45,339 nucleotides of DNA, from the IMG/VR virus record IMGVR_UViG_3300042691_003607, positions 1 through 45,339 of that record. One strand, written 5' to 3'. The DNA comes from a virus. A model generated the notes under the pieces. It did not search any database and was not told the origin of the DNA. It was given only the letters and a program-made list of their open reading frames with translations. Positions 1 to 45,339 of this stretch are shown here, piece by piece; within the stretch, counting starts at the first letter, position 1, and each line of letters opens with the position of its first letter. The position numbers and the translations under genes are program-made.

Positions 1-1
1 A

Positions 2-358
2 TTCCGTAGAGGTTATGACTTCTACAAGTCTGACTGGAAGTACTTGAACGACCCAACTATGCGTGGTGGTTTGAACCAAACTGCTGGTACTGCAACTGGT
101 ACTATCACTGGTTTGTTGGTTCCTGCTGGTTCTACTTCAGTGTATGACCAAATCATGGGTAAGAACGCTAAGCGTCCATTCTTGCACGTACGTTACAGAG
201 CTTCTGAAGCTGAAGACAGACGTTACAAGACTTGGATTACTGGTTCTGCTGGTGGTGCTGCTACTAGCGACCTTGATGCAATGGAGGTTAACTTCCTATC
301 TGAGCGTTGTGTATGTACCTTGGGTGCTAACAACTTCATCTTGTTCAGATTTGGATAA
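2..358 (+). CDS. Major capsid protein, C-terminal end (partial)
   Basis: The reading frame is open from the first bases of the window and stops at 358, so this is the 3' end of a longer gene that begins outside. The visible 118 residues are rich in Gly, Thr and Ala and end in a compact strand-rich tail (CTLGANNFILFRFG). A strong terminator follows directly, as expected for a highly expressed capsid gene, and the next genes are connector and tail-tube proteins. The major capsid assignment comes from position and composition, not from a diagnostic motif; another abundant head protein is possible. The TTG at 44 is internal, not the start. Confidence 0.6.
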   Translation, partial: FRRGYDFYKSDWKYLNDPTMRGGLNQTAGTATGTITGLLVPAGSTSVYDQIMGKNAKRPFLHVRYRASEAEDRRYKTWITGSAGGAATSDLDAMEVNFLSERCVCTLGANNFILFRFG

Positions 359-365
359 GTAAAAT

Positions 366-398
366 ATGGAGGGTGTCTTTAAAGACACTCTCCTTTTT
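366..398 (+). terminator. Rho-independent terminator after capsid gene
   Basis: A long inverted repeat, GGAG then GTGTCTT-TA-AAGACAC then CTCC with one mismatch, is followed directly by TTTTT. It lies eight bases past the stop of the capsid frame. Its core is one copy of the 16-bp palindrome found nine more times in the window. Confidence 0.85.
373..388. repeat. 16-bp palindrome GTGTCTT-TA-AAGACAC
   Basis: Perfect fully palindromic copy that forms the core of the terminator after the capsid gene. Confidence 0.85.
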
Positions 399-429
399 AA
401 AAATTAAATCAAATTTAATCCAATAACAA

Positions 430-1173
430 ATGGCAAAGATTCATACCCCTGTAGATAAAGTCTACAAATTAAAATTAGGGAATCCCCTATCATATACATT
501 GGCTTCAAGAAACCACCCGAGATTCCCTCTTATGTGGTTTGACGAGAAGAACAATGTCAATCGTGCGCTTAGATACGCTTCCAATCAGAAGTCTCCCTTT
601 GAGGATGAGCAAGATGGTAACGCTATCATTGAGCCGATTATCTTTGAAGATGGATTTCTAAGAGTGCCAAAACAAAATCCAGTTCTGCAGCAGTTCTTGC
701 ACTACCATCCTTTGAATGGAATTATCTTCTCAGAGGTTGACAAAGAGAAAGAAGCAGCAGAAGAAGTTGATGACTTGAACTTGGAGGTTGAGGCGCTAAT
801 AGAAGCACGTCAATTAAGTATCGACCAGATTGAGACTCTTACAAGAGTAATGTTTGGCAAGGACCCATCAACAGTGTCTACTGCTGAATTAAGACGTGAT
901 ATTTTGGTGTTTGCCAAGACAGACCCTAAGGAGTTCTTGAATATATTGAATGACCCCGAATTGAAGTACCAAGCTAAAATACGTTTGTTCTTTGAGAACA
1001 AGCTATTAATCTTGAGAAATGGAGACAAAGAGGTGTGGTACAATACCCCGACCAATAAGAAGAAAATGCTATCGGTTCCTTATGGCGAAGACCCATACGA
1101 AATGGTAGGACACTTCTTACAAACAGACGAGGGAATTGACTCACTGAAGATGTTAGAAGCCGTTTTAGCATAG
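430..1173 (+). CDS. Virion-associated protein of unknown function (247 aa)
   Basis: A soluble, charged 247-residue protein encoded between the capsid gene and the tail-tube genes. The N-terminal 100 residues are basic and strand-rich. Residues 105-175 are acidic and helical, with a segment (STAELRRDILVFAKTDP) that looks like a small LEM/SAP-type helical domain. Proteins of this size at this position occur in Bacteroidetes podovirus-like and crAss-like phages, where they are treated as structural or head-completion proteins. I recognise no catalytic motif. A strong terminator follows, so it forms its own unit after the capsid terminator. Function is inferred from position only. Confidence 0.7.
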   Translation: MAKIHTPVDKVYKLKLGNPLSYTLASRNHPRFPLMWFDEKNNVNRALRYASNQKSPFEDEQDGNAIIEPIIFEDGFLRVPKQNPVLQQFLHYHPLNGIIFSEVDKEKEAAEEVDDLNLEVEALIEARQLSIDQIETLTRVMFGKDPSTVSTAELRRDILVFAKTDPKEFLNILNDPELKYQAKIRLFFENKLLILRNGDKEVWYNTPTNKKKMLSVPYGEDPYEMVGHFLQTDEGIDSLKMLEAVLA

Positions 1174-1198
1174 ATTGATTGATAGATTGAGTAGAAAG

Positions 1199-1226
1199 GA
1201 GGGCATCTTGTGCCCTCTTTTTTTTT
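1199..1226 (+). terminator. Rho-independent terminator
   Basis: GAGGGCA, loop TCTTG, TGCCCTC: a perfect 7-bp stem followed by a run of nine T. It sits 25 bases after the stop of the 247-aa gene and overlaps the -33 region of the next promoter. Confidence 0.9.
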
Positions 1227-1237
1227 CTGTATATTTG
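1208..1237 (+). promoter_or_regulatory. Bacteroidetes-type promoter
   Basis: TTG at 1208-1210, a 19-base spacer, then TATATTTG at 1230-1237 fits the Bacteroidetes primary sigma consensus (TTTG about 19-20 nt before TAnnTTTG). The ATG of the next gene is at 1252, implying a very short leader. The TTG lies in the loop/stem of the preceding terminator. Confidence 0.75.
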
Positions 1238-1251
1238 TAAAAAAGGAAATA

Positions 1252-1995
1252 ATGATAAACTCAGTAAGAAATACCGTGCTGTCTATTCTAAACAAGAATA
1301 ACTACGGGTACATATCTCCCTCTGACTTCAACTTGTTTGCTCTTCAGGCGCAGCTTGAGATATTTGAGGAATACTTTTCTGAGTACAACAAGTTAATCAA
1401 CTTGGAAAATTCTCGTCAATCAGGAACTGAGTACGCTGACTTGAGAAAACCAATTGAAGAGGCGATGGAATTGTTTTCTGTTACCTCCACATTGACTCAA
1501 GTTGCTCCTGCTACAAACCGGTTCTTCTTACCATCAGTAATTACAACCGGATTTGATTACTTTCTTATCAACAAAATTCTTTGCTACGATGCTTCAGTAA
1601 GCCCTAGAGTACTCAAGGGAGAAGCAGAGAAAGTACCTCATACAAGAATCACCTTATTAAACAGCTCAAACCTTACTGCGCCTACTGAGATGTATCCAGC
1701 ATACACTCAGGAAGGCACAGTACTAACTGTTTACCCCTCTACGTTTAACTTAGCAAATGAGGTTGAGGCAAACTACTTTAGGTACCCTAAGGAGCCTAAG
1801 TGGACTTACGTAACCCTTGCTAATGGAGAGCCAGTATTCAATCAGTCTCAACCAGACTATCAAGACTTTGAGGTGCCTGCAGAAGACGAGTACAAGTTGG
1901 TAACTAAGATTCTTCAGTATTGTGGTGTATCTATTCGTGAAACAGAGGTTACCCAATTTGCTATGGCTCAAGAGCAGATTGAACAAAACCAATAA
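1252..1995 (+). CDS. Head-tail connector-like structural protein (247 aa)
   Basis: I chose the ATG at 1252 because the upstream in-frame start at 1210 lies inside the terminator and promoter. The protein is mixed helix/strand. It opens with a helical segment (VRNTVLSILNKNNYGYISP) that recurs in structural proteins of flavobacterial and crAss-like phages; its residues FALQAQLEIFEEYF look like part of a ring-forming adaptor helix. The position just before the tail-tube gene suits a head-completion or connector protein. No motif proves this. It starts a transcription unit with its own promoter and is followed 12 bases later by the tail-tube gene. Confidence 0.7.
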   Translation: MINSVRNTVLSILNKNNYGYISPSDFNLFALQAQLEIFEEYFSEYNKLINLENSRQSGTEYADLRKPIEEAMELFSVTSTLTQVAPATNRFFLPSVITTGFDYFLINKILCYDASVSPRVLKGEAEKVPHTRITLLNSSNLTAPTEMYPAYTQEGTVLTVYPSTFNLANEVEANYFRYPKEPKWTYVTLANGEPVFNQSQPDYQDFEVPAEDEYKLVTKILQYCGVSIRETEVTQFAMAQEQIEQNQ

Positions 1996-2007
1996 AAATT
2001 ATAGTTT

Positions 2008-2931
2008 ATGGCATATATATCGCAGTATCAGTATTATGAGAACGGGGGAACCACTCCTGAGGACAACAATTGGGGGTCCTATCAATACGTCAGCTTGCAG
2101 GATATTGTAACCAATTTCTTGTTGATGTATGCTGGCAACCATTCATTGGTTAATAATGAGGAGCGGTATAAGATTTTGTTTCATGCGAAGCGTGCCATTC
2201 AAGAGTTAAACTACGATGCGTTCAAAGAAATCAAAGTGTTAGAGCTTACAGTGCCTGACACATTGAGATATATTCTACCATCTGACTACGTTAACTGGGT
2301 TCGTATTTCCTTGTACAAGGATGGATGGCTTCGTCCATTGTCTGAGAACATTCAGACGCTTTCATCTAAGGCATATTTACAAGACCAGCAGGGCAGGATA
2401 TTGTTTGACCAAAATGGTAATGCTTTGTCTCCTGAGTATTCTGACATTGACTTCGATAGATTAACCCATATCAAGAAGAGCATCTACCTTAATCAGGACA
2501 ATCAGTTTGATGGTAATGAGGGATGGAACTACGATGGGATGTGGTATTTCGAGGGGTACATTGGAGCCGCTTATGGCTTAGATACTGAGACTGCTAACTT
2601 CAATCCTACGTTTAACATTGACCGCAAGGCTGGAGTAATCAACTTTGATTCACCAATGACTGGTCAGCAGTGTATCCTTGAGTACGTATCAGATGGTATG
2701 GAACAAGGAGACAATTCTAAAATTACCGTAAACAAATTGTTTGAGAAGTACATTTATGCTTACATTCAGTATGAAATTCTGAATAGCAAGCTGGGTGTGC
2801 AAGAATATATTGTCGCTCGTGCCCGTAAGGAAAAGTCTGCGCTATTGAGAAACGCAAAGATTAGAATTAGCAACATTCATCCCGGAAGACTCTTGATGAA
2901 CTTGAGAGGATTGGATAAGCAAATCAAATAA
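2008..2931 (+). CDS. Tail tubular protein, P22 gp4 / T7 gp11-like
   Basis: A 307-residue protein rich in aromatic residues with no signal peptide. It has the pattern of podovirus tail-tube adaptor proteins: a helical N-terminal half (ERYKILFHAKRAIQELNYDAF), then strand segments such as LRYILPSDYVNWVRISL, then helices with basic C-terminal residues. The next gene begins one base after its stop and encodes the large stabilisation-like protein, the same order as the tail-tube and nozzle/stabilisation pair of P22-like and crAss-like phages. The family call rests on this pattern and synteny. It probably forms the ring joining portal to tail. Confidence 0.65.
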   Translation: MAYISQYQYYENGGTTPEDNNWGSYQYVSLQDIVTNFLLMYAGNHSLVNNEERYKILFHAKRAIQELNYDAFKEIKVLELTVPDTLRYILPSDYVNWVRISLYKDGWLRPLSENIQTLSSKAYLQDQQGRILFDQNGNALSPEYSDIDFDRLTHIKKSIYLNQDNQFDGNEGWNYDGMWYFEGYIGAAYGLDTETANFNPTFNIDRKAGVINFDSPMTGQQCILEYVSDGMEQGDNSKITVNKLFEKYIYAYIQYEILNSKLGVQEYIVARARKEKSALLRNAKIRISNIHPGRLLMNLRGLDKQIK

Positions 2932-2932
2932 G

Positions 2933-5900
2933 ATGACAAAACTTACAAGAAACTTTGTAGCGGGCAGGATGAATAAAGTCGTTGATGAACGACTGCTTCC
3001 TGATGGTGAGTACATTGACGCTATGAACGTAAGGATGGGTTCAACTGAACAGTCCGAAATAGGCGTTATTGAAAACACCAAGGGGAACTTGCCTCTGACC
3101 TCTTTAGCATATATTAACGGAACACTTCTTAGTACTTCCGCTAGATGTATAGGTGCTATTCAGAACAGCGCTACTGAGTCTGTTTATTGGTTTATTCACG
3201 ACCCCAATTTCCCTGTAGGTGCTACTGGTAAATTGGACATGATAGTTTCTTTTAACGTAAATACAAACATTCTTACGTATCACGTTGTATCTATTAATGA
3301 TGGGGGTGGTATCAATACCACGTTGAACTTCAATCCGAAATACCTCATCACAGGGGTAGACATATTGGATAACAAGCTTTTGTTCTTTACCGATGACTAT
3401 AATCCTCCAAGAGTAATTAACGTCACTAAGAGCTATCCAAATCCTGTTTCTAACATTGATGCAGTAAGTGCTGAGTCTTTGTTGGTAATCAAGAAGCCAC
3501 CAGTGCAGGCGCCGGCAGTACAGCCAATAGTCAACAATGGTCAAGAGAACTACTTGGAGACTCGCTTTATTTGCTTTGCTTACAGATACAAATATGCTGA
3601 CGGAGAGTACAGTGCCACCTCACAGTGGTCTGCTCCTGCGTTTGCACCAAAGGCATTTAACTTTAGCATTGACAGTTTCCTCAATGAGGGAATGACCAAC
3701 TTCTTTAACTCAGCAATCATCACCTATAACACAGGCGGACCGCTTGTAGTTGGTATTGACCTTTTATTTAAAAAGGCTGATGGAAACATTATCCGTGTAA
3801 TTGAGAAGTTGGATAAGCAAATCTTAGGATTGACTGACAATACTGAGGAGCAATACACATTTACAAATAGCAAGATATTTACTGTTCTTTCAGAGTCAGA
3901 ATTGTTGAGGCTATACGATAACGTACCACGTTTTGCTAAGGCCCAAACGATTATGGGCAATCGCTTAATGTATGGTAACTACGTTGAAGGATATGACTTA
4001 GTAGATTCACAAGGTCAACCTATAAAGTTTGAATACAGCACTTCATTAGTATCAACTGAGATTGGTCTTACCAGTACGGCGACAAGTCTTTATTCAGGAA
4101 TCTATTCTATTGATGGAACAGTAACTGTTCCGGATTCAATTGTGTATATTGATTTAACTGGTAAAGATTTAGTTGAGGGCTCTGCATTTAATTTGAGCTT
4201 GACACTAACTCACGACCAGTGGTCTGGAGACACACCGTTTCCTACTCAGGTTAGTGAGAACATTAGATTAAATTTTGCGTTTTTCTTATCAAAGGATTAC
4301 ATATCAGTATATCAACTAGCTACTAGCACAGAGTTTCAGGATGCTGTAGGAACGGTATTCAATATCCAGACTGTAGCAAACTCTTGTAATGGAATTACTT
4401 TTACTGACCAATTTAACTGTGCTCTACCTACTAACTTAGGTTCATTGGATAAAACCGCTAGTGGAATCAGTGGTATAAACCAACCTATTGGTATTGTGAC
4501 TTCACCGTCAAGTGATGAGATTGGTCTTCAGATTCCAGCAATGAGATATGTAGACAATCCTTCATCGCCTACTCAAATTGCTTACGAGTACTATAGTGTA
4601 TCATTCTCTGAGGCTACGTTTCAAGAGATAGGTAATACTCAAAGTCTCCATAGCAATAGAGACTACGAGATTGGTATTGTCTATATGGATGATTTTAACA
4701 GGGCTACAACGGCTTTAGTTAGTCTAAACAATACAGAACATATCCCTTGCGGTTTGTCTTCTAAGAAGAACTCTATACAGGTAACAATACCTGCTACACA
4801 GAAGCCTCCAGTATGGGCAACAAGATACAAGTTTGTTATCAAACCTGATGAAGAGAATTACGAGACGATTTATTGCAACTTGTTTTTTGAGGACCCGAAC
4901 AGCAATAGTGTTTACTTCTTACTTGAAGGCGAGAACGCAAGAAAAGTTGAGACCGGAGACCGTCTTATTGTAAAGGCTGACTCAGAAGGTCCGACACAAA
5001 ATTGCGTGTATGCTACTATTCTTGAGAAGTCTTCACAGGCTTCAGGATTTCTTGAAATACCAAGAGAAGATGACCCTACTGAGTTTATTCCTGTACCTGC
5101 TGGTGTATATGCTAAGATTAATCCTAACAGTTTTAACATTGTTCAGGAAGAAAATGCAATTATTGCCCCGGGAGTAATTACGGTTAAGGAAAGACAAGGA
5201 GGGGATTATCCTATCTTGAGATACCCAATGAATATACCCGGCACTGAAGCTGGTAACCCTTCTACTTGGACGCATTTAGATTATGATGTGCCTTCAGGAA
5301 GTAGGATTGTTATGTCAATAAAGCAATTCAGAGCAGGAGCAGAAAGTGATTGTGAGGAGAGAAGAAATACGTTTGAGAAAACATTCATATCAGCAAACTC
5401 ATATCCCAATATGTACCAGTGGTTTGTTGGAGAAGATATTGAGCAATACTTAAACGATAGCATTAAGGTTGTTAGCGATAATGCTTGTGAGATTAATAAC
5501 GTATTTGAAGGCTTTACAGATGTTACTCCTCCAACCATAAGTACAGCTGTTTGCACAAACTATTACAAGTTCTACAGAAATACCACTACCAATGAGCTTT
5601 TCTTCTTGGTTACCGGCACCGAGTCCTGCACAGGATTTGGGTTTAAACCACGTAATAGAGACTCAAACATTCAGGTTAGCATTACTGTATTCCGTGCAGA
5701 CAATAGCATTATTTTCGAGACACTTCCATCAGACGCTTTGCCTGACGTGTTCTTTGAGAATGAAATGTCTTTCGCTATCGTAAACGGAAACCATCAGGGG
5801 AATATCCAAAATCAAAACGTAGGTGCTGGTACTCCTGCTATTGTTGACACTAAGTTCTTTAACTGTTTCTCATTCGGTAACGGAGCAGAGAGTTACAAGA

Positions 5901-7414
5901 TTCGTGATTCAATTGTAGGGGCTTCCTTCAATTTTGGTAACAGAGTTACTAGCGTATCTGCTCAAGACTACAAAGCTGCAGATAGATTTGCTGACATTAC
6001 GTACAGTGGTGTCTATAGCGCTGAGTCAAATGTCAATAAGCTCAATGAGTTCAACTTAGGATTAATCAACTTTAAAGTGTTGGAGCCATCCTTTGGTGAC
6101 ATCTATATCATGGATGGAAGACAGACTGACATCCTTGTTCTACAGGAGGACAAAATCTCTTACGTGCTTGCAAGCAAGAACCTTATCTCAGACTCTACTG
6201 GTGGAGGCGTTATTGCTTCTGTACCTGAGGTGTTGGGCAATCAGATTGCTAGACTTGAGAAGTATGGTATTAGTGCTAACCCTGAGAGTTACGTGCAGTG
6301 GGGACCTGACAGGTTCTTTACTGACGTGAAGCGTGGAGCGGTGCTTAATCTAAAGGGAGACCAATTGATTGTTATATCTGAACTAGGTATGCGTACTTGG
6401 TTCCGTGATGAATTTATTCAGTCATTCGATACTCAGAAGCTTGGTGGTTACGACCCGTATCTAAATGAATACGTTTTGTCAACAAACGATGAGAAGTTGC
6501 CTATACCTTTAAGATGTGTTGCTTGTGGGGTATCCCAGTCATTCACTGTACCTACTGGTAACACGGTTACTTATTGCGTTGACTTAGGACAGCCAGTTGG
6601 AACAACAAATTTCAATTATACTGTGCCTGCTGGCTCTACTGCTGACTTTACTATATCAGTAACCTACGATGGAACTACTGTGACTTCTGGTCTTGTGACT
6701 ACATCAGGAACTTTGCAGTTCAATAAGGACAAGAATAATGTAGATACGGCTACTGTAACGATAGTTGCTAGTGACCCGCTTGAGTTAACTGTATTCCCTA
6801 ACTGCCCTGTTCAGGAGACTTTGACTATTGTCAAGATAACATTGACTAGCGTTGTGGATTCAGGACAGTCTATACACAATCAATACAGATACACCGATGG
6901 TACCTTCGTGTCACCATTGCAGTCTAATGCTGTTATATTTGCTTTTGACGACTCAAGCCCTGTGGTATCTCAGTATGATTCCATATCAGGTCCTCAGGGA
7001 TTTGGAGGCATTCCGACAGATGGCTCTACATTACAGATTATATCGAATAAAATTAATCCTGATACATTTAATTTTGTATTGGGGCAAGATAAGTTCAGAT
7101 ATGTTCGTAGTAATACAGTATATCCAAACACTTCTGTTGGTATATCGTCATTGCTTGCAGCATCTACAGTAGTATCACCTATAACTGGAAGTGCTGGAGT
7201 TTACTCAGGTTCATTTGTAGTTCCTAATACTGGGAATTACCTTTATTTGATTTGGGATTACAGAAATTCATTACCAATTCAATTGTGCTACTCAGACGTT
7301 AGTGCACTAGACGCTTGTTGCGGATGCGAACCTGAGCCTGCACCACCAGTAGTACTATGTTATTCACCAACCAGCAGCCTAGACGCTTGTTGCGGCTGCG
7401 AAGAACCAACTTAA
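2933..7414 (+). CDS. Large tail stabilisation/nozzle protein, P22 gp10-like (1493 aa)
   Basis: The N-terminus (NFVAGRMNKVVDERLLPDGEY, then DAMNVRMGSTEQSEIGVIEN) is the signature opening of P22-gp10-like stabilisation proteins in Bacteroidetes podoviruses and crAss-like phages. The remaining about 1400 residues are strand-rich with repeated Ser/Thr/Gly stretches, consistent with beta-propeller and Ig-like modules of a tail nozzle. Residues from about 1195 add Ig-like segments. The C-terminus is odd: a motif CYS..S.LDACCGCE occurs twice about 25 residues apart, giving ten cysteines in the last 50 residues. It is translated immediately after the tail-tube gene (TAAG then ATG) and before further tail-associated proteins. 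Confidence 0.75.
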   Translation: MTKLTRNFVAGRMNKVVDERLLPDGEYIDAMNVRMGSTEQSEIGVIENTKGNLPLTSLAYINGTLLSTSARCIGAIQNSATESVYWFIHDPNFPVGATGKLDMIVSFNVNTNILTYHVVSINDGGGINTTLNFNPKYLITGVDILDNKLLFFTDDYNPPRVINVTKSYPNPVSNIDAVSAESLLVIKKPPVQAPAVQPIVNNGQENYLETRFICFAYRYKYADGEYSATSQWSAPAFAPKAFNFSIDSFLNEGMTNFFNSAIITYNTGGPLVVGIDLLFKKADGNIIRVIEKLDKQILGLTDNTEEQYTFTNSKIFTVLSESELLRLYDNVPRFAKAQTIMGNRLMYGNYVEGYDLVDSQGQPIKFEYSTSLVSTEIGLTSTATSLYSGIYSIDGTVTVPDSIVYIDLTGKDLVEGSAFNLSLTLTHDQWSGDTPFPTQVSENIRLNFAFFLSKDYISVYQLATSTEFQDAVGTVFNIQTVANSCNGITFTDQFNCALPTNLGSLDKTASGISGINQPIGIVTSPSSDEIGLQIPAMRYVDNPSSPTQIAYEYYSVSFSEATFQEIGNTQSLHSNRDYEIGIVYMDDFNRATTALVSLNNTEHIPCGLSSKKNSIQVTIPATQKPPVWATRYKFVIKPDEENYETIYCNLFFEDPNSNSVYFLLEGENARKVETGDRLIVKADSEGPTQNCVYATILEKSSQASGFLEIPREDDPTEFIPVPAGVYAKINPNSFNIVQEENAIIAPGVITVKERQGGDYPILRYPMNIPGTEAGNPSTWTHLDYDVPSGSRIVMSIKQFRAGAESDCEERRNTFEKTFISANSYPNMYQWFVGEDIEQYLNDSIKVVSDNACEINNVFEGFTDVTPPTISTAVCTNYYKFYRNTTTNELFFLVTGTESCTGFGFKPRNRDSNIQVSITVFRADNSIIFETLPSDALPDVFFENEMSFAIVNGNHQGNIQNQNVGAGTPAIVDTKFFNCFSFGNGAESYKIRDSIVGASFNFGNRVTSVSAQDYKAADRFADITYSGVYSAESNVNKLNEFNLGLINFKVLEPSFGDIYIMDGRQTDILVLQEDKISYVLASKNLISDSTGGGVIASVPEVLGNQIARLEKYGISANPESYVQWGPDRFFTDVKRGAVLNLKGDQLIVISELGMRTWFRDEFIQSFDTQKLGGYDPYLNEYVLSTNDEKLPIPLRCVACGVSQSFTVPTGNTVTYCVDLGQPVGTTNFNYTVPAGSTADFTISVTYDGTTVTSGLVTTSGTLQFNKDKNNVDTATVTIVASDPLELTVFPNCPVQETLTIVKITLTSVVDSGQSIHNQYRYTDGTFVSPLQSNAVIFAFDDSSPVVSQYDSISGPQGFGGIPTDGSTLQIISNKINPDTFNFVLGQDKFRYVRSNTVYPNTSVGISSLLAASTVVSPITGSAGVYSGSFVVPNTGNYLYLIWDYRNSLPIQLCYSDVSALDACCGCEPEPAPPVVLCYSPTSSLDACCGCEEPT

Positions 7415-7415
7415 T

Positions 7416-7904
7416 ATGGCAACATCAGCAACATTTTATTTAGATGCCCCGTCACTTGGCTCGGCTACAATAGTCTACTCAAATCCTACCTTAACAGCGG
7501 TCGCATCTGATGGATTCTATTCTGACGGAACGATTGTAAGAGAGCAAGATGGCGGGGTATTGTTACCTCAGGCTTCTTGCCCATCTTGTGCAACTACTCA
7601 GTCTTTTACCATATACTTTGATGTAACCACAACACCTCCTATTCCTTTAGGATGGAGCTCTCAATCAGGCGCTTGTGCAGGCACAGGTACTCCTTTGACG
7701 GTGTATATCAATGGTACAGCTACTGACCTGTATGATGCCGTTGTTACTCAAGGAAAAGTTCTATATATAAATTCAACTACTACTACTCCACTAAATGGTG
7801 GTACTCCATCTACTTGGTATAAGACCGTATCTGCTCCTGCTAGTGGACAAACTTTTCGGGTAAGCGCAATAGGTGAAACAGAATTATGGGGAGGACCTTG
7901 TTAA
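7416..7904 (+). CDS. Tail-associated protein of unknown function (162 aa)
   Basis: A Thr/Ser/Gly-rich, strand-rich protein starting one base after the stop of the 1493-aa tail protein, so certainly cotranslated with it. It contains a CPSCATTQSF segment that resembles the CVACGVSQSF segment in the C-terminal part of the preceding protein, suggesting the two share an Ig-like module by duplication. No catalytic motif or membrane segment is visible. Likely a small virion or fibre accessory protein; the exact role is unknown. Confidence 0.65.
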   Translation: MATSATFYLDAPSLGSATIVYSNPTLTAVASDGFYSDGTIVREQDGGVLLPQASCPSCATTQSFTIYFDVTTTPPIPLGWSSQSGACAGTGTPLTVYINGTATDLYDAVVTQGKVLYINSTTTTPLNGGTPSTWYKTVSAPASGQTFRVSAIGETELWGGPC

Positions 7905-7907
7905 ACT

Positions 7908-8711
7908 ATGGCAAACTATACACTAACATATAGCGAAGCAAGTCAGGGGTGGCCATCGTTCTACTCCTTTTATCCTGATTATATGATTGGGATGAACAAC
8001 TATTTCTACACCTTCAAGGGTGGGAATCTGTATCGTCACAACGTAAATGATGACAGAAACACATTCTATGGCCCTTGGTTTGTAAGAATAAGCAATCCTT
8101 CAGGAGCATTTACAAACACCTCAATTCAGAGTGTGTTTAATACTAGCGCTCTTGAGAACAAGTTATTCAAGACCATCAACCTAGAGGGTGATGCGAAGTG
8201 GGCAGCACAGTTGACTACTGACTTGCAGTTCTCAGGATTCATTGATGCGAGCTGGTTTGAGAAAAAGGAAGCATCATTCTTTGCGTTCATTAGAAACAAT
8301 ACAGTTGGTGAACTTGCGCTACGTAGCGTCAATGGTATCGGGCAAAGCGCTCAAGTAACTGGAGGTAACGTGGTGAGGTTTGCAACTACAGTTCAAATTG
8401 GTAGCATCATCAGTATTGGTGACTTGCTATACTTTGCATTGCCCCCATACACTGCTCCGGTTCTTGCCGGTAAAGTTACAGCCATTACAGTCAATCTTCC
8501 TGCAGGAACGAATCAATTAACGATTGATACCACCATACCGGGCACTACTCCAATTCCTATTCAAAATGCATTCTTCTTGTACATCAAGAACTCTGTAGCT
8601 GAATCTCATGGAGTATTAGGCCACTATTGTACATTCAATATACAGAACACTTCAAACGCTAAGGTTGAGCTATTTGCTGTTCAGTCTGACGTGATGAAAA
8701 GTTACCCTTAA
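7908..8711 (+). CDS. Structural protein of unknown function (267 aa)
   Basis: A strand-rich 267-residue protein with an aromatic N-terminus (GWPSFYSFYPDYMIGMNNYFY) and a GNLYRHN segment, a pattern recurring in virion proteins of Bacteroidetes phages encoded next to the stabilisation protein. It follows the 162-aa gene after three bases. The FSGFIDASWFEKKEASFFAF segment looks like blades of a beta-propeller or a tail appendage. No enzymatic residues recognised. I infer a tail-surface component. Confidence 0.65.
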   Translation: MANYTLTYSEASQGWPSFYSFYPDYMIGMNNYFYTFKGGNLYRHNVNDDRNTFYGPWFVRISNPSGAFTNTSIQSVFNTSALENKLFKTINLEGDAKWAAQLTTDLQFSGFIDASWFEKKEASFFAFIRNNTVGELALRSVNGIGQSAQVTGGNVVRFATTVQIGSIISIGDLLYFALPPYTAPVLAGKVTAITVNLPAGTNQLTIDTTIPGTTPIPIQNAFFLYIKNSVAESHGVLGHYCTFNIQNTSNAKVELFAVQSDVMKSYP

Positions 8712-8717
8712 ATTTAA

Positions 8718-8725
8718 TATCTTTG
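8718..8725 (+). promoter_or_regulatory. Candidate -7 promoter box before acetyltransferase gene
   Basis: TATCTTTG fits TAnnTTTG and sits eight bases before an ATG in a short intergenic gap. No TTG is present at the expected -33 position, and the leader would be extremely short, so this is weak. Confidence 0.35.
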
Positions 8726-8732
8726 TTAGAGC

Positions 8733-9143
8733 ATGGGACTATATATACGAGAACTGCAGGACACGGACTACGAGGACATTCTTGTTGGTTGGTGGAAGCA
8801 GTGGGGATGGGAGCCTCCACAAAAGGACTTCCTTCCTAACAATGGCAAAGGTGGAATCATAGTTTATGACGGTGAGACACCAGTTTGTGCAGGGTATATG
8901 TACCTTACTAATTCCAAAGTGGCTTGGGTTGACTGGATAATATCCAGCAAGGAATACAACAAGAAGCCACAAAGAAAAAACGCCATTAAGTTACTGGTGT
9001 CAGCGTTGACTGAGATATGCAAGAATACTGGCAGTAAGTATGTCTACGCTCTAATAAAAAGCCAAAACCTTATAGGAACCTACGAGGAACTTGGCTACAT
9101 TAAAGGTGATTCATACACAAATGAAATGATAAAACTTCTATAA
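8733..9143 (+). CDS. GNAT-family N-acetyltransferase-like protein
   Basis: A 136-residue protein with the layout of a minimal GNAT fold: N-terminal IRELQDTDYEDI, central strand GGIIVYDGETPVCAGYMYLT, then a strand ending WVDWIISSKEYNKK..RKNAIKLL, where acetyl-CoA would bind, and a C-terminal YEELGYIKGDSYTNEMIKLL typical of GNAT ends. The usual Q/RxxGxG/A loop is degenerate. Small GNATs are common inside phage tail cassettes, where their substrate is unknown; modification of a virion protein is possible. It sits between tail and internal virion protein genes. Confidence 0.75.
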   Translation: MGLYIRELQDTDYEDILVGWWKQWGWEPPQKDFLPNNGKGGIIVYDGETPVCAGYMYLTNSKVAWVDWIISSKEYNKKPQRKNAIKLLVSALTEICKNTGSKYVYALIKSQNLIGTYEELGYIKGDSYTNEMIKLL

Positions 9144-9144
9144 T

Positions 9145-10035
9145 ATGGCAGTAATAACATCAGCTGCAATCGCAGGAACCGCAATAACAGCATCAACAAT
9201 TGCCGCAGGGGTTGGCGTGGCTACTACAGCCGCAACAGCAGGTCTGTCATTTGCTCAGGCTGGTAAGCAAAAAAAGGCTATGCAGCAAGCACAGAAAGAT
9301 GCTGATGAGGCTATGCAGGAGGCTCGTAAAAAACTAGAGGTTAATGTATTTGACAAGCTATCTATTCAGAAAGAACCTTTTGAACTACAAAGAGAGGCTC
9401 TACTTTCTCAGGGTGCTCAGGCTATTCAGGCCGGAGTTGAAAGTGAAAGAGGGGCAGCCGCTACCGCAGGTCGTATTCAGATGGCCCAGCAAGAAGGACA
9501 GGCAGGAATTAGAAGTGCAATGGGTCAAGAATTACAGCAACTTGAAATGCTTAGCGCACAAGAGGAAGGAAGGCTTAGAGACATTGGAGTTCAGTTGGAC
9601 CTTGAAGAAGTTGCAGGTGCTCAACTTGCTGCTGCAAATGCTCAAGAGCTGCAGGCACAAGCCTTACAACAAGGCATGGAAGGAGTAACTAGTTTAGGAA
9701 CTCAATTGGCCGACCAAGCTCCTACATTTGAGAAAACCGCTGTAGGAAGACAGACTCAAAAACTATCAGATACCTTGACTAAAGACTTCGGAATGAATCA
9801 AGCTGGCATCCAGCAAACATTAGCTAGTAAGGGTGTTGTTGATGGCGTTGACTTTAGTAAAGTAGGCACCATGAAGCCAGATGAATTTCAAGCATTTCTA
9901 ACCACCGTCCCTGCTAATACACTAAAAAAATTAAGGCAGCAAACAGTAGGTGGGCTTCAGACTCAAAAAGATAATTTTTTAGAATCGCTCAAGCAAGGGT
10001 ACAATCCTTTTGCTGTAACCAGTATGGGGAAATAA
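9145..10035 (+). CDS. Internal virion protein A, T7 gp14-like
   Basis: A 296-residue protein with a hydrophobic Ala/Gly/Thr-rich N-terminus (residues 1-35, a plausible membrane-active segment). A long Gln/Ala/Glu-rich helical region follows (about 40-190) with KKAMQQAQKDADEAMQEARKK, then a less structured end. This is the classic composition of T7 gp14-like internal core proteins, which are ejected and help form a conduit through the envelope. It begins one base after the stop of the GNAT gene and precedes two more internal-protein candidates, matching the gp14-gp15-gp16 order. Confidence 0.65.
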   Translation: MAVITSAAIAGTAITASTIAAGVGVATTAATAGLSFAQAGKQKKAMQQAQKDADEAMQEARKKLEVNVFDKLSIQKEPFELQREALLSQGAQAIQAGVESERGAAATAGRIQMAQQEGQAGIRSAMGQELQQLEMLSAQEEGRLRDIGVQLDLEEVAGAQLAAANAQELQAQALQQGMEGVTSLGTQLADQAPTFEKTAVGRQTQKLSDTLTKDFGMNQAGIQQTLASKGVVDGVDFSKVGTMKPDEFQAFLTTVPANTLKKLRQQTVGGLQTQKDNFLESLKQGYNPFAVTSMGK

Positions 10036-10046
10036 AATAAACATTA

Positions 10047-11852
10047 ATGGCAACATACTATAAATACGCAGAACGTAACGCTGAGAGTCAGGTAAACTGG
10101 GCAGAGGTTGGCAAGGGTTTATCTGATATGCTTACTGAGCAAGCAAGATTGCGTGAAGAAAAAAAGGCAGCGATTGATGAAGCATATCAGATAGATGTAA
10201 AAAAACTTGTTAATGCTCCTCAAGGTACTTGGCAAGATGGTAATGCTACTGTAAATAATTTTGCTCACGATATGATGGCTCAACAGTTAATCGACTATCG
10301 ACTACTGAAGAATGGTATAATGAGCGAAAGAGATTACACATTAAGAAGGGAAAACTATAAAACAGGTACCAATACTGTATTTGAATTACAAAAAATACTT
10401 CAGGAAAAAAAGGCAGCAACAATAGACCTGTATCAAAAAGGAGAGATTCAAGCCCTTAACATAGCAAATATGGCTGAGGTGGAATCCTATACTGATTTTG
10501 CTAATGCCAAAATAGATATTGACCCGTATAACCCTAATATCAATATGTCCATATATGAGACAAAAATGATAAATGGGGAACAGGTTAGAGTATTAAAAAA
10601 GACTTCTCCTGTAAATGTATTGAAAGGGCAATTGCTTCAAAATATACCAGCATTTAAGTTGGACGAAAATGTAACCAAAGCCGTTGATTCATTAGGCGTT
10701 GATAGTGAGTTCATATATAAGGCCGCAACCACTATGGGTTCTGGTTCAATTACAAAGCTAATAGGATATGGTGCAATAGCAGGTGAGTATGAGAAGAAGG
10801 ATAAGAATGGTAATCCATTGTATCCTCAATTTGAAGCTCCAGTGAAAAAGTTCAACGATGCTATTGAACAAACCATAAATGGGTATTTTTCAAACCCATA
10901 TCATATATCGTCAGTATTGACTGAGAACACAGGGAACTACAGTGCTGAGTCATACACTTGGAGCAAAGAGGAAGCCGCAAAAGATAAGGGTAAATTGTTG
11001 CTAAAGATGGACCAATTAACTGGGTTACCAACCTTAGATGAAAGTGCTCCTAATTACAAAGAGCAAGAGCAAGAGGCAAGAGATTATGTAAAGAAGATAA
11101 TCTTAGGCAAACTAGATGCTAAGAGAGAGATTGTTCCGATTTCAAAAGAACAAGTTCAATTTACTCCTGAGTATGTAACAAGAGGAGCTACAGCAGCGAA
11201 AGATGCTGAGGCTGCAGCAGGATATTGGAATCAATTGTACACTGGACAGACAGCGGCTGAAAAGAAAGCAGCGGCTGACATTTTATTGGGTACCCCAATT
11301 GCACAGCAACAAGGTCTTTTGGGTATTGATATGAGCCAAAATGGTAAGATTACTTTGAAGTATGCTGACCCGGTAAAAAATAGAACGCTTGATTATCTTG
11401 ATGCTAGTGGAAATCCAATAAATTTGAGAGACTTCTCAGCATTGGGTGTTGAGTTGCATGGTATTGTTGACAGAGACAAAGCTGTAAGAGCTGGTGGTGG
11501 AGGTGCAGGATTCGGTAATGTTGCTGCTGAAGATTTGATGAATGTTAAATCAACCAGACAAGGACCTGCTGCTGCACCTGTAATTGTTAAAGTACCTGAT
11601 AGTATATTTACAATTAAGTCAGAACAGTCTGTTCAAAATCTGAAGTCATTATTGCCTGCAGACTTTGTGATTGAAGAAAATACAGGTTTCTTTGGAGCAA
11701 GTAATGATGTTGTTGTTACTGCGCCAACTGGTGAGAAATTTACATATAACGCAAACCTTAGTCCAGCTGAAATCCCAACTGCAAAAGAAGGTCTTCAGAA
11801 TTTTATTAAAGCAAACAGTACTGCTGGCGGTGTAGGTGCGAAATACAATTAA
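10047..11852 (+). CDS. Internal virion protein candidate (601 aa)
   Basis: A soluble 601-residue protein, strongly helical at its N-terminus (repeated EEKKAAIDEAYQIDVKKL-like segments), with charged and Ala-rich stretches and a glycine cluster near residue 480. Between a gp14-like and a giant gp16-like gene it occupies the position of the T7 gp15-type core protein. No enzymatic motif is visible. The assignment is positional; the protein may also be a scaffold for the following giant protein. Confidence 0.55.
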   Translation: MATYYKYAERNAESQVNWAEVGKGLSDMLTEQARLREEKKAAIDEAYQIDVKKLVNAPQGTWQDGNATVNNFAHDMMAQQLIDYRLLKNGIMSERDYTLRRENYKTGTNTVFELQKILQEKKAATIDLYQKGEIQALNIANMAEVESYTDFANAKIDIDPYNPNINMSIYETKMINGEQVRVLKKTSPVNVLKGQLLQNIPAFKLDENVTKAVDSLGVDSEFIYKAATTMGSGSITKLIGYGAIAGEYEKKDKNGNPLYPQFEAPVKKFNDAIEQTINGYFSNPYHISSVLTENTGNYSAESYTWSKEEAAKDKGKLLLKMDQLTGLPTLDESAPNYKEQEQEARDYVKKIILGKLDAKREIVPISKEQVQFTPEYVTRGATAAKDAEAAAGYWNQLYTGQTAAEKKAAADILLGTPIAQQQGLLGIDMSQNGKITLKYADPVKNRTLDYLDASGNPINLRDFSALGVELHGIVDRDKAVRAGGGGAGFGNVAAEDLMNVKSTRQGPAAAPVIVKVPDSIFTIKSEQSVQNLKSLLPADFVIEENTGFFGASNDVVVTAPTGEKFTYNANLSPAEIPTAKEGLQNFIKANSTAGGVGAKYN

Positions 11853-11863
11853 AAAAAAGGAAC

Positions 11864-14800
11864 ATGAACGAACAGGCGATTATTGACTCATACAATTTGT
11901 TTGTGCAGAATGGGTACAAGAAATCATTGCAAGACTATAAGCAATTAATTTCTTCAAATCCTGATGCGCTTAATGATTCTTATGGGTTGTTTCGACAGAA
12001 TGGATATGCTAAATCATTAGATGATTACAAGACATTGGTCGGAGTAGGCTCTGCTAGTTTTGATGCTCAGGCACCAACACCACAAGAAGTAAAAAAAAAA
12101 GATACGGTTTCACCATTTGTGGATGGTGGTTCGGAGCTTACAAAGTTTGAGCCAAGTACTGGACAGATTGTACAAGAGACCCCATCATTTACTCAGAAAA
12201 AACCTGAGGTAGCTATACCTGCGCAGAAACAGCCTGATGAGATAGATTATTTCCAAGGAGCGTTTGGAAATATGCTTCGTGGATTTGATAGTGTTTCTCC
12301 AATAGGATTAGGAGATATTGCAGATGACTTGGCTAGGTCTGTAGCTACAGGTTATAGACAAGGAGATGTTGCTCAGGCAGCAAATCAATTACTTCTTTCA
12401 GGAACTACTCCTTCTATGGAGGAGATTCAAAACCTAATTGATAAGCAAAAGAAATTTGAACAACTAGGTTCTTCTAAAGAATTTTTAGACTATCAAAAAA
12501 CTTACGAAGAAGAGGGTAAGACTTTTTGGGGAGCGGTTAAAGGGTTAATGAAAAATCCAACCGTATTACCTGAGGTTATTACTAGCTCCCTTGTTGGTAT
12601 GGCAACTAATAGAGATGCTGTGTTAGCAGGTTTAGGAGTCGCATCAACAGGTGCTGGCATTGGGGCAAGTACAGCTGGAACCGCAGCTACATTTGTAGTG
12701 CCGGGCATTGGAACCGCAGCAGGAGCTGCTGCTGGCGGTCTTTCAGGAGCTGTAGCTTCAGTTCCTTATGCTTTTGGAGCAGCTAGTACTGTTGTTGAGA
12801 CAGGCGCAACTTTTGCAAGATTGCTTCAAGAGGAATTAAAAGGAGCTGAACCTACTGCAGAAAATGTAAAAGCAATCCTTGAAGACCCTAAAAAATATAA
12901 TGACATTAGAAATAAAGCCATTGCAAGAGGTATTACTATAGGGGCAATAGATGCATTAGGTGGTAAGTTAGCAACAGGAGTTGGTGCTAAAATTTTATCA
13001 AAATCAGCACAGGCAACTGGTCAAGCAACTAAAGCTGGCGTAGTGAAATCAATCGCAGCAGGCTCAGGTATTGAAAGTGTGTCAGGTTCAGCAGGAGAAG
13101 CGGCTGGAACGGCTATTATAGGAGAACAATTAGATGCAGGAGACATATTGCTTGAAGGTATAGCTGAATTACCCGGTGGTATCAAGTCCACAATAATGGC
13201 AAGTCTTGCTAAGCCTACCTATAAAGTAGGTACTCAAAATGTTTCTGCTCAAGAGATAGATAATCTAATTGAGACAATGACTCCTGAGCAATTAGTTGCT
13301 GCAAAGATTGAAATTAATAATGATTTTGAAGGAAGAAAAACAAAACTTCAAGATAAGATTGTTACAGGAGCAATTGCCAAGGAAGTAAAGGAGGCTCAGC
13401 CTGACCTGAACGATGCAACTGTTAATGTCATTGTAGATTTACAGAAGCAGTTAAATACATTAGAAGGAAATAAGACTCAGGTAGCTAAAGATAAAGCTGC
13501 TCAGATTAGAGCAGACATAAAAAACCTACAGGAGAATCAATTACCTGATGTTGTTGAAGCCAAGCCCGCAGTAGTCGAATCAGGATTAACTCCTGAGCAA
13601 AGAGCTCAAGAGATAGAATCAATAGAGCTTGACCTCAAGTATGATGACCGTATGATTGCGGAGGGGGGACAATCATACAATACGGATGAAAGAACATCAT
13701 TAGAAGAAAAATTACAAACCTTAAAATCAGAACAAGATGCCATTCAAGAGCAAGCAGCAGGTCAAGTACCTATTCAGCCAAGAACCGGAGTTAGCCAAGA
13801 AGTGGCGCAAGGAGAACCCCAAGCAGAACCTCAAGTCACTGCCGAAGCGGGTGTCCAAGAAGAAGTAATCCCTACTAAAACAAGGATTGCTGAACTTGAG
13901 AAAGAGAAATCTAAACTGACATTAAAAGCATTAAAACAATTTCCTCAATCACCTGCACAACTAAAAACACGTGCACGTATTGATGAAATAAATACTGAAT
14001 TAAATTCTATAAAATCAGAGGAAGTGTCTTTGAAGACACCTGCTCCTGAACCAGAATTACAACTTGAGGGACCTCAAGAAGTAGAAGAATTAGTAAGCCA
14101 AGATGTAGAACCTGCACCTAAGTTGGTAAGGGATGTGTCTGTATTGATAACTCCTGCCACTGTTCGTGCTGCATCACCTCTAACAAAAAGAATAAAGGCT
14201 CTGTCACTTAAATATGACAAGCTGGTTAAAGACTTCAGTAAAAAGAAAAGCAAGGAGACTCTTGATAAGATAAAAGAAACTGAGGCCCAGATACTCAATG
14301 ATGCTAAGCAAGAAATAATTGACGATGTATCAAAGGTAAAAGGAGTAGCGGTGGCATTTGGCCCCGATAAGAGAGGGCTATGGGATGGTAAGTTTGAACC
14401 ATCCTTGAACATGGTATTGTCAATAAGCCAGCAAGCAGACACTGAGTCTGTGAGCAAGATGCTATTTGACTTTGCTGAGAAGTATTCTCAGGATGCATTT
14501 ATCCTTGAGTCAGAGTCAAATTATGAGAGAGATGTCTTTGAAGGAAGACGAGGAACTCCTCTTACAGAGTTTGATGAGAATGGTTTGATGCATTATCCGC
14601 AAATTATTTATACATTTGCTGAACCAATAACTGACGAACAGGTTGCAGACCTGTCAGTTAGCCTACAGAATAATGGCATTGATGCTTTTAGCATTAATAA
14701 TAATGACATTAAAGTATCTGTAATTAAATTTTTTCCTGAAGATTCACCACTAAATGAAGATGAACAAAATGAAGAACGAAAGCGAGACCTCGAATCAAAA

Positions 14801-17800
14801 TCAGACGCCACAGAAAAGTCAGCCGTTGATGTACTCGGACCTAATGTCTCGTTTACGCCAGAGGTTAGAATCAAAAAATCTTCTTACCAAGGAGCCAGAA
14901 ATGAAGGAACCGAAGAGCAGACAAGAGAGTACGATAGAAGTAACGTTCTTGAATCGTTCAAAGAAGCAATAACTAACGTAGAAGTTAGAAGCACTGAGCT
15001 GGCTAACCTACGTAAGAAACAAATCCAATTACAAAAAGAAGGAAAGCAATTATCAAGAGAAGAGCAGGATAGGTTTGATGAATTGAACAGAGATGTTCAG
15101 CCTACTGTGCAGAGAACTTTTGAGGTTAACAAGGCTCTTTATGAAGAAGCCAAGACTGAGGTGGAGAAGATAGCGGCAGATGCTATCAAGAACCTTAATG
15201 CTTCCTTGTCTCCATTCCCAATCAAGCGTCCTGAGAGAGCGTCTGTTAAAACAATCAGATGGTACAACTCATTTACTGAGAGACTAGGAGATGGTGCCCG
15301 CGTAAACATTGTTGTTCAGAACGATGCAGATGCAGACAAGGTCTTTAATTCAATAGACCAAAAGTACCCTGTCGCTCAGGGTGACAAGGACTTGAGAAGG
15401 ATAAAAGAAGATACCAATCTTGGTTATCCAAAGAGACTTATTGAAGTAAGGACTCCTAATGGTATCATTGCGGAGATTCAAGTAATCACTACTGATGGAT
15501 ACTTGGCTAAAGATGGTGTCAGTGGATTTACTGGAGACCAGAAACAAAAAGACTCAGCCAAAAAAGCATTAGCAAAAATTAGAAAGAGACTTGGATGGGC
15601 AATCCCTGATGGTCTTGGTCATTACTTTTATGAGATTCACAGAGACGTGAATGTCGATGATAACCTGAGAGCAGATGCCCTGAAGTTAAGCAACCTCTAT
15701 TATGACGCATTTACAAATCCTGAGTCGACTCTCACCGAGTCTTTCATGGATGATGTAATTACATTCAAGAAGAAGGTAGATACTGCAGACAAAACAAACT
15801 GGGATAAAGGTAACGAAGGAAAGACTCCTGCTCCGTTGACTGAGTACATTAATCAAGTGTCTTCAAAGACACAAGAAGAAGTGGCTCCAGTGGAGGTGCT
15901 TGCTCCTATCACAGCGAGTGATGTTAAGACTAAGCCATACGTTAAGGAGAATGCTATTGAGTTTGAGGAAGGGACAAGAGAAGATATTGCTGGTAGAAAA
16001 TTCAAATTCCTTTCGTCAATAACTGTTGAGGCTACTGATGCCAATGGCAATCCTATTGGAACAATAACCAAACTATCTGATGGCGAGAACAGGTTGTCAT
16101 TTACTGTCGAAGATTCAAATGGACGTAAGTTAAATAAGGGCAAGGAGTTTAATACTGAAAGAGACGCTAAGGTTGCACTTGCTGAGCAAGTAAATAAGCA
16201 GCGTCAGAAAGCAGCTGAAAAGCAACAGCAGCAAGAAGCCAAAGAAACTAAGACTGTTGAGGTTAAAGCAGAGAAGGCTAAGGCTCGTGAGAAGGCAAGA
16301 CAAAAGCCAAAGACTGAGGAGGAAGTTGTAGAGGAAGTAGCTGGAAAGATGGATGAGCTTCTTGAGCTTGACCCTAAATCAAAAGGCACCGGCCAAAAGA
16401 TTCTTGATGGCATTGATGGTCTTATCAAAGACATTGAGAACCTAGAGAAAGGAACGCTTGGTGTAAACATTGCTTTGCCTATAATGAAGAACATACTGAA
16501 AGGTATTCGGACATTGGTAGAGGCAGGTATGGTATTGGCTGATGCTATCAAGCAGGTAGCAAAGGATAATGGTGTAACCGTTAAGCAAGTAGTAAATGGC
16601 ATCAACGCAGTAAGTCAAATACTACCTATTCAAAAGGAGTATGACGCATTGATGACTAAGGCTGATGCTTTAATCGCTCGTCAGAAGTCAAGAGGAATTG
16701 CAGATAAGAAGATTGTATCCAACTTGGACACGATGGTTAGAGACTCAGAAGTCTATAAGAATGCAACTGACCCACAGCGTAAAATAATGGAGCGTGAGGC
16801 ACGAATTAAAATGGGTGTTGGTCCACGTAAGGCAGCATCAATTGGACGTGTTATAGGCGTGTTAAAAGACATTACAAACGTATCACGAAAGGAGAAGCTG
16901 CAAATTATAGGAAGGATTCGTGAACTGTCAAGAGACGTAGCCAAAGACTTGGCTGAAGAAGTTCGTGGTCTGGCTAAGGAAGGCAAGATAACTGCCATCC
17001 AAGCAGCAAACATCATCGCTAAGTTTGGCAATGTTAACCTCCTTAATGAGGTGTCTGTGTCCAACTTTGTGGATTACATGGCTAAAGTTTTTGCTGATGC
17101 TGAGTACGACAGCAAGATTGCTAGAGCAAACAGCAGAGTAGCGAAAGCACGTAAGAACATTGCGACCAAGATTGGTATCGCTGATGGCCTGATGTTGCCA
17201 TTGCAGAAACTATTCGCAGTTAATCCAAACCTTATCCCTGACAATTCTCTCGAGCGTTACCTTGAGTTGCTAGATATGTTCTCAGCAAGTGAGGCAGTAC
17301 TTACTCTTGAGGAGAAATCGGTAGTTAAGAAAGACGTAGATGCCATTCTAGAGGAAATTAATAACGAGCAGTCAAGAGCTGATGAGCTGGCTGAGCTGTT
17401 CAGCAGGTCAGAGAACCAAGTGTTTGACGATGGTGATTTGGACTACGCTGCTAGTTTGAAGAACATGGTTAGAGAGGGTGAGATAACTGAGGACGATGCT
17501 GACCTTATGCGTAAGTATAAGCAGGAGATTATTCCTCAGGTTGAGCCAACCCCATTGTCTGATGAGGAGATTGCTAAAAAGAAAAATGAAAGTATCTCTG
17601 TCCTACAAAAGCAAAAGGTAAATGCTGAAGGGCTTCCATCTCAGGACGAAAGAAACTTGGCTAAAAGATTGGCTAAGTTGATTAAGGAAACTTCTCCAGA
17701 GAACTTGATGAAGCTCAACCTTACAGACCTAAAAAATCTACTCAAGGTTACAAGCAATATCAATAACAACTACTTACCTCATTACGCTCAGGTAATGGTT

Positions 17801-20524
17801 GAGAAACTGAATGCTATCAATAATGGTAAGGTGATTGCCGGCGCTATTAAAACGGCCAAACCATTATCATTCTCTGCGCTTTATTCCAAGTTAAAGGCTG
17901 CTATTATTAGAAGTCAGAAAGGTGGCATCTCTGAATTGGTAAGAAGAAACCCATTGTTCTACATTGACCAAGTGTTTGGTAACTTCAAAACTAAGGACAT
18001 ATTCAATGCGTTGTTTGAGAAAGCTGCTGAAGGCGAGGCAAACTTTAAGGCTGAGCTGAAGAAGGTTCAAAACATTTTGGAGAACGCTGAGTCAAAGGTT
18101 GCCAAGTCATTCAAACTTAACCCGGACAAAACATTGATGTCCAAGTTCAAGATGATGACCTACATGATTCAACTTGAGTATGAGTCAAACAAGGGTAGCC
18201 AGCAAGTAAATCCTGCGGCCGACTACTTGAAAGCAACCATCAAGCATATTGACGAAGGCAAGTCAAGATTCGGAGAGCGTGATGGAAATATGCTACAGGA
18301 TATTCTTGACCAGTACACAACGAATGGTCAGATTGATATTGAAAAGTTGTACAACTCTTTCAACCAAGCGGAGAAGGACGCTATCAAGGATATTCGTGGC
18401 ATCAATGAGTCCCTCAAGGATAAGGCTCAGTACACTGCAGCCATTATCCGTGGCGATGCAATCGACCCGTTGAACAACTACGTTCACCTGAACGTGTTGC
18501 ACGACACTGAGCCGCTTGATATGAGTGCTGCTACTGACTTCCTTAATCAGGCTAACAACTCACGTAGACCATCTACAAGAGCAAAATCTTTGATAACAAG
18601 AACCAAAGGTGCTAAGCCTTTGAACTTTGATGTCTTTGCATCTGCTCAGCGTGGTGCCAAGTTTGTCTTGCTAGACTACAACCTTACCGAGCCTATTCGT
18701 ACTGCACGTAGAACAATCAATCAAGCCACTGCAGATTTGGAGGCAGAAGGAAGACTACCTAAGGAGCAAAGAGAAATCAAGAATGCAATTGAAGGTGCGT
18801 TTGAAGAGTCTGTGACCAACTTACTTACCAACTCAATCCTGCAGAACACATTTGCTGATGAGGTAATTGACTTCATTGGTAAGCAGGGATACCGTGCTGT
18901 GCTTGCTGGAACAGGAAGGTTTGCTGCTGAATTAGCCTCAAACGTATCGTTTGCATTGTTGGCAGACCCTAAGGCATTTACTACTGGTACCAAGTATCGA
19001 GACATCATTATGTCTACCGATGCTCCTTTGATATTGGAGAATGTAAACAGTAAGCAAACAAATAGAATCTTCCCTGCAGATACCTTGTCTGGAAGACTTG
19101 TTGATACTTCTATTCTAAATCAAGCCGCAGGTATTCAAAGCAGCAGCTCGAAGAATCCAGTGTTCAACAAGATGCAACAGATATACAACCTTACAATCAA
19201 GAAGCCTAAGAATATCATTGAGCTGACTGCCGATACTTTAATCTCTACGCCAGATAAACTTGTGATGAGACCGTTATGGTTTGGCTCATTTGCCAATGAG
19301 TTCAAAAGCATTACAGGAAATGATGTAGACTTTAAAAAGATTGCAGAAAATAATGAAGCCTACATGGAGGCCAACAAGGATGCAATCGAGCAGTCAAAGA
19401 AACTAGCAGATGAAAGGTCAGTGATGACTGGTGCTACCGACAATGCGTTCATGGGTATCCTGAAGGGAACACTGAAACCTAATCAAAGTGGATGGGCAAA
19501 GGCGTTCAACAACTTCAACAACTACATGACACGCTTCTTGATATTTGAATACATGACTGCACGTACCGCTATCTATGCGTTGGTTGGAGACGGTTCACTA
19601 TCCAAGAAACAAGGAGCAGCAATGCTTGGTGCCGTATTTACACGTATGACCGTGTACACAGTGCTATCTTCAATGTTGGCAAGTGGCATCATGGGATTGG
19701 TTGGGTTTGACGATGAGGAGGATGAGACTGAGAAGTCATTGATGCAAAAAATTGGTCAGTCACTTGTAGGTACATTTGCTTCACTACTATTTGGAAGAGA
19801 CTTCGGTAATGCTACCAAACTTGCAATCAACTATGGTCTTGAGGAGATTAATGAAAAGTATCTTGACTTCTTGAGAGAGGGAGAGTATGACCCTTACAAG
19901 GATGGCATTGCCTACTCCCTAATCCCTAGAGAAGACCGGCCTAACGACAACTTGCCTAATCTTCTTATGAGTATGTCAGGTTCACTTGGCCCTGCATTAA
20001 ATACGGCTGATTTGATTTACAAAAACAGAACTCGTATCATAACAGGCAAGACCACCAAGAAAGAACTGGATGCAATCCAAAGAGAAGAGCGTACAGTGAA
20101 GGAGAGAATCCCATTGGAGGTGCTTGGTCACTTAGGTTTTATTCCTTTCTACAAGGACGTGCGCAAGGCTGTGAACAACTCAATCTACTCCAGCATCAAA
20201 GAGGCCGAGAAGGCCGCTGCAAGAAGCAAGCAGAAAGAAGTAGACTTGCTTGGAGGATACGAGAATAAGGAAGACCTGAAGCGCTATAATCGTGCCCTGT
20301 ATGAGAAGAACTTTGGTGAGGGGTCAGAATGGTACCAGTCAACCAAAGAAGAGCGTGAGGCCAAGGAAAAAGAGGCTAAGGAGGAGAGAGCAAATAAGGA
20401 CAGGATGTACAACTACACGCCTAAAGAGGATGGCTTTGGTTCTTCAGGATTTGGCGAAGGTACCAAGAAGAGACAAAGGAAAAGCGGTGGAGGATTCGGT
20501 GGGAAAAAGTTTGGGGAGGATTAA
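11864..20524 (+). CDS. Giant polyvalent/ejected virion protein with RelA/SpoT-like and LPD38-like segments (2886 aa)
   Basis: The largest gene of the window. Residues 5-60 hold two copies of a motif D-S-Y-x-L-F-x-Q-N-G-Y-x-K-S-L-x-D-Y-K. Residues about 240-310 are Ala/Gly-rich and hydrophobic, a likely membrane-active stretch. Residues about 500-800 are coiled-coil and Pro/Glu linkers. Residues about 1110-1290 resemble a RelA/SpoT-type nucleotidyltransferase: a KTIRWY start, GARVNIVV, NLGYPKRLIEVRTPNG, IIAEIQVIT, and a late HYFYEIHR. Residues about 2545-2660 (MTRFLIFEYMTARTAIYAL, then hydrophobic helices) resemble LPD38 of polyvalent proteins. Such proteins are packaged and injected with the DNA in many phages. 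The C-terminus is basic and Gly-rich. No RNA polymerase catalytic motif was found. Function of the RelA-like part is inferred, not shown. Confidence 0.75.
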   Translation: MNEQAIIDSYNLFVQNGYKKSLQDYKQLISSNPDALNDSYGLFRQNGYAKSLDDYKTLVGVGSASFDAQAPTPQEVKKKDTVSPFVDGGSELTKFEPSTGQIVQETPSFTQKKPEVAIPAQKQPDEIDYFQGAFGNMLRGFDSVSPIGLGDIADDLARSVATGYRQGDVAQAANQLLLSGTTPSMEEIQNLIDKQKKFEQLGSSKEFLDYQKTYEEEGKTFWGAVKGLMKNPTVLPEVITSSLVGMATNRDAVLAGLGVASTGAGIGASTAGTAATFVVPGIGTAAGAAAGGLSGAVASVPYAFGAASTVVETGATFARLLQEELKGAEPTAENVKAILEDPKKYNDIRNKAIARGITIGAIDALGGKLATGVGAKILSKSAQATGQATKAGVVKSIAAGSGIESVSGSAGEAAGTAIIGEQLDAGDILLEGIAELPGGIKSTIMASLAKPTYKVGTQNVSAQEIDNLIETMTPEQLVAAKIEINNDFEGRKTKLQDKIVTGAIAKEVKEAQPDLNDATVNVIVDLQKQLNTLEGNKTQVAKDKAAQIRADIKNLQENQLPDVVEAKPAVVESGLTPEQRAQEIESIELDLKYDDRMIAEGGQSYNTDERTSLEEKLQTLKSEQDAIQEQAAGQVPIQPRTGVSQEVAQGEPQAEPQVTAEAGVQEEVIPTKTRIAELEKEKSKLTLKALKQFPQSPAQLKTRARIDEINTELNSIKSEEVSLKTPAPEPELQLEGPQEVEELVSQDVEPAPKLVRDVSVLITPATVRAASPLTKRIKALSLKYDKLVKDFSKKKSKETLDKIKETEAQILNDAKQEIIDDVSKVKGVAVAFGPDKRGLWDGKFEPSLNMVLSISQQADTESVSKMLFDFAEKYSQDAFILESESNYERDVFEGRRGTPLTEFDENGLMHYPQIIYTFAEPITDEQVADLSVSLQNNGIDAFSINNNDIKVSVIKFFPEDSPLNEDEQNEERKRDLESKSDATEKSAVDVLGPNVSFTPEVRIKKSSYQGARNEGTEEQTREYDRSNVLESFKEAITNVEVRSTELANLRKKQIQLQKEGKQLSREEQDRFDELNRDVQPTVQRTFEVNKALYEEAKTEVEKIAADAIKNLNASLSPFPIKRPERASVKTIRWYNSFTERLGDGARVNIVVQNDADADKVFNSIDQKYPVAQGDKDLRRIKEDTNLGYPKRLIEVRTPNGIIAEIQVITTDGYLAKDGVSGFTGDQKQKDSAKKALAKIRKRLGWAIPDGLGHYFYEIHRDVNVDDNLRADALKLSNLYYDAFTNPESTLTESFMDDVITFKKKVDTADKTNWDKGNEGKTPAPLTEYINQVSSKTQEEVAPVEVLAPITASDVKTKPYVKENAIEFEEGTREDIAGRKFKFLSSITVEATDANGNPIGTITKLSDGENRLSFTVEDSNGRKLNKGKEFNTERDAKVALAEQVNKQRQKAAEKQQQQEAKETKTVEVKAEKAKAREKARQKPKTEEEVVEEVAGKMDELLELDPKSKGTGQKILDGIDGLIKDIENLEKGTLGVNIALPIMKNILKGIRTLVEAGMVLADAIKQVAKDNGVTVKQVVNGINAVSQILPIQKEYDALMTKADALIARQKSRGIADKKIVSNLDTMVRDSEVYKNATDPQRKIMEREARIKMGVGPRKAASIGRVIGVLKDITNVSRKEKLQIIGRIRELSRDVAKDLAEEVRGLAKEGKITAIQAANIIAKFGNVNLLNEVSVSNFVDYMAKVFADAEYDSKIARANSRVAKARKNIATKIGIADGLMLPLQKLFAVNPNLIPDNSLERYLELLDMFSASEAVLTLEEKSVVKKDVDAILEEINNEQSRADELAELFSRSENQVFDDGDLDYAASLKNMVREGEITEDDADLMRKYKQEIIPQVEPTPLSDEEIAKKKNESISVLQKQKVNAEGLPSQDERNLAKRLAKLIKETSPENLMKLNLTDLKNLLKVTSNINNNYLPHYAQVMVEKLNAINNGKVIAGAIKTAKPLSFSALYSKLKAAIIRSQKGGISELVRRNPLFYIDQVFGNFKTKDIFNALFEKAAEGEANFKAELKKVQNILENAESKVAKSFKLNPDKTLMSKFKMMTYMIQLEYESNKGSQQVNPAADYLKATIKHIDEGKSRFGERDGNMLQDILDQYTTNGQIDIEKLYNSFNQAEKDAIKDIRGINESLKDKAQYTAAIIRGDAIDPLNNYVHLNVLHDTEPLDMSAATDFLNQANNSRRPSTRAKSLITRTKGAKPLNFDVFASAQRGAKFVLLDYNLTEPIRTARRTINQATADLEAEGRLPKEQREIKNAIEGAFEESVTNLLTNSILQNTFADEVIDFIGKQGYRAVLAGTGRFAAELASNVSFALLADPKAFTTGTKYRDIIMSTDAPLILENVNSKQTNRIFPADTLSGRLVDTSILNQAAGIQSSSSKNPVFNKMQQIYNLTIKKPKNIIELTADTLISTPDKLVMRPLWFGSFANEFKSITGNDVDFKKIAENNEAYMEANKDAIEQSKKLADERSVMTGATDNAFMGILKGTLKPNQSGWAKAFNNFNNYMTRFLIFEYMTARTAIYALVGDGSLSKKQGAAMLGAVFTRMTVYTVLSSMLASGIMGLVGFDDEEDETEKSLMQKIGQSLVGTFASLLFGRDFGNATKLAINYGLEEINEKYLDFLREGEYDPYKDGIAYSLIPREDRPNDNLPNLLMSMSGSLGPALNTADLIYKNRTRIITGKTTKKELDAIQREERTVKERIPLEVLGHLGFIPFYKDVRKAVNNSIYSSIKEAEKAAARSKQKEVDLLGGYENKEDLKRYNRALYEKNFGEGSEWYQSTKEEREAKEKEAKEERANKDRMYNYTPKEDGFGSSGFGEGTKKRQRKSGGGFGGKKFGED
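14024..14039. repeat. 16-bp palindrome GTGTCTT-TG-AAGACAC
   Basis: Perfect copy inside the giant virion gene, frame reading V-S-L-K-T. Confidence 0.85.
15857..15872. repeat. 16-bp palindrome GTGTCTT-CA-AAGACAC
   Basis: Perfect copy inside the giant virion gene, frame reading V-S-S-K-T. Confidence 0.85.
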
Positions 20525-20919
20525 ACATACCTCACGTACCTCATGGTCTTCTGCTTATCGTAATACACCATCAACTCAGAATCACGGGGAGGGTTTCCTC
20601 CCCACTTAATCTCTCCCTTGAGTTGATTTGCTTTGGCGTAAATGATTCCATCATCACAAGCCCATATCAGGATTGGAACGATTCGTTTGTCAATTAGTTT
20701 AACCAACTTACGAGCGGCGATTGGAAGTGGGTATGCGTCTCTTATTGACCTAATCCTGCCTCTTACTTCAGCGTAAGCGATAAGGTTCTTGTCCTTATCA
20801 AACACCTTGTAGTCTATGTCGTTTGGGTCTAACTTCAGGTATGACCCACTAAAAATGCTGACAAATAATTCTATTGCTTTCTTTTCTCTTTGCAGGTCTG
20901 CTTCAGTTTCAAAAGTCAT
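20521..20919 (-). CDS. Small PD-(D/E)XK nuclease-like protein
   Basis: A 132-residue protein whose central part (NDIDYKVFDKDKNLIAYAEVRGR, about residues 37-58) looks like the D-xn-ExK core of restriction-endonuclease-fold proteins, with Arg where Lys is usual (E-V-R). A helix (AARKLVKLIDKR) and a strand (PILIWACDDG) follow in the right order. This supports but does not prove nuclease activity. It is the last gene of the minus-strand operon and converges on the giant virion gene, the two stop codons sharing a TTAA. Confidence 0.5.
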   Translation of the reverse strand: MTFETEADLQREKKAIELFVSIFSGSYLKLDPNDIDYKVFDKDKNLIAYAEVRGRIRSIRDAYPLPIAARKLVKLIDKRIVPILIWACDDGIIYAKANQLKGEIKWGGNPPRDSELMVYYDKQKTMRYVRYV

Positions 20920-21118
20920 CGTCCTCTAGTGATTTTATGATAAGTCGTAGGTCTATAATCAAGTCCCTCAGGTCTTGTTCGGCTGGTTTAAATTCCCTAT
21001 CTACCAAGTTCTCGTAGATATTTGCCAGCAACAAATGATGCTGGTTGATTCTAAAAGCGATACGCTCAGCACGAGCGTTCTCTTTATTCGAGTTGTTCTC
21101 CATAGTCTTCCATTTCAT
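20909..21118 (-). CDS. Small helical protein of unknown function
   Basis: A 69-residue, Asn- and Glu-rich helical protein overlapping both neighbours (11 bases with the nuclease-like gene, 35 with the DnaA-like gene). An alternative start six codons downstream (MENNSNKENARA) would shorten the overlap. The C-terminus is acidic (LEDDDF), reminiscent of the acidic aromatic tails of SSB-interacting proteins, but no family was recognised. Confidence 0.55.
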   Translation of the reverse strand: MKWKTMENNSNKENARAERIAFRINQHHLLLANIYENLVDREFKPAEQDLRDLIIDLRLIIKSLEDDDF

Positions 21119-21632
21119 TAAACATTAATCTTATTTTCTTTAAGATAAAAAACTCTTTCCCTTTTGGTACCTCAAAGTCCAATAAATCAATAATCTCTCG
21201 GAGTCGATTGTGTCTGTGAATCCTTTCTGCCATCTCCTCTTTATCCAAAAGTAGTTCATCAATCCTAAGTTTTAGACTAAGAATGAACTTATTTTCTTCA
21301 TCAGAGGTCTTGTCTATTGAATTAATGAAATAATTCTTACACGCCATGTATTGGTCTGCAAAATTTGGCACGTATCTAATCATGTCCTCAACGTCAGACA
21401 TATAATGCACGATGCTCGTGTGGTCTTTCTTTAGGTACTTAGCAACCTCAGACCTCGTGTATCCTCTGTCACTAAGTATCTTTGAGAATATCCTGCGGGC
21501 ATCCACAGCCTCTCTCTTGTTGGTGCGCTTAACTATCTCCACCCCTATTACGTCCTTAATAATCGTCCTGAGAATGTCCATCTCGTATTGACTGTTCGTA
21601 TTACTTTTCTTCATGTCCTTTGTAGATTTCAA
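21084..21632 (-). CDS. DnaA domain IV-like DNA-binding protein (182 aa)
   Basis: Residues about 25-90 match the DNA-binding domain IV of the initiator DnaA. VDARRIFSKIL (43-53) aligns with the conserved V-x-A-R-x-I/M helix, then RGYTRSEVAKYLKKDHTSIVH (56-76) aligns with the helix-turn-helix and the DHTTVLHA signature that reads the DnaA box. No AAA+ ATPase domain is present, so this is not a full initiator. The C-terminal half is helical and charged. It overlaps the upstream VRR-NUC gene and lies in the replication module, so a role in origin recognition or as a repressor or competitor of host DnaA is plausible. A second such protein is encoded at 29200-29502. Confidence 0.75.
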   Translation of the reverse strand: MKSTKDMKKSNTNSQYEMDILRTIIKDVIGVEIVKRTNKREAVDARRIFSKILSDRGYTRSEVAKYLKKDHTSIVHYMSDVEDMIRYVPNFADQYMACKNYFINSIDKTSDEENKFILSLKLRIDELLLDKEEMAERIHRHNRLREIIDLLDFEVPKGKEFFILKKIRLMFNEMEDYGEQLE

Positions 21633-21852
21633 CTTTAAGCCCGTGGGCTGCTAATTCTTTTAGTCTGTACTCTTGTAATTTTGATGTCTTCCCTCTTGGT
21701 CTCTTGACCTCGTAGAACTCAACGTCAGAATCTTTGGGTATGGCTATCAGGTCAGGGATACCGTTCTTGTTGGTGTTAATCAATTTGATTACGTAGTACC
21801 CCTTACCCTCCAGTTCCTTAATCAATCTGCTTTGTATCTGCTGCTCGGTCAT
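21601..21852 (-). CDS. VRR-NUC domain nuclease
   Basis: An 83-residue protein covering almost exactly a VRR-NUC (PD-(D/E)XK superfamily) domain: TEQQIQSRLIKELEGKGYYVIKL, then GIPDLIAIPKDSDVEFYEVKRPRGKTS with the catalytic PD..E-x-K arrangement (D of IPDL, E and K of YEVKRP), then a helix and a final strand. In phages, stand-alone VRR-NUC proteins are thought to act on branched DNA. I chose the ATG at 21852 because it directly follows the stop of the upstream gene (TAAG ATG); a longer start at 21873 overlaps that gene. Confidence 0.85.
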   Translation of the reverse strand: MTEQQIQSRLIKELEGKGYYVIKLINTNKNGIPDLIAIPKDSDVEFYEVKRPRGKTSKLQEYRLKELAAHGLKVEIYKGHEEK

Positions 21853-21853
21853 C

Positions 21854-22216
21854 TTATCTTTTGAATAGTTCACTTATTGGTATTAGGAACCCAAGTGATG
21901 TGTTTTTGTCACCACCTCTTTTGATGTACATATTGCTTTTGTAGTAAGCCCTCAACTTCTCTTTCAAATGATTGACGTCCCATAGCGCACAGCAATTAAT
22001 CTTATCAATCCTGTAGAGCCAGTAGTCTGCTTCAGTTGTAGATATTCCTGACGGCTTTCCTCTTGATGAGAACTCAATGAATACGTTGCCAGTCCTATGC
22101 GCTATGTAGTCTGACTTAACCTCCACTTTGTATTCACCATTGAATAATTTTTTTGCCCAGTCCTCGGCCTCTTGTCCAATCTTCATGTCATAATCAAAAC
22201 TGCTAGAGTATTTCAT
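21854..22216 (-). CDS. Phage PD-(D/E)XK nuclease-like protein (120 aa)
   Basis: A 120-residue protein with N-terminal helix (IGQEAEDWAKKLFNG), then KVEVKSD (E-x-K) and FIEFSSRGKPSGISTTEADYWLY. The second part matches a conserved block in a family of small phage restriction-fold proteins (an acidic residue, then S-R-G-x-P-S-G, then T-x-A-D-x-W). Likely metal-dependent DNA processing; substrate unknown. It overlaps the helicase gene by four bases (ATGA), so the two are translationally coupled. Confidence 0.65.
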   Translation of the reverse strand: MKYSSSFDYDMKIGQEAEDWAKKLFNGEYKVEVKSDYIAHRTGNVFIEFSSRGKPSGISTTEADYWLYRIDKINCCALWDVNHLKEKLRAYYKSNMYIKRGGDKNTSLGFLIPISELFKR

Positions 22217-23673
22217 AAATAAAAGTCTTTCTTAAAATGGTTGATGGTATAATCTTTCTTTTTTGTTACTGCCTTGTAAATCTCTTGTTCAATCCCATCC
22301 TTAGCGAAGACCCAGAACACCTTGTTCTCGAGCCTATCTTTGGTGGTCATTCTATCCTTGCTCTGCCAATAACTGGTAGCGCTGAAATCAATGTTGTAGT
22401 AGACCAAGAAGTCAGCGTCACGCAGGGATATGCCTTCTCTTCCTGATACAATCTGCAGGGCTATGCTTTTGTCAGTGTCTTCAAAGACACTCAGTTCCGT
22501 GGTCAGGGTATCACCGAACACTTGCTTGAGCGCATTCAACTCTTCCTTGAACTTGTAGAAGATTCCAATCTTGTGTGTGCAGAAGTTGTCATAAATGAAC
22601 TGTGCCTTCGTGGTGTCAAGCACCATGCTGTTGCCACTCTCAAACTTTATCGTGCCACTGCACAACTGGTGAACCTTCATCATCAACTTTACAGGTGTGT
22701 CGGCCAGTATGGTCTCATCCTTTCCCTCAATAACCAAGTCACGCTTGAGTCTCTTAATCATCGAATAAGTCCTGTCGCTCATCTCAACCTCCAGCACTTC
22801 CTCCATAGTCTCTGCTTTGAATCCAGCCTCTGCTTGCGTGTAATTAATTGTATATGGCTCCATCGCTTTGATGATGGCATCCAATCCACCGCTGTAGTCT
22901 TTGACAAATAGGCCGTTGATTTTCTTTTGTGTTACGTTGACGAACTTGTCACAGAATCTGTAGAAGTTTCTGAACTCAGCGAATGGATTGTTTGGTATGG
23001 CATATACCTGATGGTACATCTGAGAGTAACTCTCAGGGGTTGGTGTTCCTGATAGCAGTATCACCTTAGGTCTATACTTTCCAATCACATAAGCCACCAA
23101 CTCTGCCCTATTGCTTGGCTTAGGGAATGCCCCCATGCTGTGCGCCTCATCGCATACTATCAAATCCCACTCCTCATTGTCCATCACCAAGTGAAGGCTC
23201 TCGTAGTTAATCACGGTTAGGAAGTATGCAGGATTCAACAGTTTGTAATCTGACTCAATCGTACTGATTGCTTTCTTCTTGGTAATGAATAATACTTTCC
23301 AAGACTTTAATTGCTCTGCAATGCCAAGACTTGTGAGAGTCTTTCCAGTCCTTACCTCCATCGCTAGATACAAGAACCCATGTTCGTTTAAAATACGGGA
23401 GCCCTTATCTATTATGTCTGTCTGATAACTTCTGAAGGTTACTCCTCCTTGTTTTTCCATTTGATTTAATTCTTTATAGTGTTCGCAACTCCTGATGATT
23501 CTGTCTACAGTCTCCTTGTCTACGCCATGCTTGGGCACCTTGAGTATCTCAACCCTTCGCCCTCTACCAATCTTGACTTCTTTAGTCTCAATTACTACGG
23601 ACTTTAGAGTTTCACAGTGCCTCCACATCGAATCGTTGCTGTACCCGGGGATGCGTGGTACTATGTCTGTCAT
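22213..23673 (-). CDS. SNF2-family DEAH helicase/ATPase
   Basis: A 486-residue superfamily 2 ATPase. FRSYQTDIID (Q-like motif) precedes Walker A-like MEVRTGKTLTSLGIAEQL, then motif Ia (LFITKKKAI), motif II DEAH (VICDEAHSMG), motif III (LLSGTPTPES) and, in the C-terminal RecA-like domain, QIVSGREGISLRDADFLVYYN and QSKDRMTTKDRLENKVFWVFAKDGIEQEIYKAV. This is the minimal SNF2/DEAD-like helicase typical of phage replication modules. The Walker A has Arg-Thr before Gly-Lys-Thr, common in phage SNF2 proteins. It overlaps its neighbours by four bases on each side. One copy of the 16-bp palindrome lies inside the gene. Confidence 0.9.
   Translation of the reverse strand: MTDIVPRIPGYSNDSMWRHCETLKSVVIETKEVKIGRGRRVEILKVPKHGVDKETVDRIIRSCEHYKELNQMEKQGGVTFRSYQTDIIDKGSRILNEHGFLYLAMEVRTGKTLTSLGIAEQLKSWKVLFITKKKAISTIESDYKLLNPAYFLTVINYESLHLVMDNEEWDLIVCDEAHSMGAFPKPSNRAELVAYVIGKYRPKVILLSGTPTPESYSQMYHQVYAIPNNPFAEFRNFYRFCDKFVNVTQKKINGLFVKDYSGGLDAIIKAMEPYTINYTQAEAGFKAETMEEVLEVEMSDRTYSMIKRLKRDLVIEGKDETILADTPVKLMMKVHQLCSGTIKFESGNSMVLDTTKAQFIYDNFCTHKIGIFYKFKEELNALKQVFGDTLTTELSVFEDTDKSIALQIVSGREGISLRDADFLVYYNIDFSATSYWQSKDRMTTKDRLENKVFWVFAKDGIEQEIYKAVTKKKDYTINHFKKDFYL
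22475..22490. repeat. 16-bp palindrome GTGTCTT-CA-AAGACAC
   Basis: Perfect copy inside the SNF2 helicase gene. In the gene sense it reads S-V-F-E-D-T, a different frame from the copies in other genes. Confidence 0.85.
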
Positions 23674-24005
23674 TTACTTAACCTCTTGCTGCATTTACCA
23701 CAATACATCTTCCTGCTGTACTCTTGAATCACAGGCAGTATGCATTCACATCTCTCCTCCTTTGGCATACCTTCTTGATTGAAGTTGTCTTCCAAGTATA
23801 GCGTGAGTTCAATGCATTTCTCAAACATCTCAAATGAGGAGAAGTACTCAATCATTAATTGAACCAACTCAAAAGGTGGGTCTTCGTCAGGTGCGTGTGA
23901 GAATATGTTAACGTCTGATTTAATAATCTCATCTAGGGTATTGCGACCTGTAATAATGTTGAATGAGTTAATCATCCCTACATGAATCATCTGTTCTTGT
24001 GTCAT
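23670..24005 (-). CDS. Protein with C-terminal CxxC, unknown function
   Basis: A 111-residue acidic protein, mostly helical, ending CEC..PVIQEYSRKMYCGKCSKRLSK. The C-terminal CGKC together with the upstream CEC may bind zinc. It is translationally coupled to the helicase gene by an ATGA overlap. No family recognised. Confidence 0.65.
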   Translation of the reverse strand: MTQEQMIHVGMINSFNIITGRNTLDEIIKSDVNIFSHAPDEDPPFELVQLMIEYFSSFEMFEKCIELTLYLEDNFNQEGMPKEERCECILPVIQEYSRKMYCGKCSKRLSK

Positions 24006-24219
24006 CTTTAAGTGGTGTGTAGTTTAATGGAATAAAATTTTTCTTTGCTACTTGCAATGCTTCCGCCTCAGTGTCAGCGAACCCTGTGTCAAATGTCCAG
24101 TCAGTGCAGTACCAGTACAGCCACTCACCTTTTATAGACTGGAACACCCCTATTGTATTCAAGGGAATGTCCCTTGAGAAATACAATCTCTTTGCTTGGT
24201 CTCCTAGATAGACTATCAT
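23968..24219 (-). CDS. Small protein of unknown function (83 aa)
   Basis: An 83-residue protein with a strand-rich, tryptophan-containing middle (GVFQSIKGEWLYWYCTDWTFDTGF) and an Ala/Glu helix (ADTEAEALQVAKKNF). Its start overlaps the stop of the 56-aa gene upstream (ATGA), and its end overlaps the next gene by 38 bases. No motif gives a function. Confidence 0.6.
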   Translation of the reverse strand: MIVYLGDQAKRLYFSRDIPLNTIGVFQSIKGEWLYWYCTDWTFDTGFADTEAEALQVAKKNFIPLNYTPLKDDTRTDDSCRDD

Positions 24220-24386
24220 CTGTCTTTTATTTTTTTGATTAACTCATCCAAGTTTTCGTGACTTGCGAAAACATCTTTCTCAACATTCCAGTACTCAAGG
24301 TACTTGTCTCTATGTATGGCGTACCACTTTCCTGTGTACTCGTTCCAATGGAACACGTAGTTCCATATAATCAAACTCTCTTTCAT
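24216..24386 (-). CDS. Small protein of unknown function (56 aa)
   Basis: I found this frame by reading the minus strand of the gap between the primase-helicase and the 83-aa gene. It runs from an ATG at 24386 to a TGA that overlaps the next ATG as ATGA. The product is 56 residues, rich in aromatic and charged residues (LIIWNYVFHWNEYTGKWY near the start, ending ELIKKIKDR). The tight coupling at its stop and the ten-base gap to the upstream gene support it as real. Function unknown. Confidence 0.65.
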   Translation of the reverse strand: MKESLIIWNYVFHWNEYTGKWYAIHRDKYLEYWNVEKDVFASHENLDELIKKIKDR

Positions 24387-24396
24387 CTATCTAAAT

Positions 24397-26817
24397 TTAA
24401 AATGGTGGGTCATCACTTACTGCTTTCTTGCTCTTGATAATTATCCATCTACCTTGCTGGTCTCTGTCCTCCTCAGGCATCGTGCCTTCCTTGTACATCG
24501 CATAGGAGATAAGCCACTTGTAGAACTTGGTTCTACTGATACTCATCCTACCTCGAGGGCCGTAGTCAGGATACTCATCCACGAAGTTTGAATATAACTC
24601 GTTCTTGTATAATCTCGTGTCAGTCTGTAACATTACGTTTCGCTCTGCGCTGTCCACTAGCCCACACCACTCGATAAATTCATGGCAGGTTTCTGCAGAC
24701 AACTGGCGAATCTTTAGGTTCACAAACTTAGATTTCACAAGACCTGTCTTCAGGTAGTTGGTCAAGCAACTAATCATGTAGTTGTCAAACTCGCACCAGT
24801 CGTCATCGTTCCAGTCCCCAAACATCAACTTACCAAACTCATCCAGTGGCGTGTATTCTTTAGTGTAGTACTGATGCAACTCCAGTTCCCACTTACGTCT
24901 TGCGAATGAGTTACCAGCCCCCTTGATAGCGTAGTTTGTTGTAATGGCAATCTTAGGTGACTTGGAAAAAGGAATCTTGATAGCGTCCTTATTCTTCTTC
25001 TCTAGCGTAAGACCCTCAGTAACTACTGAGAACAATCGCTCGAAGTCAAAGTGCTTTCGCACATCATCGAAGCAAAGTATCTGCGTATCTGCTGACACCA
25101 ACTGATAAGCGAAGCTCCGCTCGAATGCGAAGGACTTGCCGTCAATCACCACCAGTTTCTTCATCTTGCTCAGGGCGTTCATCAACAATCCCTTTCCAGT
25201 TCCACCCTCAGGGTTATCGCTGATTACCTCATCGTTCAGAATCACAGCAGGACAGAACGATAAGTTCTTGTATCCGTGCAACAAGAATCCAATGGTGCTT
25301 TCCATTGATTGAATCCGTCCCTCGTCTCCACCGTTGATATTGCTCACGAACTTTTTGAAGTCACACTTTTGAGTCACACCGCACAGCGTGAAGTTCCTGT
25401 CAATCACGTGGTCTTTCCAAACATATCCACCCAAGTCCAAGTAGTCAAGCGTGCTAACGCCATCCTTAGTAATCTTGATTGCGCAGTTCTTGTAGTACAA
25501 GTAGGACGCATCCTTTGAATCTGCAATGAAGTAAATCTCAATGGTCGACAACATCGACAGAAACTCTTCCTTGAAGAAGCGTGTGTTGTCAGCGAAGTAG
25601 TTGTAGACTGCCACATCATCTAACTCCAGCAGGTGCGCAAGGACGAAGTCCTTAATCTCTTTCTCTGACGTATGGTCAATCAAGTTGTTGGTTACCTTGA
25701 CAAACACGTAGTTCTTGCCACCCTCAGGGCAGTACTTGTAGAAGCCATTGTCTTCTAGGAACTGCTTGAACTGAATGTGTATTATCTTGATGACCCCCTT
25801 ATCGTTTCTGTCCCAGAATGTCTGCTTGGCATTTTCCTCCTCGACTTTATTGAGGACTGATTCGATAGTCTCGCTATCCAAATTGGAGTCTTGCAGTTGG
25901 ATGCGTATCTCTTTTTTTGATACGCCACGTCTCAACTTTGCCTTGATGGTATTGATTCTCTCCTCGTCCTCGTAGTACTTTGTTCCAAAGTTGCCAGTGT
26001 TTCGGTACGCTGAATCAATCGTGATAGCAATCTCTCTGATGGTGAAATCATCTGTAGCGAACTGGTTCAGGACGTAGGACGCAAGGCTCTTGTTGATTCC
26101 AAAGTCATTGAATGCCATCGCAAGTACGTAGGTATTCTGATTGCGCTGTCCCTCGCTCATTGGATACTTCTTCTCCCACCACTTCACAAGTATCTCTACA
26201 ATCTTATTCTCGTCAGTGATGGGTATGGTAGCCTTATCCTTTGCTCGGTTAATCTCGGTGTACTCAGGCTCCTCTATTACATCCCAAATTGAAGAGTTCT
26301 CATTGACGTAAATTAAGGGGTCGTAGGACTCGTAACACACTCGGCTAAGGTTCTTACTCGTCTTATCGAAATAAGCGCTGTTAAAGTACTTCTCTAGGCT
26401 GTTAAAGAAACTTGTATGGTTCTCTGCATCTGCAGGAATCTTGACCAGTACTTTCAAGCCATTACCTGATGGAGAAATGAAGACTGAGAACACGTACTTG
26501 TTCTTGCTCAGGTTCTCCTTGTCCTGCAGTAGTTCTTTCTGCTTGGTGTATCCATCAAAGTCCAAGCATATCAATCCTGAGTGCTGGATAAGGGACGCAT
26601 CCGTTCTCTTGTTGAACGTACCGCTGAAGCATATCGCTGGCAACTGCTTCTTTAGTTCTTGTCTCTCGGGCTTACGTTTCTCTAATCTAATCTTCTTAAC
26701 CAAATCCTTAGTGGCACCTGCCCCCTCCTTAATCCTATCAAGGATTACGTGCACGTCACGGAAGAAAGGTGTGTCTGTATCTCTAATGCTTTGGAATATC
26801 GTTACTGTGTGTGTCAT
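24397..26817 (-). CDS. Primase-helicase with VirE/BT4734-like N-terminus and SF3-type helicase domain
   Basis: An 806-residue replication protein. Residues about 60-190 match the BT4734/VirE N-terminal, PrimPol-like domain: GLICLDFDGY (the D-x-D metal site) and ISPSGNGLKVLVK. Residues about 200-290 are a helical linker with the spacing of a PriCT-like domain. From about 500 an SF3/D5-type ATPase follows: NPEGGTGKGLLMNAL (Walker A, near 540), QILCFDDVRK (Walker B, near 580), IAITTNYAIKGAG (sensor-like Asn). A winged-helix-like C-terminus ends it. This architecture is typical of Bacteroidetes phages and elements and would prime and unwind DNA at the fork. It is the first gene after the iteron-bearing region at 26818-26990. 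Confidence 0.9.
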   Translation of the reverse strand: MTHTVTIFQSIRDTDTPFFRDVHVILDRIKEGAGATKDLVKKIRLEKRKPERQELKKQLPAICFSGTFNKRTDASLIQHSGLICLDFDGYTKQKELLQDKENLSKNKYVFSVFISPSGNGLKVLVKIPADAENHTSFFNSLEKYFNSAYFDKTSKNLSRVCYESYDPLIYVNENSSIWDVIEEPEYTEINRAKDKATIPITDENKIVEILVKWWEKKYPMSEGQRNQNTYVLAMAFNDFGINKSLASYVLNQFATDDFTIREIAITIDSAYRNTGNFGTKYYEDEERINTIKAKLRRGVSKKEIRIQLQDSNLDSETIESVLNKVEEENAKQTFWDRNDKGVIKIIHIQFKQFLEDNGFYKYCPEGGKNYVFVKVTNNLIDHTSEKEIKDFVLAHLLELDDVAVYNYFADNTRFFKEEFLSMLSTIEIYFIADSKDASYLYYKNCAIKITKDGVSTLDYLDLGGYVWKDHVIDRNFTLCGVTQKCDFKKFVSNINGGDEGRIQSMESTIGFLLHGYKNLSFCPAVILNDEVISDNPEGGTGKGLLMNALSKMKKLVVIDGKSFAFERSFAYQLVSADTQILCFDDVRKHFDFERLFSVVTEGLTLEKKNKDAIKIPFSKSPKIAITTNYAIKGAGNSFARRKWELELHQYYTKEYTPLDEFGKLMFGDWNDDDWCEFDNYMISCLTNYLKTGLVKSKFVNLKIRQLSAETCHEFIEWCGLVDSAERNVMLQTDTRLYKNELYSNFVDEYPDYGPRGRMSISRTKFYKWLISYAMYKEGTMPEEDRDQQGRWIIIKSKKAVSDDPPF

Positions 26818-26998
26818 ACTATGTCGTTTTTATGTCGATTCTATGTCGGTTTTAATTACCTAACTATCTGATTACTAATACTAATGTCAATAATGTCGAT
26901 TTTATTCTTAAATTTTAATTAAAAAAAAAGAATAAGAAGAGAATATGTATATAGAAGAATATGGGAAAATACATTGACATTTTCGTCAGGGACTGGAG
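26818..26998 (-). promoter_or_regulatory. AT-rich iteron region, origin or operator candidate 1
   Basis: Four ATGTCG repeats (26821, 26832, 26843, 26893) and two ATGTCA variants (26884, and inverted at 26975-26980) lie in very AT-rich DNA directly upstream of the primase-helicase gene. At 26948-26970 is a 23-base element (TATATAGAAGAATA then NGGGAAAAT) found again with one mismatch at 37277-37299. The repeats are 11 bp apart at the start (26821, 26832, 26843), about one helical turn. This arrangement suits a replication origin or an operator for the operon; no -7 box is visible here. Confidence 0.6.
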
Positions 26999-27000
26999 GT

Positions 27001-27026
27001 AAAAAAAGGGAGAGTATATACTCCCC
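27001..27026 (-). terminator. Rho-independent terminator after SSB-like gene
   Basis: Read on the minus strand: GGG, GAGTATATACTC, CCC with one bulge on each side, followed by TTTTTTT. It lies about 27 bases past the SSB-like stop and separates that operon from the iteron region. Confidence 0.8.
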
Positions 27027-27053
27027 CTATTCTTAGTTCTAAAATGGGTTAGA

Positions 27054-27365
27054 TTAGAACGGTAGGTCACCATCATCCTCAGGCTCAGGTAAGACAATCT
27101 TTTCTCTTGGTGTCTCCTTCGGCTTCGCCTGTGCTCTTGGTGTCTCGCCATCCTTAACTGGCTCATACGTATCTAACTCAACGTAATGATTGCCACTGCG
27201 GGCAGTCTTGATATTGAGGTTGACCCAGCCATTTTTCTCGTACTCCCTGATAAATGCTACTGCATCGTCAGACTTGATTGATAGCCTACCGACTACAAAG
27301 TCAGGAGCCTTTTCGTTTCTCTTGAATGAGAAACCTTCTGCAAAGATTTTTTCATCTTGTGCCAT
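27054..27365 (-). CDS. Single-stranded DNA-binding protein-like
   Basis: A 103-residue protein. The N-terminal 70 residues are strand-rich and basic-aromatic (FAEGFSFKRNEKAPDFVVGRLSI, then GWVNLNIKTARSGNHYVEL), fitting a small OB-like ssDNA-binding domain. After a Pro/Lys/Glu linker it ends in an acidic tip EDDGDLPF, equivalent to the DDDIPF tip with which SSB proteins recruit replication partners. The tip is the strongest evidence. It lies in the recombination/replication operon and has its own terminator. The OB fold itself is inferred. Confidence 0.7.
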   Translation of the reverse strand: MAQDEKIFAEGFSFKRNEKAPDFVVGRLSIKSDDAVAFIREYEKNGWVNLNIKTARSGNHYVELDTYEPVKDGETPRAQAKPKETPREKIVLPEPEDDGDLPF

Positions 27366-27448
27366 AGTATAAATTGTTTTTGTATGCCTCAGTCTGTTTT
27401 AACCAACCACCCACCTCTGAGGCTAAGCGTATGATTGGTTTATCACTT

Positions 27449-27742
27449 CTAGTTAAATTGATTTTTCATTGCAATTAAAGAATCAAACATTGGCTTTTCC
27501 TTTGTGACTCTTTCACAATAAACAACAATGTTCTCCATTTTTCTATCAATAGAAATAACTTCGTATGTTCCAAAGTTGTGTTCAAACACTGTCCCTACAG
27601 GAATTAAAAAAGGAGAACATCTATGGTCAAAACCATTGTCATCAACCAATAAGTATTCGACAAGATATTTATCATCTTCTCCATCTTTAAACATTGTCAA
27701 TGCATCAAAATTTTTCATACTCCCAAAACTAAAATTTTCCAT
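27449..27742 (-). CDS. Protein of unknown function (97 aa)
   Basis: A 97-residue, mostly strand-forming, Asp/Phe-rich protein. Its middle (FLIPVGTVFEHNFGTYEVISID) looks like a small beta-barrel. It has higher AT content than its neighbours and is separated by short gaps (about 83 bases before the SSB-like gene, 27 bases from the exonuclease), which may mean a recent insertion. No family recognised. Confidence 0.6.
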   Translation of the reverse strand: MENFSFGSMKNFDALTMFKDGEDDKYLVEYLLVDDNGFDHRCSPFLIPVGTVFEHNFGTYEVISIDRKMENIVVYCERVTKEKPMFDSLIAMKNQFN

Positions 27743-27769
27743 AGTTATTTTATTTAAGTTGTTAATTGA

Positions 27770-28543
27770 TTAAAATAGATACTCGTCAATGTAATAGTTG
27801 GCAATATCATCTGATGGATTGGAGCCGAAGTACTTGTTGTACATCTCGATTGCTCGGCTAACTTTAGCCTCACCACCCTTGACAAAGTCATCTGTAGGCC
27901 TGAAGATACCCAGCACTCCAGTTCCTTTGTCAATCACATAAAACACCAAAGGCTTACCGAATAACTCCTGATAGATATAGCACTGCGAGTCGTAGTTGTA
28001 AGACTTAGCAGACCACTTGAACTTATGAATGTCACTGGTAGTCTTCAAGTCAATCACCGAATCGTCAGTGACAATGTCAGCCTTACCCTTCCACATCATC
28101 CCCTGAATCAATCCCACAGCAGGGGTCTCGTACTGATTGCCCTTCTTGTAGATTTCATCGTAGAATGCAATGTTGCCATTGATGATATTTACTAGCGCCT
28201 GAATCTCATCTTGCTCCTTCTTGAGCATACAGAACGGCAAGTTGTTGGTCTCACAGAACGCCTTGTACTCTTTGGTAGTACGGGTGCTGACATCCACAGC
28301 AGGCATTGACTTAGCCTTCTCAGGCTCCAAGATTAACTGGTGAAAGTAACGTCCATCCATGAACGCTTTGTTGTCCTCACGGGTCTTGCCGAAGTCCTGA
28401 GGATTATTCAACAAGACTCCAATGTCGGAATTGGAAAGGTAGCCCCTTCCAATCCCATTGTAGTACTCGTTGTCATCTTTTAACTGAGCCAAGATATTTG
28501 GCGTATCTGTAAGGTCGATAGTTTCTAGTAGGGTCTTCATCAT
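27770..28543 (-). CDS. RecE/Exo VIII-type PD-(D/E)XK exonuclease
   Basis: A 257-residue nuclease of the YqaJ/RecE-like group. It has the helix GYLSNSDIGVLLNNPQDF and the block AFMDGRYFHQLILEPE (the G-x-x-x-H motif), then the active site GMMWKGKADIVTDDSVIDLKTT, where D of KADIV and D-x-K of IDLKT form the metal site. A later Q in YDSQCYIYQ matches the conserved Q-x-x-x-Y. It would resect double-stranded ends for the annealing protein encoded next to it; the two genes overlap by four bases. Confidence 0.9.
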   Translation of the reverse strand: MMKTLLETIDLTDTPNILAQLKDDNEYYNGIGRGYLSNSDIGVLLNNPQDFGKTREDNKAFMDGRYFHQLILEPEKAKSMPAVDVSTRTTKEYKAFCETNNLPFCMLKKEQDEIQALVNIINGNIAFYDEIYKKGNQYETPAVGLIQGMMWKGKADIVTDDSVIDLKTTSDIHKFKWSAKSYNYDSQCYIYQELFGKPLVFYVIDKGTGVLGIFRPTDDFVKGGEAKVSRAIEMYNKYFGSNPSDDIANYYIDEYLF

Positions 28544-29172
28544 TTAGCATTTACAAGGTTAGCAATTTCTTTCTTTAACTCAGTACTAATTTTATACTTG
28601 CGTACAAGTTGGGCTCCAATCTTCTCGACACCCATAGCCTTGTTCTTAGTCACGTAGTCAACCACAGCCTGCCAGTTGTCGGTGCCCTTCTCGAGTTCAA
28701 TCAACTCCTTCTGCACCGAAGGTTTTGGCTCAGGCTTTTTAGCGACCTCGGTCTCAGGCAAGTCCTCTCCAGCATAAATGTAAATCCCCAAGCCAAACAT
28801 CGCTAGGTTCTTAACCAAGCATCGCATGAGGGTCTTGTTAATGTCGAATGTCGTAGCCGCATCCACGGTCTTAGCGCCGTACTTGGTGGCGTACTCGTAG
28901 GACTGCTTCTTCATTGACTTGTTCTTGCCATCCATTACTGGCAACCACATCTCTAGGGTCTCACCCTCGATAGTAACCGTGGTATGGCACATGAAACCAA
29001 GCGCCTCATCGTACTCCGTCTCCAAGATTTTGTACGTAGCGTCAGGGCACGCTCTCTTTGTCTCAGACCAAGCCCACGCCCAAGACAGGTACGTCAGGTT
29101 GTCCTTCTTCTCAACGTGCTCATTGACGTTGATTGCCGATAGTCTTTCAAAGACTGTTTGCTTTTTTTCCAT
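28540..29172 (-). CDS. Single-strand annealing protein, DUF1071/Sak3 type
   Basis: A 210-residue recombinase-mediator protein. The N-terminal LTYLSWAWAWSETKRACPDATY and the MDGKNKSMKK block plus INKTLMRCLVKNLAMFGLGIYIYAGEDLPE are the hallmarks of DUF1071 annealing proteins, grouped with the Sak3 class of phage recombinases. The C-terminus is a helical tail with many Glu/Lys. It is encoded directly upstream of, and coupled to, the RecE-type exonuclease, the usual exonuclease-annealing pair. Its leader carries the A-rich AATCAAATCAAATC tract. Confidence 0.9.
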   Translation of the reverse strand: MEKKQTVFERLSAINVNEHVEKKDNLTYLSWAWAWSETKRACPDATYKILETEYDEALGFMCHTTVTIEGETLEMWLPVMDGKNKSMKKQSYEYATKYGAKTVDAATTFDINKTLMRCLVKNLAMFGLGIYIYAGEDLPETEVAKKPEPKPSVQKELIELEKGTDNWQAVVDYVTKNKAMGVEKIGAQLVRKYKISTELKKEIANLVNAK

Positions 29173-29199
29173 TTGATTTGATTTGATTGATTTGATTGA

Positions 29200-29502
29200 T
29201 TAAATAAATACTGCACGTTCTACATCCTTGATTACCGACAGGTAGTCCTTATCATCTGCAATCCTTTGCTCCACTGCTGATATGCCGTGGATTATTGAGG
29301 AATGCTTGACGTTATTGCCAGCCTCGTTCATGTACCGCTGAATGTAGGTGATTTGCATCGGCCTCTTGGAACATAGGTAATAAACCATGTGACGGGCATC
29401 AACGAACTCACGCCTCTTAGTCTTAGAGTAAAACTCCTCTTGAGTAATGTTGAACATACTGGTGACACGCTCAACGTACTGATTAAAAACATCCTGCTTC
29501 AT
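29200..29502 (-). CDS. DnaA domain IV-like DNA-binding protein (100 aa)
   Basis: A second stand-alone homologue of DnaA domain IV. VDARHMVYYLC (34-44) aligns with the conserved V-x-A-R helix, then ITYIQRYMNEAGNNVKHSSIIHG (51-73) with the helix-turn-helix and DHTTVLHA-like signature; the Asp is changed to Lys and the following residues are HSS. There is no ATPase domain. It begins the recombination operon just downstream of a good minus-strand promoter. It probably binds a DNA site in the phage genome, perhaps one of the iteron regions. Confidence 0.75.
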   Translation of the reverse strand: MKQDVFNQYVERVTSMFNITQEEFYSKTKRREFVDARHMVYYLCSKRPMQITYIQRYMNEAGNNVKHSSIIHGISAVEQRIADDKDYLSVIKDVERAVFI

Positions 29503-29521
29503 AAATCATTTTGGTTTGGAA

Positions 29522-29554
29522 CAAATATAGTTAATATGTTCATACATTGTTCAA
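29522..29554 (-). promoter_or_regulatory. Bacteroidetes-type promoter on the minus strand
   Basis: On the minus strand TATATTTG (29529-29522) is preceded after 22 bases by TTG (29554-29552). The leader runs about 20 bases to the ATG at 29502. It would drive the second DnaA-like gene and the recombination operon. Confidence 0.7.
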
Positions 29555-29797
29555 TTATTTATTAATTATTTTTGTAAATAATTCCAACTCCACATCGTCT
29601 AGGTGAAAGCCACGTATGTCATCGTTGAAATAAAACTCTGCTGTATTTAGAACCTGAATGTCGAATCCTGCAATGTTATACGTGATTACGTCCGTACATT
29701 TGTCGTGGAGGATTGCATTAGGATTCTTCTCAAGATAGGTCTCCACGTTTGTGAAGCGTCCTGAGTTACTGAATAACTCGAAAGGTGATTTGTCCAT
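29555..29797 (-). CDS. Protein of unknown function (80 aa)
   Basis: I chose the ATG at 29797 because it follows an A-rich leader, while the upstream in-frame start lies in the tandem repeat. The product is 80 residues, strand-rich with an acidic C-terminal half (HLDDVELELFTKIINK). A tandem 11-bp repeat precedes it. No family recognised. Confidence 0.6.
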   Translation of the reverse strand: MDKSPFELFSNSGRFTNVETYLEKNPNAILHDKCTDVITYNIAGFDIQVLNTAEFYFNDDIRGFHLDDVELELFTKIINK

Positions 29798-29818
29798 GTT
29801 GTTGTTAATTTGATTAAA

Positions 29819-29840
29819 TTTCGTACAAATTTCGTACAAA
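29819..29840 (-). repeat. Tandem 11-bp repeat upstream of a small gene
   Basis: TTTCGTACAAA occurs twice in direct tandem, and each copy is itself nearly palindromic (TTTGTACGAAA on the other strand). It sits about 20 bases upstream of the ATG at 29797, so a repressor or activator site is plausible. Confidence 0.5.
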
Positions 29841-29844
29841 TAAT

Positions 29845-30153
29845 TTACTTATCCAATTCTGATTTCAACTTTTGTATGTACAGCGTAGCATCCATCAACT
29901 CCTCCTGCAAATGATTGAGCCACTCAACTAAGGTGGCTTTGTTCTCATCAAGTGTAGTACCATACTTGTCTATCCCAACTTGTGACCTAGTGTCAAATTT
30001 GTTGACCACTCTCTCAACTATAGGGTCTTGGAATCTTTTAATACTCTTGGCCTCTTCCAAGTACACATCTAAATCCTTATCTGATAGTTTGAATCCATCC
30101 TCGAGGTGATGCCTTATCCTACTCTCCAGCCAGTCAATCGGTGTTAGTCTCAT
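29845..30153 (-). CDS. MazG-like / phage nucleotide pyrophosphohydrolase-like protein
   Basis: A 102-residue helical protein with a DKYGTTL motif (SQVGIDKYGTTLDENKATLVEWL) followed by NHLQEELMDATLYIQKL. The E-E-x-x-D-A of the last helix matches the metal-binding E-x-x-E/E-x-x-D helices of MazG-type nucleotide pyrophosphohydrolases, a pattern common in phage proteins that may hydrolyse non-canonical dNTPs. Only one such helix is clear, so enzymatic activity is uncertain. It overlaps the next upstream gene by four bases. Confidence 0.55.
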   Translation of the reverse strand: MRLTPIDWLESRIRHHLEDGFKLSDKDLDVYLEEAKSIKRFQDPIVERVVNKFDTRSQVGIDKYGTTLDENKATLVEWLNHLQEELMDATLYIQKLKSELDK

Positions 30154-30467
30154 TCTATTTGTTTTTCCTCAAGGTTTAAATCAATTGCTATATCTTGAAT
30201 TATTTCCCATACATTTTCCATTATATAGTTATTTGTAAGCGCATCGTATAACACACCCTGAGCCACCTCCTCCGAGCAGTTGTAGTTCGACATTACATCG
30301 TCTACGTGCCACAGGTTTTTAACAAAGTACCCGTTCTTCTCCAGCAATTCTCTTGCCTGACTGACATCTTTAAGTTTTTTTCTAGTCTCCTTGAGTTGCT
30401 CTCTCAGGTAGTCGACCTCAAGGTTGGCCATCATTAGCCCGCTGTTTTGTGTTTGATTCTTTGACAT
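30150..30467 (-). CDS. Coiled-coil protein of unknown function (105 aa)
   Basis: A 105-residue protein with a coiled-coil segment (LEVDYLREQLKETRKKLKD) followed by a globular helical part containing LWHVDDVMSNYNCSEEVAQGVL. That block reads as a conserved phage segment, but I know no function for it. It overlaps the downstream gene (ATGA) and the small membrane-protein frame upstream. Confidence 0.6.
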   Translation of the reverse strand: MSKNQTQNSGLMMANLEVDYLREQLKETRKKLKDVSQARELLEKNGYFVKNLWHVDDVMSNYNCSEEVAQGVLYDALTNNYIMENVWEIIQDIAIDLNLEEKQIE

Positions 30468-30601
30468 AGTTGTTTGGTTTGTTTATATAATACATAAATG
30501 AAAAGTCCCACGTGCAAGCCAACGTAAATTGTTATCGCAAGAGGGACAGACAAGAGGAAGAATTTAGCCAACTCTCCCACTACGTAGAGACTCCTTTTCA
30601 T
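30434..30601 (-). CDS. Small membrane protein (55 aa)
   Basis: I found this frame by reading the minus strand. The ATG at 30601 overlaps the stop of the upstream gene in ATGA fashion, and the stop at 30434 lies inside the start of the next gene. The product has one hydrophobic helix (FFLLSVPLAITIYVGLHVG, about residues 14-35) and a basic C-terminus (QTKQLCQRIKHKTAG). It may be a small holin-like or membrane-associated protein. Confidence 0.55.
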   Translation of the reverse strand: MKRSLYVVGELAKFFLLSVPLAITIYVGLHVGLFIYVLYKQTKQLCQRIKHKTAG

Positions 30602-30759
30602 ACCATAGCGTTTTTGTTTTTAGTGAATAGATTAACCAATACTTTGCTCAGTCCATACAGCAGTGTCCCACAGAACGCCACCACACAGAAAGCCCAAAAA
30701 GAAAAGATTACTTGGATACCTGAGTCCATCTGCAGGACATCATTGATAATTGTCTCCAT
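30598..30759 (-). CDS. Small membrane protein (53 aa)
   Basis: A 53-residue frame starting with ATG at 30759, 28 bases downstream of the hammerhead ribozyme at 30787-30837, and ending in an ATGA overlap with the next small membrane gene. It has a hydrophobic segment (IQVIFSFWAFCVVAFCGTLL, about residues 15-35). With the next gene it forms a pair of single-span proteins. Function unknown. Confidence 0.55.
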   Translation of the reverse strand: METIINDVLQMDSGIQVIFSFWAFCVVAFCGTLLYGLSKVLVNLFTKNKNAMV

Positions 30760-30786
30760 CTTGAAAATAGTTAGGTTGAATAATTT

Positions 30787-30837
30787 GCTGTTTCATCTTT
30801 TCAGAATCGTCAGTCAGGACACACATCCTGATACAGC
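30787..30837 (-). ncRNA. Hammerhead ribozyme A (type III), minus strand
   Basis: Read 5' to 3' on the minus strand: GCUGUA with cleavage after A (30832/30831), stem I UCAGGA with loop UGUGUG and UCCUGA, the invariant core CUGACGA, stem II UUCU-GAAA-AGAU, then GAAAC and AGC. Stem III pairs GCUGU with ACAGC. All catalytic core positions of the hammerhead (CUGANGA and GAAA, cleavage triplet GUH) are present. Stem I closes with a hexaloop and stem III is open, hence type III. It lies between the 363-aa gene and the small membrane gene at 30759. Confidence 0.85.
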
Positions 30838-30858
30838 AGGGCAGTGTCTTATGAACTC

Positions 30859-30874
30859 GTGTCTTTGAAGACAC
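30859..30874. repeat. 16-bp palindrome GTGTCTT-TG-AAGACAC
   Basis: Perfect 7+2+7 inverted repeat upstream of hammerhead A in the transcript sense. A half-site AAGACAC recurs closer to the ribozyme (30844-30850). It shares the flank CTCGCA with the copy at 33936. Confidence 0.85.
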
Positions 30875-30905
30875 TCGCACATGAAGAACACCACCCTGAG
30901 AGAGA

Positions 30906-31997
30906 CTAAGGCTGGAATCGTAGAACCTCATTCTCAGTGAACCACTCACCGCAACCGCTACAGTGGTAGTTCGAGAACCCATCGTGCTCCAAGTCGTGGA
31001 AACATTCGACACAGACAGGCTTCTCATTGTAAATATCAAACTCGCAATCATCACACTCATCCTCAATGAAGTCAAGCAAGTTCAACTGGTACTTGTTGAC
31101 CGCAAACTTGGTCTCCTTCTTGTCTTGTTGCTCGTAGTACCATGTGTTGACTGGCTCCTGAACGTAGGACGTATGGAGCATATTACCCACACTGGTCTCT
31201 TTGATATTGAAGTAAATCCAGCACGTCAACTCCTTGCCCTTCACAACCACTGGTATCTGCTTGCGCTTGTACCAATTCGGGTGCCCCTCCAACTTGTCCA
31301 ACTCCGACAGCACTGGGTCGCTTACCTTGAACACGTCCACCACCACATTGTACCCTTTTCCACGCTCCTCAATCAAGTAAGGTAGACCCTTGATAACAAG
31401 CGGGTACTTTTCTTTGGTCTTGCCTGCGCCCACGTGCTTGGAGCCAGTCAAGTAGCGATTGTAATTGTTGTAACCCTTCTTAAGGGTGCCATACACAGCA
31501 ACCAAGTTGTCCTCAAGGACATTGGCCTTGCTGAACCACACACCATCACGCTGTGTCCACAGGTGCTTGTTGTAAATCTGAAAAGTCCTGCTGTGCGTGT
31601 TGACAGTGACGAATCTGCACTCATACTGCTCTAATTCTTTTTTCCACTTGTGTCGTGGTATTCTACCTAGACTCTCAGCCAACACACGTGAGTCGCTCTT
31701 GAATGCGTTGCCCAGCCCACGGATGGTGCCGTTCATCATCAACCACTCCTGCTTGTTGTCACCACACACGAAAGGGTGCGTGTTGTACTTGTTGACCGCT
31801 CCGATAGTAGCGTACCTGAAGTGAGCAATAAAGGGTCGGTCTGTAAATAGAACCTTGTACTCATTTGATTTGTGGTAGGTGACCTCAAAGGTGTCCAACC
31901 AAATTACACCCAGTCCATGAGGGTTGATACGTGATGAAGTCTTGGCGACCTCCTGAGGCAGTTGCTTGCCTGTCTGCTTGATAATGATTACACACAT
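30906..31997 (-). CDS. Class II glutamine amidotransferase fused to GGCT/AIG2-like domain and zinc ribbon
   Basis: A 363-residue fusion. Residues 1-165 are an Ntn-type class II amidotransferase: Cys2 as the N-terminal nucleophile, HFRYATIG (59-66), NTHPF (72-76) and MMNGTI (87-92; the usual His-Asn-Gly has Met). Residues about 166-285 are a gamma-glutamyl cyclotransferase/AIG2-like domain: AVYGTLKKG (167-175) and LDKLEGHP with the candidate catalytic Glu (237). Residues about 315-360 hold CDDC, CVEC and CSGCGEWF, a zinc ribbon. This pairs enzymes that release ammonia from glutamine and cut gamma-glutamyl bonds, next to an amidoligase at 34725. It has its own promoter and leader palindrome. 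Confidence 0.85.
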   Translation of the reverse strand: MCVIIIKQTGKQLPQEVAKTSSRINPHGLGVIWLDTFEVTYHKSNEYKVLFTDRPFIAHFRYATIGAVNKYNTHPFVCGDNKQEWLMMNGTIRGLGNAFKSDSRVLAESLGRIPRHKWKKELEQYECRFVTVNTHSRTFQIYNKHLWTQRDGVWFSKANVLEDNLVAVYGTLKKGYNNYNRYLTGSKHVGAGKTKEKYPLVIKGLPYLIEERGKGYNVVVDVFKVSDPVLSELDKLEGHPNWYKRKQIPVVVKGKELTCWIYFNIKETSVGNMLHTSYVQEPVNTWYYEQQDKKETKFAVNKYQLNLLDFIEDECDDCEFDIYNEKPVCVECFHDLEHDGFSNYHCSGCGEWFTENEVLRFQP

Positions 31998-32019
31998 AAA
32001 TTGATTTGATTTGTGGGCA

Positions 32020-32035
32020 GTGTCTTTGAAGACAC
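32020..32035. repeat. 16-bp palindrome GTGTCTT-TG-AAGACAC
   Basis: Perfect copy in the leader of the amidotransferase-fusion gene, between its promoter and ATG. Confidence 0.85.
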
Positions 32036-32070
32036 AGAACCCGATTAGATTGAATTGAACGAATAATGAA

Positions 32071-32101
32071 CAAAGGTACTACAAGATTTGAACATCTCCA
32101 A
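32071..32101 (-). promoter_or_regulatory. Bacteroidetes-type promoter on the minus strand
   Basis: On the minus strand TTTG (TTG at 32101-32099) is followed after 20 bases by TACCTTTG (32078-32071), a close match to TTTG-N19-TAnnTTTG. It precedes the 363-aa gene with a roughly 70-base leader that contains a palindrome copy. Confidence 0.75.
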
Positions 32102-32108
32102 ATTTAGG

Positions 32109-32270
32109 CTAATAAATTTTAGTAGCACTGAACTTGGAACGCTCCAAGTTTGGCATCTCAGAAGCGTACATATAGTAGGCTCTATCCATTGCCTCCCACT
32201 TGGTATGGGCTGAAATACTACAGACAAACTCTTTGTTGTAGTAGACTTTGAAGTAGTGTAGGCTCTCCAT
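32109..32270 (-). CDS. Small protein of unknown function (53 aa)
   Basis: I found this frame on the minus strand: ATG at 32270, one base after the TGA of the upstream gene (TGACATG), to TAG at 32109. The product is 53 residues, aromatic-rich, with a W-E-A-M-D-R-A-Y-Y-M-Y-A helix. This is a better gene than the overlapping frame in another phase. The promoter for the next gene overlaps its 3' end. Function unknown. Confidence 0.6.
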   Translation of the reverse strand: MESLHYFKVYYNKEFVCSISAHTKWEAMDRAYYMYASEMPNLERSKFSATKIY

Positions 32271-32271
32271 G

Positions 32272-32469
32272 TCAATTGATTTTAGTTAGGTTGAAAGGGA
32301 TTGCGTCAAGGCCATACTCAAACGTGTAGCCCTCAGCCTCACATCTGCTTAGTATGTCATCGCATTTCTCGTACGTAATGTCATCCTGACCAAACTCGCT
32401 CAGGATTAGTTGCACCTTGTAAGGTAGCGTTTCGATTGTTTCGAATAGGTCATCCATTTTAGTAGTCAT
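32272..32469 (-). CDS. Small acidic protein of unknown function (65 aa)
   Basis: A 65-residue acidic protein (ILSEFGQDDITYEKCDDILSRC in the middle). Two starts are possible: ATG at 32469, inside the end of the upstream gene, or ATG at 32457, right after the upstream stop (TAAAATG). No family recognised. Confidence 0.6.
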   Translation of the reverse strand: MTTKMDDLFETIETLPYKVQLILSEFGQDDITYEKCDDILSRCEAEGYTFEYGLDAIPFNLTKIN

Positions 32470-32746
32470 TTTCTAGTCTCTCGCCTGCATAGGATGAATC
32501 AAAATACCTGTCTCTTCTGTATGGATACCTGTCACTTTCGTAGCAGGAATCACACCAGTAACCAGTACTATACCCGTACGAATCATGTTGCTCGTACACG
32601 TCTTTCTTGGTCTCACATCCCCTGCAAGGGATTTTGTTTGACTCCCAGTGGCATTCGCCACATACATCGCCTTCGAACCACATATCGTGTCGCCCTTGTG
32701 CTTGCCCACATTCTGAGCAGTGCCATACATCATTTGGTTTTGTCAT
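32459..32746 (-). CDS. Multi zinc-ribbon protein (95 aa)
   Basis: I chose the ATG at 32746, which follows an A-rich AATCAAATCAAT leader; the longer frame to 32836 would translate the hammerhead ribozyme. The product is 95 residues with at least three Cys pairs: CSEC, CGEC, CRGC and CDSC, typical of tandem zinc ribbons, followed by an Arg/Tyr-rich tail (YPYRRDRYFDSSY). Possibly nucleic-acid binding. It is the first gene downstream of hammerhead B. Confidence 0.7.
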   Translation of the reverse strand: MTKPNDVWHCSECGQAQGRHDMWFEGDVCGECHWESNKIPCRGCETKKDVYEQHDSYGYSTGYWCDSCYESDRYPYRRDRYFDSSYAGERLENDY

Positions 32747-32761
32747 ATTGATTTGATTTTT

Positions 32762-32788
32762 TGAGGAGGGTTTCAACCCCCCTCGGGG
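32762..32788 (-). other. Hairpin between hammerhead B and the zinc-ribbon gene
   Basis: On the minus strand, GAGG-G-GGGUU, then GAAACCC-U-CCUC followed by six A. It lies between the ribozyme 3' end and the gene's leader. A similar hairpin (GCAGG/CCUGC with inner GGUU/AACC) occupies the same place after hammerhead D. Confidence 0.5.
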
Positions 32789-32797
32789 TTTGTAATT

Positions 32798-32846
32798 CTG
32801 TTTCGTTCTTTTGAACTCATCAGCCCGGGCACACACCCGGGGACAG
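32798..32846 (-). ncRNA. Hammerhead ribozyme B (type III), minus strand
   Basis: Minus strand: CUGUC with cleavage after C (32842/32841), stem I CCCGGG, loop UGUGUG, CCCGGG, the core CUGAUGA, stem II GUUC-AAAA-GAAC, then GAAAC and AG. Stem III pairs CUGU with ACAG. The core is the canonical CUGAUGA...GAAA. Compared with copies A and D, stem I has changed on both sides while the loop is the same, which is direct covariation. It sits between the 74-aa and zinc-ribbon genes. Confidence 0.9.
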
Positions 32847-32847
32847 C

Positions 32848-32867
32848 CGGGAACCGAAGCTCCCGGG
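32848..32867 (-). other. Hairpin with UUCG tetraloop upstream of hammerhead B
   Basis: Minus strand CCGGGAGC-UUCG-GUUCCCGG: an eight-base-pair stem (one G-U) closed by a very stable cUUCGg loop, ending one base before the stem III strand of hammerhead B. It may shield the 3' end of the upstream message after cleavage. Confidence 0.7.
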
Positions 32868-32874
32868 GATAAAA

Positions 32875-33099
32875 CTAATAGGTCAGGTAGACAAACTCAG
32901 AGAACATCTTGATAGTGTTCTTTGGGTATCGTTTCTCCAACGCATCCACCAGACTTTCATTATCGTACTCATCCGAGCCCTCTCGCTCAGCCATCACTAG
33001 AGGATTGATTACCTCAGTTATTTGCTCCTCAGTTAGGTCAGTAAGGAGGAATAAGTCCTCCTCCTTGAATGCCGTAGTATTGATTTGATAAATTTGCAT
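32875..33099 (-). CDS. Acidic helical protein of unknown function (74 aa)
   Basis: A 74-residue protein with a Glu/Asp-rich helical middle (EEDLFLLTDLTEEQITEVINPL, then EREGSDEYDNESLVDAL). Stop is just upstream of the UUCG hairpin. The gap to the next upstream gene is four bases. No family recognised. Confidence 0.65.
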   Translation of the reverse strand: MQIYQINTTAFKEEDLFLLTDLTEEQITEVINPLVMAEREGSDEYDNESLVDALEKRYPKNTIKMFSEFVYLTY

Positions 33100-33103
33100 A
33101 GTG

Positions 33104-33646
33104 TTATTGATTTATGTTTGTTAATACTCGATTGAAATCCTCAGGTCGCACCACCACGAAGTAGTTTGGTCTCCATATCCCCTGAGTATCGGACTCATGG
33201 CGTCTGAAAGGAACTCCCAACTCACGAAGCCCAGCCTCGACAGGCTCAAGCGTGCTCAGGTTATTGCTGTGCCACACCGCATAGTTTGGTTGGCTGTAGC
33301 CACCATCAGCAACCCATGTGCTAGTCAGGTCAAACACAGGCTCCGTCTCAGGACGAACCGACCCCATGAAGTCAGCCACACGAACCCACTCACCATCCCA
33401 AGCGTGGCCGTTCAGGTACCATTGACCTTTCTTTTGTACTATCCACACCTCAGGTAGTCCGTTCAGTCTCTCCTTTGTAGTTGCTGAAGGCCAGCCCGCA
33501 TTGGTTATCCATAGGCCATTTCCCCTGCGCTCCGCAATCATGTTGTCCCATAGCCATATAACACCACCTTGTGTTATTGTGTTGTCAATTTTGAGGCGCT
33601 CCCCATTAAGGAAAGCGCTCACGATTCTGCTTGTAATTTGTCTCAT
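33104..33646 (-). CDS. Phage protein with N-terminal TTKERLNGL domain (180 aa)
   Basis: The first about 90 residues (AFLNGERLKIDNT near the start, NGLWITNAGWPSATTKERLNGL, then WYLNGHAWDGEW) belong to a short domain common in phage and plasmid accessory genes, of unknown function. The C-terminal 70 residues (AVWHSNNLSTLEPVEAGL) are a second domain, possibly a ferredoxin-like fold, that I cannot name. The gene overlaps the upstream one by four bases. Confidence 0.65.
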   Translation of the reverse strand: MRQITSRIVSAFLNGERLKIDNTITQGGVIWLWDNMIAERRGNGLWITNAGWPSATTKERLNGLPEVWIVQKKGQWYLNGHAWDGEWVRVADFMGSVRPETEPVFDLTSTWVADGGYSQPNYAVWHSNNLSTLEPVEAGLRELGVPFRRHESDTQGIWRPNYFVVVRPEDFNRVLTNINQ

Positions 33647-33843
33647 TGTAGGTTTTTGTTTAGTGAATAAACTCTTAATCCATTTTGCTCAATCTTCACA
33701 TCAACTGCGTACTGCTCATTAAGTGCGCTTAGCAGTTGTCTGTAGGTCTTGACATCCTCAGGGGTCAGGTACAAGAGGCGGTCAATTACGTCCTGAACTA
33801 CCTCAGCACGCTCCTCAATAGGGGTTACTCTTTTTGTTTCCAT
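33643..33843 (-). CDS. Small protein of unknown function (66 aa)
   Basis: I chose the ATG at 33843 (METKRVTPIEERAEVVQDVI), because the longer frame to 33900 runs through hammerhead C. The 66-residue product is helical at the start with a PEDVKTYRQLLSALNEQY segment and a strand-rich end. It begins 21 bases after the 3' edge of hammerhead C and overlaps the next gene by four bases. Confidence 0.6.
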   Translation of the reverse strand: METKRVTPIEERAEVVQDVIDRLLYLTPEDVKTYRQLLSALNEQYAVDVKIEQNGLRVYSLNKNLQ

Positions 33844-33864
33844 GTTACTTTTGTTTTTTGGTTT

Positions 33865-33915
33865 GCCGTTTCGACCTTTTGGTCTCATCAGGAAGGGCAC
33901 TCACCCTCCGACAGC
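33865..33915 (-). ncRNA. Hammerhead ribozyme C (type III), minus strand
   Basis: Minus strand: GCUGUC with cleavage after C (33910/33909), stem I GGAGGG, loop UGAGUG, CCCUUC (one G-U pair), the core CUGAUGA, stem II GACC-AAAA-GGUC, then GAAAC and GGC. Stem III pairs GCUGU with ACGGC (one U-G). All three stems differ in sequence from the other copies yet stay paired. It lies 20 bases after a palindrome copy and upstream of the 66-aa gene. Confidence 0.9.
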
Positions 33916-33935
33916 AGTGTCTAGCGTGTCCGCTT

Positions 33936-33951
33936 GTGTCTTTAAAGACAC
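33936..33951. repeat. 16-bp palindrome GTGTCTT-TA-AAGACAC
   Basis: Fully palindromic copy upstream of hammerhead C in the transcript sense; flank CTCGCA matches the copy next to hammerhead A. A partial half-site UAGACAC recurs before the ribozyme. Confidence 0.85.
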
Positions 33952-33977
33952 TCGCATCCACACGACACCGCCAGTAC

Positions 33978-34190
33978 TCATGGGCTCCCGACAATAAAGT
34001 CCTCCTCCATGCGGTACTCAATCACCTCCTCGCTTGTCACCCTACCTGTAATCTTGTATACGTCCTGTTCCTCCGTTGGACGTGCCCTGAACGTGGTAGT
34101 GCAAAGCATCACGTTCCACTCAAGTACAAACTCTCTTGCATCCTGCTCGGAGCCTGTGAAAAAGGTTTCAACTGAAATCAACTCGCTCAT
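33978..34190 (-). CDS. Small protein of unknown function (70 aa)
   Basis: A 70-residue mostly strand-forming protein (SVETFFTGSEQDAREFVLEW, ending EYRMEEDFIVGSP). Its ATG overlaps the stop of the two-TM gene upstream (ATGA). The stop is followed by the palindrome and hammerhead C. No family recognised. Confidence 0.6.
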   Translation of the reverse strand: MSELISVETFFTGSEQDAREFVLEWNVMLCTTTFRARPTEEQDVYKITGRVTSEEVIEYRMEEDFIVGSP

Positions 34191-34381
34191 TTCCGTTTGG
34201 TTAATATCATTACGCCAGCCATAAAAAACAGGAACCCAAGTCCTAAAAACAGGAATAACACCTGCACCACATTTCCAAAGGTCAACTCAAGACCCGAGAC
34301 CAAAGCCACGCACATCCGCACGACAGCCACCAAAGTAAATAGGTAGCAAAAGGTCAACAATAAACGCTCAATTTTTCTCAT
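34187..34381 (-). CDS. Two-span membrane protein (64 aa)
   Basis: I chose the ATG at 34381 (MRKIERLLLTFCYLF); the longer frame overlaps the upstream gene. The 64-residue product has two hydrophobic helices (about residues 7-30 and 38-60) and a TKRK basic end, a layout seen in small phage inner-membrane proteins and holins. It is translationally coupled to the next gene. Confidence 0.6.
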   Translation of the reverse strand: MRKIERLLLTFCYLFTLVAVVRMCVALVSGLELTFGNVVQVLFLFLGLGFLFFMAGVMILTKRK

Positions 34382-34385
34382 GTCC

Positions 34386-34598
34386 TTAGATATTATTTTG
34401 GTAGCAAAAATTGTCAAAGTACGCCTCCTCATTTGCCGTAATATGGGCAAAGGTTTGGGCGGTCTCTTTTTGATTCCTGTAGGTCTTGGAATCCATGCAG
34501 TAGGCCTTGCCGTCAAAGTAGATTGACTCGCCAGCCTTGATAGTTTTGCCCGTCTCAGCGCAAGCGCTTTTGAATCTAGCGGTAATAAATTTTCCCAT
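34386..34598 (-). CDS. Small phage protein, FxSxCxxTGxxIxxGE family (70 aa)
   Basis: A 70-residue protein beginning FITARFKSACAETGKTIKAGE, followed by YFDGKAYCMDS. This short Cys-containing beta-rich pattern occurs in many small phage and plasmid proteins of unknown role, perhaps zinc-binding. It is the first gene downstream of hammerhead D, with its ATG 49 bases from the ribozyme 3' edge. Confidence 0.6.
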   Translation of the reverse strand: MGKFITARFKSACAETGKTIKAGESIYFDGKAYCMDSKTYRNQKETAQTFAHITANEEAYFDNFCYQNNI

Positions 34599-34613
34599 GT
34601 TAATTAAGGTTTT

Positions 34614-34637
34614 GCAGGAGGGTTTTAACCCCTGCGG
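34614..34637 (-). other. Hairpin between hammerhead D and the 70-aa gene
   Basis: Minus strand GCAGG-GGUU-AAAACC-CU-CCUGC: a stem of GCAGG/CCUGC plus GGUU/AACC with a small bulge, at the same place as the hairpin after hammerhead B. Confidence 0.5.
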
Positions 34638-34647
34638 GTTTGCAATT

Positions 34648-34697
34648 CTGTTTCGCCCTTTTGGGCTCTTCAGTCAGGACACACATCCTGAGACATG
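34648..34697 (-). ncRNA. Hammerhead ribozyme D (type III), minus strand
   Basis: Minus strand: AUGUC with cleavage after C (34692/34691), stem I UCAGGA, loop UGUGUG, UCCUGA, the core CUGAAGA, stem II GCCC-AAAA-GGGC, then GAAAC and AG. Stem III is short (GU and one A-U pair with ACA), the weakest of the four. Just upstream is a hairpin GGGGCGG/CCGUCCC. It lies between the amidoligase gene and the 70-aa gene. Confidence 0.8.
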
Positions 34698-34719
34698 GGA
34701 CGGCTTACCACCGCCCCTC
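34698..34719 (-). other. Hairpin upstream of hammerhead D
   Basis: Minus strand GGGGCGG, loop UGGUAAG, CCGUCCC with one G-U pair. It starts just after the amidoligase stop and ends next to the ribozyme, in the same place as the UUCG hairpin of copy B. Confidence 0.6.
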
Positions 34720-34724
34720 CAATA

Positions 34725-35582
34725 CTACCGCAAGTACTCAGCGATTGACTGGTGAATTTCACCTGTGTTAATGTACTTTTGAAAATGTACGGATAAGTTG
34801 ATTACCTCCTCAGCCTTTGCCGTATCGCCATTATACATGGACACAATTACTGGTCTGATGCGCTTGACAAAGGCCATGTAATTACCTGAGCCCTCCAGCG
34901 AAAAATCAACCAAGTGGTAAAACAACTCATACCTGCGCATCATCTGTTTGACCGACTCAAAGCGAGAAGGAATCCTAAACTCGAGGCAATTGCCCTTGAC
35001 CAAAGCCACTTGGTAGCGAGAGCCGTAGTAGTCGCTCCTGAGCCTCTTATTTTCACCGCAAAACCTGTTTTGCAGGCGGTTGCGAAATAGGGCTAAAATG
35101 ATGCCTGAGTTCTTGCGTACTGCATCCAGCAGGGTTTCACCGCTCATGTTTGCTCGGGCAATTGTAATGTGACCCCCGCAACGTCTATCTGAGGGGCTGT
35201 AGCGGTCATCAATAATCCGCTCCGCCTTGTGCATCATGTCGTAGACCTTTGTGCGCCATTGACCCGCTGGTAGGAGCGGTAGGACATGGGTCACAGCCTC
35301 ATATCCGCAGGAGGCATCCCGCTCGAAGCCACAAAACAACTCATATTCCCGCACCGCGTTTCTGTGGAGGAGGTTTTTTTCAACCTCAAAGCCTATCGTG
35401 TATTGAGAGGAAAATTCAACCCCGTCAAACTTTATGGATTTTTGCTCCGTCTTTTTGAGCCCCGCCACGTCCACGCTGTATGGGGTCTTATTCAAAAATA
35501 GGGGCTCAGGCTTTCTGTGGTAGTTTGCCACTTCGCCTCTTTGGTCTTCACCAGTTAATTTGTACTCGATTCCGTTTTGCAT
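34725..35582 (-). CDS. Amidoligase (COOH-NH2 ligase of the GCS/GS fold)
   Basis: A 285-residue protein with the markers of the phage/bacterial amidoligase family: GFEVE (64-68) in the first strand, FERDASCGYEAVTH (86-99) with Asp and Glu for Mg-ATP, CGGHI (135-139), and LEFRIPSRF (200-208). The GCS/glutamine-synthetase-like fold would join an amine to a carboxylate using ATP. The substrate is unknown; family members are proposed to modify peptides or make small peptide-like compounds. It is in the same minus-strand module as the class II amidotransferase-GGCT fusion, which supports a shared pathway. Leader contains a palindrome copy. Confidence 0.85.
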   Translation of the reverse strand: MQNGIEYKLTGEDQRGEVANYHRKPEPLFLNKTPYSVDVAGLKKTEQKSIKFDGVEFSSQYTIGFEVEKNLLHRNAVREYELFCGFERDASCGYEAVTHVLPLLPAGQWRTKVYDMMHKAERIIDDRYSPSDRRCGGHITIARANMSGETLLDAVRKNSGIILALFRNRLQNRFCGENKRLRSDYYGSRYQVALVKGNCLEFRIPSRFESVKQMMRRYELFYHLVDFSLEGSGNYMAFVKRIRPVIVSMYNGDTAKAEEVINLSVHFQKYINTGEIHQSIAEYLR

Positions 35583-35597
35583 ATTGATTTGGTTTAT

Positions 35598-35613
35598 GTG
35601 TCTTCAAAGACAC
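35598..35613. repeat. 16-bp palindrome GTGTCTT-CA-AAGACAC
   Basis: Perfect copy in the 35-base gap between the 226-aa gene and the amidoligase start. Confidence 0.85.
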
Positions 35614-35617
35614 TGGA

Positions 35618-36298
35618 TTAGTAATTAGGATTATTTAAGTATTGATTCAAAGCCCAAACAGCGTTTTTGGCATAGCCCAGCGCCTCCTCATCATCGGAGC
35701 ACTCAGCACTAACTACCTTGATTTGGCCATCGCTCATTATTTGCATTTTAACGCCATAGCGCAAAGAAATAGGGGTATTTGCCTCAGGGTGCGGGCGGTA
35801 CTCAAAGGTAAAAAACGCCTTTGGACGTGTATCGACCTGAGCCTCGCCTCCAGCGTCAACGTCTTGTCCACTGGCTTGAGCCTCATTTTCCACTTGCTTA
35901 GCGTACTTGAGTAATCCCTCCAGCGACCTGTTTGGTTCTTCACCCTGCGCCTCCAGTTGGTCACATTTGGTTTTGAACGTGTCGACCACGCCCTCCTTGA
36001 GTTTGGACGCCTTGACCACCTTGTAGAAAAAGGACTTTTGCCAGCCGAAGACCTTGAGGCCTATTTGCTCATTTGACCACGTTATGCCCTCCTCAGCGCA
36101 AATCCGCTTGCCCTCATCGGAGCCAAACCACGTGACTACAGACCCTACCAACTTGCTCAGGGTAAGCGTCTGCTCAAATTTCTTTTTCTTAGCGTTAACT
36201 ATAGTACGCTGGATTGACCTAATTTCCTGCAAGTTTAAAGCCTGTTTGACTTGCGGTAGGCTTAGGAACGCCTGCTCAATTGATAGTAAATTGCTCAT
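35618..36298 (-). CDS. Protein of unknown function, first gene of the accessory operon (226 aa)
   Basis: A 226-residue protein. The N-terminal half is helical with basic segments (EIRSIQRTIVNAKKKKFEQTL, then LKVFGWQKSFFYKVVKASKL); the middle is Glu/Gln-rich; the C-terminal part (AFFTFEYRPHPEANTPIS, MQIMSDGQIKVVS) is strand-rich. A W-Q-K-S-F-F-Y-K-V-V-K-A-S-K-L segment looks like a helix-turn-helix, so a DNA-binding regulator is possible. It is the first gene after a clear promoter and thus an early or regulatory candidate. Confidence 0.6.
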   Translation of the reverse strand: MSNLLSIEQAFLSLPQVKQALNLQEIRSIQRTIVNAKKKKFEQTLTLSKLVGSVVTWFGSDEGKRICAEEGITWSNEQIGLKVFGWQKSFFYKVVKASKLKEGVVDTFKTKCDQLEAQGEEPNRSLEGLLKYAKQVENEAQASGQDVDAGGEAQVDTRPKAFFTFEYRPHPEANTPISLRYGVKMQIMSDGQIKVVSAECSDDEEALGYAKNAVWALNQYLNNPNY

Positions 36299-36349
36299 AT
36301 TTAAGCGGTTTTGGTTGATTACTCGTAGACGCTTCGTGCGTTACTTGTA

Positions 36350-36378
36350 CAAATCTAGTTCAAAACTTTTAATTGCAA
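36350..36378 (-). promoter_or_regulatory. Bacteroidetes-type promoter for the accessory operon
   Basis: On the minus strand TTG (36378-36376), 18-base spacer, TAGATTTG (36357-36350). It fits the Bacteroidetes consensus and drives the 226-aa gene and the following small-gene module. Confidence 0.75.
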
Positions 36379-36524
36379 AACTTTTTCTGAGTTTTTGTAG
36401 AAAAAATGTTCAAATCTTTATTATTCAATGTATTACGCTGGTTTATCGGGCGTTCAAAAGTTAGTCGATACGGGCAAGCGAGGGGGGTTTAAGAGGCCTC
36501 TCTTTGTCCCTTTTCTCTTTTCCA

Positions 36525-36540
36525 GTGTCTTTGAAGACAC
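36525..36540. repeat. 16-bp palindrome GTGTCTT-TG-AAGACAC
   Basis: Perfect copy in the divergent region, directly followed by AAAAAAA; read on the minus strand the T-run precedes it, so it is not a simple terminator for either operon. Confidence 0.85.
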
Positions 36541-36780
36541 AAAAAAAGGCGCAATACAGCGCGTATGGGCACATTTCGGGGGGACACGTGGCATGGAGGG
36601 GCTTGTTTCCCGCTGGAGGAGGGCACCTGAGGGGGTAGGGCACAGCAAAACGCCAAAAAATCCGACAAGCGCAAGGCAAATTGACCCCCCACCCCTCGAA
36701 AAAAAAGTCGTTTCCGTTTGGCGGCCCTTTTCCCAGAACCGCTATATAGCCCAAACACTCCGGGTATGTCAAAAATTTTC

Positions 36781-36788
36781 TATCTTTG
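36781..36788 (+). promoter_or_regulatory. Candidate -7 promoter box (TATCTTTG)
   Basis: TATCTTTG fits TAnnTTTG and lies 29 bases before the ATG of the next gene. No TTG is visible at the proper -33 distance. Confidence 0.5.
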
Positions 36789-36816
36789 GCTAGTTGCAAC
36801 TTAAACAAAACTGATT

Positions 36817-37050
36817 ATGAAACTAGATTTAAAAAATTCCATCTATGCGAAGGGTTATACTCTTGGCAGTGGGTTGGAGGTAAAGAATGGTAGGTTAATT
36901 AACAATCGTCCTGACGGTATGAGTGGAATTGCTGAGGCTGCTAAGGCCAGAAAGGTGATGAAGCGTATTGAGAAGGTGGGCATGATTTCCGAGGGTGTAT
37001 CATTGGGATACATGAGAGCGGAGATGATGGAAGGCCCTGAAGAGATGTAG
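36817..37050 (+). CDS. Small basic protein of unknown function (77 aa)
   Basis: A 77-residue protein with a Lys/Gly/Asn-rich start (YAKGYTLGSGLEVKNGRLIN) and a helical segment (GIAEAAKARKVMKRIEKVG). It is preceded by a good -7 box and followed by a hairpin terminator, so it forms its own unit. It may be DNA-binding or regulatory, but no motif shows this. Confidence 0.6.
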   Translation: MKLDLKNSIYAKGYTLGSGLEVKNGRLINNRPDGMSGIAEAAKARKVMKRIEKVGMISEGVSLGYMRAEMMEGPEEM

Positions 37051-37074
37051 TGTTTATTGGGTTTGTCGTTTAGT

Positions 37075-37110
37075 AAAGGGGGGCTTAGTTTTAGGCTTCC
37101 CTTTCTTTTG
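37075..37110 (+). terminator. Probable terminator after the 77-aa gene
   Basis: AAAGGG and CCCTTT form a six-bp stem with a long loop, followed by CTTTTG. The stem is short, so confidence is moderate. Confidence 0.5.
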
Positions 37111-37129
37111 TCTAGTAAAATGCTAGAAT

Positions 37130-37401
37130 CGACATTATTGTCTTGGTTTTATGTCGTTTTTATGTCGTTTTTATTTTTGTAACTTATTGATTATTAATTA
37201 TTTATTTTATTAATGTCGAAAATGTCGATTTTTAAGAGAAAATATAAGGGGAAAAAAAATATAAAAGGAGGTAATATATATAGAAGAATAGGGGAAAATT
37301 TTTCGACATTTCCGCAATAATCGACATTTAGTATTAGTGTTCAATTAGTTAGCAAAAAACTATCGTCACAGATTCGACATTATCGAAAGAAAAAACGACA
37401 T
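37130..37401 (+). promoter_or_regulatory. AT-rich iteron region, origin or operator candidate 2
   Basis: Nine ATGTCG/CGACAT hexamers in about 270 bp: ATGTCG at 37151, 37162, 37213 and 37222; CGACAT at 37130, 37304, 37322, 37375 and 37396. Leaving aside the first, the left sites point one way and the right ones the other, around an AT-rich centre. The 23-bp element at 37277-37299 is the copy of that at 26948-26970 (one mismatch). The layout is typical of an origin with iterons, or a large operator upstream of the groE operon. Confidence 0.65.
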
Positions 37402-37406
37402 TTAGT

Positions 37407-37426
37407 TTTCTTGGTTTACCAAGAAA
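37407..37426 (+). promoter_or_regulatory. Inverted repeat operator candidate before groEL
   Basis: TTTCTTGG, spacer TTTA, CCAAGAAA: a perfect 8-bp inverted repeat 11 bases upstream of the -7 box at 37438. Its location overlaps where a -33 box would be, as expected for a repressor or activator site. Confidence 0.55.
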
Positions 37427-37437
37427 GATAAAACCCC

Positions 37438-37445
37438 TATATTTG
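37438..37445 (+). promoter_or_regulatory. Bacteroidetes -7 promoter box for groEL
   Basis: TATATTTG, 28 bases before the ATG at 37473. A TTG lies 24 bases upstream (37411), inside the inverted repeat, slightly farther than usual. Confidence 0.65.
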
Positions 37446-37472
37446 TGTATCATAAAACTTAAATCAAATCAA

Positions 37473-39098
37473 ATGGTAGAGACATCAGGCTTGGGCTATT
37501 CGCCTAAGGATTTACAATTTGGGGCATCGGGTAGGACTAAACTTATCAATGGTGTTGTCAAGATGTCCAAGGCGGTCAAGTCAACTCTTGGCCCTGCGGG
37601 CAACACGGTCTTGATAGAGAGTCCCAATCACACACACGGTATTACGGTTACAAAGGATGGTGTTACGGTAGCCAAGTCGATTGACTTGATTGACCCTAGC
37701 GAGAACCTTGCGGTTAAGATGATGAAGGAGGCGGCTGACAAGACTGCTACGTCTGCTGGTGACGGCACGACTACTGCTATTGTGTTGACTGAGGGCTTGG
37801 TGTTGGGTGGCCTTGAGCACATCACTGAGGAGATGAACAGAACTGAGGTGTTGAGACACATGGTGGACATCAGCAACAAGGTGGTGGACAAGTTAAGGAG
37901 GAAAGCCAAGAAGGTGAGTACGTCTATGTTGGTTGACGTGGCGAGCATTAGTGCTAACAATGACCGTGAGATAGGTCGCATTATTTCTGAGGTGTACAAG
38001 GACGTGGGTAAGAGTGGTGTGGTTACTGTTGAGCGGAGCCAGACGAGTGAGACCTATGCTGAGACCACCAAGGGGTTAAAGTTTGACAGGGGGTATTTGA
38101 GCCCGCTGTTCATCAATGACGTGAAGAAGGACGAGTGTGTGTTTGACGATGTGATGGTGTTGGTTGCTGATATGGAGATAAACAACTTGATTAACATCAC
38201 TAATGTGCTGAAGCCAATTGTTGACGAGAAGAAAAAGTTGTTGATAATCTCTCCTTGTAGCACGAATGTGGTGAACACGCTTGCGGCCAATGTGATGCAG
38301 GGGGCTATTAAAGTTGTGGCTGTGCCTCCACCGAGTTTTGGCTACAAGCAGCATGAGCTGATGCATGACATTGCTATCAGTGTTGGGGCTACGTACTTCA
38401 GTGAGAAGACTGGTGATGACCTGAGCATTATGAACTACGGTCATTTGGGCCATGCGGCCAAGGTGATTGTGAGCAGGGACAAGACTGTCATTATCCGCAG
38501 TGCTGCTAAGTCTGACGAGACCTTAGTTGAGGAGCGTGTTGCCCAGTTGTGGGACGCACATAAGATTGCTACTAAGAAGGCTGACAAAGACTTCCTATTG
38601 GAGCGTATTGCTTCGCTGACTGGTGGCATTGGTGTCATCTTTGTTGGTGGTCAGACTGACCTAGAGCAGAAAGAGTTGTATGACAGGGTTGACGATGCGG
38701 TGTGTGCGGTTCGGTCAGCACTTGAGGAGGGCATATTGCCCGGGGCCGGTAAGGCATTGCTTGATGAGAGCGCTGAGCTCTATGCAGGTTTTGACTTCAA
38801 GTCAAGTTCCAAAGAGGCTGAGGCAGCGCTAAAGATTGTGGTCAACGCATTGATGGCTCCGTTCCAACAGATACTTGCCAATGCGGGGCTGAAGCCTAGT
38901 GACGTGTATGCTGACGGGACACCGGTTGGTCATGGTTACAATCTGAAGACTGGTGAGATGGGTGACCTAGTGGCTATGGGAGTCATTGACCCGCTGAAGG
39001 TAACTAGGAGCGCATTGCAGAACGCTGTCAGCGTAGCGACTACTATTCTATCCACCAATGCCATTATTACAATGGCACGTAGCTATGAGCAACAATGA
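37473..39098 (+). CDS. groEL: Phage-encoded GroEL-type chaperonin (541 aa)
   Basis: A full-length group I chaperonin subunit. It has KSTLGPAGNTVLIE, TVTKDGVTVAKSI, the ATP loop AGDGTTTAIVL (about residues 96-106), the equatorial DDAV Asp that catalyses hydrolysis (about 405), and a GAG at about 422-424 where cellular GroEL usually has GGG. The apical middle (DVMVLVADMEINNLINITNVL) and the C-terminal YNLKTGEMGDLVAMGVIDPLKVTR are conserved. The Gly-Gly-Met tail of bacterial GroEL is absent: it ends MARSYEQQ. I chose the ATG at 37473 after AAATCAAATCAA; the earlier in-frame start lies at the promoter. It overlaps groES by four bases. Confidence 0.95.
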   Translation: MVETSGLGYSPKDLQFGASGRTKLINGVVKMSKAVKSTLGPAGNTVLIESPNHTHGITVTKDGVTVAKSIDLIDPSENLAVKMMKEAADKTATSAGDGTTTAIVLTEGLVLGGLEHITEEMNRTEVLRHMVDISNKVVDKLRRKAKKVSTSMLVDVASISANNDREIGRIISEVYKDVGKSGVVTVERSQTSETYAETTKGLKFDRGYLSPLFINDVKKDECVFDDVMVLVADMEINNLINITNVLKPIVDEKKKLLIISPCSTNVVNTLAANVMQGAIKVVAVPPPSFGYKQHELMHDIAISVGATYFSEKTGDDLSIMNYGHLGHAAKVIVSRDKTVIIRSAAKSDETLVEERVAQLWDAHKIATKKADKDFLLERIASLTGGIGVIFVGGQTDLEQKELYDRVDDAVCAVRSALEEGILPGAGKALLDESAELYAGFDFKSSSKEAEAALKIVVNALMAPFQQILANAGLKPSDVYADGTPVGHGYNLKTGEMGDLVAMGVIDPLKVTRSALQNAVSVATTILSTNAIITMARSYEQQ

Positions 39099-39352
39099 GA
39101 CCAATAGGGAAATATATTGTAGTCCGTGACATTCAGGAGACTATCAAGATTGAGAGTGGGTTGATACTCTCAGGAGATGACACAAATCAACTTAGATACA
39201 AACGTGCTGAGGTGATTGCTACTGGAACTGACGTGAGTGTCATTGAGGAGGGTGAGGAGTTGTACTATGACAAGGCCAATACCTTTACGATGCTTATCAA
39301 TGACGAGCAGTTCACAATAATTTCTGAGCGTGACGTGGTGGTGGTGATTTAA
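39095..39352 (+). CDS. groES: Phage-encoded GroES-type co-chaperonin (85 aa)
   Basis: An 85-residue GroES-like protein: RPIGKYIVVRDI at the start (as RPLHDRVIVKR in GroES), a mobile loop with ESGLILSGDD (SGLIL for the usual GGIVL), RAEVIATGTDV, and ISERDVVVVI at the end, equivalent to MSESDILAIVE. It is slightly shorter than cellular GroES (about 97) and lacks the roof extension. It is translated from an ATGA overlap with groEL, so both subunits are made together. It would cap the phage ring to fold virion proteins. Confidence 0.9.
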   Translation: MRPIGKYIVVRDIQETIKIESGLILSGDDTNQLRYKRAEVIATGTDVSVIEEGEELYYDKANTFTMLINDEQFTIISERDVVVVI

Positions 39353-39798
39353 TCACCACCTCTTTTTTTTAATCGCTGCTCCTTGCAGTGTTGGTTCATC
39401 AAAATAATCATGTTCCTGTAAACCTTGTCTGAGTATGACACGTTCTTGTGGAACATGGGGTTTGCTGCTAGGCTTGTTGGAATCTCTTCGCCGTTTAGTT
39501 TGCGGTAGATGTCAAGAACCATTCGTGTAGCCTTGTAACTTAGCTGGTACAGGGCTTTGCCATTGAAGCTACGTCTTCTGAACGTCTCAATCCAGCCATC
39601 TCTGTGTAAATCTTTGAAGCGGTCTTTACTCCAGCTTACAATTTGAGCATATTCGTCAAACTTATCTTTGCTAAAGTACCCTTCTGAGTAGAGAAACAGG
39701 ATTACATCGAGGTCCGCTTGGCTTAATCCATGCTTCATTTTCATGTAATACCTGATGACTCTCCAAAATTTTAGGTAGTCATTTGGTGGTGGTTTCAT
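39349..39798 (-). CDS. Winged-helix DNA-binding protein, MarR-like (149 aa)
   Basis: A 149-residue protein with a helix KHGLSQADLDVILFLYSEG, a recognition-helix region (WSKDRFKDLHRDGWIETF), a wing-like RRRSFNGKALYQLS and a long dimerisation-like helix (KATRMVLDIYRKL). This fits a MarR/PadR-type winged helix. It converges on groES with a shared TTAA stop, and its promoter overlaps that of the next plus-strand operon. It may regulate the groE operon or the late genes. Confidence 0.65.
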   Translation of the reverse strand: MKPPPNDYLKFWRVIRYYMKMKHGLSQADLDVILFLYSEGYFSKDKFDEYAQIVSWSKDRFKDLHRDGWIETFRRRSFNGKALYQLSYKATRMVLDIYRKLNGEEIPTSLAANPMFHKNVSYSDKVYRNMIILMNQHCKEQRLKKRGGD

Positions 39799-39813
39799 TT
39801 AATTTAATTTTAT

Positions 39814-39821
39814 TACATTTG
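39814..39821 (+). promoter_or_regulatory. Candidate -7 promoter box (TACATTTG), plus strand
   Basis: TACATTTG fits TAnnTTTG and lies 26 bases before the ATG at 39848. It faces the minus-strand box just downstream, so the two promoters overlap face to face. Confidence 0.55.
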
Positions 39822-39826
39822 TAAAG

Positions 39827-39834
39827 CAAAGTTA
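39827..39834 (-). promoter_or_regulatory. Candidate -7 promoter box (TAACTTTG), minus strand
   Basis: On the minus strand TAACTTTG fits TAnnTTTG, 28 bases before the ATG at 39798 of the winged-helix gene. No TTG is visible upstream. Confidence 0.5.
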
Positions 39835-39847
39835 AAAAATTATAGCT

Positions 39848-40084
39848 ATGGCAGAGGACAAAAAACCAAAGAAAATTGAGGATGAGGTAAAGAGCCTTCG
39901 TCAAGAGTTGGACGCTATAACTTTCAAAAACAAGCAATCTGAGGATATTGCAGCTATGCAAGCCGGCAAGCAAAAGTTAAAAGACAAGATGGCAAAGAAC
40001 AGAGAGCGCCGAGTAGGTTCCTCTGGTCGTATATCAGGCTTGGGAAAATTAGAAGGATTAGCTACATTTAAAACCAAATACTAA
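39848..40084 (+). CDS. Small basic helical protein (78 aa)
   Basis: A 78-residue Lys/Glu-rich protein with coiled-coil helix (EDEVKSLRQELDAITFKNKQ) and a basic C-terminus. It opens the plus-strand late operon of small proteins. No family recognised. Confidence 0.6.
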   Translation: MAEDKKPKKIEDEVKSLRQELDAITFKNKQSEDIAAMQAGKQKLKDKMAKNRERRVGSSGRISGLGKLEGLATFKTKY

Positions 40085-40089
40085 GCAAA

Positions 40090-40278
40090 ATGAAAAAATC
40101 AGTTCCAAATCTTCCTGCATCTTCAAAGTTGCAGCCTCCTTCAGGTGGTGGACCATCTATCAAAGGAGCATTGAAAGCGAAGCCCTTGGCTATGTCAGGT
40201 GGTGTTCCATCAAAAGGCGCAAAATCAGTAGTAGCATCAGGTGGTGTTGCTAAGAAGCTTGTTAAAAAAGCAAAGTAA
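40090..40278 (+). CDS. Lys/Ser/Pro/Gly-rich small protein (62 aa)
   Basis: A 62-residue low-complexity protein (PNLPASSKLQPPSGGGPSIK near the start; KKLVKKAK at the end) with repeats of S-G-G-V. The basic composition suggests nucleic-acid or virion packaging. Its stop overlaps the next start. Confidence 0.55.
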   Translation: MKKSVPNLPASSKLQPPSGGGPSIKGALKAKPLAMSGGVPSKGAKSVVASGGVAKKLVKKAK

Positions 40279-40394
40279 TGATGAAAGGTAAAGCATTGGC
40301 TGCAGGCGCAATGGTCGCTAAGGCTGTAAAGAAAGTGGGTAAAGTTGCCAAGAAAGTTGACAAGGCAATGGACAAGAAAATGAAAAAGAAGTAA
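40278..40394 (+). CDS. Very small Lys-rich protein (38 aa)
   Basis: Found by eye: ATG at 40278 overlaps the previous stop (TAATG), stop at 40394. The product has 15 lysines in 38 residues (AVKKVGKVAKKVDKAMDKKM), a basic amphipathic helix. Likely nucleic-acid associated; function unknown. Confidence 0.6.
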   Translation: MMKGKALAAGAMVAKAVKKVGKVAKKVDKAMDKKMKKK

Positions 40395-40396
40395 TT

Positions 40397-40537
40397 ATGG
40401 CAAAGTCAAAATTAGTTGAAAAGCCAGTAGAAGAAGAAGCAAAGCCAGTTCAGAAGGCTCCTGCTCCTGTTGTTGAGGAAGTTAAAGAAGAGGTTGTTGC
40501 CGACCCCGGCAATACAACCAGAGGATTCCGTCAATAA
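40397..40537 (+). CDS. Small acidic protein with basic start and Arg end (46 aa)
   Basis: Found by eye: ATG at 40397, stop at 40537. A low-complexity Glu/Val/Pro/Ala protein (VEEEAKPVQKAPAPVVEEV) ending NTTRGFRQ. The ending is reminiscent of conserved C-termini of small phage proteins, but no function is known. Confidence 0.55.
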   Translation: MAKSKLVEKPVEEEAKPVQKAPAPVVEEVKEEVVADPGNTTRGFRQ

Positions 40538-40543
40538 TCTACT

Positions 40544-40834
40544 ATGGCTGACAAGTCTAAGATGTCATGTAACCGTCCTGTTGCTTCGGACCGCCCGGGC
40601 AAGAAGAAGATGGTTAAAGCTTGTTCCGGAGGGGAGGAAAAACTCCTCCACTTTGGAGCAAAGGGCTATGGACATAACTATAGTTCAGCAGCCAGAAAAA
40701 GTTTTAAGGCTCGTCATAGCTGTGACACGGCAACTGACAAGTTAACGCCACGCTACTGGGCGTGCAAGAACCTATGGGCAGGCCCGGGGGGTTCAACCAA
40801 ATCATCACCCAAAGGACGTAGAGGTAAATACTAA
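40544..40834 (+). CDS. Conserved small phage protein, GAKGYGHNYSSAARKSFKARH type (96 aa)
   Basis: A 96-residue protein of a family repeatedly seen in marine and freshwater phages: an M-V-K-A-C-x-G-G-E-E-K opening, HFGAKGYGHNYSSAARKSF, a conserved ARHSCDTATDKLTPRYWACKNLW block and a basic Gly/Ser end. Cys and His spacing suggests a small zinc-binding or compact fold. Function is unknown, probably virion-related, since it travels with the small basic proteins here. Confidence 0.7.
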   Translation: MADKSKMSCNRPVASDRPGKKKMVKACSGGEEKLLHFGAKGYGHNYSSAARKSFKARHSCDTATDKLTPRYWACKNLWAGPGGSTKSSPKGRRGKY

Positions 40835-40838
40835 GACT

Positions 40839-40943
40839 ATGAAAAAGACTAAGAAATCTTTCCCTGACGTAAATAAAGACGGTAAGGTGACAAAGAAAGA
40901 TGTATTAATGGCTAAGGGAGTAATTCCTAAAAAGAAAAAATAA
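40839..40943 (+). CDS. EF-hand/dockerin-like mini-protein (34 aa)
   Basis: Found by eye: ATG at 40839, stop at 40943 overlapping the next ATG. The 34-residue product contains DVNKDGKVTKKDV, a perfect EF-hand/dockerin-type calcium loop (D-x-N-x-D-G-x-V-x-x-x-D), followed by LMAKGVIPKKKK. Known only as a small phage protein in this type of cluster; calcium binding is inferred from the loop. Confidence 0.65.
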   Translation: MKKTKKSFPDVNKDGKVTKKDVLMAKGVIPKKKK

Positions 40944-41203
40944 TGGCAACTCAAAAGTTTATGGGTAGAGGTCATCTTCTTGAAAGATTGGCAGCTCAAG
41001 TAGGCGATAAAGGGTTAGCTATAGCTATTTTACAGAAGCGAGGTCATTTAAAGGCTGATGGGAAAACATATACTCAGGAGGGCATGAAAAGAAATGTAAT
41101 GACTGCTGAGGAGAGAGCAAAAGATAGGGCTTCAAAATCAACAGGGAGACCTAAAAAAGATTTTAAGTATAATCCACTTACTAATACTGCAAAGCTAAAA
41201 TGA
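40943..41203 (+). CDS. Basic helical protein of unknown function (86 aa)
   Basis: An 86-residue basic, helical protein (GHLLERLAAQVGDKGLAIAIL, then TAEERAKDRASKS). Start overlaps the stop of the EF-hand gene; its stop overlaps the next gene by four bases. No family recognised. Confidence 0.6.
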   Translation: MATQKFMGRGHLLERLAAQVGDKGLAIAILQKRGHLKADGKTYTQEGMKRNVMTAEERAKDRASKSTGRPKKDFKYNPLTNTAKLK

Positions 41204-41535
41204 AAGACGCTTGCTACAAAAAGGTAAAGGCATCGTATGATGTGTTCCCTTCCGCTAGGGCTTCACAGGCTATTGCTAAATGTCGTAAGGCATCTGGTAG
41301 TGTGAGGAAGTCAGAGGAGGGCACAAGTCTCAAGCGTTGGGAGAAAGAGAAGTGGCAAGATACCAAGACTGGTAAAGCCTGTGGTGCCGGTGGTAAGAAT
41401 GAATACTGCCGTCCAACAACACGAGTGTCTTCAAAGACACCAAAGACAAAGAGTGAAATTAGCCCATCAAAACTTGCTGCTAAAAAGGCTGAGAAGTCAA
41501 GAGTAGGTATGGGTAAAAGAATTTCAAAAGTTTAG
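41200..41535 (+). CDS. DUF5872-like basic protein (111 aa)
   Basis: An 111-residue basic protein beginning KDACYKKVKASYDVFPSARA, followed by KCRKASG, then LKRWEKEKWQDTKTGKACG. This Cys/Lys-rich pattern resembles DUF5872-type phage and giant-virus proteins of unknown function. A palindrome copy lies in the gene at 41425, reading R-V-S-S-K-T-P. Confidence 0.65.
   Translation: MKDACYKKVKASYDVFPSARASQAIAKCRKASGSVRKSEEGTSLKRWEKEKWQDTKTGKACGAGGKNEYCRPTTRVSSKTPKTKSEISPSKLAAKKAEKSRVGMGKRISKV
41425..41440. repeat. 16-bp palindrome GTGTCTT-CA-AAGACAC
   Basis: Perfect copy inside the DUF5872-like gene, in the frame that reads V-S-S-K-T. Confidence 0.85.
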
Positions 41536-41543
41536 TATATTTG
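41536..41543 (+). promoter_or_regulatory. Candidate -7 promoter box (TATATTTG)
   Basis: TATATTTG directly after the previous stop and 21 bases before the ATG at 41565. No TTG at -33. It may start a separate late transcript. Confidence 0.5.
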
Positions 41544-41564
41544 TTCAAATTAAAATCTAATCAA

Positions 41565-41966
41565 ATGGCAACCAAAGTAAACAAGTCAAATGCAGAGTTA
41601 CTGGAGTTAGTACGTTCATTGAACATGACTCCTACAGAAAAAGGAAGTAAGGCTGAGGCTAAAATCAAAAAGATTGCTGAGAAAATCAAGCCATTGTTCG
41701 AAGCTTACAATGAGAAGCGTGAGGACATTCGCTTAGACCACGCTCATACTGAGTCCAACGGTGTGTTGGATTTGAATGAGAAAGGTGAGTACAAGTTCAC
41801 CAAGGATGGTATTAAGGCGATGGCAAAGGATATGAAGAAGCTTCTTGATGATACGTTTGAGTTTTATCAATTTACATTTTCAACCGAAGGTATCGACAGC
41901 TTCAAGTTCCTCGCAGGATGGGTTGAAGGCATAGAGCCTGAGCAACCATCTGAAAGCGATGAATAA
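41565..41966 (+). CDS. Helical protein of unknown function (133 aa)
   Basis: I chose the ATG at 41565 after AATCTAATCAA; the earlier frame lies at the promoter. A 133-residue helical, charged protein (ELLELVRSLNMTPTEKGS, KIKPLFEAYNEKREDIRLD). A hairpin terminator follows. No family recognised. Confidence 0.6.
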   Translation: MATKVNKSNAELLELVRSLNMTPTEKGSKAEAKIKKIAEKIKPLFEAYNEKREDIRLDHAHTESNGVLDLNEKGEYKFTKDGIKAMAKDMKKLLDDTFEFYQFTFSTEGIDSFKFLAGWVEGIEPEQPSESDE

Positions 41967-41998
41967 TAAAGTAGTTAGACAACTTATGTAATAAGCAA

Positions 41999-42025
41999 GG
42001 CATCAGCTCTATCTGGGTTGATGCC
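41999..42025 (+). terminator. Hairpin terminator candidate
   Basis: GGCATCA and TGATGCC form a perfect 7-bp stem with a 13-base loop, followed by a moderately T-rich stretch (ATTGTTATTTCT). Confidence 0.6.
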
Positions 42026-42056
42026 ATTGTTATTTCTACCCAACAAAAAAAAAGTT

Positions 42057-42218
42057 ATGAAAAGCAAAGGACTAGGAGATACGATTGAAAAGGTTACTAC
42101 CGCTACAGGAATTAAAAAAGTAGTCGAAGCAGTTAGTGCAGCCACAGGCAAAGATTGTGGATGTAAAGCACGCAGAGACGCATTAAATAGAGCATTTCCT
42201 TATCAAGACAACAAATAA
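42057..42218 (+). CDS. Small protein with CGC motif (53 aa)
   Basis: I chose the ATG at 42057 after an A-rich leader; the longer frame overlaps the terminator. A 53-residue protein with helical VVEAVSAATGKDCGC and KARRDALNRAFP. The ATGKDCGCKARRDALN segment is a recurrent small phage motif, but function is unknown. Confidence 0.55.
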   Translation: MKSKGLGDTIEKVTTATGIKKVVEAVSAATGKDCGCKARRDALNRAFPYQDNK

Positions 42219-42223
42219 AAGAT

Positions 42224-42709
42224 ATGTCAGTTTTCAAATCACAATTCTCAAGAGCACTAGAGGTTATCAAAAGCGATAATGCTAACGTGCCATTCCCAGC
42301 TGAGATTAAGTCAGCTACAAATACAAGTGCTGTTACCGACCAATTGGTTGACTCTACAGGTGACTTTATCAATTTAAACGTAAAGACCGGTGACATTGTG
42401 TACAACACTACTGATGGCTTAGCTGCTACAGTATTGTCTGTAACAAGTGCTACTGTAATTGTTCTTAACGCAGACATTTTTTCTGCCTCTGGAAAAGCGT
42501 ACACTATCTACCAAGCAAGTTCTCAAACAACTATCGGCAACCAAGGATGTAATCTTTACATTGGTGGTGCTGGTAACGTAAAGGTTACTACTATTGGTGG
42601 AGACATTGTTACGTTTACTGCTCCAACTGTAGGTCAAGTATTGCCGGTTCAGGTGATTAAACTTCACGCAACAGGAACTTCAGCAACTCTTATTGACGCA
42701 CTTTGGTAA
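42224..42709 (+). CDS. Capsid decoration/spike-like protein (161 aa)
   Basis: A 161-residue beta-rich protein with many Thr/Ser/Gly/Val, including NLYIGGAGNVKVTTIGGDIV and VLPVQVIKLHATGT. This pattern is found in decoration or head-fibre proteins of aquatic phages that bind the capsid surface. No signal peptide. Assignment by composition and pattern only. Confidence 0.6.
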   Translation: MSVFKSQFSRALEVIKSDNANVPFPAEIKSATNTSAVTDQLVDSTGDFINLNVKTGDIVYNTTDGLAATVLSVTSATVIVLNADIFSASGKAYTIYQASSQTTIGNQGCNLYIGGAGNVKVTTIGGDIVTFTAPTVGQVLPVQVIKLHATGTSATLIDALW

Positions 42710-42718
42710 GACAGAAAA

Positions 42719-43006
42719 ATGAATCCTCAAGAAAACAATAGGCTTGATTATATGGCGACAGAATTGGATGCGCTAAAAAAGGATATGGCTGAGGTTAAGT
42801 CTATGGTTACTGATATGTACCATATATTGTCAGGTAACCCCATTGACAAAGATTCAAACGGAATGATTGGAGACTTGAGGACCATGAAGAAAGAGGTCTA
42901 CGAATTGAAATCTGAATTAAAAAAATACAAGAATTATTTCTATGCCCTTGTGACCCTTGTTGGTCTAGGGGCATTGAAGGTAATTGTTGAAATACTAAAA
43001 GGATAA
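42719..43006 (+). CDS. Coiled-coil protein with C-terminal membrane helix, XhlA/holin-like (95 aa)
   Basis: A 95-residue protein with two coiled-coil segments (ELDALKKDMAEVKSMVTDM and EVYELKSELKKYKNY) and a single C-terminal hydrophobic helix (FYALVTLVGLGALKVIVEIL). This is the layout of XhlA-type haemolysin/holin-associated proteins. It lies at the head of the lysis cassette, coupled to the next gene by a stop-start overlap. Confidence 0.6.
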   Translation: MNPQENNRLDYMATELDALKKDMAEVKSMVTDMYHILSGNPIDKDSNGMIGDLRTMKKEVYELKSELKKYKNYFYALVTLVGLGALKVIVEILKG

Positions 43007-43128
43007 TGGCAAAATCTGTATCAAGCGTTAAGAAAGTTAGCTTCGGTAAAAGAAGAAATGGAAAAGCAAAGAAGGCTTATTCAAATCCATTAAACAAACC
43101 TAAAAAATATAGAGGACAGGGACGATGA
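43006..43128 (+). CDS. Very small basic protein (40 aa)
   Basis: Found by eye: ATG at 43006 overlaps the previous stop (TAATG), stop at 43128 overlaps the next gene by ATGA. The product is a Lys/Arg/Gly-rich peptide (VSFGKRRNGKAKKAYSNPLN, ending YRGQGR). Motif KRRNGKAKKAY with a YRGQGR end recurs in phage genomes, function unknown. Confidence 0.6.
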   Translation: MAKSVSSVKKVSFGKRRNGKAKKAYSNPLNKPKKYRGQGR

Positions 43129-43370
43129 AAAAGTTTTTCGAATGGCTTAGTGGATTCTTATCTGAGAATGGTCAAGCATCAAGCAAGAGGTTTGTTGGGG
43201 TGTTTAGTGCAATTGCACTTTGTTACACGCTTTACGCTAACCATGATGCGGTCAATGAGCCATCCGAGGCCCTCGTATATTCAGTAGCTGCATTATCTGC
43301 AGCTGCCTTAGGTATTACCGCAGCCGAAAAGATATTTAACAAAGGAAAAAATAAAGAAGAAAATGAGTGA
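43125..43370 (+). CDS. Two-span holin-like membrane protein (81 aa)
   Basis: An 81-residue protein with two hydrophobic segments (FVGVFSAIALCYTLYA, about residues 23-38, and LVYSVAALSAAALGITAA, about 50-67) and a Lys/Glu-rich cytoplasmic tail. This is the layout of class II holins. It lies next to spanin-like and endolysin genes, so a holin or pinholin role is likely. Confidence 0.65.
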   Translation: MKKFFEWLSGFLSENGQASSKRFVGVFSAIALCYTLYANHDAVNEPSEALVYSVAALSAAALGITAAEKIFNKGKNKEENE

Positions 43371-43650
43371 GAAAACAGAAATCAAGGCTAATCCATTGCC
43401 GATTAGCTTTGCAGAATTTGCAAAAGAGCCTGTAAAAGGATTGCTATTTATTGTAATAATTGCAATCGGTTACCTATACATAGATGGAAAAATTAACTAC
43501 ACTAGCCAAATTGAAAAGCAAGGTCAAAAAATTGATGCCTTAGAATTGAAGATTGACAACGCTACAATGAATCTAAAGCGTTCCGATAGTTTACTTTCTG
43601 CTTCTTTGGCTAAGCTGACTACTTTGCAAGAACTTGGTAAAATCAAATAA
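43363..43650 (+). CDS. Inner-membrane spanin-like or lysis-accessory protein (95 aa)
   Basis: A 95-residue protein with an N-terminal hydrophobic segment (VKGLLFIVIIAIGYLYI, about residues 24-40) and a coiled-coil tail (KQGQKIDALELKIDNATM), as in i-spanins. It is followed by a lipoprotein, the usual i-spanin/o-spanin order. It overlaps the holin-like gene by eight bases. Confidence 0.6.
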   Translation: MSEKTEIKANPLPISFAEFAKEPVKGLLFIVIIAIGYLYIDGKINYTSQIEKQGQKIDALELKIDNATMNLKRSDSLLSASLAKLTTLQELGKIK

Positions 43651-43652
43651 GT

Positions 43653-44012
43653 ATGAAATACTTAGCTATTTTATTCTTGCTTTTTTTAATTGCCTGCGGT
43701 AAAAAGGAAGAAGTAATTGAAGAGCAAGTGACAGACAGTTTATTTGTCAAAAGTGATAGCCTATTTCAACAGGCTATTGTTACGCTGCCAAAATCAGACA
43801 AGCAGTTTACGCAAATGGTTGAAAAAGTGGATAAGAAAATTGAAACGCTAAAGACTGAGGTTATTGTAGCTAAGAAAGCCATTGAGTTGGCAAAGGCAGA
43901 AAAGACAATAGTTTACATTAGAGATACAATTTATATCAAAGAAGAAAAGAATTTTTGGGGCAAAAAAAAGATTACCATAGATTCTGTTGGCTTAGATTCA
44001 CTTAAAAATTAA
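43653..44012 (+). CDS. Lipoprotein, outer-membrane spanin candidate (119 aa)
   Basis: A 119-residue protein with a lipoprotein signal: MKYLAILFLLFLIAC, lipobox LIAC with Cys15. The mature part is charged and helical with a coiled-coil-like stretch (ETLKTEVIVAKKAIELAKAE). After the i-spanin-like gene this suits an o-spanin, though it is longer than most and could be another lysis lipoprotein. Confidence 0.65.
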   Translation: MKYLAILFLLFLIACGKKEEVIEEQVTDSLFVKSDSLFQQAIVTLPKSDKQFTQMVEKVDKKIETLKTEVIVAKKAIELAKAEKTIVYIRDTIYIKEEKNFWGKKKITIDSVGLDSLKN

Positions 44013-44016
44013 GTAA

Positions 44017-44481
44017 ATGAAAATCAGCACTCACCTTAATTTAGCAGAAGTTACACGAAGTGATACAGCTAAAAGACACGGCATCGACAACACGCCAACT
44101 GCCGAGCATTTAGAAAACTTTAAGCTATTAGCTGAGAAAGTATTTGAACCTATTCGGTTGCACTTTAAAAAACCAATCTTTATTAGTTCAGGTTACCGCT
44201 CTAAGGAGCTAAATGATTTTATTAAGGGTAGTGCATCATCTCAGCACTGCAAGGGTCAGGCGATTGACATCGACATGGACGGCACTAATGGTGGCGTTAC
44301 CAATAAGATGGTATTTGACTTTATCAAAGACCGATTAGATTTTGACCAATTGATTTGGGAGTTCGGTACAGACGCTAACCCAGATTGGGTTCATGTGAGC
44401 TACACAAAGACAGGCAATAGAAAGCAAAAGTTAAAAGCTGTACGAACCAATGGCAAGACTTCTTACATTAGTATTCCTTAG
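44017..44481 (+). CDS. Endolysin, peptidase M15 (L-Ala-D-Glu/D-Ala-D-Ala type)
   Basis: A 154-residue peptidase_M15-type enzyme: FISSGYRSKELN, then SSQHCKGQAIDID (about residues 72-84, the His and Asp zinc ligands of the S-x-H-x6-D motif), and DWVHVSY (about 121-127) carrying the last His. It would cut peptide cross-links of peptidoglycan at lysis. It is followed by an overlapping lipoprotein/spanin gene in another frame. No export signal, as is usual for holin-dependent endolysins. Confidence 0.85.
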   Translation: MKISTHLNLAEVTRSDTAKRHGIDNTPTAEHLENFKLLAEKVFEPIRLHFKKPIFISSGYRSKELNDFIKGSASSQHCKGQAIDIDMDGTNGGVTNKMVFDFIKDRLDFDQLIWEFGTDANPDWVHVSYTKTGNRKQKLKAVRTNGKTSYISIP

Positions 44482-44905
44482 TCTTTTACTTTTTTCGTGT
44501 TCAACGAAGAAGGTAACTACAACAAAGTCTTACGTGCAGACACGTACAGACAGCGTTGTCGTTGAGAAAAAAGATAGCGTTTCTGTTCAGCAGAATGCTA
44601 TTAGCATTAAGGAGGCTATTGATGAGTTTGAGATTGTGCCTATTGATGCGGCCAAGCCTTTAGTTATTGATGGCAAAGAGTACTTCAATGCATCTATTCG
44701 CCTTAAAAAAACCAATCGAGAAGTTCTTGATACTACTAAAATTGTAGTAGCAAAAAGTGAAGAAAGGACAATTGAGGTAAAAAAAGAAGAGACAAGAAAA
44801 GAAGTTGACAAGCAAGTAGAAAAGAAGTCCTCCAATTTGATTTGGTTATGGCTTCTTTTAATTGCAGCGGCAGGAGTTGCTGTTCTTCGCTATGTTTTAA
44901 AATGA
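44450..44905 (+). CDS. Unimolecular spanin-like lipoprotein (u-spanin, 151 aa)
   Basis: A 151-residue protein with N-terminal lipoprotein signal MARLLTLVFLSLLLFSC (lipobox LFSC), a long charged helical middle (SEERTIEVKKEETRKEVDKQ) and a C-terminal transmembrane helix (NLIWLWLLLIAAAGVAVLRYVL). Both ends anchored, one in the outer and one in the inner membrane, is the definition of a unimolecular spanin (as T1 gp11). It overlaps the endolysin by 32 bases in another frame. Confidence 0.75.
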   Translation: MARLLTLVFLSLLLFSCSTKKVTTTKSYVQTRTDSVVVEKKDSVSVQQNAISIKEAIDEFEIVPIDAAKPLVIDGKEYFNASIRLKKTNREVLDTTKIVVAKSEERTIEVKKEETRKEVDKQVEKKSSNLIWLWLLLIAAAGVAVLRYVLK

Positions 44906-44906
44906 G

Positions 44907-44914
44907 TATATTTG
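44907..44914 (+). promoter_or_regulatory. Candidate -7 promoter box before tail fibre gene
   Basis: TATATTTG, seven bases before the ATG at 44922 and just after the u-spanin stop. No TTG at the proper -33 distance; leader would be very short. Confidence 0.5.
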
Positions 44915-44921
44915 TTCAACG

Positions 44922-45339
44922 ATGGCAAAGATTAGTTCATATCCCATAATATCCACACCTACCGTCAACGACCTGTTGATTGGTACAGACGTGGATAATC
45001 TAAATAACACCAAGAATTTTACCATTGGTGAAATTGGTGATTTAATTGGGCAAGACTACGTGCCTTATGTTGGAGCCACTGGTAACGTAAATCTAGGCGC
45101 ATTCAACATTCAAGCGGCTGCATTTATTATTCCGGGAGGTCTTGCATCACAGTTTGTAAAGGCTGATGGTAGCTTAGATAGTACAGCATATACTCCTCAG
45201 ACAAGAACCCTTACCATTAATGGTGTTACATATAACCTTACAGCGAATAGAAGTTGGGACATATCAACCATTGATAGCCTAACAACTAATGGTACAGGAG
45301 GGGCAGCAACTTACATTAGTAAGGTTTTAAATATCCCTA
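44922..45339 (+). CDS. Tail fibre/receptor-binding protein, N-terminus (partial)
   Basis: The frame opens at ATG 44922 and runs off the end of the window, giving 139 visible residues. The start, KISSYPIISTPTVNDLLIG, then DVDNLNNTKNFTIGEI, is the N-terminal virion-attachment block found in tail fibre proteins of flavobacterial phages, followed by short beta-repeat segments (VNLGAFNIQAAAFIIPGG) and TRTLTINGVTYNLTANRSW. It most likely encodes a receptor-binding tail fibre. The C-terminal receptor domain lies outside the window. Confidence 0.7.
   Translation, partial: MAKISSYPIISTPTVNDLLIGTDVDNLNNTKNFTIGEIGDLIGQDYVPYVGATGNVNLGAFNIQAAAFIIPGGLASQFVKADGSLDSTAYTPQTRTLTINGVTYNLTANRSWDISTIDSLTTNGTGGAATYISKVLNIP

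What the first reader, a model, noticed from the sequence alone, without database searches (positions are those of the whole stretch)
30787..34697. Array of four hammerhead ribozymes at gene junctions of one minus-strand operon
Four intergenic elements (30787-30837, 32798-32846, 33865-33915, 34648-34697) each contain, on the coding strand, a GUH cleavage site, stem I with a hexaloop (UGUGUG in three, UGAGUG in one), the invariant CUGANGA, a 4-bp stem II (AAAA or GAAA loop), GAAAC, and stem III. The stems change sequence between copies but stay paired: stem I UCAGGA/UCCUGA, CCCGGG/CCCGGG, GGAGGG/CCCUUC; stem II GCCC/GGGC, GUUC/GAAC, GACC/GGUC; stem III 3-5 bp. Loops and core are conserved. This is covariation of a self-cleaving RNA, not chance. 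Hammerheads have been reported in phages, but four dispersed copies in one operon, each at a junction between gene blocks, suggest programmed cutting of a polycistronic phage mRNA.
Basis: partly seen in the sequence, partly recalled or inferred. Interest (0 to 1): 0.95.

Follow-up and report, generated by a model that had tools for sequence, protein, structure and literature searches.

The report
Ribozymes that cut phage messenger RNA
This virus of bacteria carries four small self-cutting RNAs between its genes; in related viruses the same gene boundary almost always carries such an RNA or a tRNA-like one, while the gene after it keeps changing, so they probably work as cut-here punctuation marks that separate added genes from the genes before them.

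Summary
Four type III hammerhead ribozymes lie on the minus strand, each between a stop codon and the next ATG. All four match Rfam RF00008 (E 1e-6 to 6e-4), though below its curated cut-off. A model built from 51 viral relatives (12 of 15 pairs with double changes) finds these four in the window and no others, and hundreds elsewhere in IMG/VR. Clustered hammerheads in prophages, and the mRNA-cutting idea, were published in 2011, so the class is not new. What is new here: (1) a stereotyped module of stop, strong hairpin, ribozyme cut ~37-40 nt after the stop, ~25-nt leader, ATG; (2) an unbiased test: 67 of 80 relatives of the amidoligase-like gene at 34725-35582, fetched by protein alone, have a ribozyme just after the stop, against 6 of 80 just before the gene, while the next gene varies; (3) most exceptions carry a ~42-nt tRNA-like element lacking an anticodon arm at that junction; elsewhere a type I hammerhead or a twister; (4) where the gene abuts its usual partner there is no ribozyme. 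Most likely these are interchangeable RNA cleavage marks that insulate inserted genes. Cleavage itself, and the tRNA-like elements' function, are untested.

The parts
34647..34697 (-). Type III hammerhead ribozyme A; predicted cut between 34692 and 34691
   Evidence: RF00008 E 5.6e-4; model R1 66.5 bits
33865..33915 (-). Type III hammerhead ribozyme C; predicted cut between 33910 and 33909
   Evidence: RF00008 E 1.1e-6; R1 68.7 bits
32797..32847 (-). Type III hammerhead ribozyme B; predicted cut between 32842 and 32841
   Evidence: RF00008 E 6.7e-5; R1 73.9 bits
30787..30837 (-). Type III hammerhead ribozyme D; predicted cut between 30832 and 30831; U-U first pair in stem II
   Evidence: RF00008 E 2.0e-4; R1 68.7 bits
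34697..34717 (-). 8-bp hairpin directly 5' of ribozyme A: predicted 3' end of the upstream cleavage product
   Evidence: RNAfold; general feature of the module
33913..33972 (-). Long hairpin 5' of ribozyme C, containing the palindrome GTGTCTTTAAAGACAC; its 3' end overlaps the 5' strand of stem III
   Evidence: RNAfold; palindrome
32847..32866 (-). 8-bp hairpin with TTCG loop, 5' of ribozyme B
   Evidence: RNAfold
30837..30898 (-). Long hairpin 5' of ribozyme D, containing GTGTCTTCAAAGACAC
   Evidence: RNAfold; palindrome
34614..34635 (-). Hairpin in the leader between ribozyme A and the next ATG
   Evidence: RNAfold
32763..32784 (-). Hairpin in the leader between ribozyme B and the next ATG
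   Evidence: RNAfold
34725..35582 (-). Amidoligase-like (glutamine-synthetase fold) gene, 285 aa, upstream of ribozyme A; family 'fam4'
   Evidence: Alignment; AlphaFold2 model pLDDT 86.5, PDB matches all glutamine synthetase type; no Pfam match
33978..34598 (-). Three small genes (34386-34598, 34187-34381, 33978-34190) between ribozymes A and C
   Evidence: ORFs; no Pfam match
32875..33843 (-). Three small genes (33643-33843, 33104-33646, 32875-33099) between ribozymes C and B
   Evidence: ORFs; 33104-33646 matches PF23790 and phrog_554
32109..32746 (-). Small genes (32459-32746, 32272-32469, 32109-32270) after ribozyme B
   Evidence: ORFs
32071..32102 (-). Candidate Bacteroidota-type promoter TTTG-N20-TACCTTTG
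   Evidence: Pattern match; about 1.6 expected by chance in the window
30906..31997 (-). GATase II / gamma-glutamyl cyclotransferase fusion gene upstream of ribozyme D; family 'fam24'
   Evidence: PF06094 E 1.3e-22
30598..30759 (-). Small gene downstream of ribozyme D
   Evidence: ORF

Best explanation
The four elements are hammerhead ribozymes that cut the minus-strand transcript of a flavophage-like virus (a virus of Bacteroidota) at gene boundaries. Each cut should leave the upstream message ending in a stable hairpin plus about five nucleotides with a 2',3'-cyclic phosphate. It should leave the downstream message starting with a 5'-hydroxyl and the stem I hairpin, followed by a short leader. 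The selected feature is the cut itself: it separates inserted 'cargo' genes from a more conserved upstream gene, giving each block its own RNA ends, stability and translation context whatever lies before it. It thus works as natural punctuation, comparable to the engineered insulator RiboJ. Shown here by sequence: ribozyme structure, covariation, strand, module spacing, attachment to one gene's 3' side, and replacement there by other elements. Inferred: cleavage in the cell, the chemistry of the ends, the effect on stability and translation, and the benefit.
For: Structure and covariation. Ribozymes with homologous flanks differ by 778 double (pair-preserving) changes, 73 one-sided and 93 pair-breaking ones over 184 comparisons. 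Strand: 44 loci with two or more copies, none of mixed strand. Module: the 30 nt before the cut fold at -12.3 kcal/mol on average against -2.9 further upstream and -4.1 shuffled, and GAAAC to ATG is 25 nt (IQR 21-27); stop to cut is 37 nt. Unbiased test: 67 of 80 relatives of the amidoligase-like gene, fetched by protein only, have a ribozyme with its cut about 40 nt after the stop; 58 of 71 clusters at 95% identity, and only 6 of 80 within 150 nt before the gene. Second gene family: 42 of 80. The downstream gene changes: 18 intact junctions after the first family lead to 15 gene families. Replacement: 7 of the 13 exceptions have a tRNA-like element there, two members of the second family have a type I-topology hammerhead there, and L211 has a twister-P3 ribozyme just before the gene. 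Where the two genes abut (L234, L238, MW202828) there is no ribozyme; with a ribozyme at least 780 nt of other genes lie between them. RiboJ, a hammerhead plus hairpin, doubled mRNA on average (PMC6206723).
Against: No cleavage was measured. Hairpins are also common in gaps without ribozymes in these phages (65% against 80% of length-matched gaps, medians -10.2 and -16.1 kcal/mol), so the hairpin is not specific to the module. The higher gene turnover at ribozyme junctions is clear per junction (kept 29% against 53% on the other side, p = 4e-4) but not when counted per gene family (p = 0.39). RNAfold alone does not favour the short stem III, as expected for a structure stabilised by tertiary contacts. 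The nearest relative, MW202828, manages without ribozymes.
Confidence: 0.66

Rival explanations
1. The ribozymes mainly form 3' ends for the upstream gene: they stand in for terminators by leaving a hairpin at the 3' end, and the downstream gene is incidental.
For: The ribozyme stays attached to the 3' side of the amidoligase-like gene (67 of 80) while the downstream gene varies. A strong hairpin ends 0-4 nt before the GUH in most copies.
Against: Spacing to the downstream ATG is as fixed as to the upstream stop. When the next gene is the usual partner no ribozyme is present, so the upstream gene does not need one. The isolated Elemovirus copy sits before the first gene of its operon, with oppositely directed genes upstream.
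Confidence: 0.2
2. Pairs of ribozymes excise the RNA between them, which is then ligated into circular RNA.
For: Cleaved ends (5'-OH and cyclic phosphate) suit RtcB-type ligation; several copies lie in tandem on one strand.
Against: Many contigs have a single copy. No RtcB gene in 42 phages including this one (a host enzyme is not excluded). tRNA-like elements, which would not leave such ends, occupy the same site. Perreault et al. looked for spliced or circular products and found none.
Confidence: 0.06
3. The conserved ribozyme and hairpin blocks persist mainly as recombination boundaries at which gene cassettes are swapped; RNA cleavage is secondary.
For: Downstream genes differ after the same upstream gene. 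The palindrome GTGTCTTYAAAGACAC recurs 10 times in the window.
Against: Stems diverge freely but stay paired, so the RNA fold is what is kept. Strand is always that of the genes. Unrelated RNA elements replace it at the same site.
Confidence: 0.07
4. The motifs are chance or decayed look-alikes.
For: Below the Rfam gathering score; one stem III of only 3 bp.
Against: 0.1 expected per window for the strict form; 144 of 144 viral matches have full stem I pairing; strong covariation.
Confidence: 0.01

Closest known systems
Clustered hammerhead ribozymes in prophages (Perreault et al. 2011, PMC3088659)
   Same: Several hammerheads on one strand flanking single genes or small gene blocks in phage DNA; transcript processing proposed; tandem arrays self-cleave in vitro and one array in E. 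coli.
   Different: That paper's main text, as searched here, does not describe a hairpin-ribozyme-leader module, attachment to one gene's 3' side, or replacement by tRNA-like elements. The elements here fall below the Rfam cut-off and show a U-U or A-A stem II variant.
Hammerhead_3 (RF00008), type III hammerhead
   Same: Same order of stems, core CUGANGA...GAAA and GUH cleavage site.
   Different: Hexaloop UGNGUG on stem I and RAAA loop on a 4-bp stem II; scores 31-41 bits against a gathering score of 48.5.
RiboJ synthetic insulator (PMC6206723)
   Same: Hammerhead in the leader that trims upstream RNA and leaves a structured, standard 5' end before the start codon; copies A and B also have a hairpin after the ribozyme, as RiboJ does.
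   Different: Natural, lies between genes rather than after a promoter, and has a hairpin ahead of the cut.
tRNA punctuation and mascRNA-type processing by RNase P/Z (PMC11693755 for mascRNA)
   Same: Structured elements between genes mark where a long transcript is cut.
   Different: The window uses self-cleaving RNA. The tRNA-like elements of related phages lack an anticodon arm, and their processing is untested.

Membership tests
Hammerhead ribozyme | Core CUGANGA ... GAAA with three helices around it | tested here: met
   All four copies; core invariant in 51 relatives
Hammerhead ribozyme | NUH cleavage triplet at the stem III/I junction | tested here: met
   GUC three times, GUA once; 144 relatives all UC, UA or UU
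Hammerhead ribozyme | Helices conserved by compensatory change | tested here: met
Hammerhead ribozyme | Self-cleavage activity | not testable with these tools
   Needs transcription in vitro
Type III topology (RF00008) | Stems I and II closed by loops, stem III open | tested here: met
Type III topology (RF00008) | Score at or above the Rfam gathering threshold | tested here: not met
   31.6-41.1 bits against 48.5; none of the copies in 11 related loci pass either
Clustered phage hammerheads that process mRNA | Several copies, gene strand, between genes of a phage | tested here: met
Clustered phage hammerheads that process mRNA | Cleaved transcripts in infected cells | not testable with these tools
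   No transcriptome available
Retrozyme / viroid-like circular RNA | Short repeats with ribozymes that circularise, with a ligase | tested here: not met
   Coding DNA lies between copies; no RtcB in 42 phages

The most novel reading that the evidence does not exclude
In these phages the junction after a conserved gene must be cut at the RNA level, and evolution has filled that slot with unrelated devices: type III hammerheads, type I hammerheads, possibly twister, and a new ~42-nt tRNA-like element (acceptor stem, 1-2 bp D-arm with an AUGGU loop, T-arm, no anticodon arm) cut by host RNase P and RNase Z. Cargo genes arrive as cassettes carrying their own cutting element.
Probability: 0.5. Interest if true: 0.88.

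Novelty: new variant of a known kind. Interest (0 to 1): 0.74.

Why it matters
The role of hammerheads in phages has been called an open question (PMC6155905). A ribozyme tied to one named gene boundary, with different elements substituting there, turns it into a clean prediction: cutting, not the ribozyme class, is what selection keeps. Cultured relatives exist: Flavobacterium Elemovirus with a type III hammerhead and Cellulophaga phage phi18:3 with a type I-like one. The natural modules could also serve as RNA insulator parts.

Tried and rejected
Rfam at gathering thresholds found nothing in the window or in 11 related loci. Megablast of the window against known phages: no match. An 84-nt consensus module against phages found mostly palindrome look-alikes, but led to phi18:3. 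Intrinsic terminators as the reading of the upstream hairpin: no U-tract follows; the sequence after it is the stem III strand. The claim that ribozyme junctions are synteny break points in general was dropped: significant per junction but not per gene family. The first count, a ribozyme after 28 of 28 copies of the amidoligase-like gene, was biased because those loci had been fetched by the ribozyme pattern; it was replaced by the protein-only retrieval. Twister-P3 as a common substitute: only 1 of 46 phages. RtcB-assisted circularisation: no RtcB. The base-pair probabilities for copy D used an index one base off and are not used.
Full report
WHAT IS THERE. On the minus strand between 34697 and 30787 lie four 51-nt elements with the full type III hammerhead plan: stem III 5' strand, GUH, 6-bp stem I with hexaloop UGUGUG or UGAGUG, CUGANGA, 4-bp stem II with AAAA or GAAA loop, GAAA, stem III 3' strand. 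RF00008 matches all four, E 1.1e-6 to 5.6e-4 in 4.3 kb against all Rfam families, but below its gathering score, so standard annotation misses them. A strict descriptor gives 0.1 hit per shuffled window.

RELATIVES. All 144 elements in these stretches plus the window have six of six stem I pairs, with 77 different stem I sequences. In 51 diverse elements 12 of 15 pairs show double changes, with covariation score 0.878 against 0.215 shuffled and 0.06-0.13 when slid. The first pair of stem II is G-C, U-U or A-A, which explains the odd fourth copy in the window. Model R1 finds exactly the four copies in the window (E <= 2e-20), 185 matches in 100 loci, and 1-5 copies in each of 38 whole contigs. 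In 44 loci with several copies, all copies share one strand.

ANATOMY. Across 112 distinct elements the 30 nt ending at the GUH fold at -12.3 kcal/mol on average, against -2.9 further upstream and -4.1 for shuffles; the last paired base is 0-4 nt from the GUH in 84. The distance from GAAAC to the next ATG is 25 nt (IQR 21-27). Stop to cut is 37 nt. The window follows the plan: a hairpin ends within 5 nt of each GUH or overlaps stem III, and copies A and B carry a further hairpin in the leader. A caution: hairpins are common in other gaps of these phages too, only weaker.

HOST AND GENES. The primase is 77% identical to Podoviridae sp. ctfjg026 (MW202828), and the next relatives are phages of Flavobacterium, Cellulophaga, Tenacibaculum and Maribacter. 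The gene upstream of ribozyme A (34725-35582) has a glutamine-synthetase-like fold: model pLDDT 86.5, 21 PDB matches with E <= 1e-3, all glutamine synthetase or gamma-glutamyl-methylamide synthetase. TM-scores are low (0.3-0.4), so this is a fold-level assignment to amidoligases; Pfam finds nothing. The gene upstream of ribozyme D (30906-31997) is a GATase II / gamma-glutamyl cyclotransferase fusion. The genes between are small and unknown.

THE UNBIASED TEST. Because the first loci were fetched by ribozyme, relatives of both genes were fetched again by protein alone. Of 80 relatives of the amidoligase-like gene, 67 have a ribozyme within 150 nt after the stop, cut at a median of 40 nt; at 95% nucleotide clustering 58 of 71 clusters. 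Only 6 of 80 have one within 150 nt before the gene. For the second gene it is 42 of 80. In the first set of loci, 18 intact junctions after the amidoligase-like gene lead to 15 different gene families. Where the two genes abut (L234, L238, MW202828) there is no ribozyme; with a ribozyme, at least 780 nt of other genes lie between them. So the ribozyme marks the border between a conserved gene and inserted ones.

REPLACEMENTS. Of the 13 exceptions, 7 carry a tRNA-like element at the same place. Its plan is an acceptor stem of 5-7 bp, a 10-11 nt stretch containing AUGGU, and a T-stem with loop UUCGANU, about 42 nt in all. L185 has a longer middle part, and L208's junction copy was recognised by eye only. 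In the protein-fetched loci (766 kb) 34 lie on the gene strand, 1 on the other, and none arise in shuffles. A wider pattern gave 76 distinct viral elements. In 62 the acceptor has at least 5 bp, with 33 different sequences; the bases flanking AUGGU pair as GC 43, CG 13, AT 9, TA 8, a one- to two-pair D-arm. They begin about 7 nt after a stop and end about 31 nt before an ATG. ARAGORN does not call them, and no Rfam family matched them in seven loci that carry them. At the second gene's junction L300 and L313 have a type I-topology hammerhead. L211 has a twister-P3 ribozyme ending about 28 nt before the amidoligase-like gene. That such elements share one slot argues that cutting is what is kept. 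Whether the tRNA-like elements are cut by RNase P and Z is inference.

MECHANISM. Best supported: co-transcriptional self-cleavage at gene borders gives upstream messages a hairpin-protected 3' end, and gives downstream messages a uniform 5'-OH, hairpin-started leader, insulating inserted genes. RiboJ is a precedent for the effect. Circularisation is unlikely: no RtcB in 42 phages, and Perreault et al. detected no circular products. A 3'-end-only role remains the main rival.

KNOWN OR NEW. Clustered phage hammerheads and the processing idea date from 2011, and their role was still called open in 2017. The library searches found no description of the stereotyped module, its attachment to one gene border, or the tRNA-like substitute; the library holds only open-licence papers, so absence there is weak evidence. 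Verdict: a new variant of a known kind, with a good chance of a more general principle behind it.

Noticed in passing
window 373, 14024, 15857, 22475, 30859, 32020, 33936, 35598, 36525, 41425: The palindrome GTGTCTTYAAAGACAC (one mismatch allowed) occurs at ten places where 0.01 is expected; three lie inside long ORFs (14024 and 15857 in the 2886-aa ORF, 22475 in the helicase), others between genes. It also forms the hairpin ahead of 39 of 112 viral hammerheads. It may have a DNA-level role.
   Followed up: partly
L199:2870-2913, L202:1896-1936, L173:2924-2964 and 76 distinct elements: A ~42-nt tRNA-like element without anticodon arm lies between phage genes on the gene strand, not called by ARAGORN and with no Rfam match in the loci tested; apparently undescribed.
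   Followed up: partly
L124-L153 (genome contigs): The same hammerhead type occurs in about 29 bacterial MAG contigs, at least 19 of them Patescibacteria; many lack an ATG at the usual ~25 nt and have a different upstream hairpin, so their context differs from the phage module.
   Followed up: partly
L217 and L237, just after the amidoligase-like gene: Two loci share another structured motif (CAGAAACGG ... GGATTTGGTGGTAGAAAC) at the same junction, with no Rfam match; possibly an unknown cleaving RNA.
   Followed up: no
L211:1895-1972: A twister-P3 ribozyme (61.8 bits, above cut-off) ends about 28 nt before the amidoligase-like gene in a related phage.
   Followed up: partly
L216:2920-2952: A DUF805b RNA motif (RF02914, above cut-off) sits at the same junction after the amidoligase-like gene in one phage.
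   Followed up: no
NC_055853.1 17867-17919 (L163) and NC_021794.1 about 21931-21957 (L159): Cultured phages with hammerheads: Flavobacterium Elemovirus (type III, 16 nt before gp59) and Cellulophaga phi18:3 (type I-like, RAGATH-1, unannotated).
   Followed up: yes
L001 versus L006 ribozymes: Orthologous ribozymes with flanks 78-89% identical differ by four double stem I changes, which suggests unusually fast stem turnover or cassette exchange.
   Followed up: no
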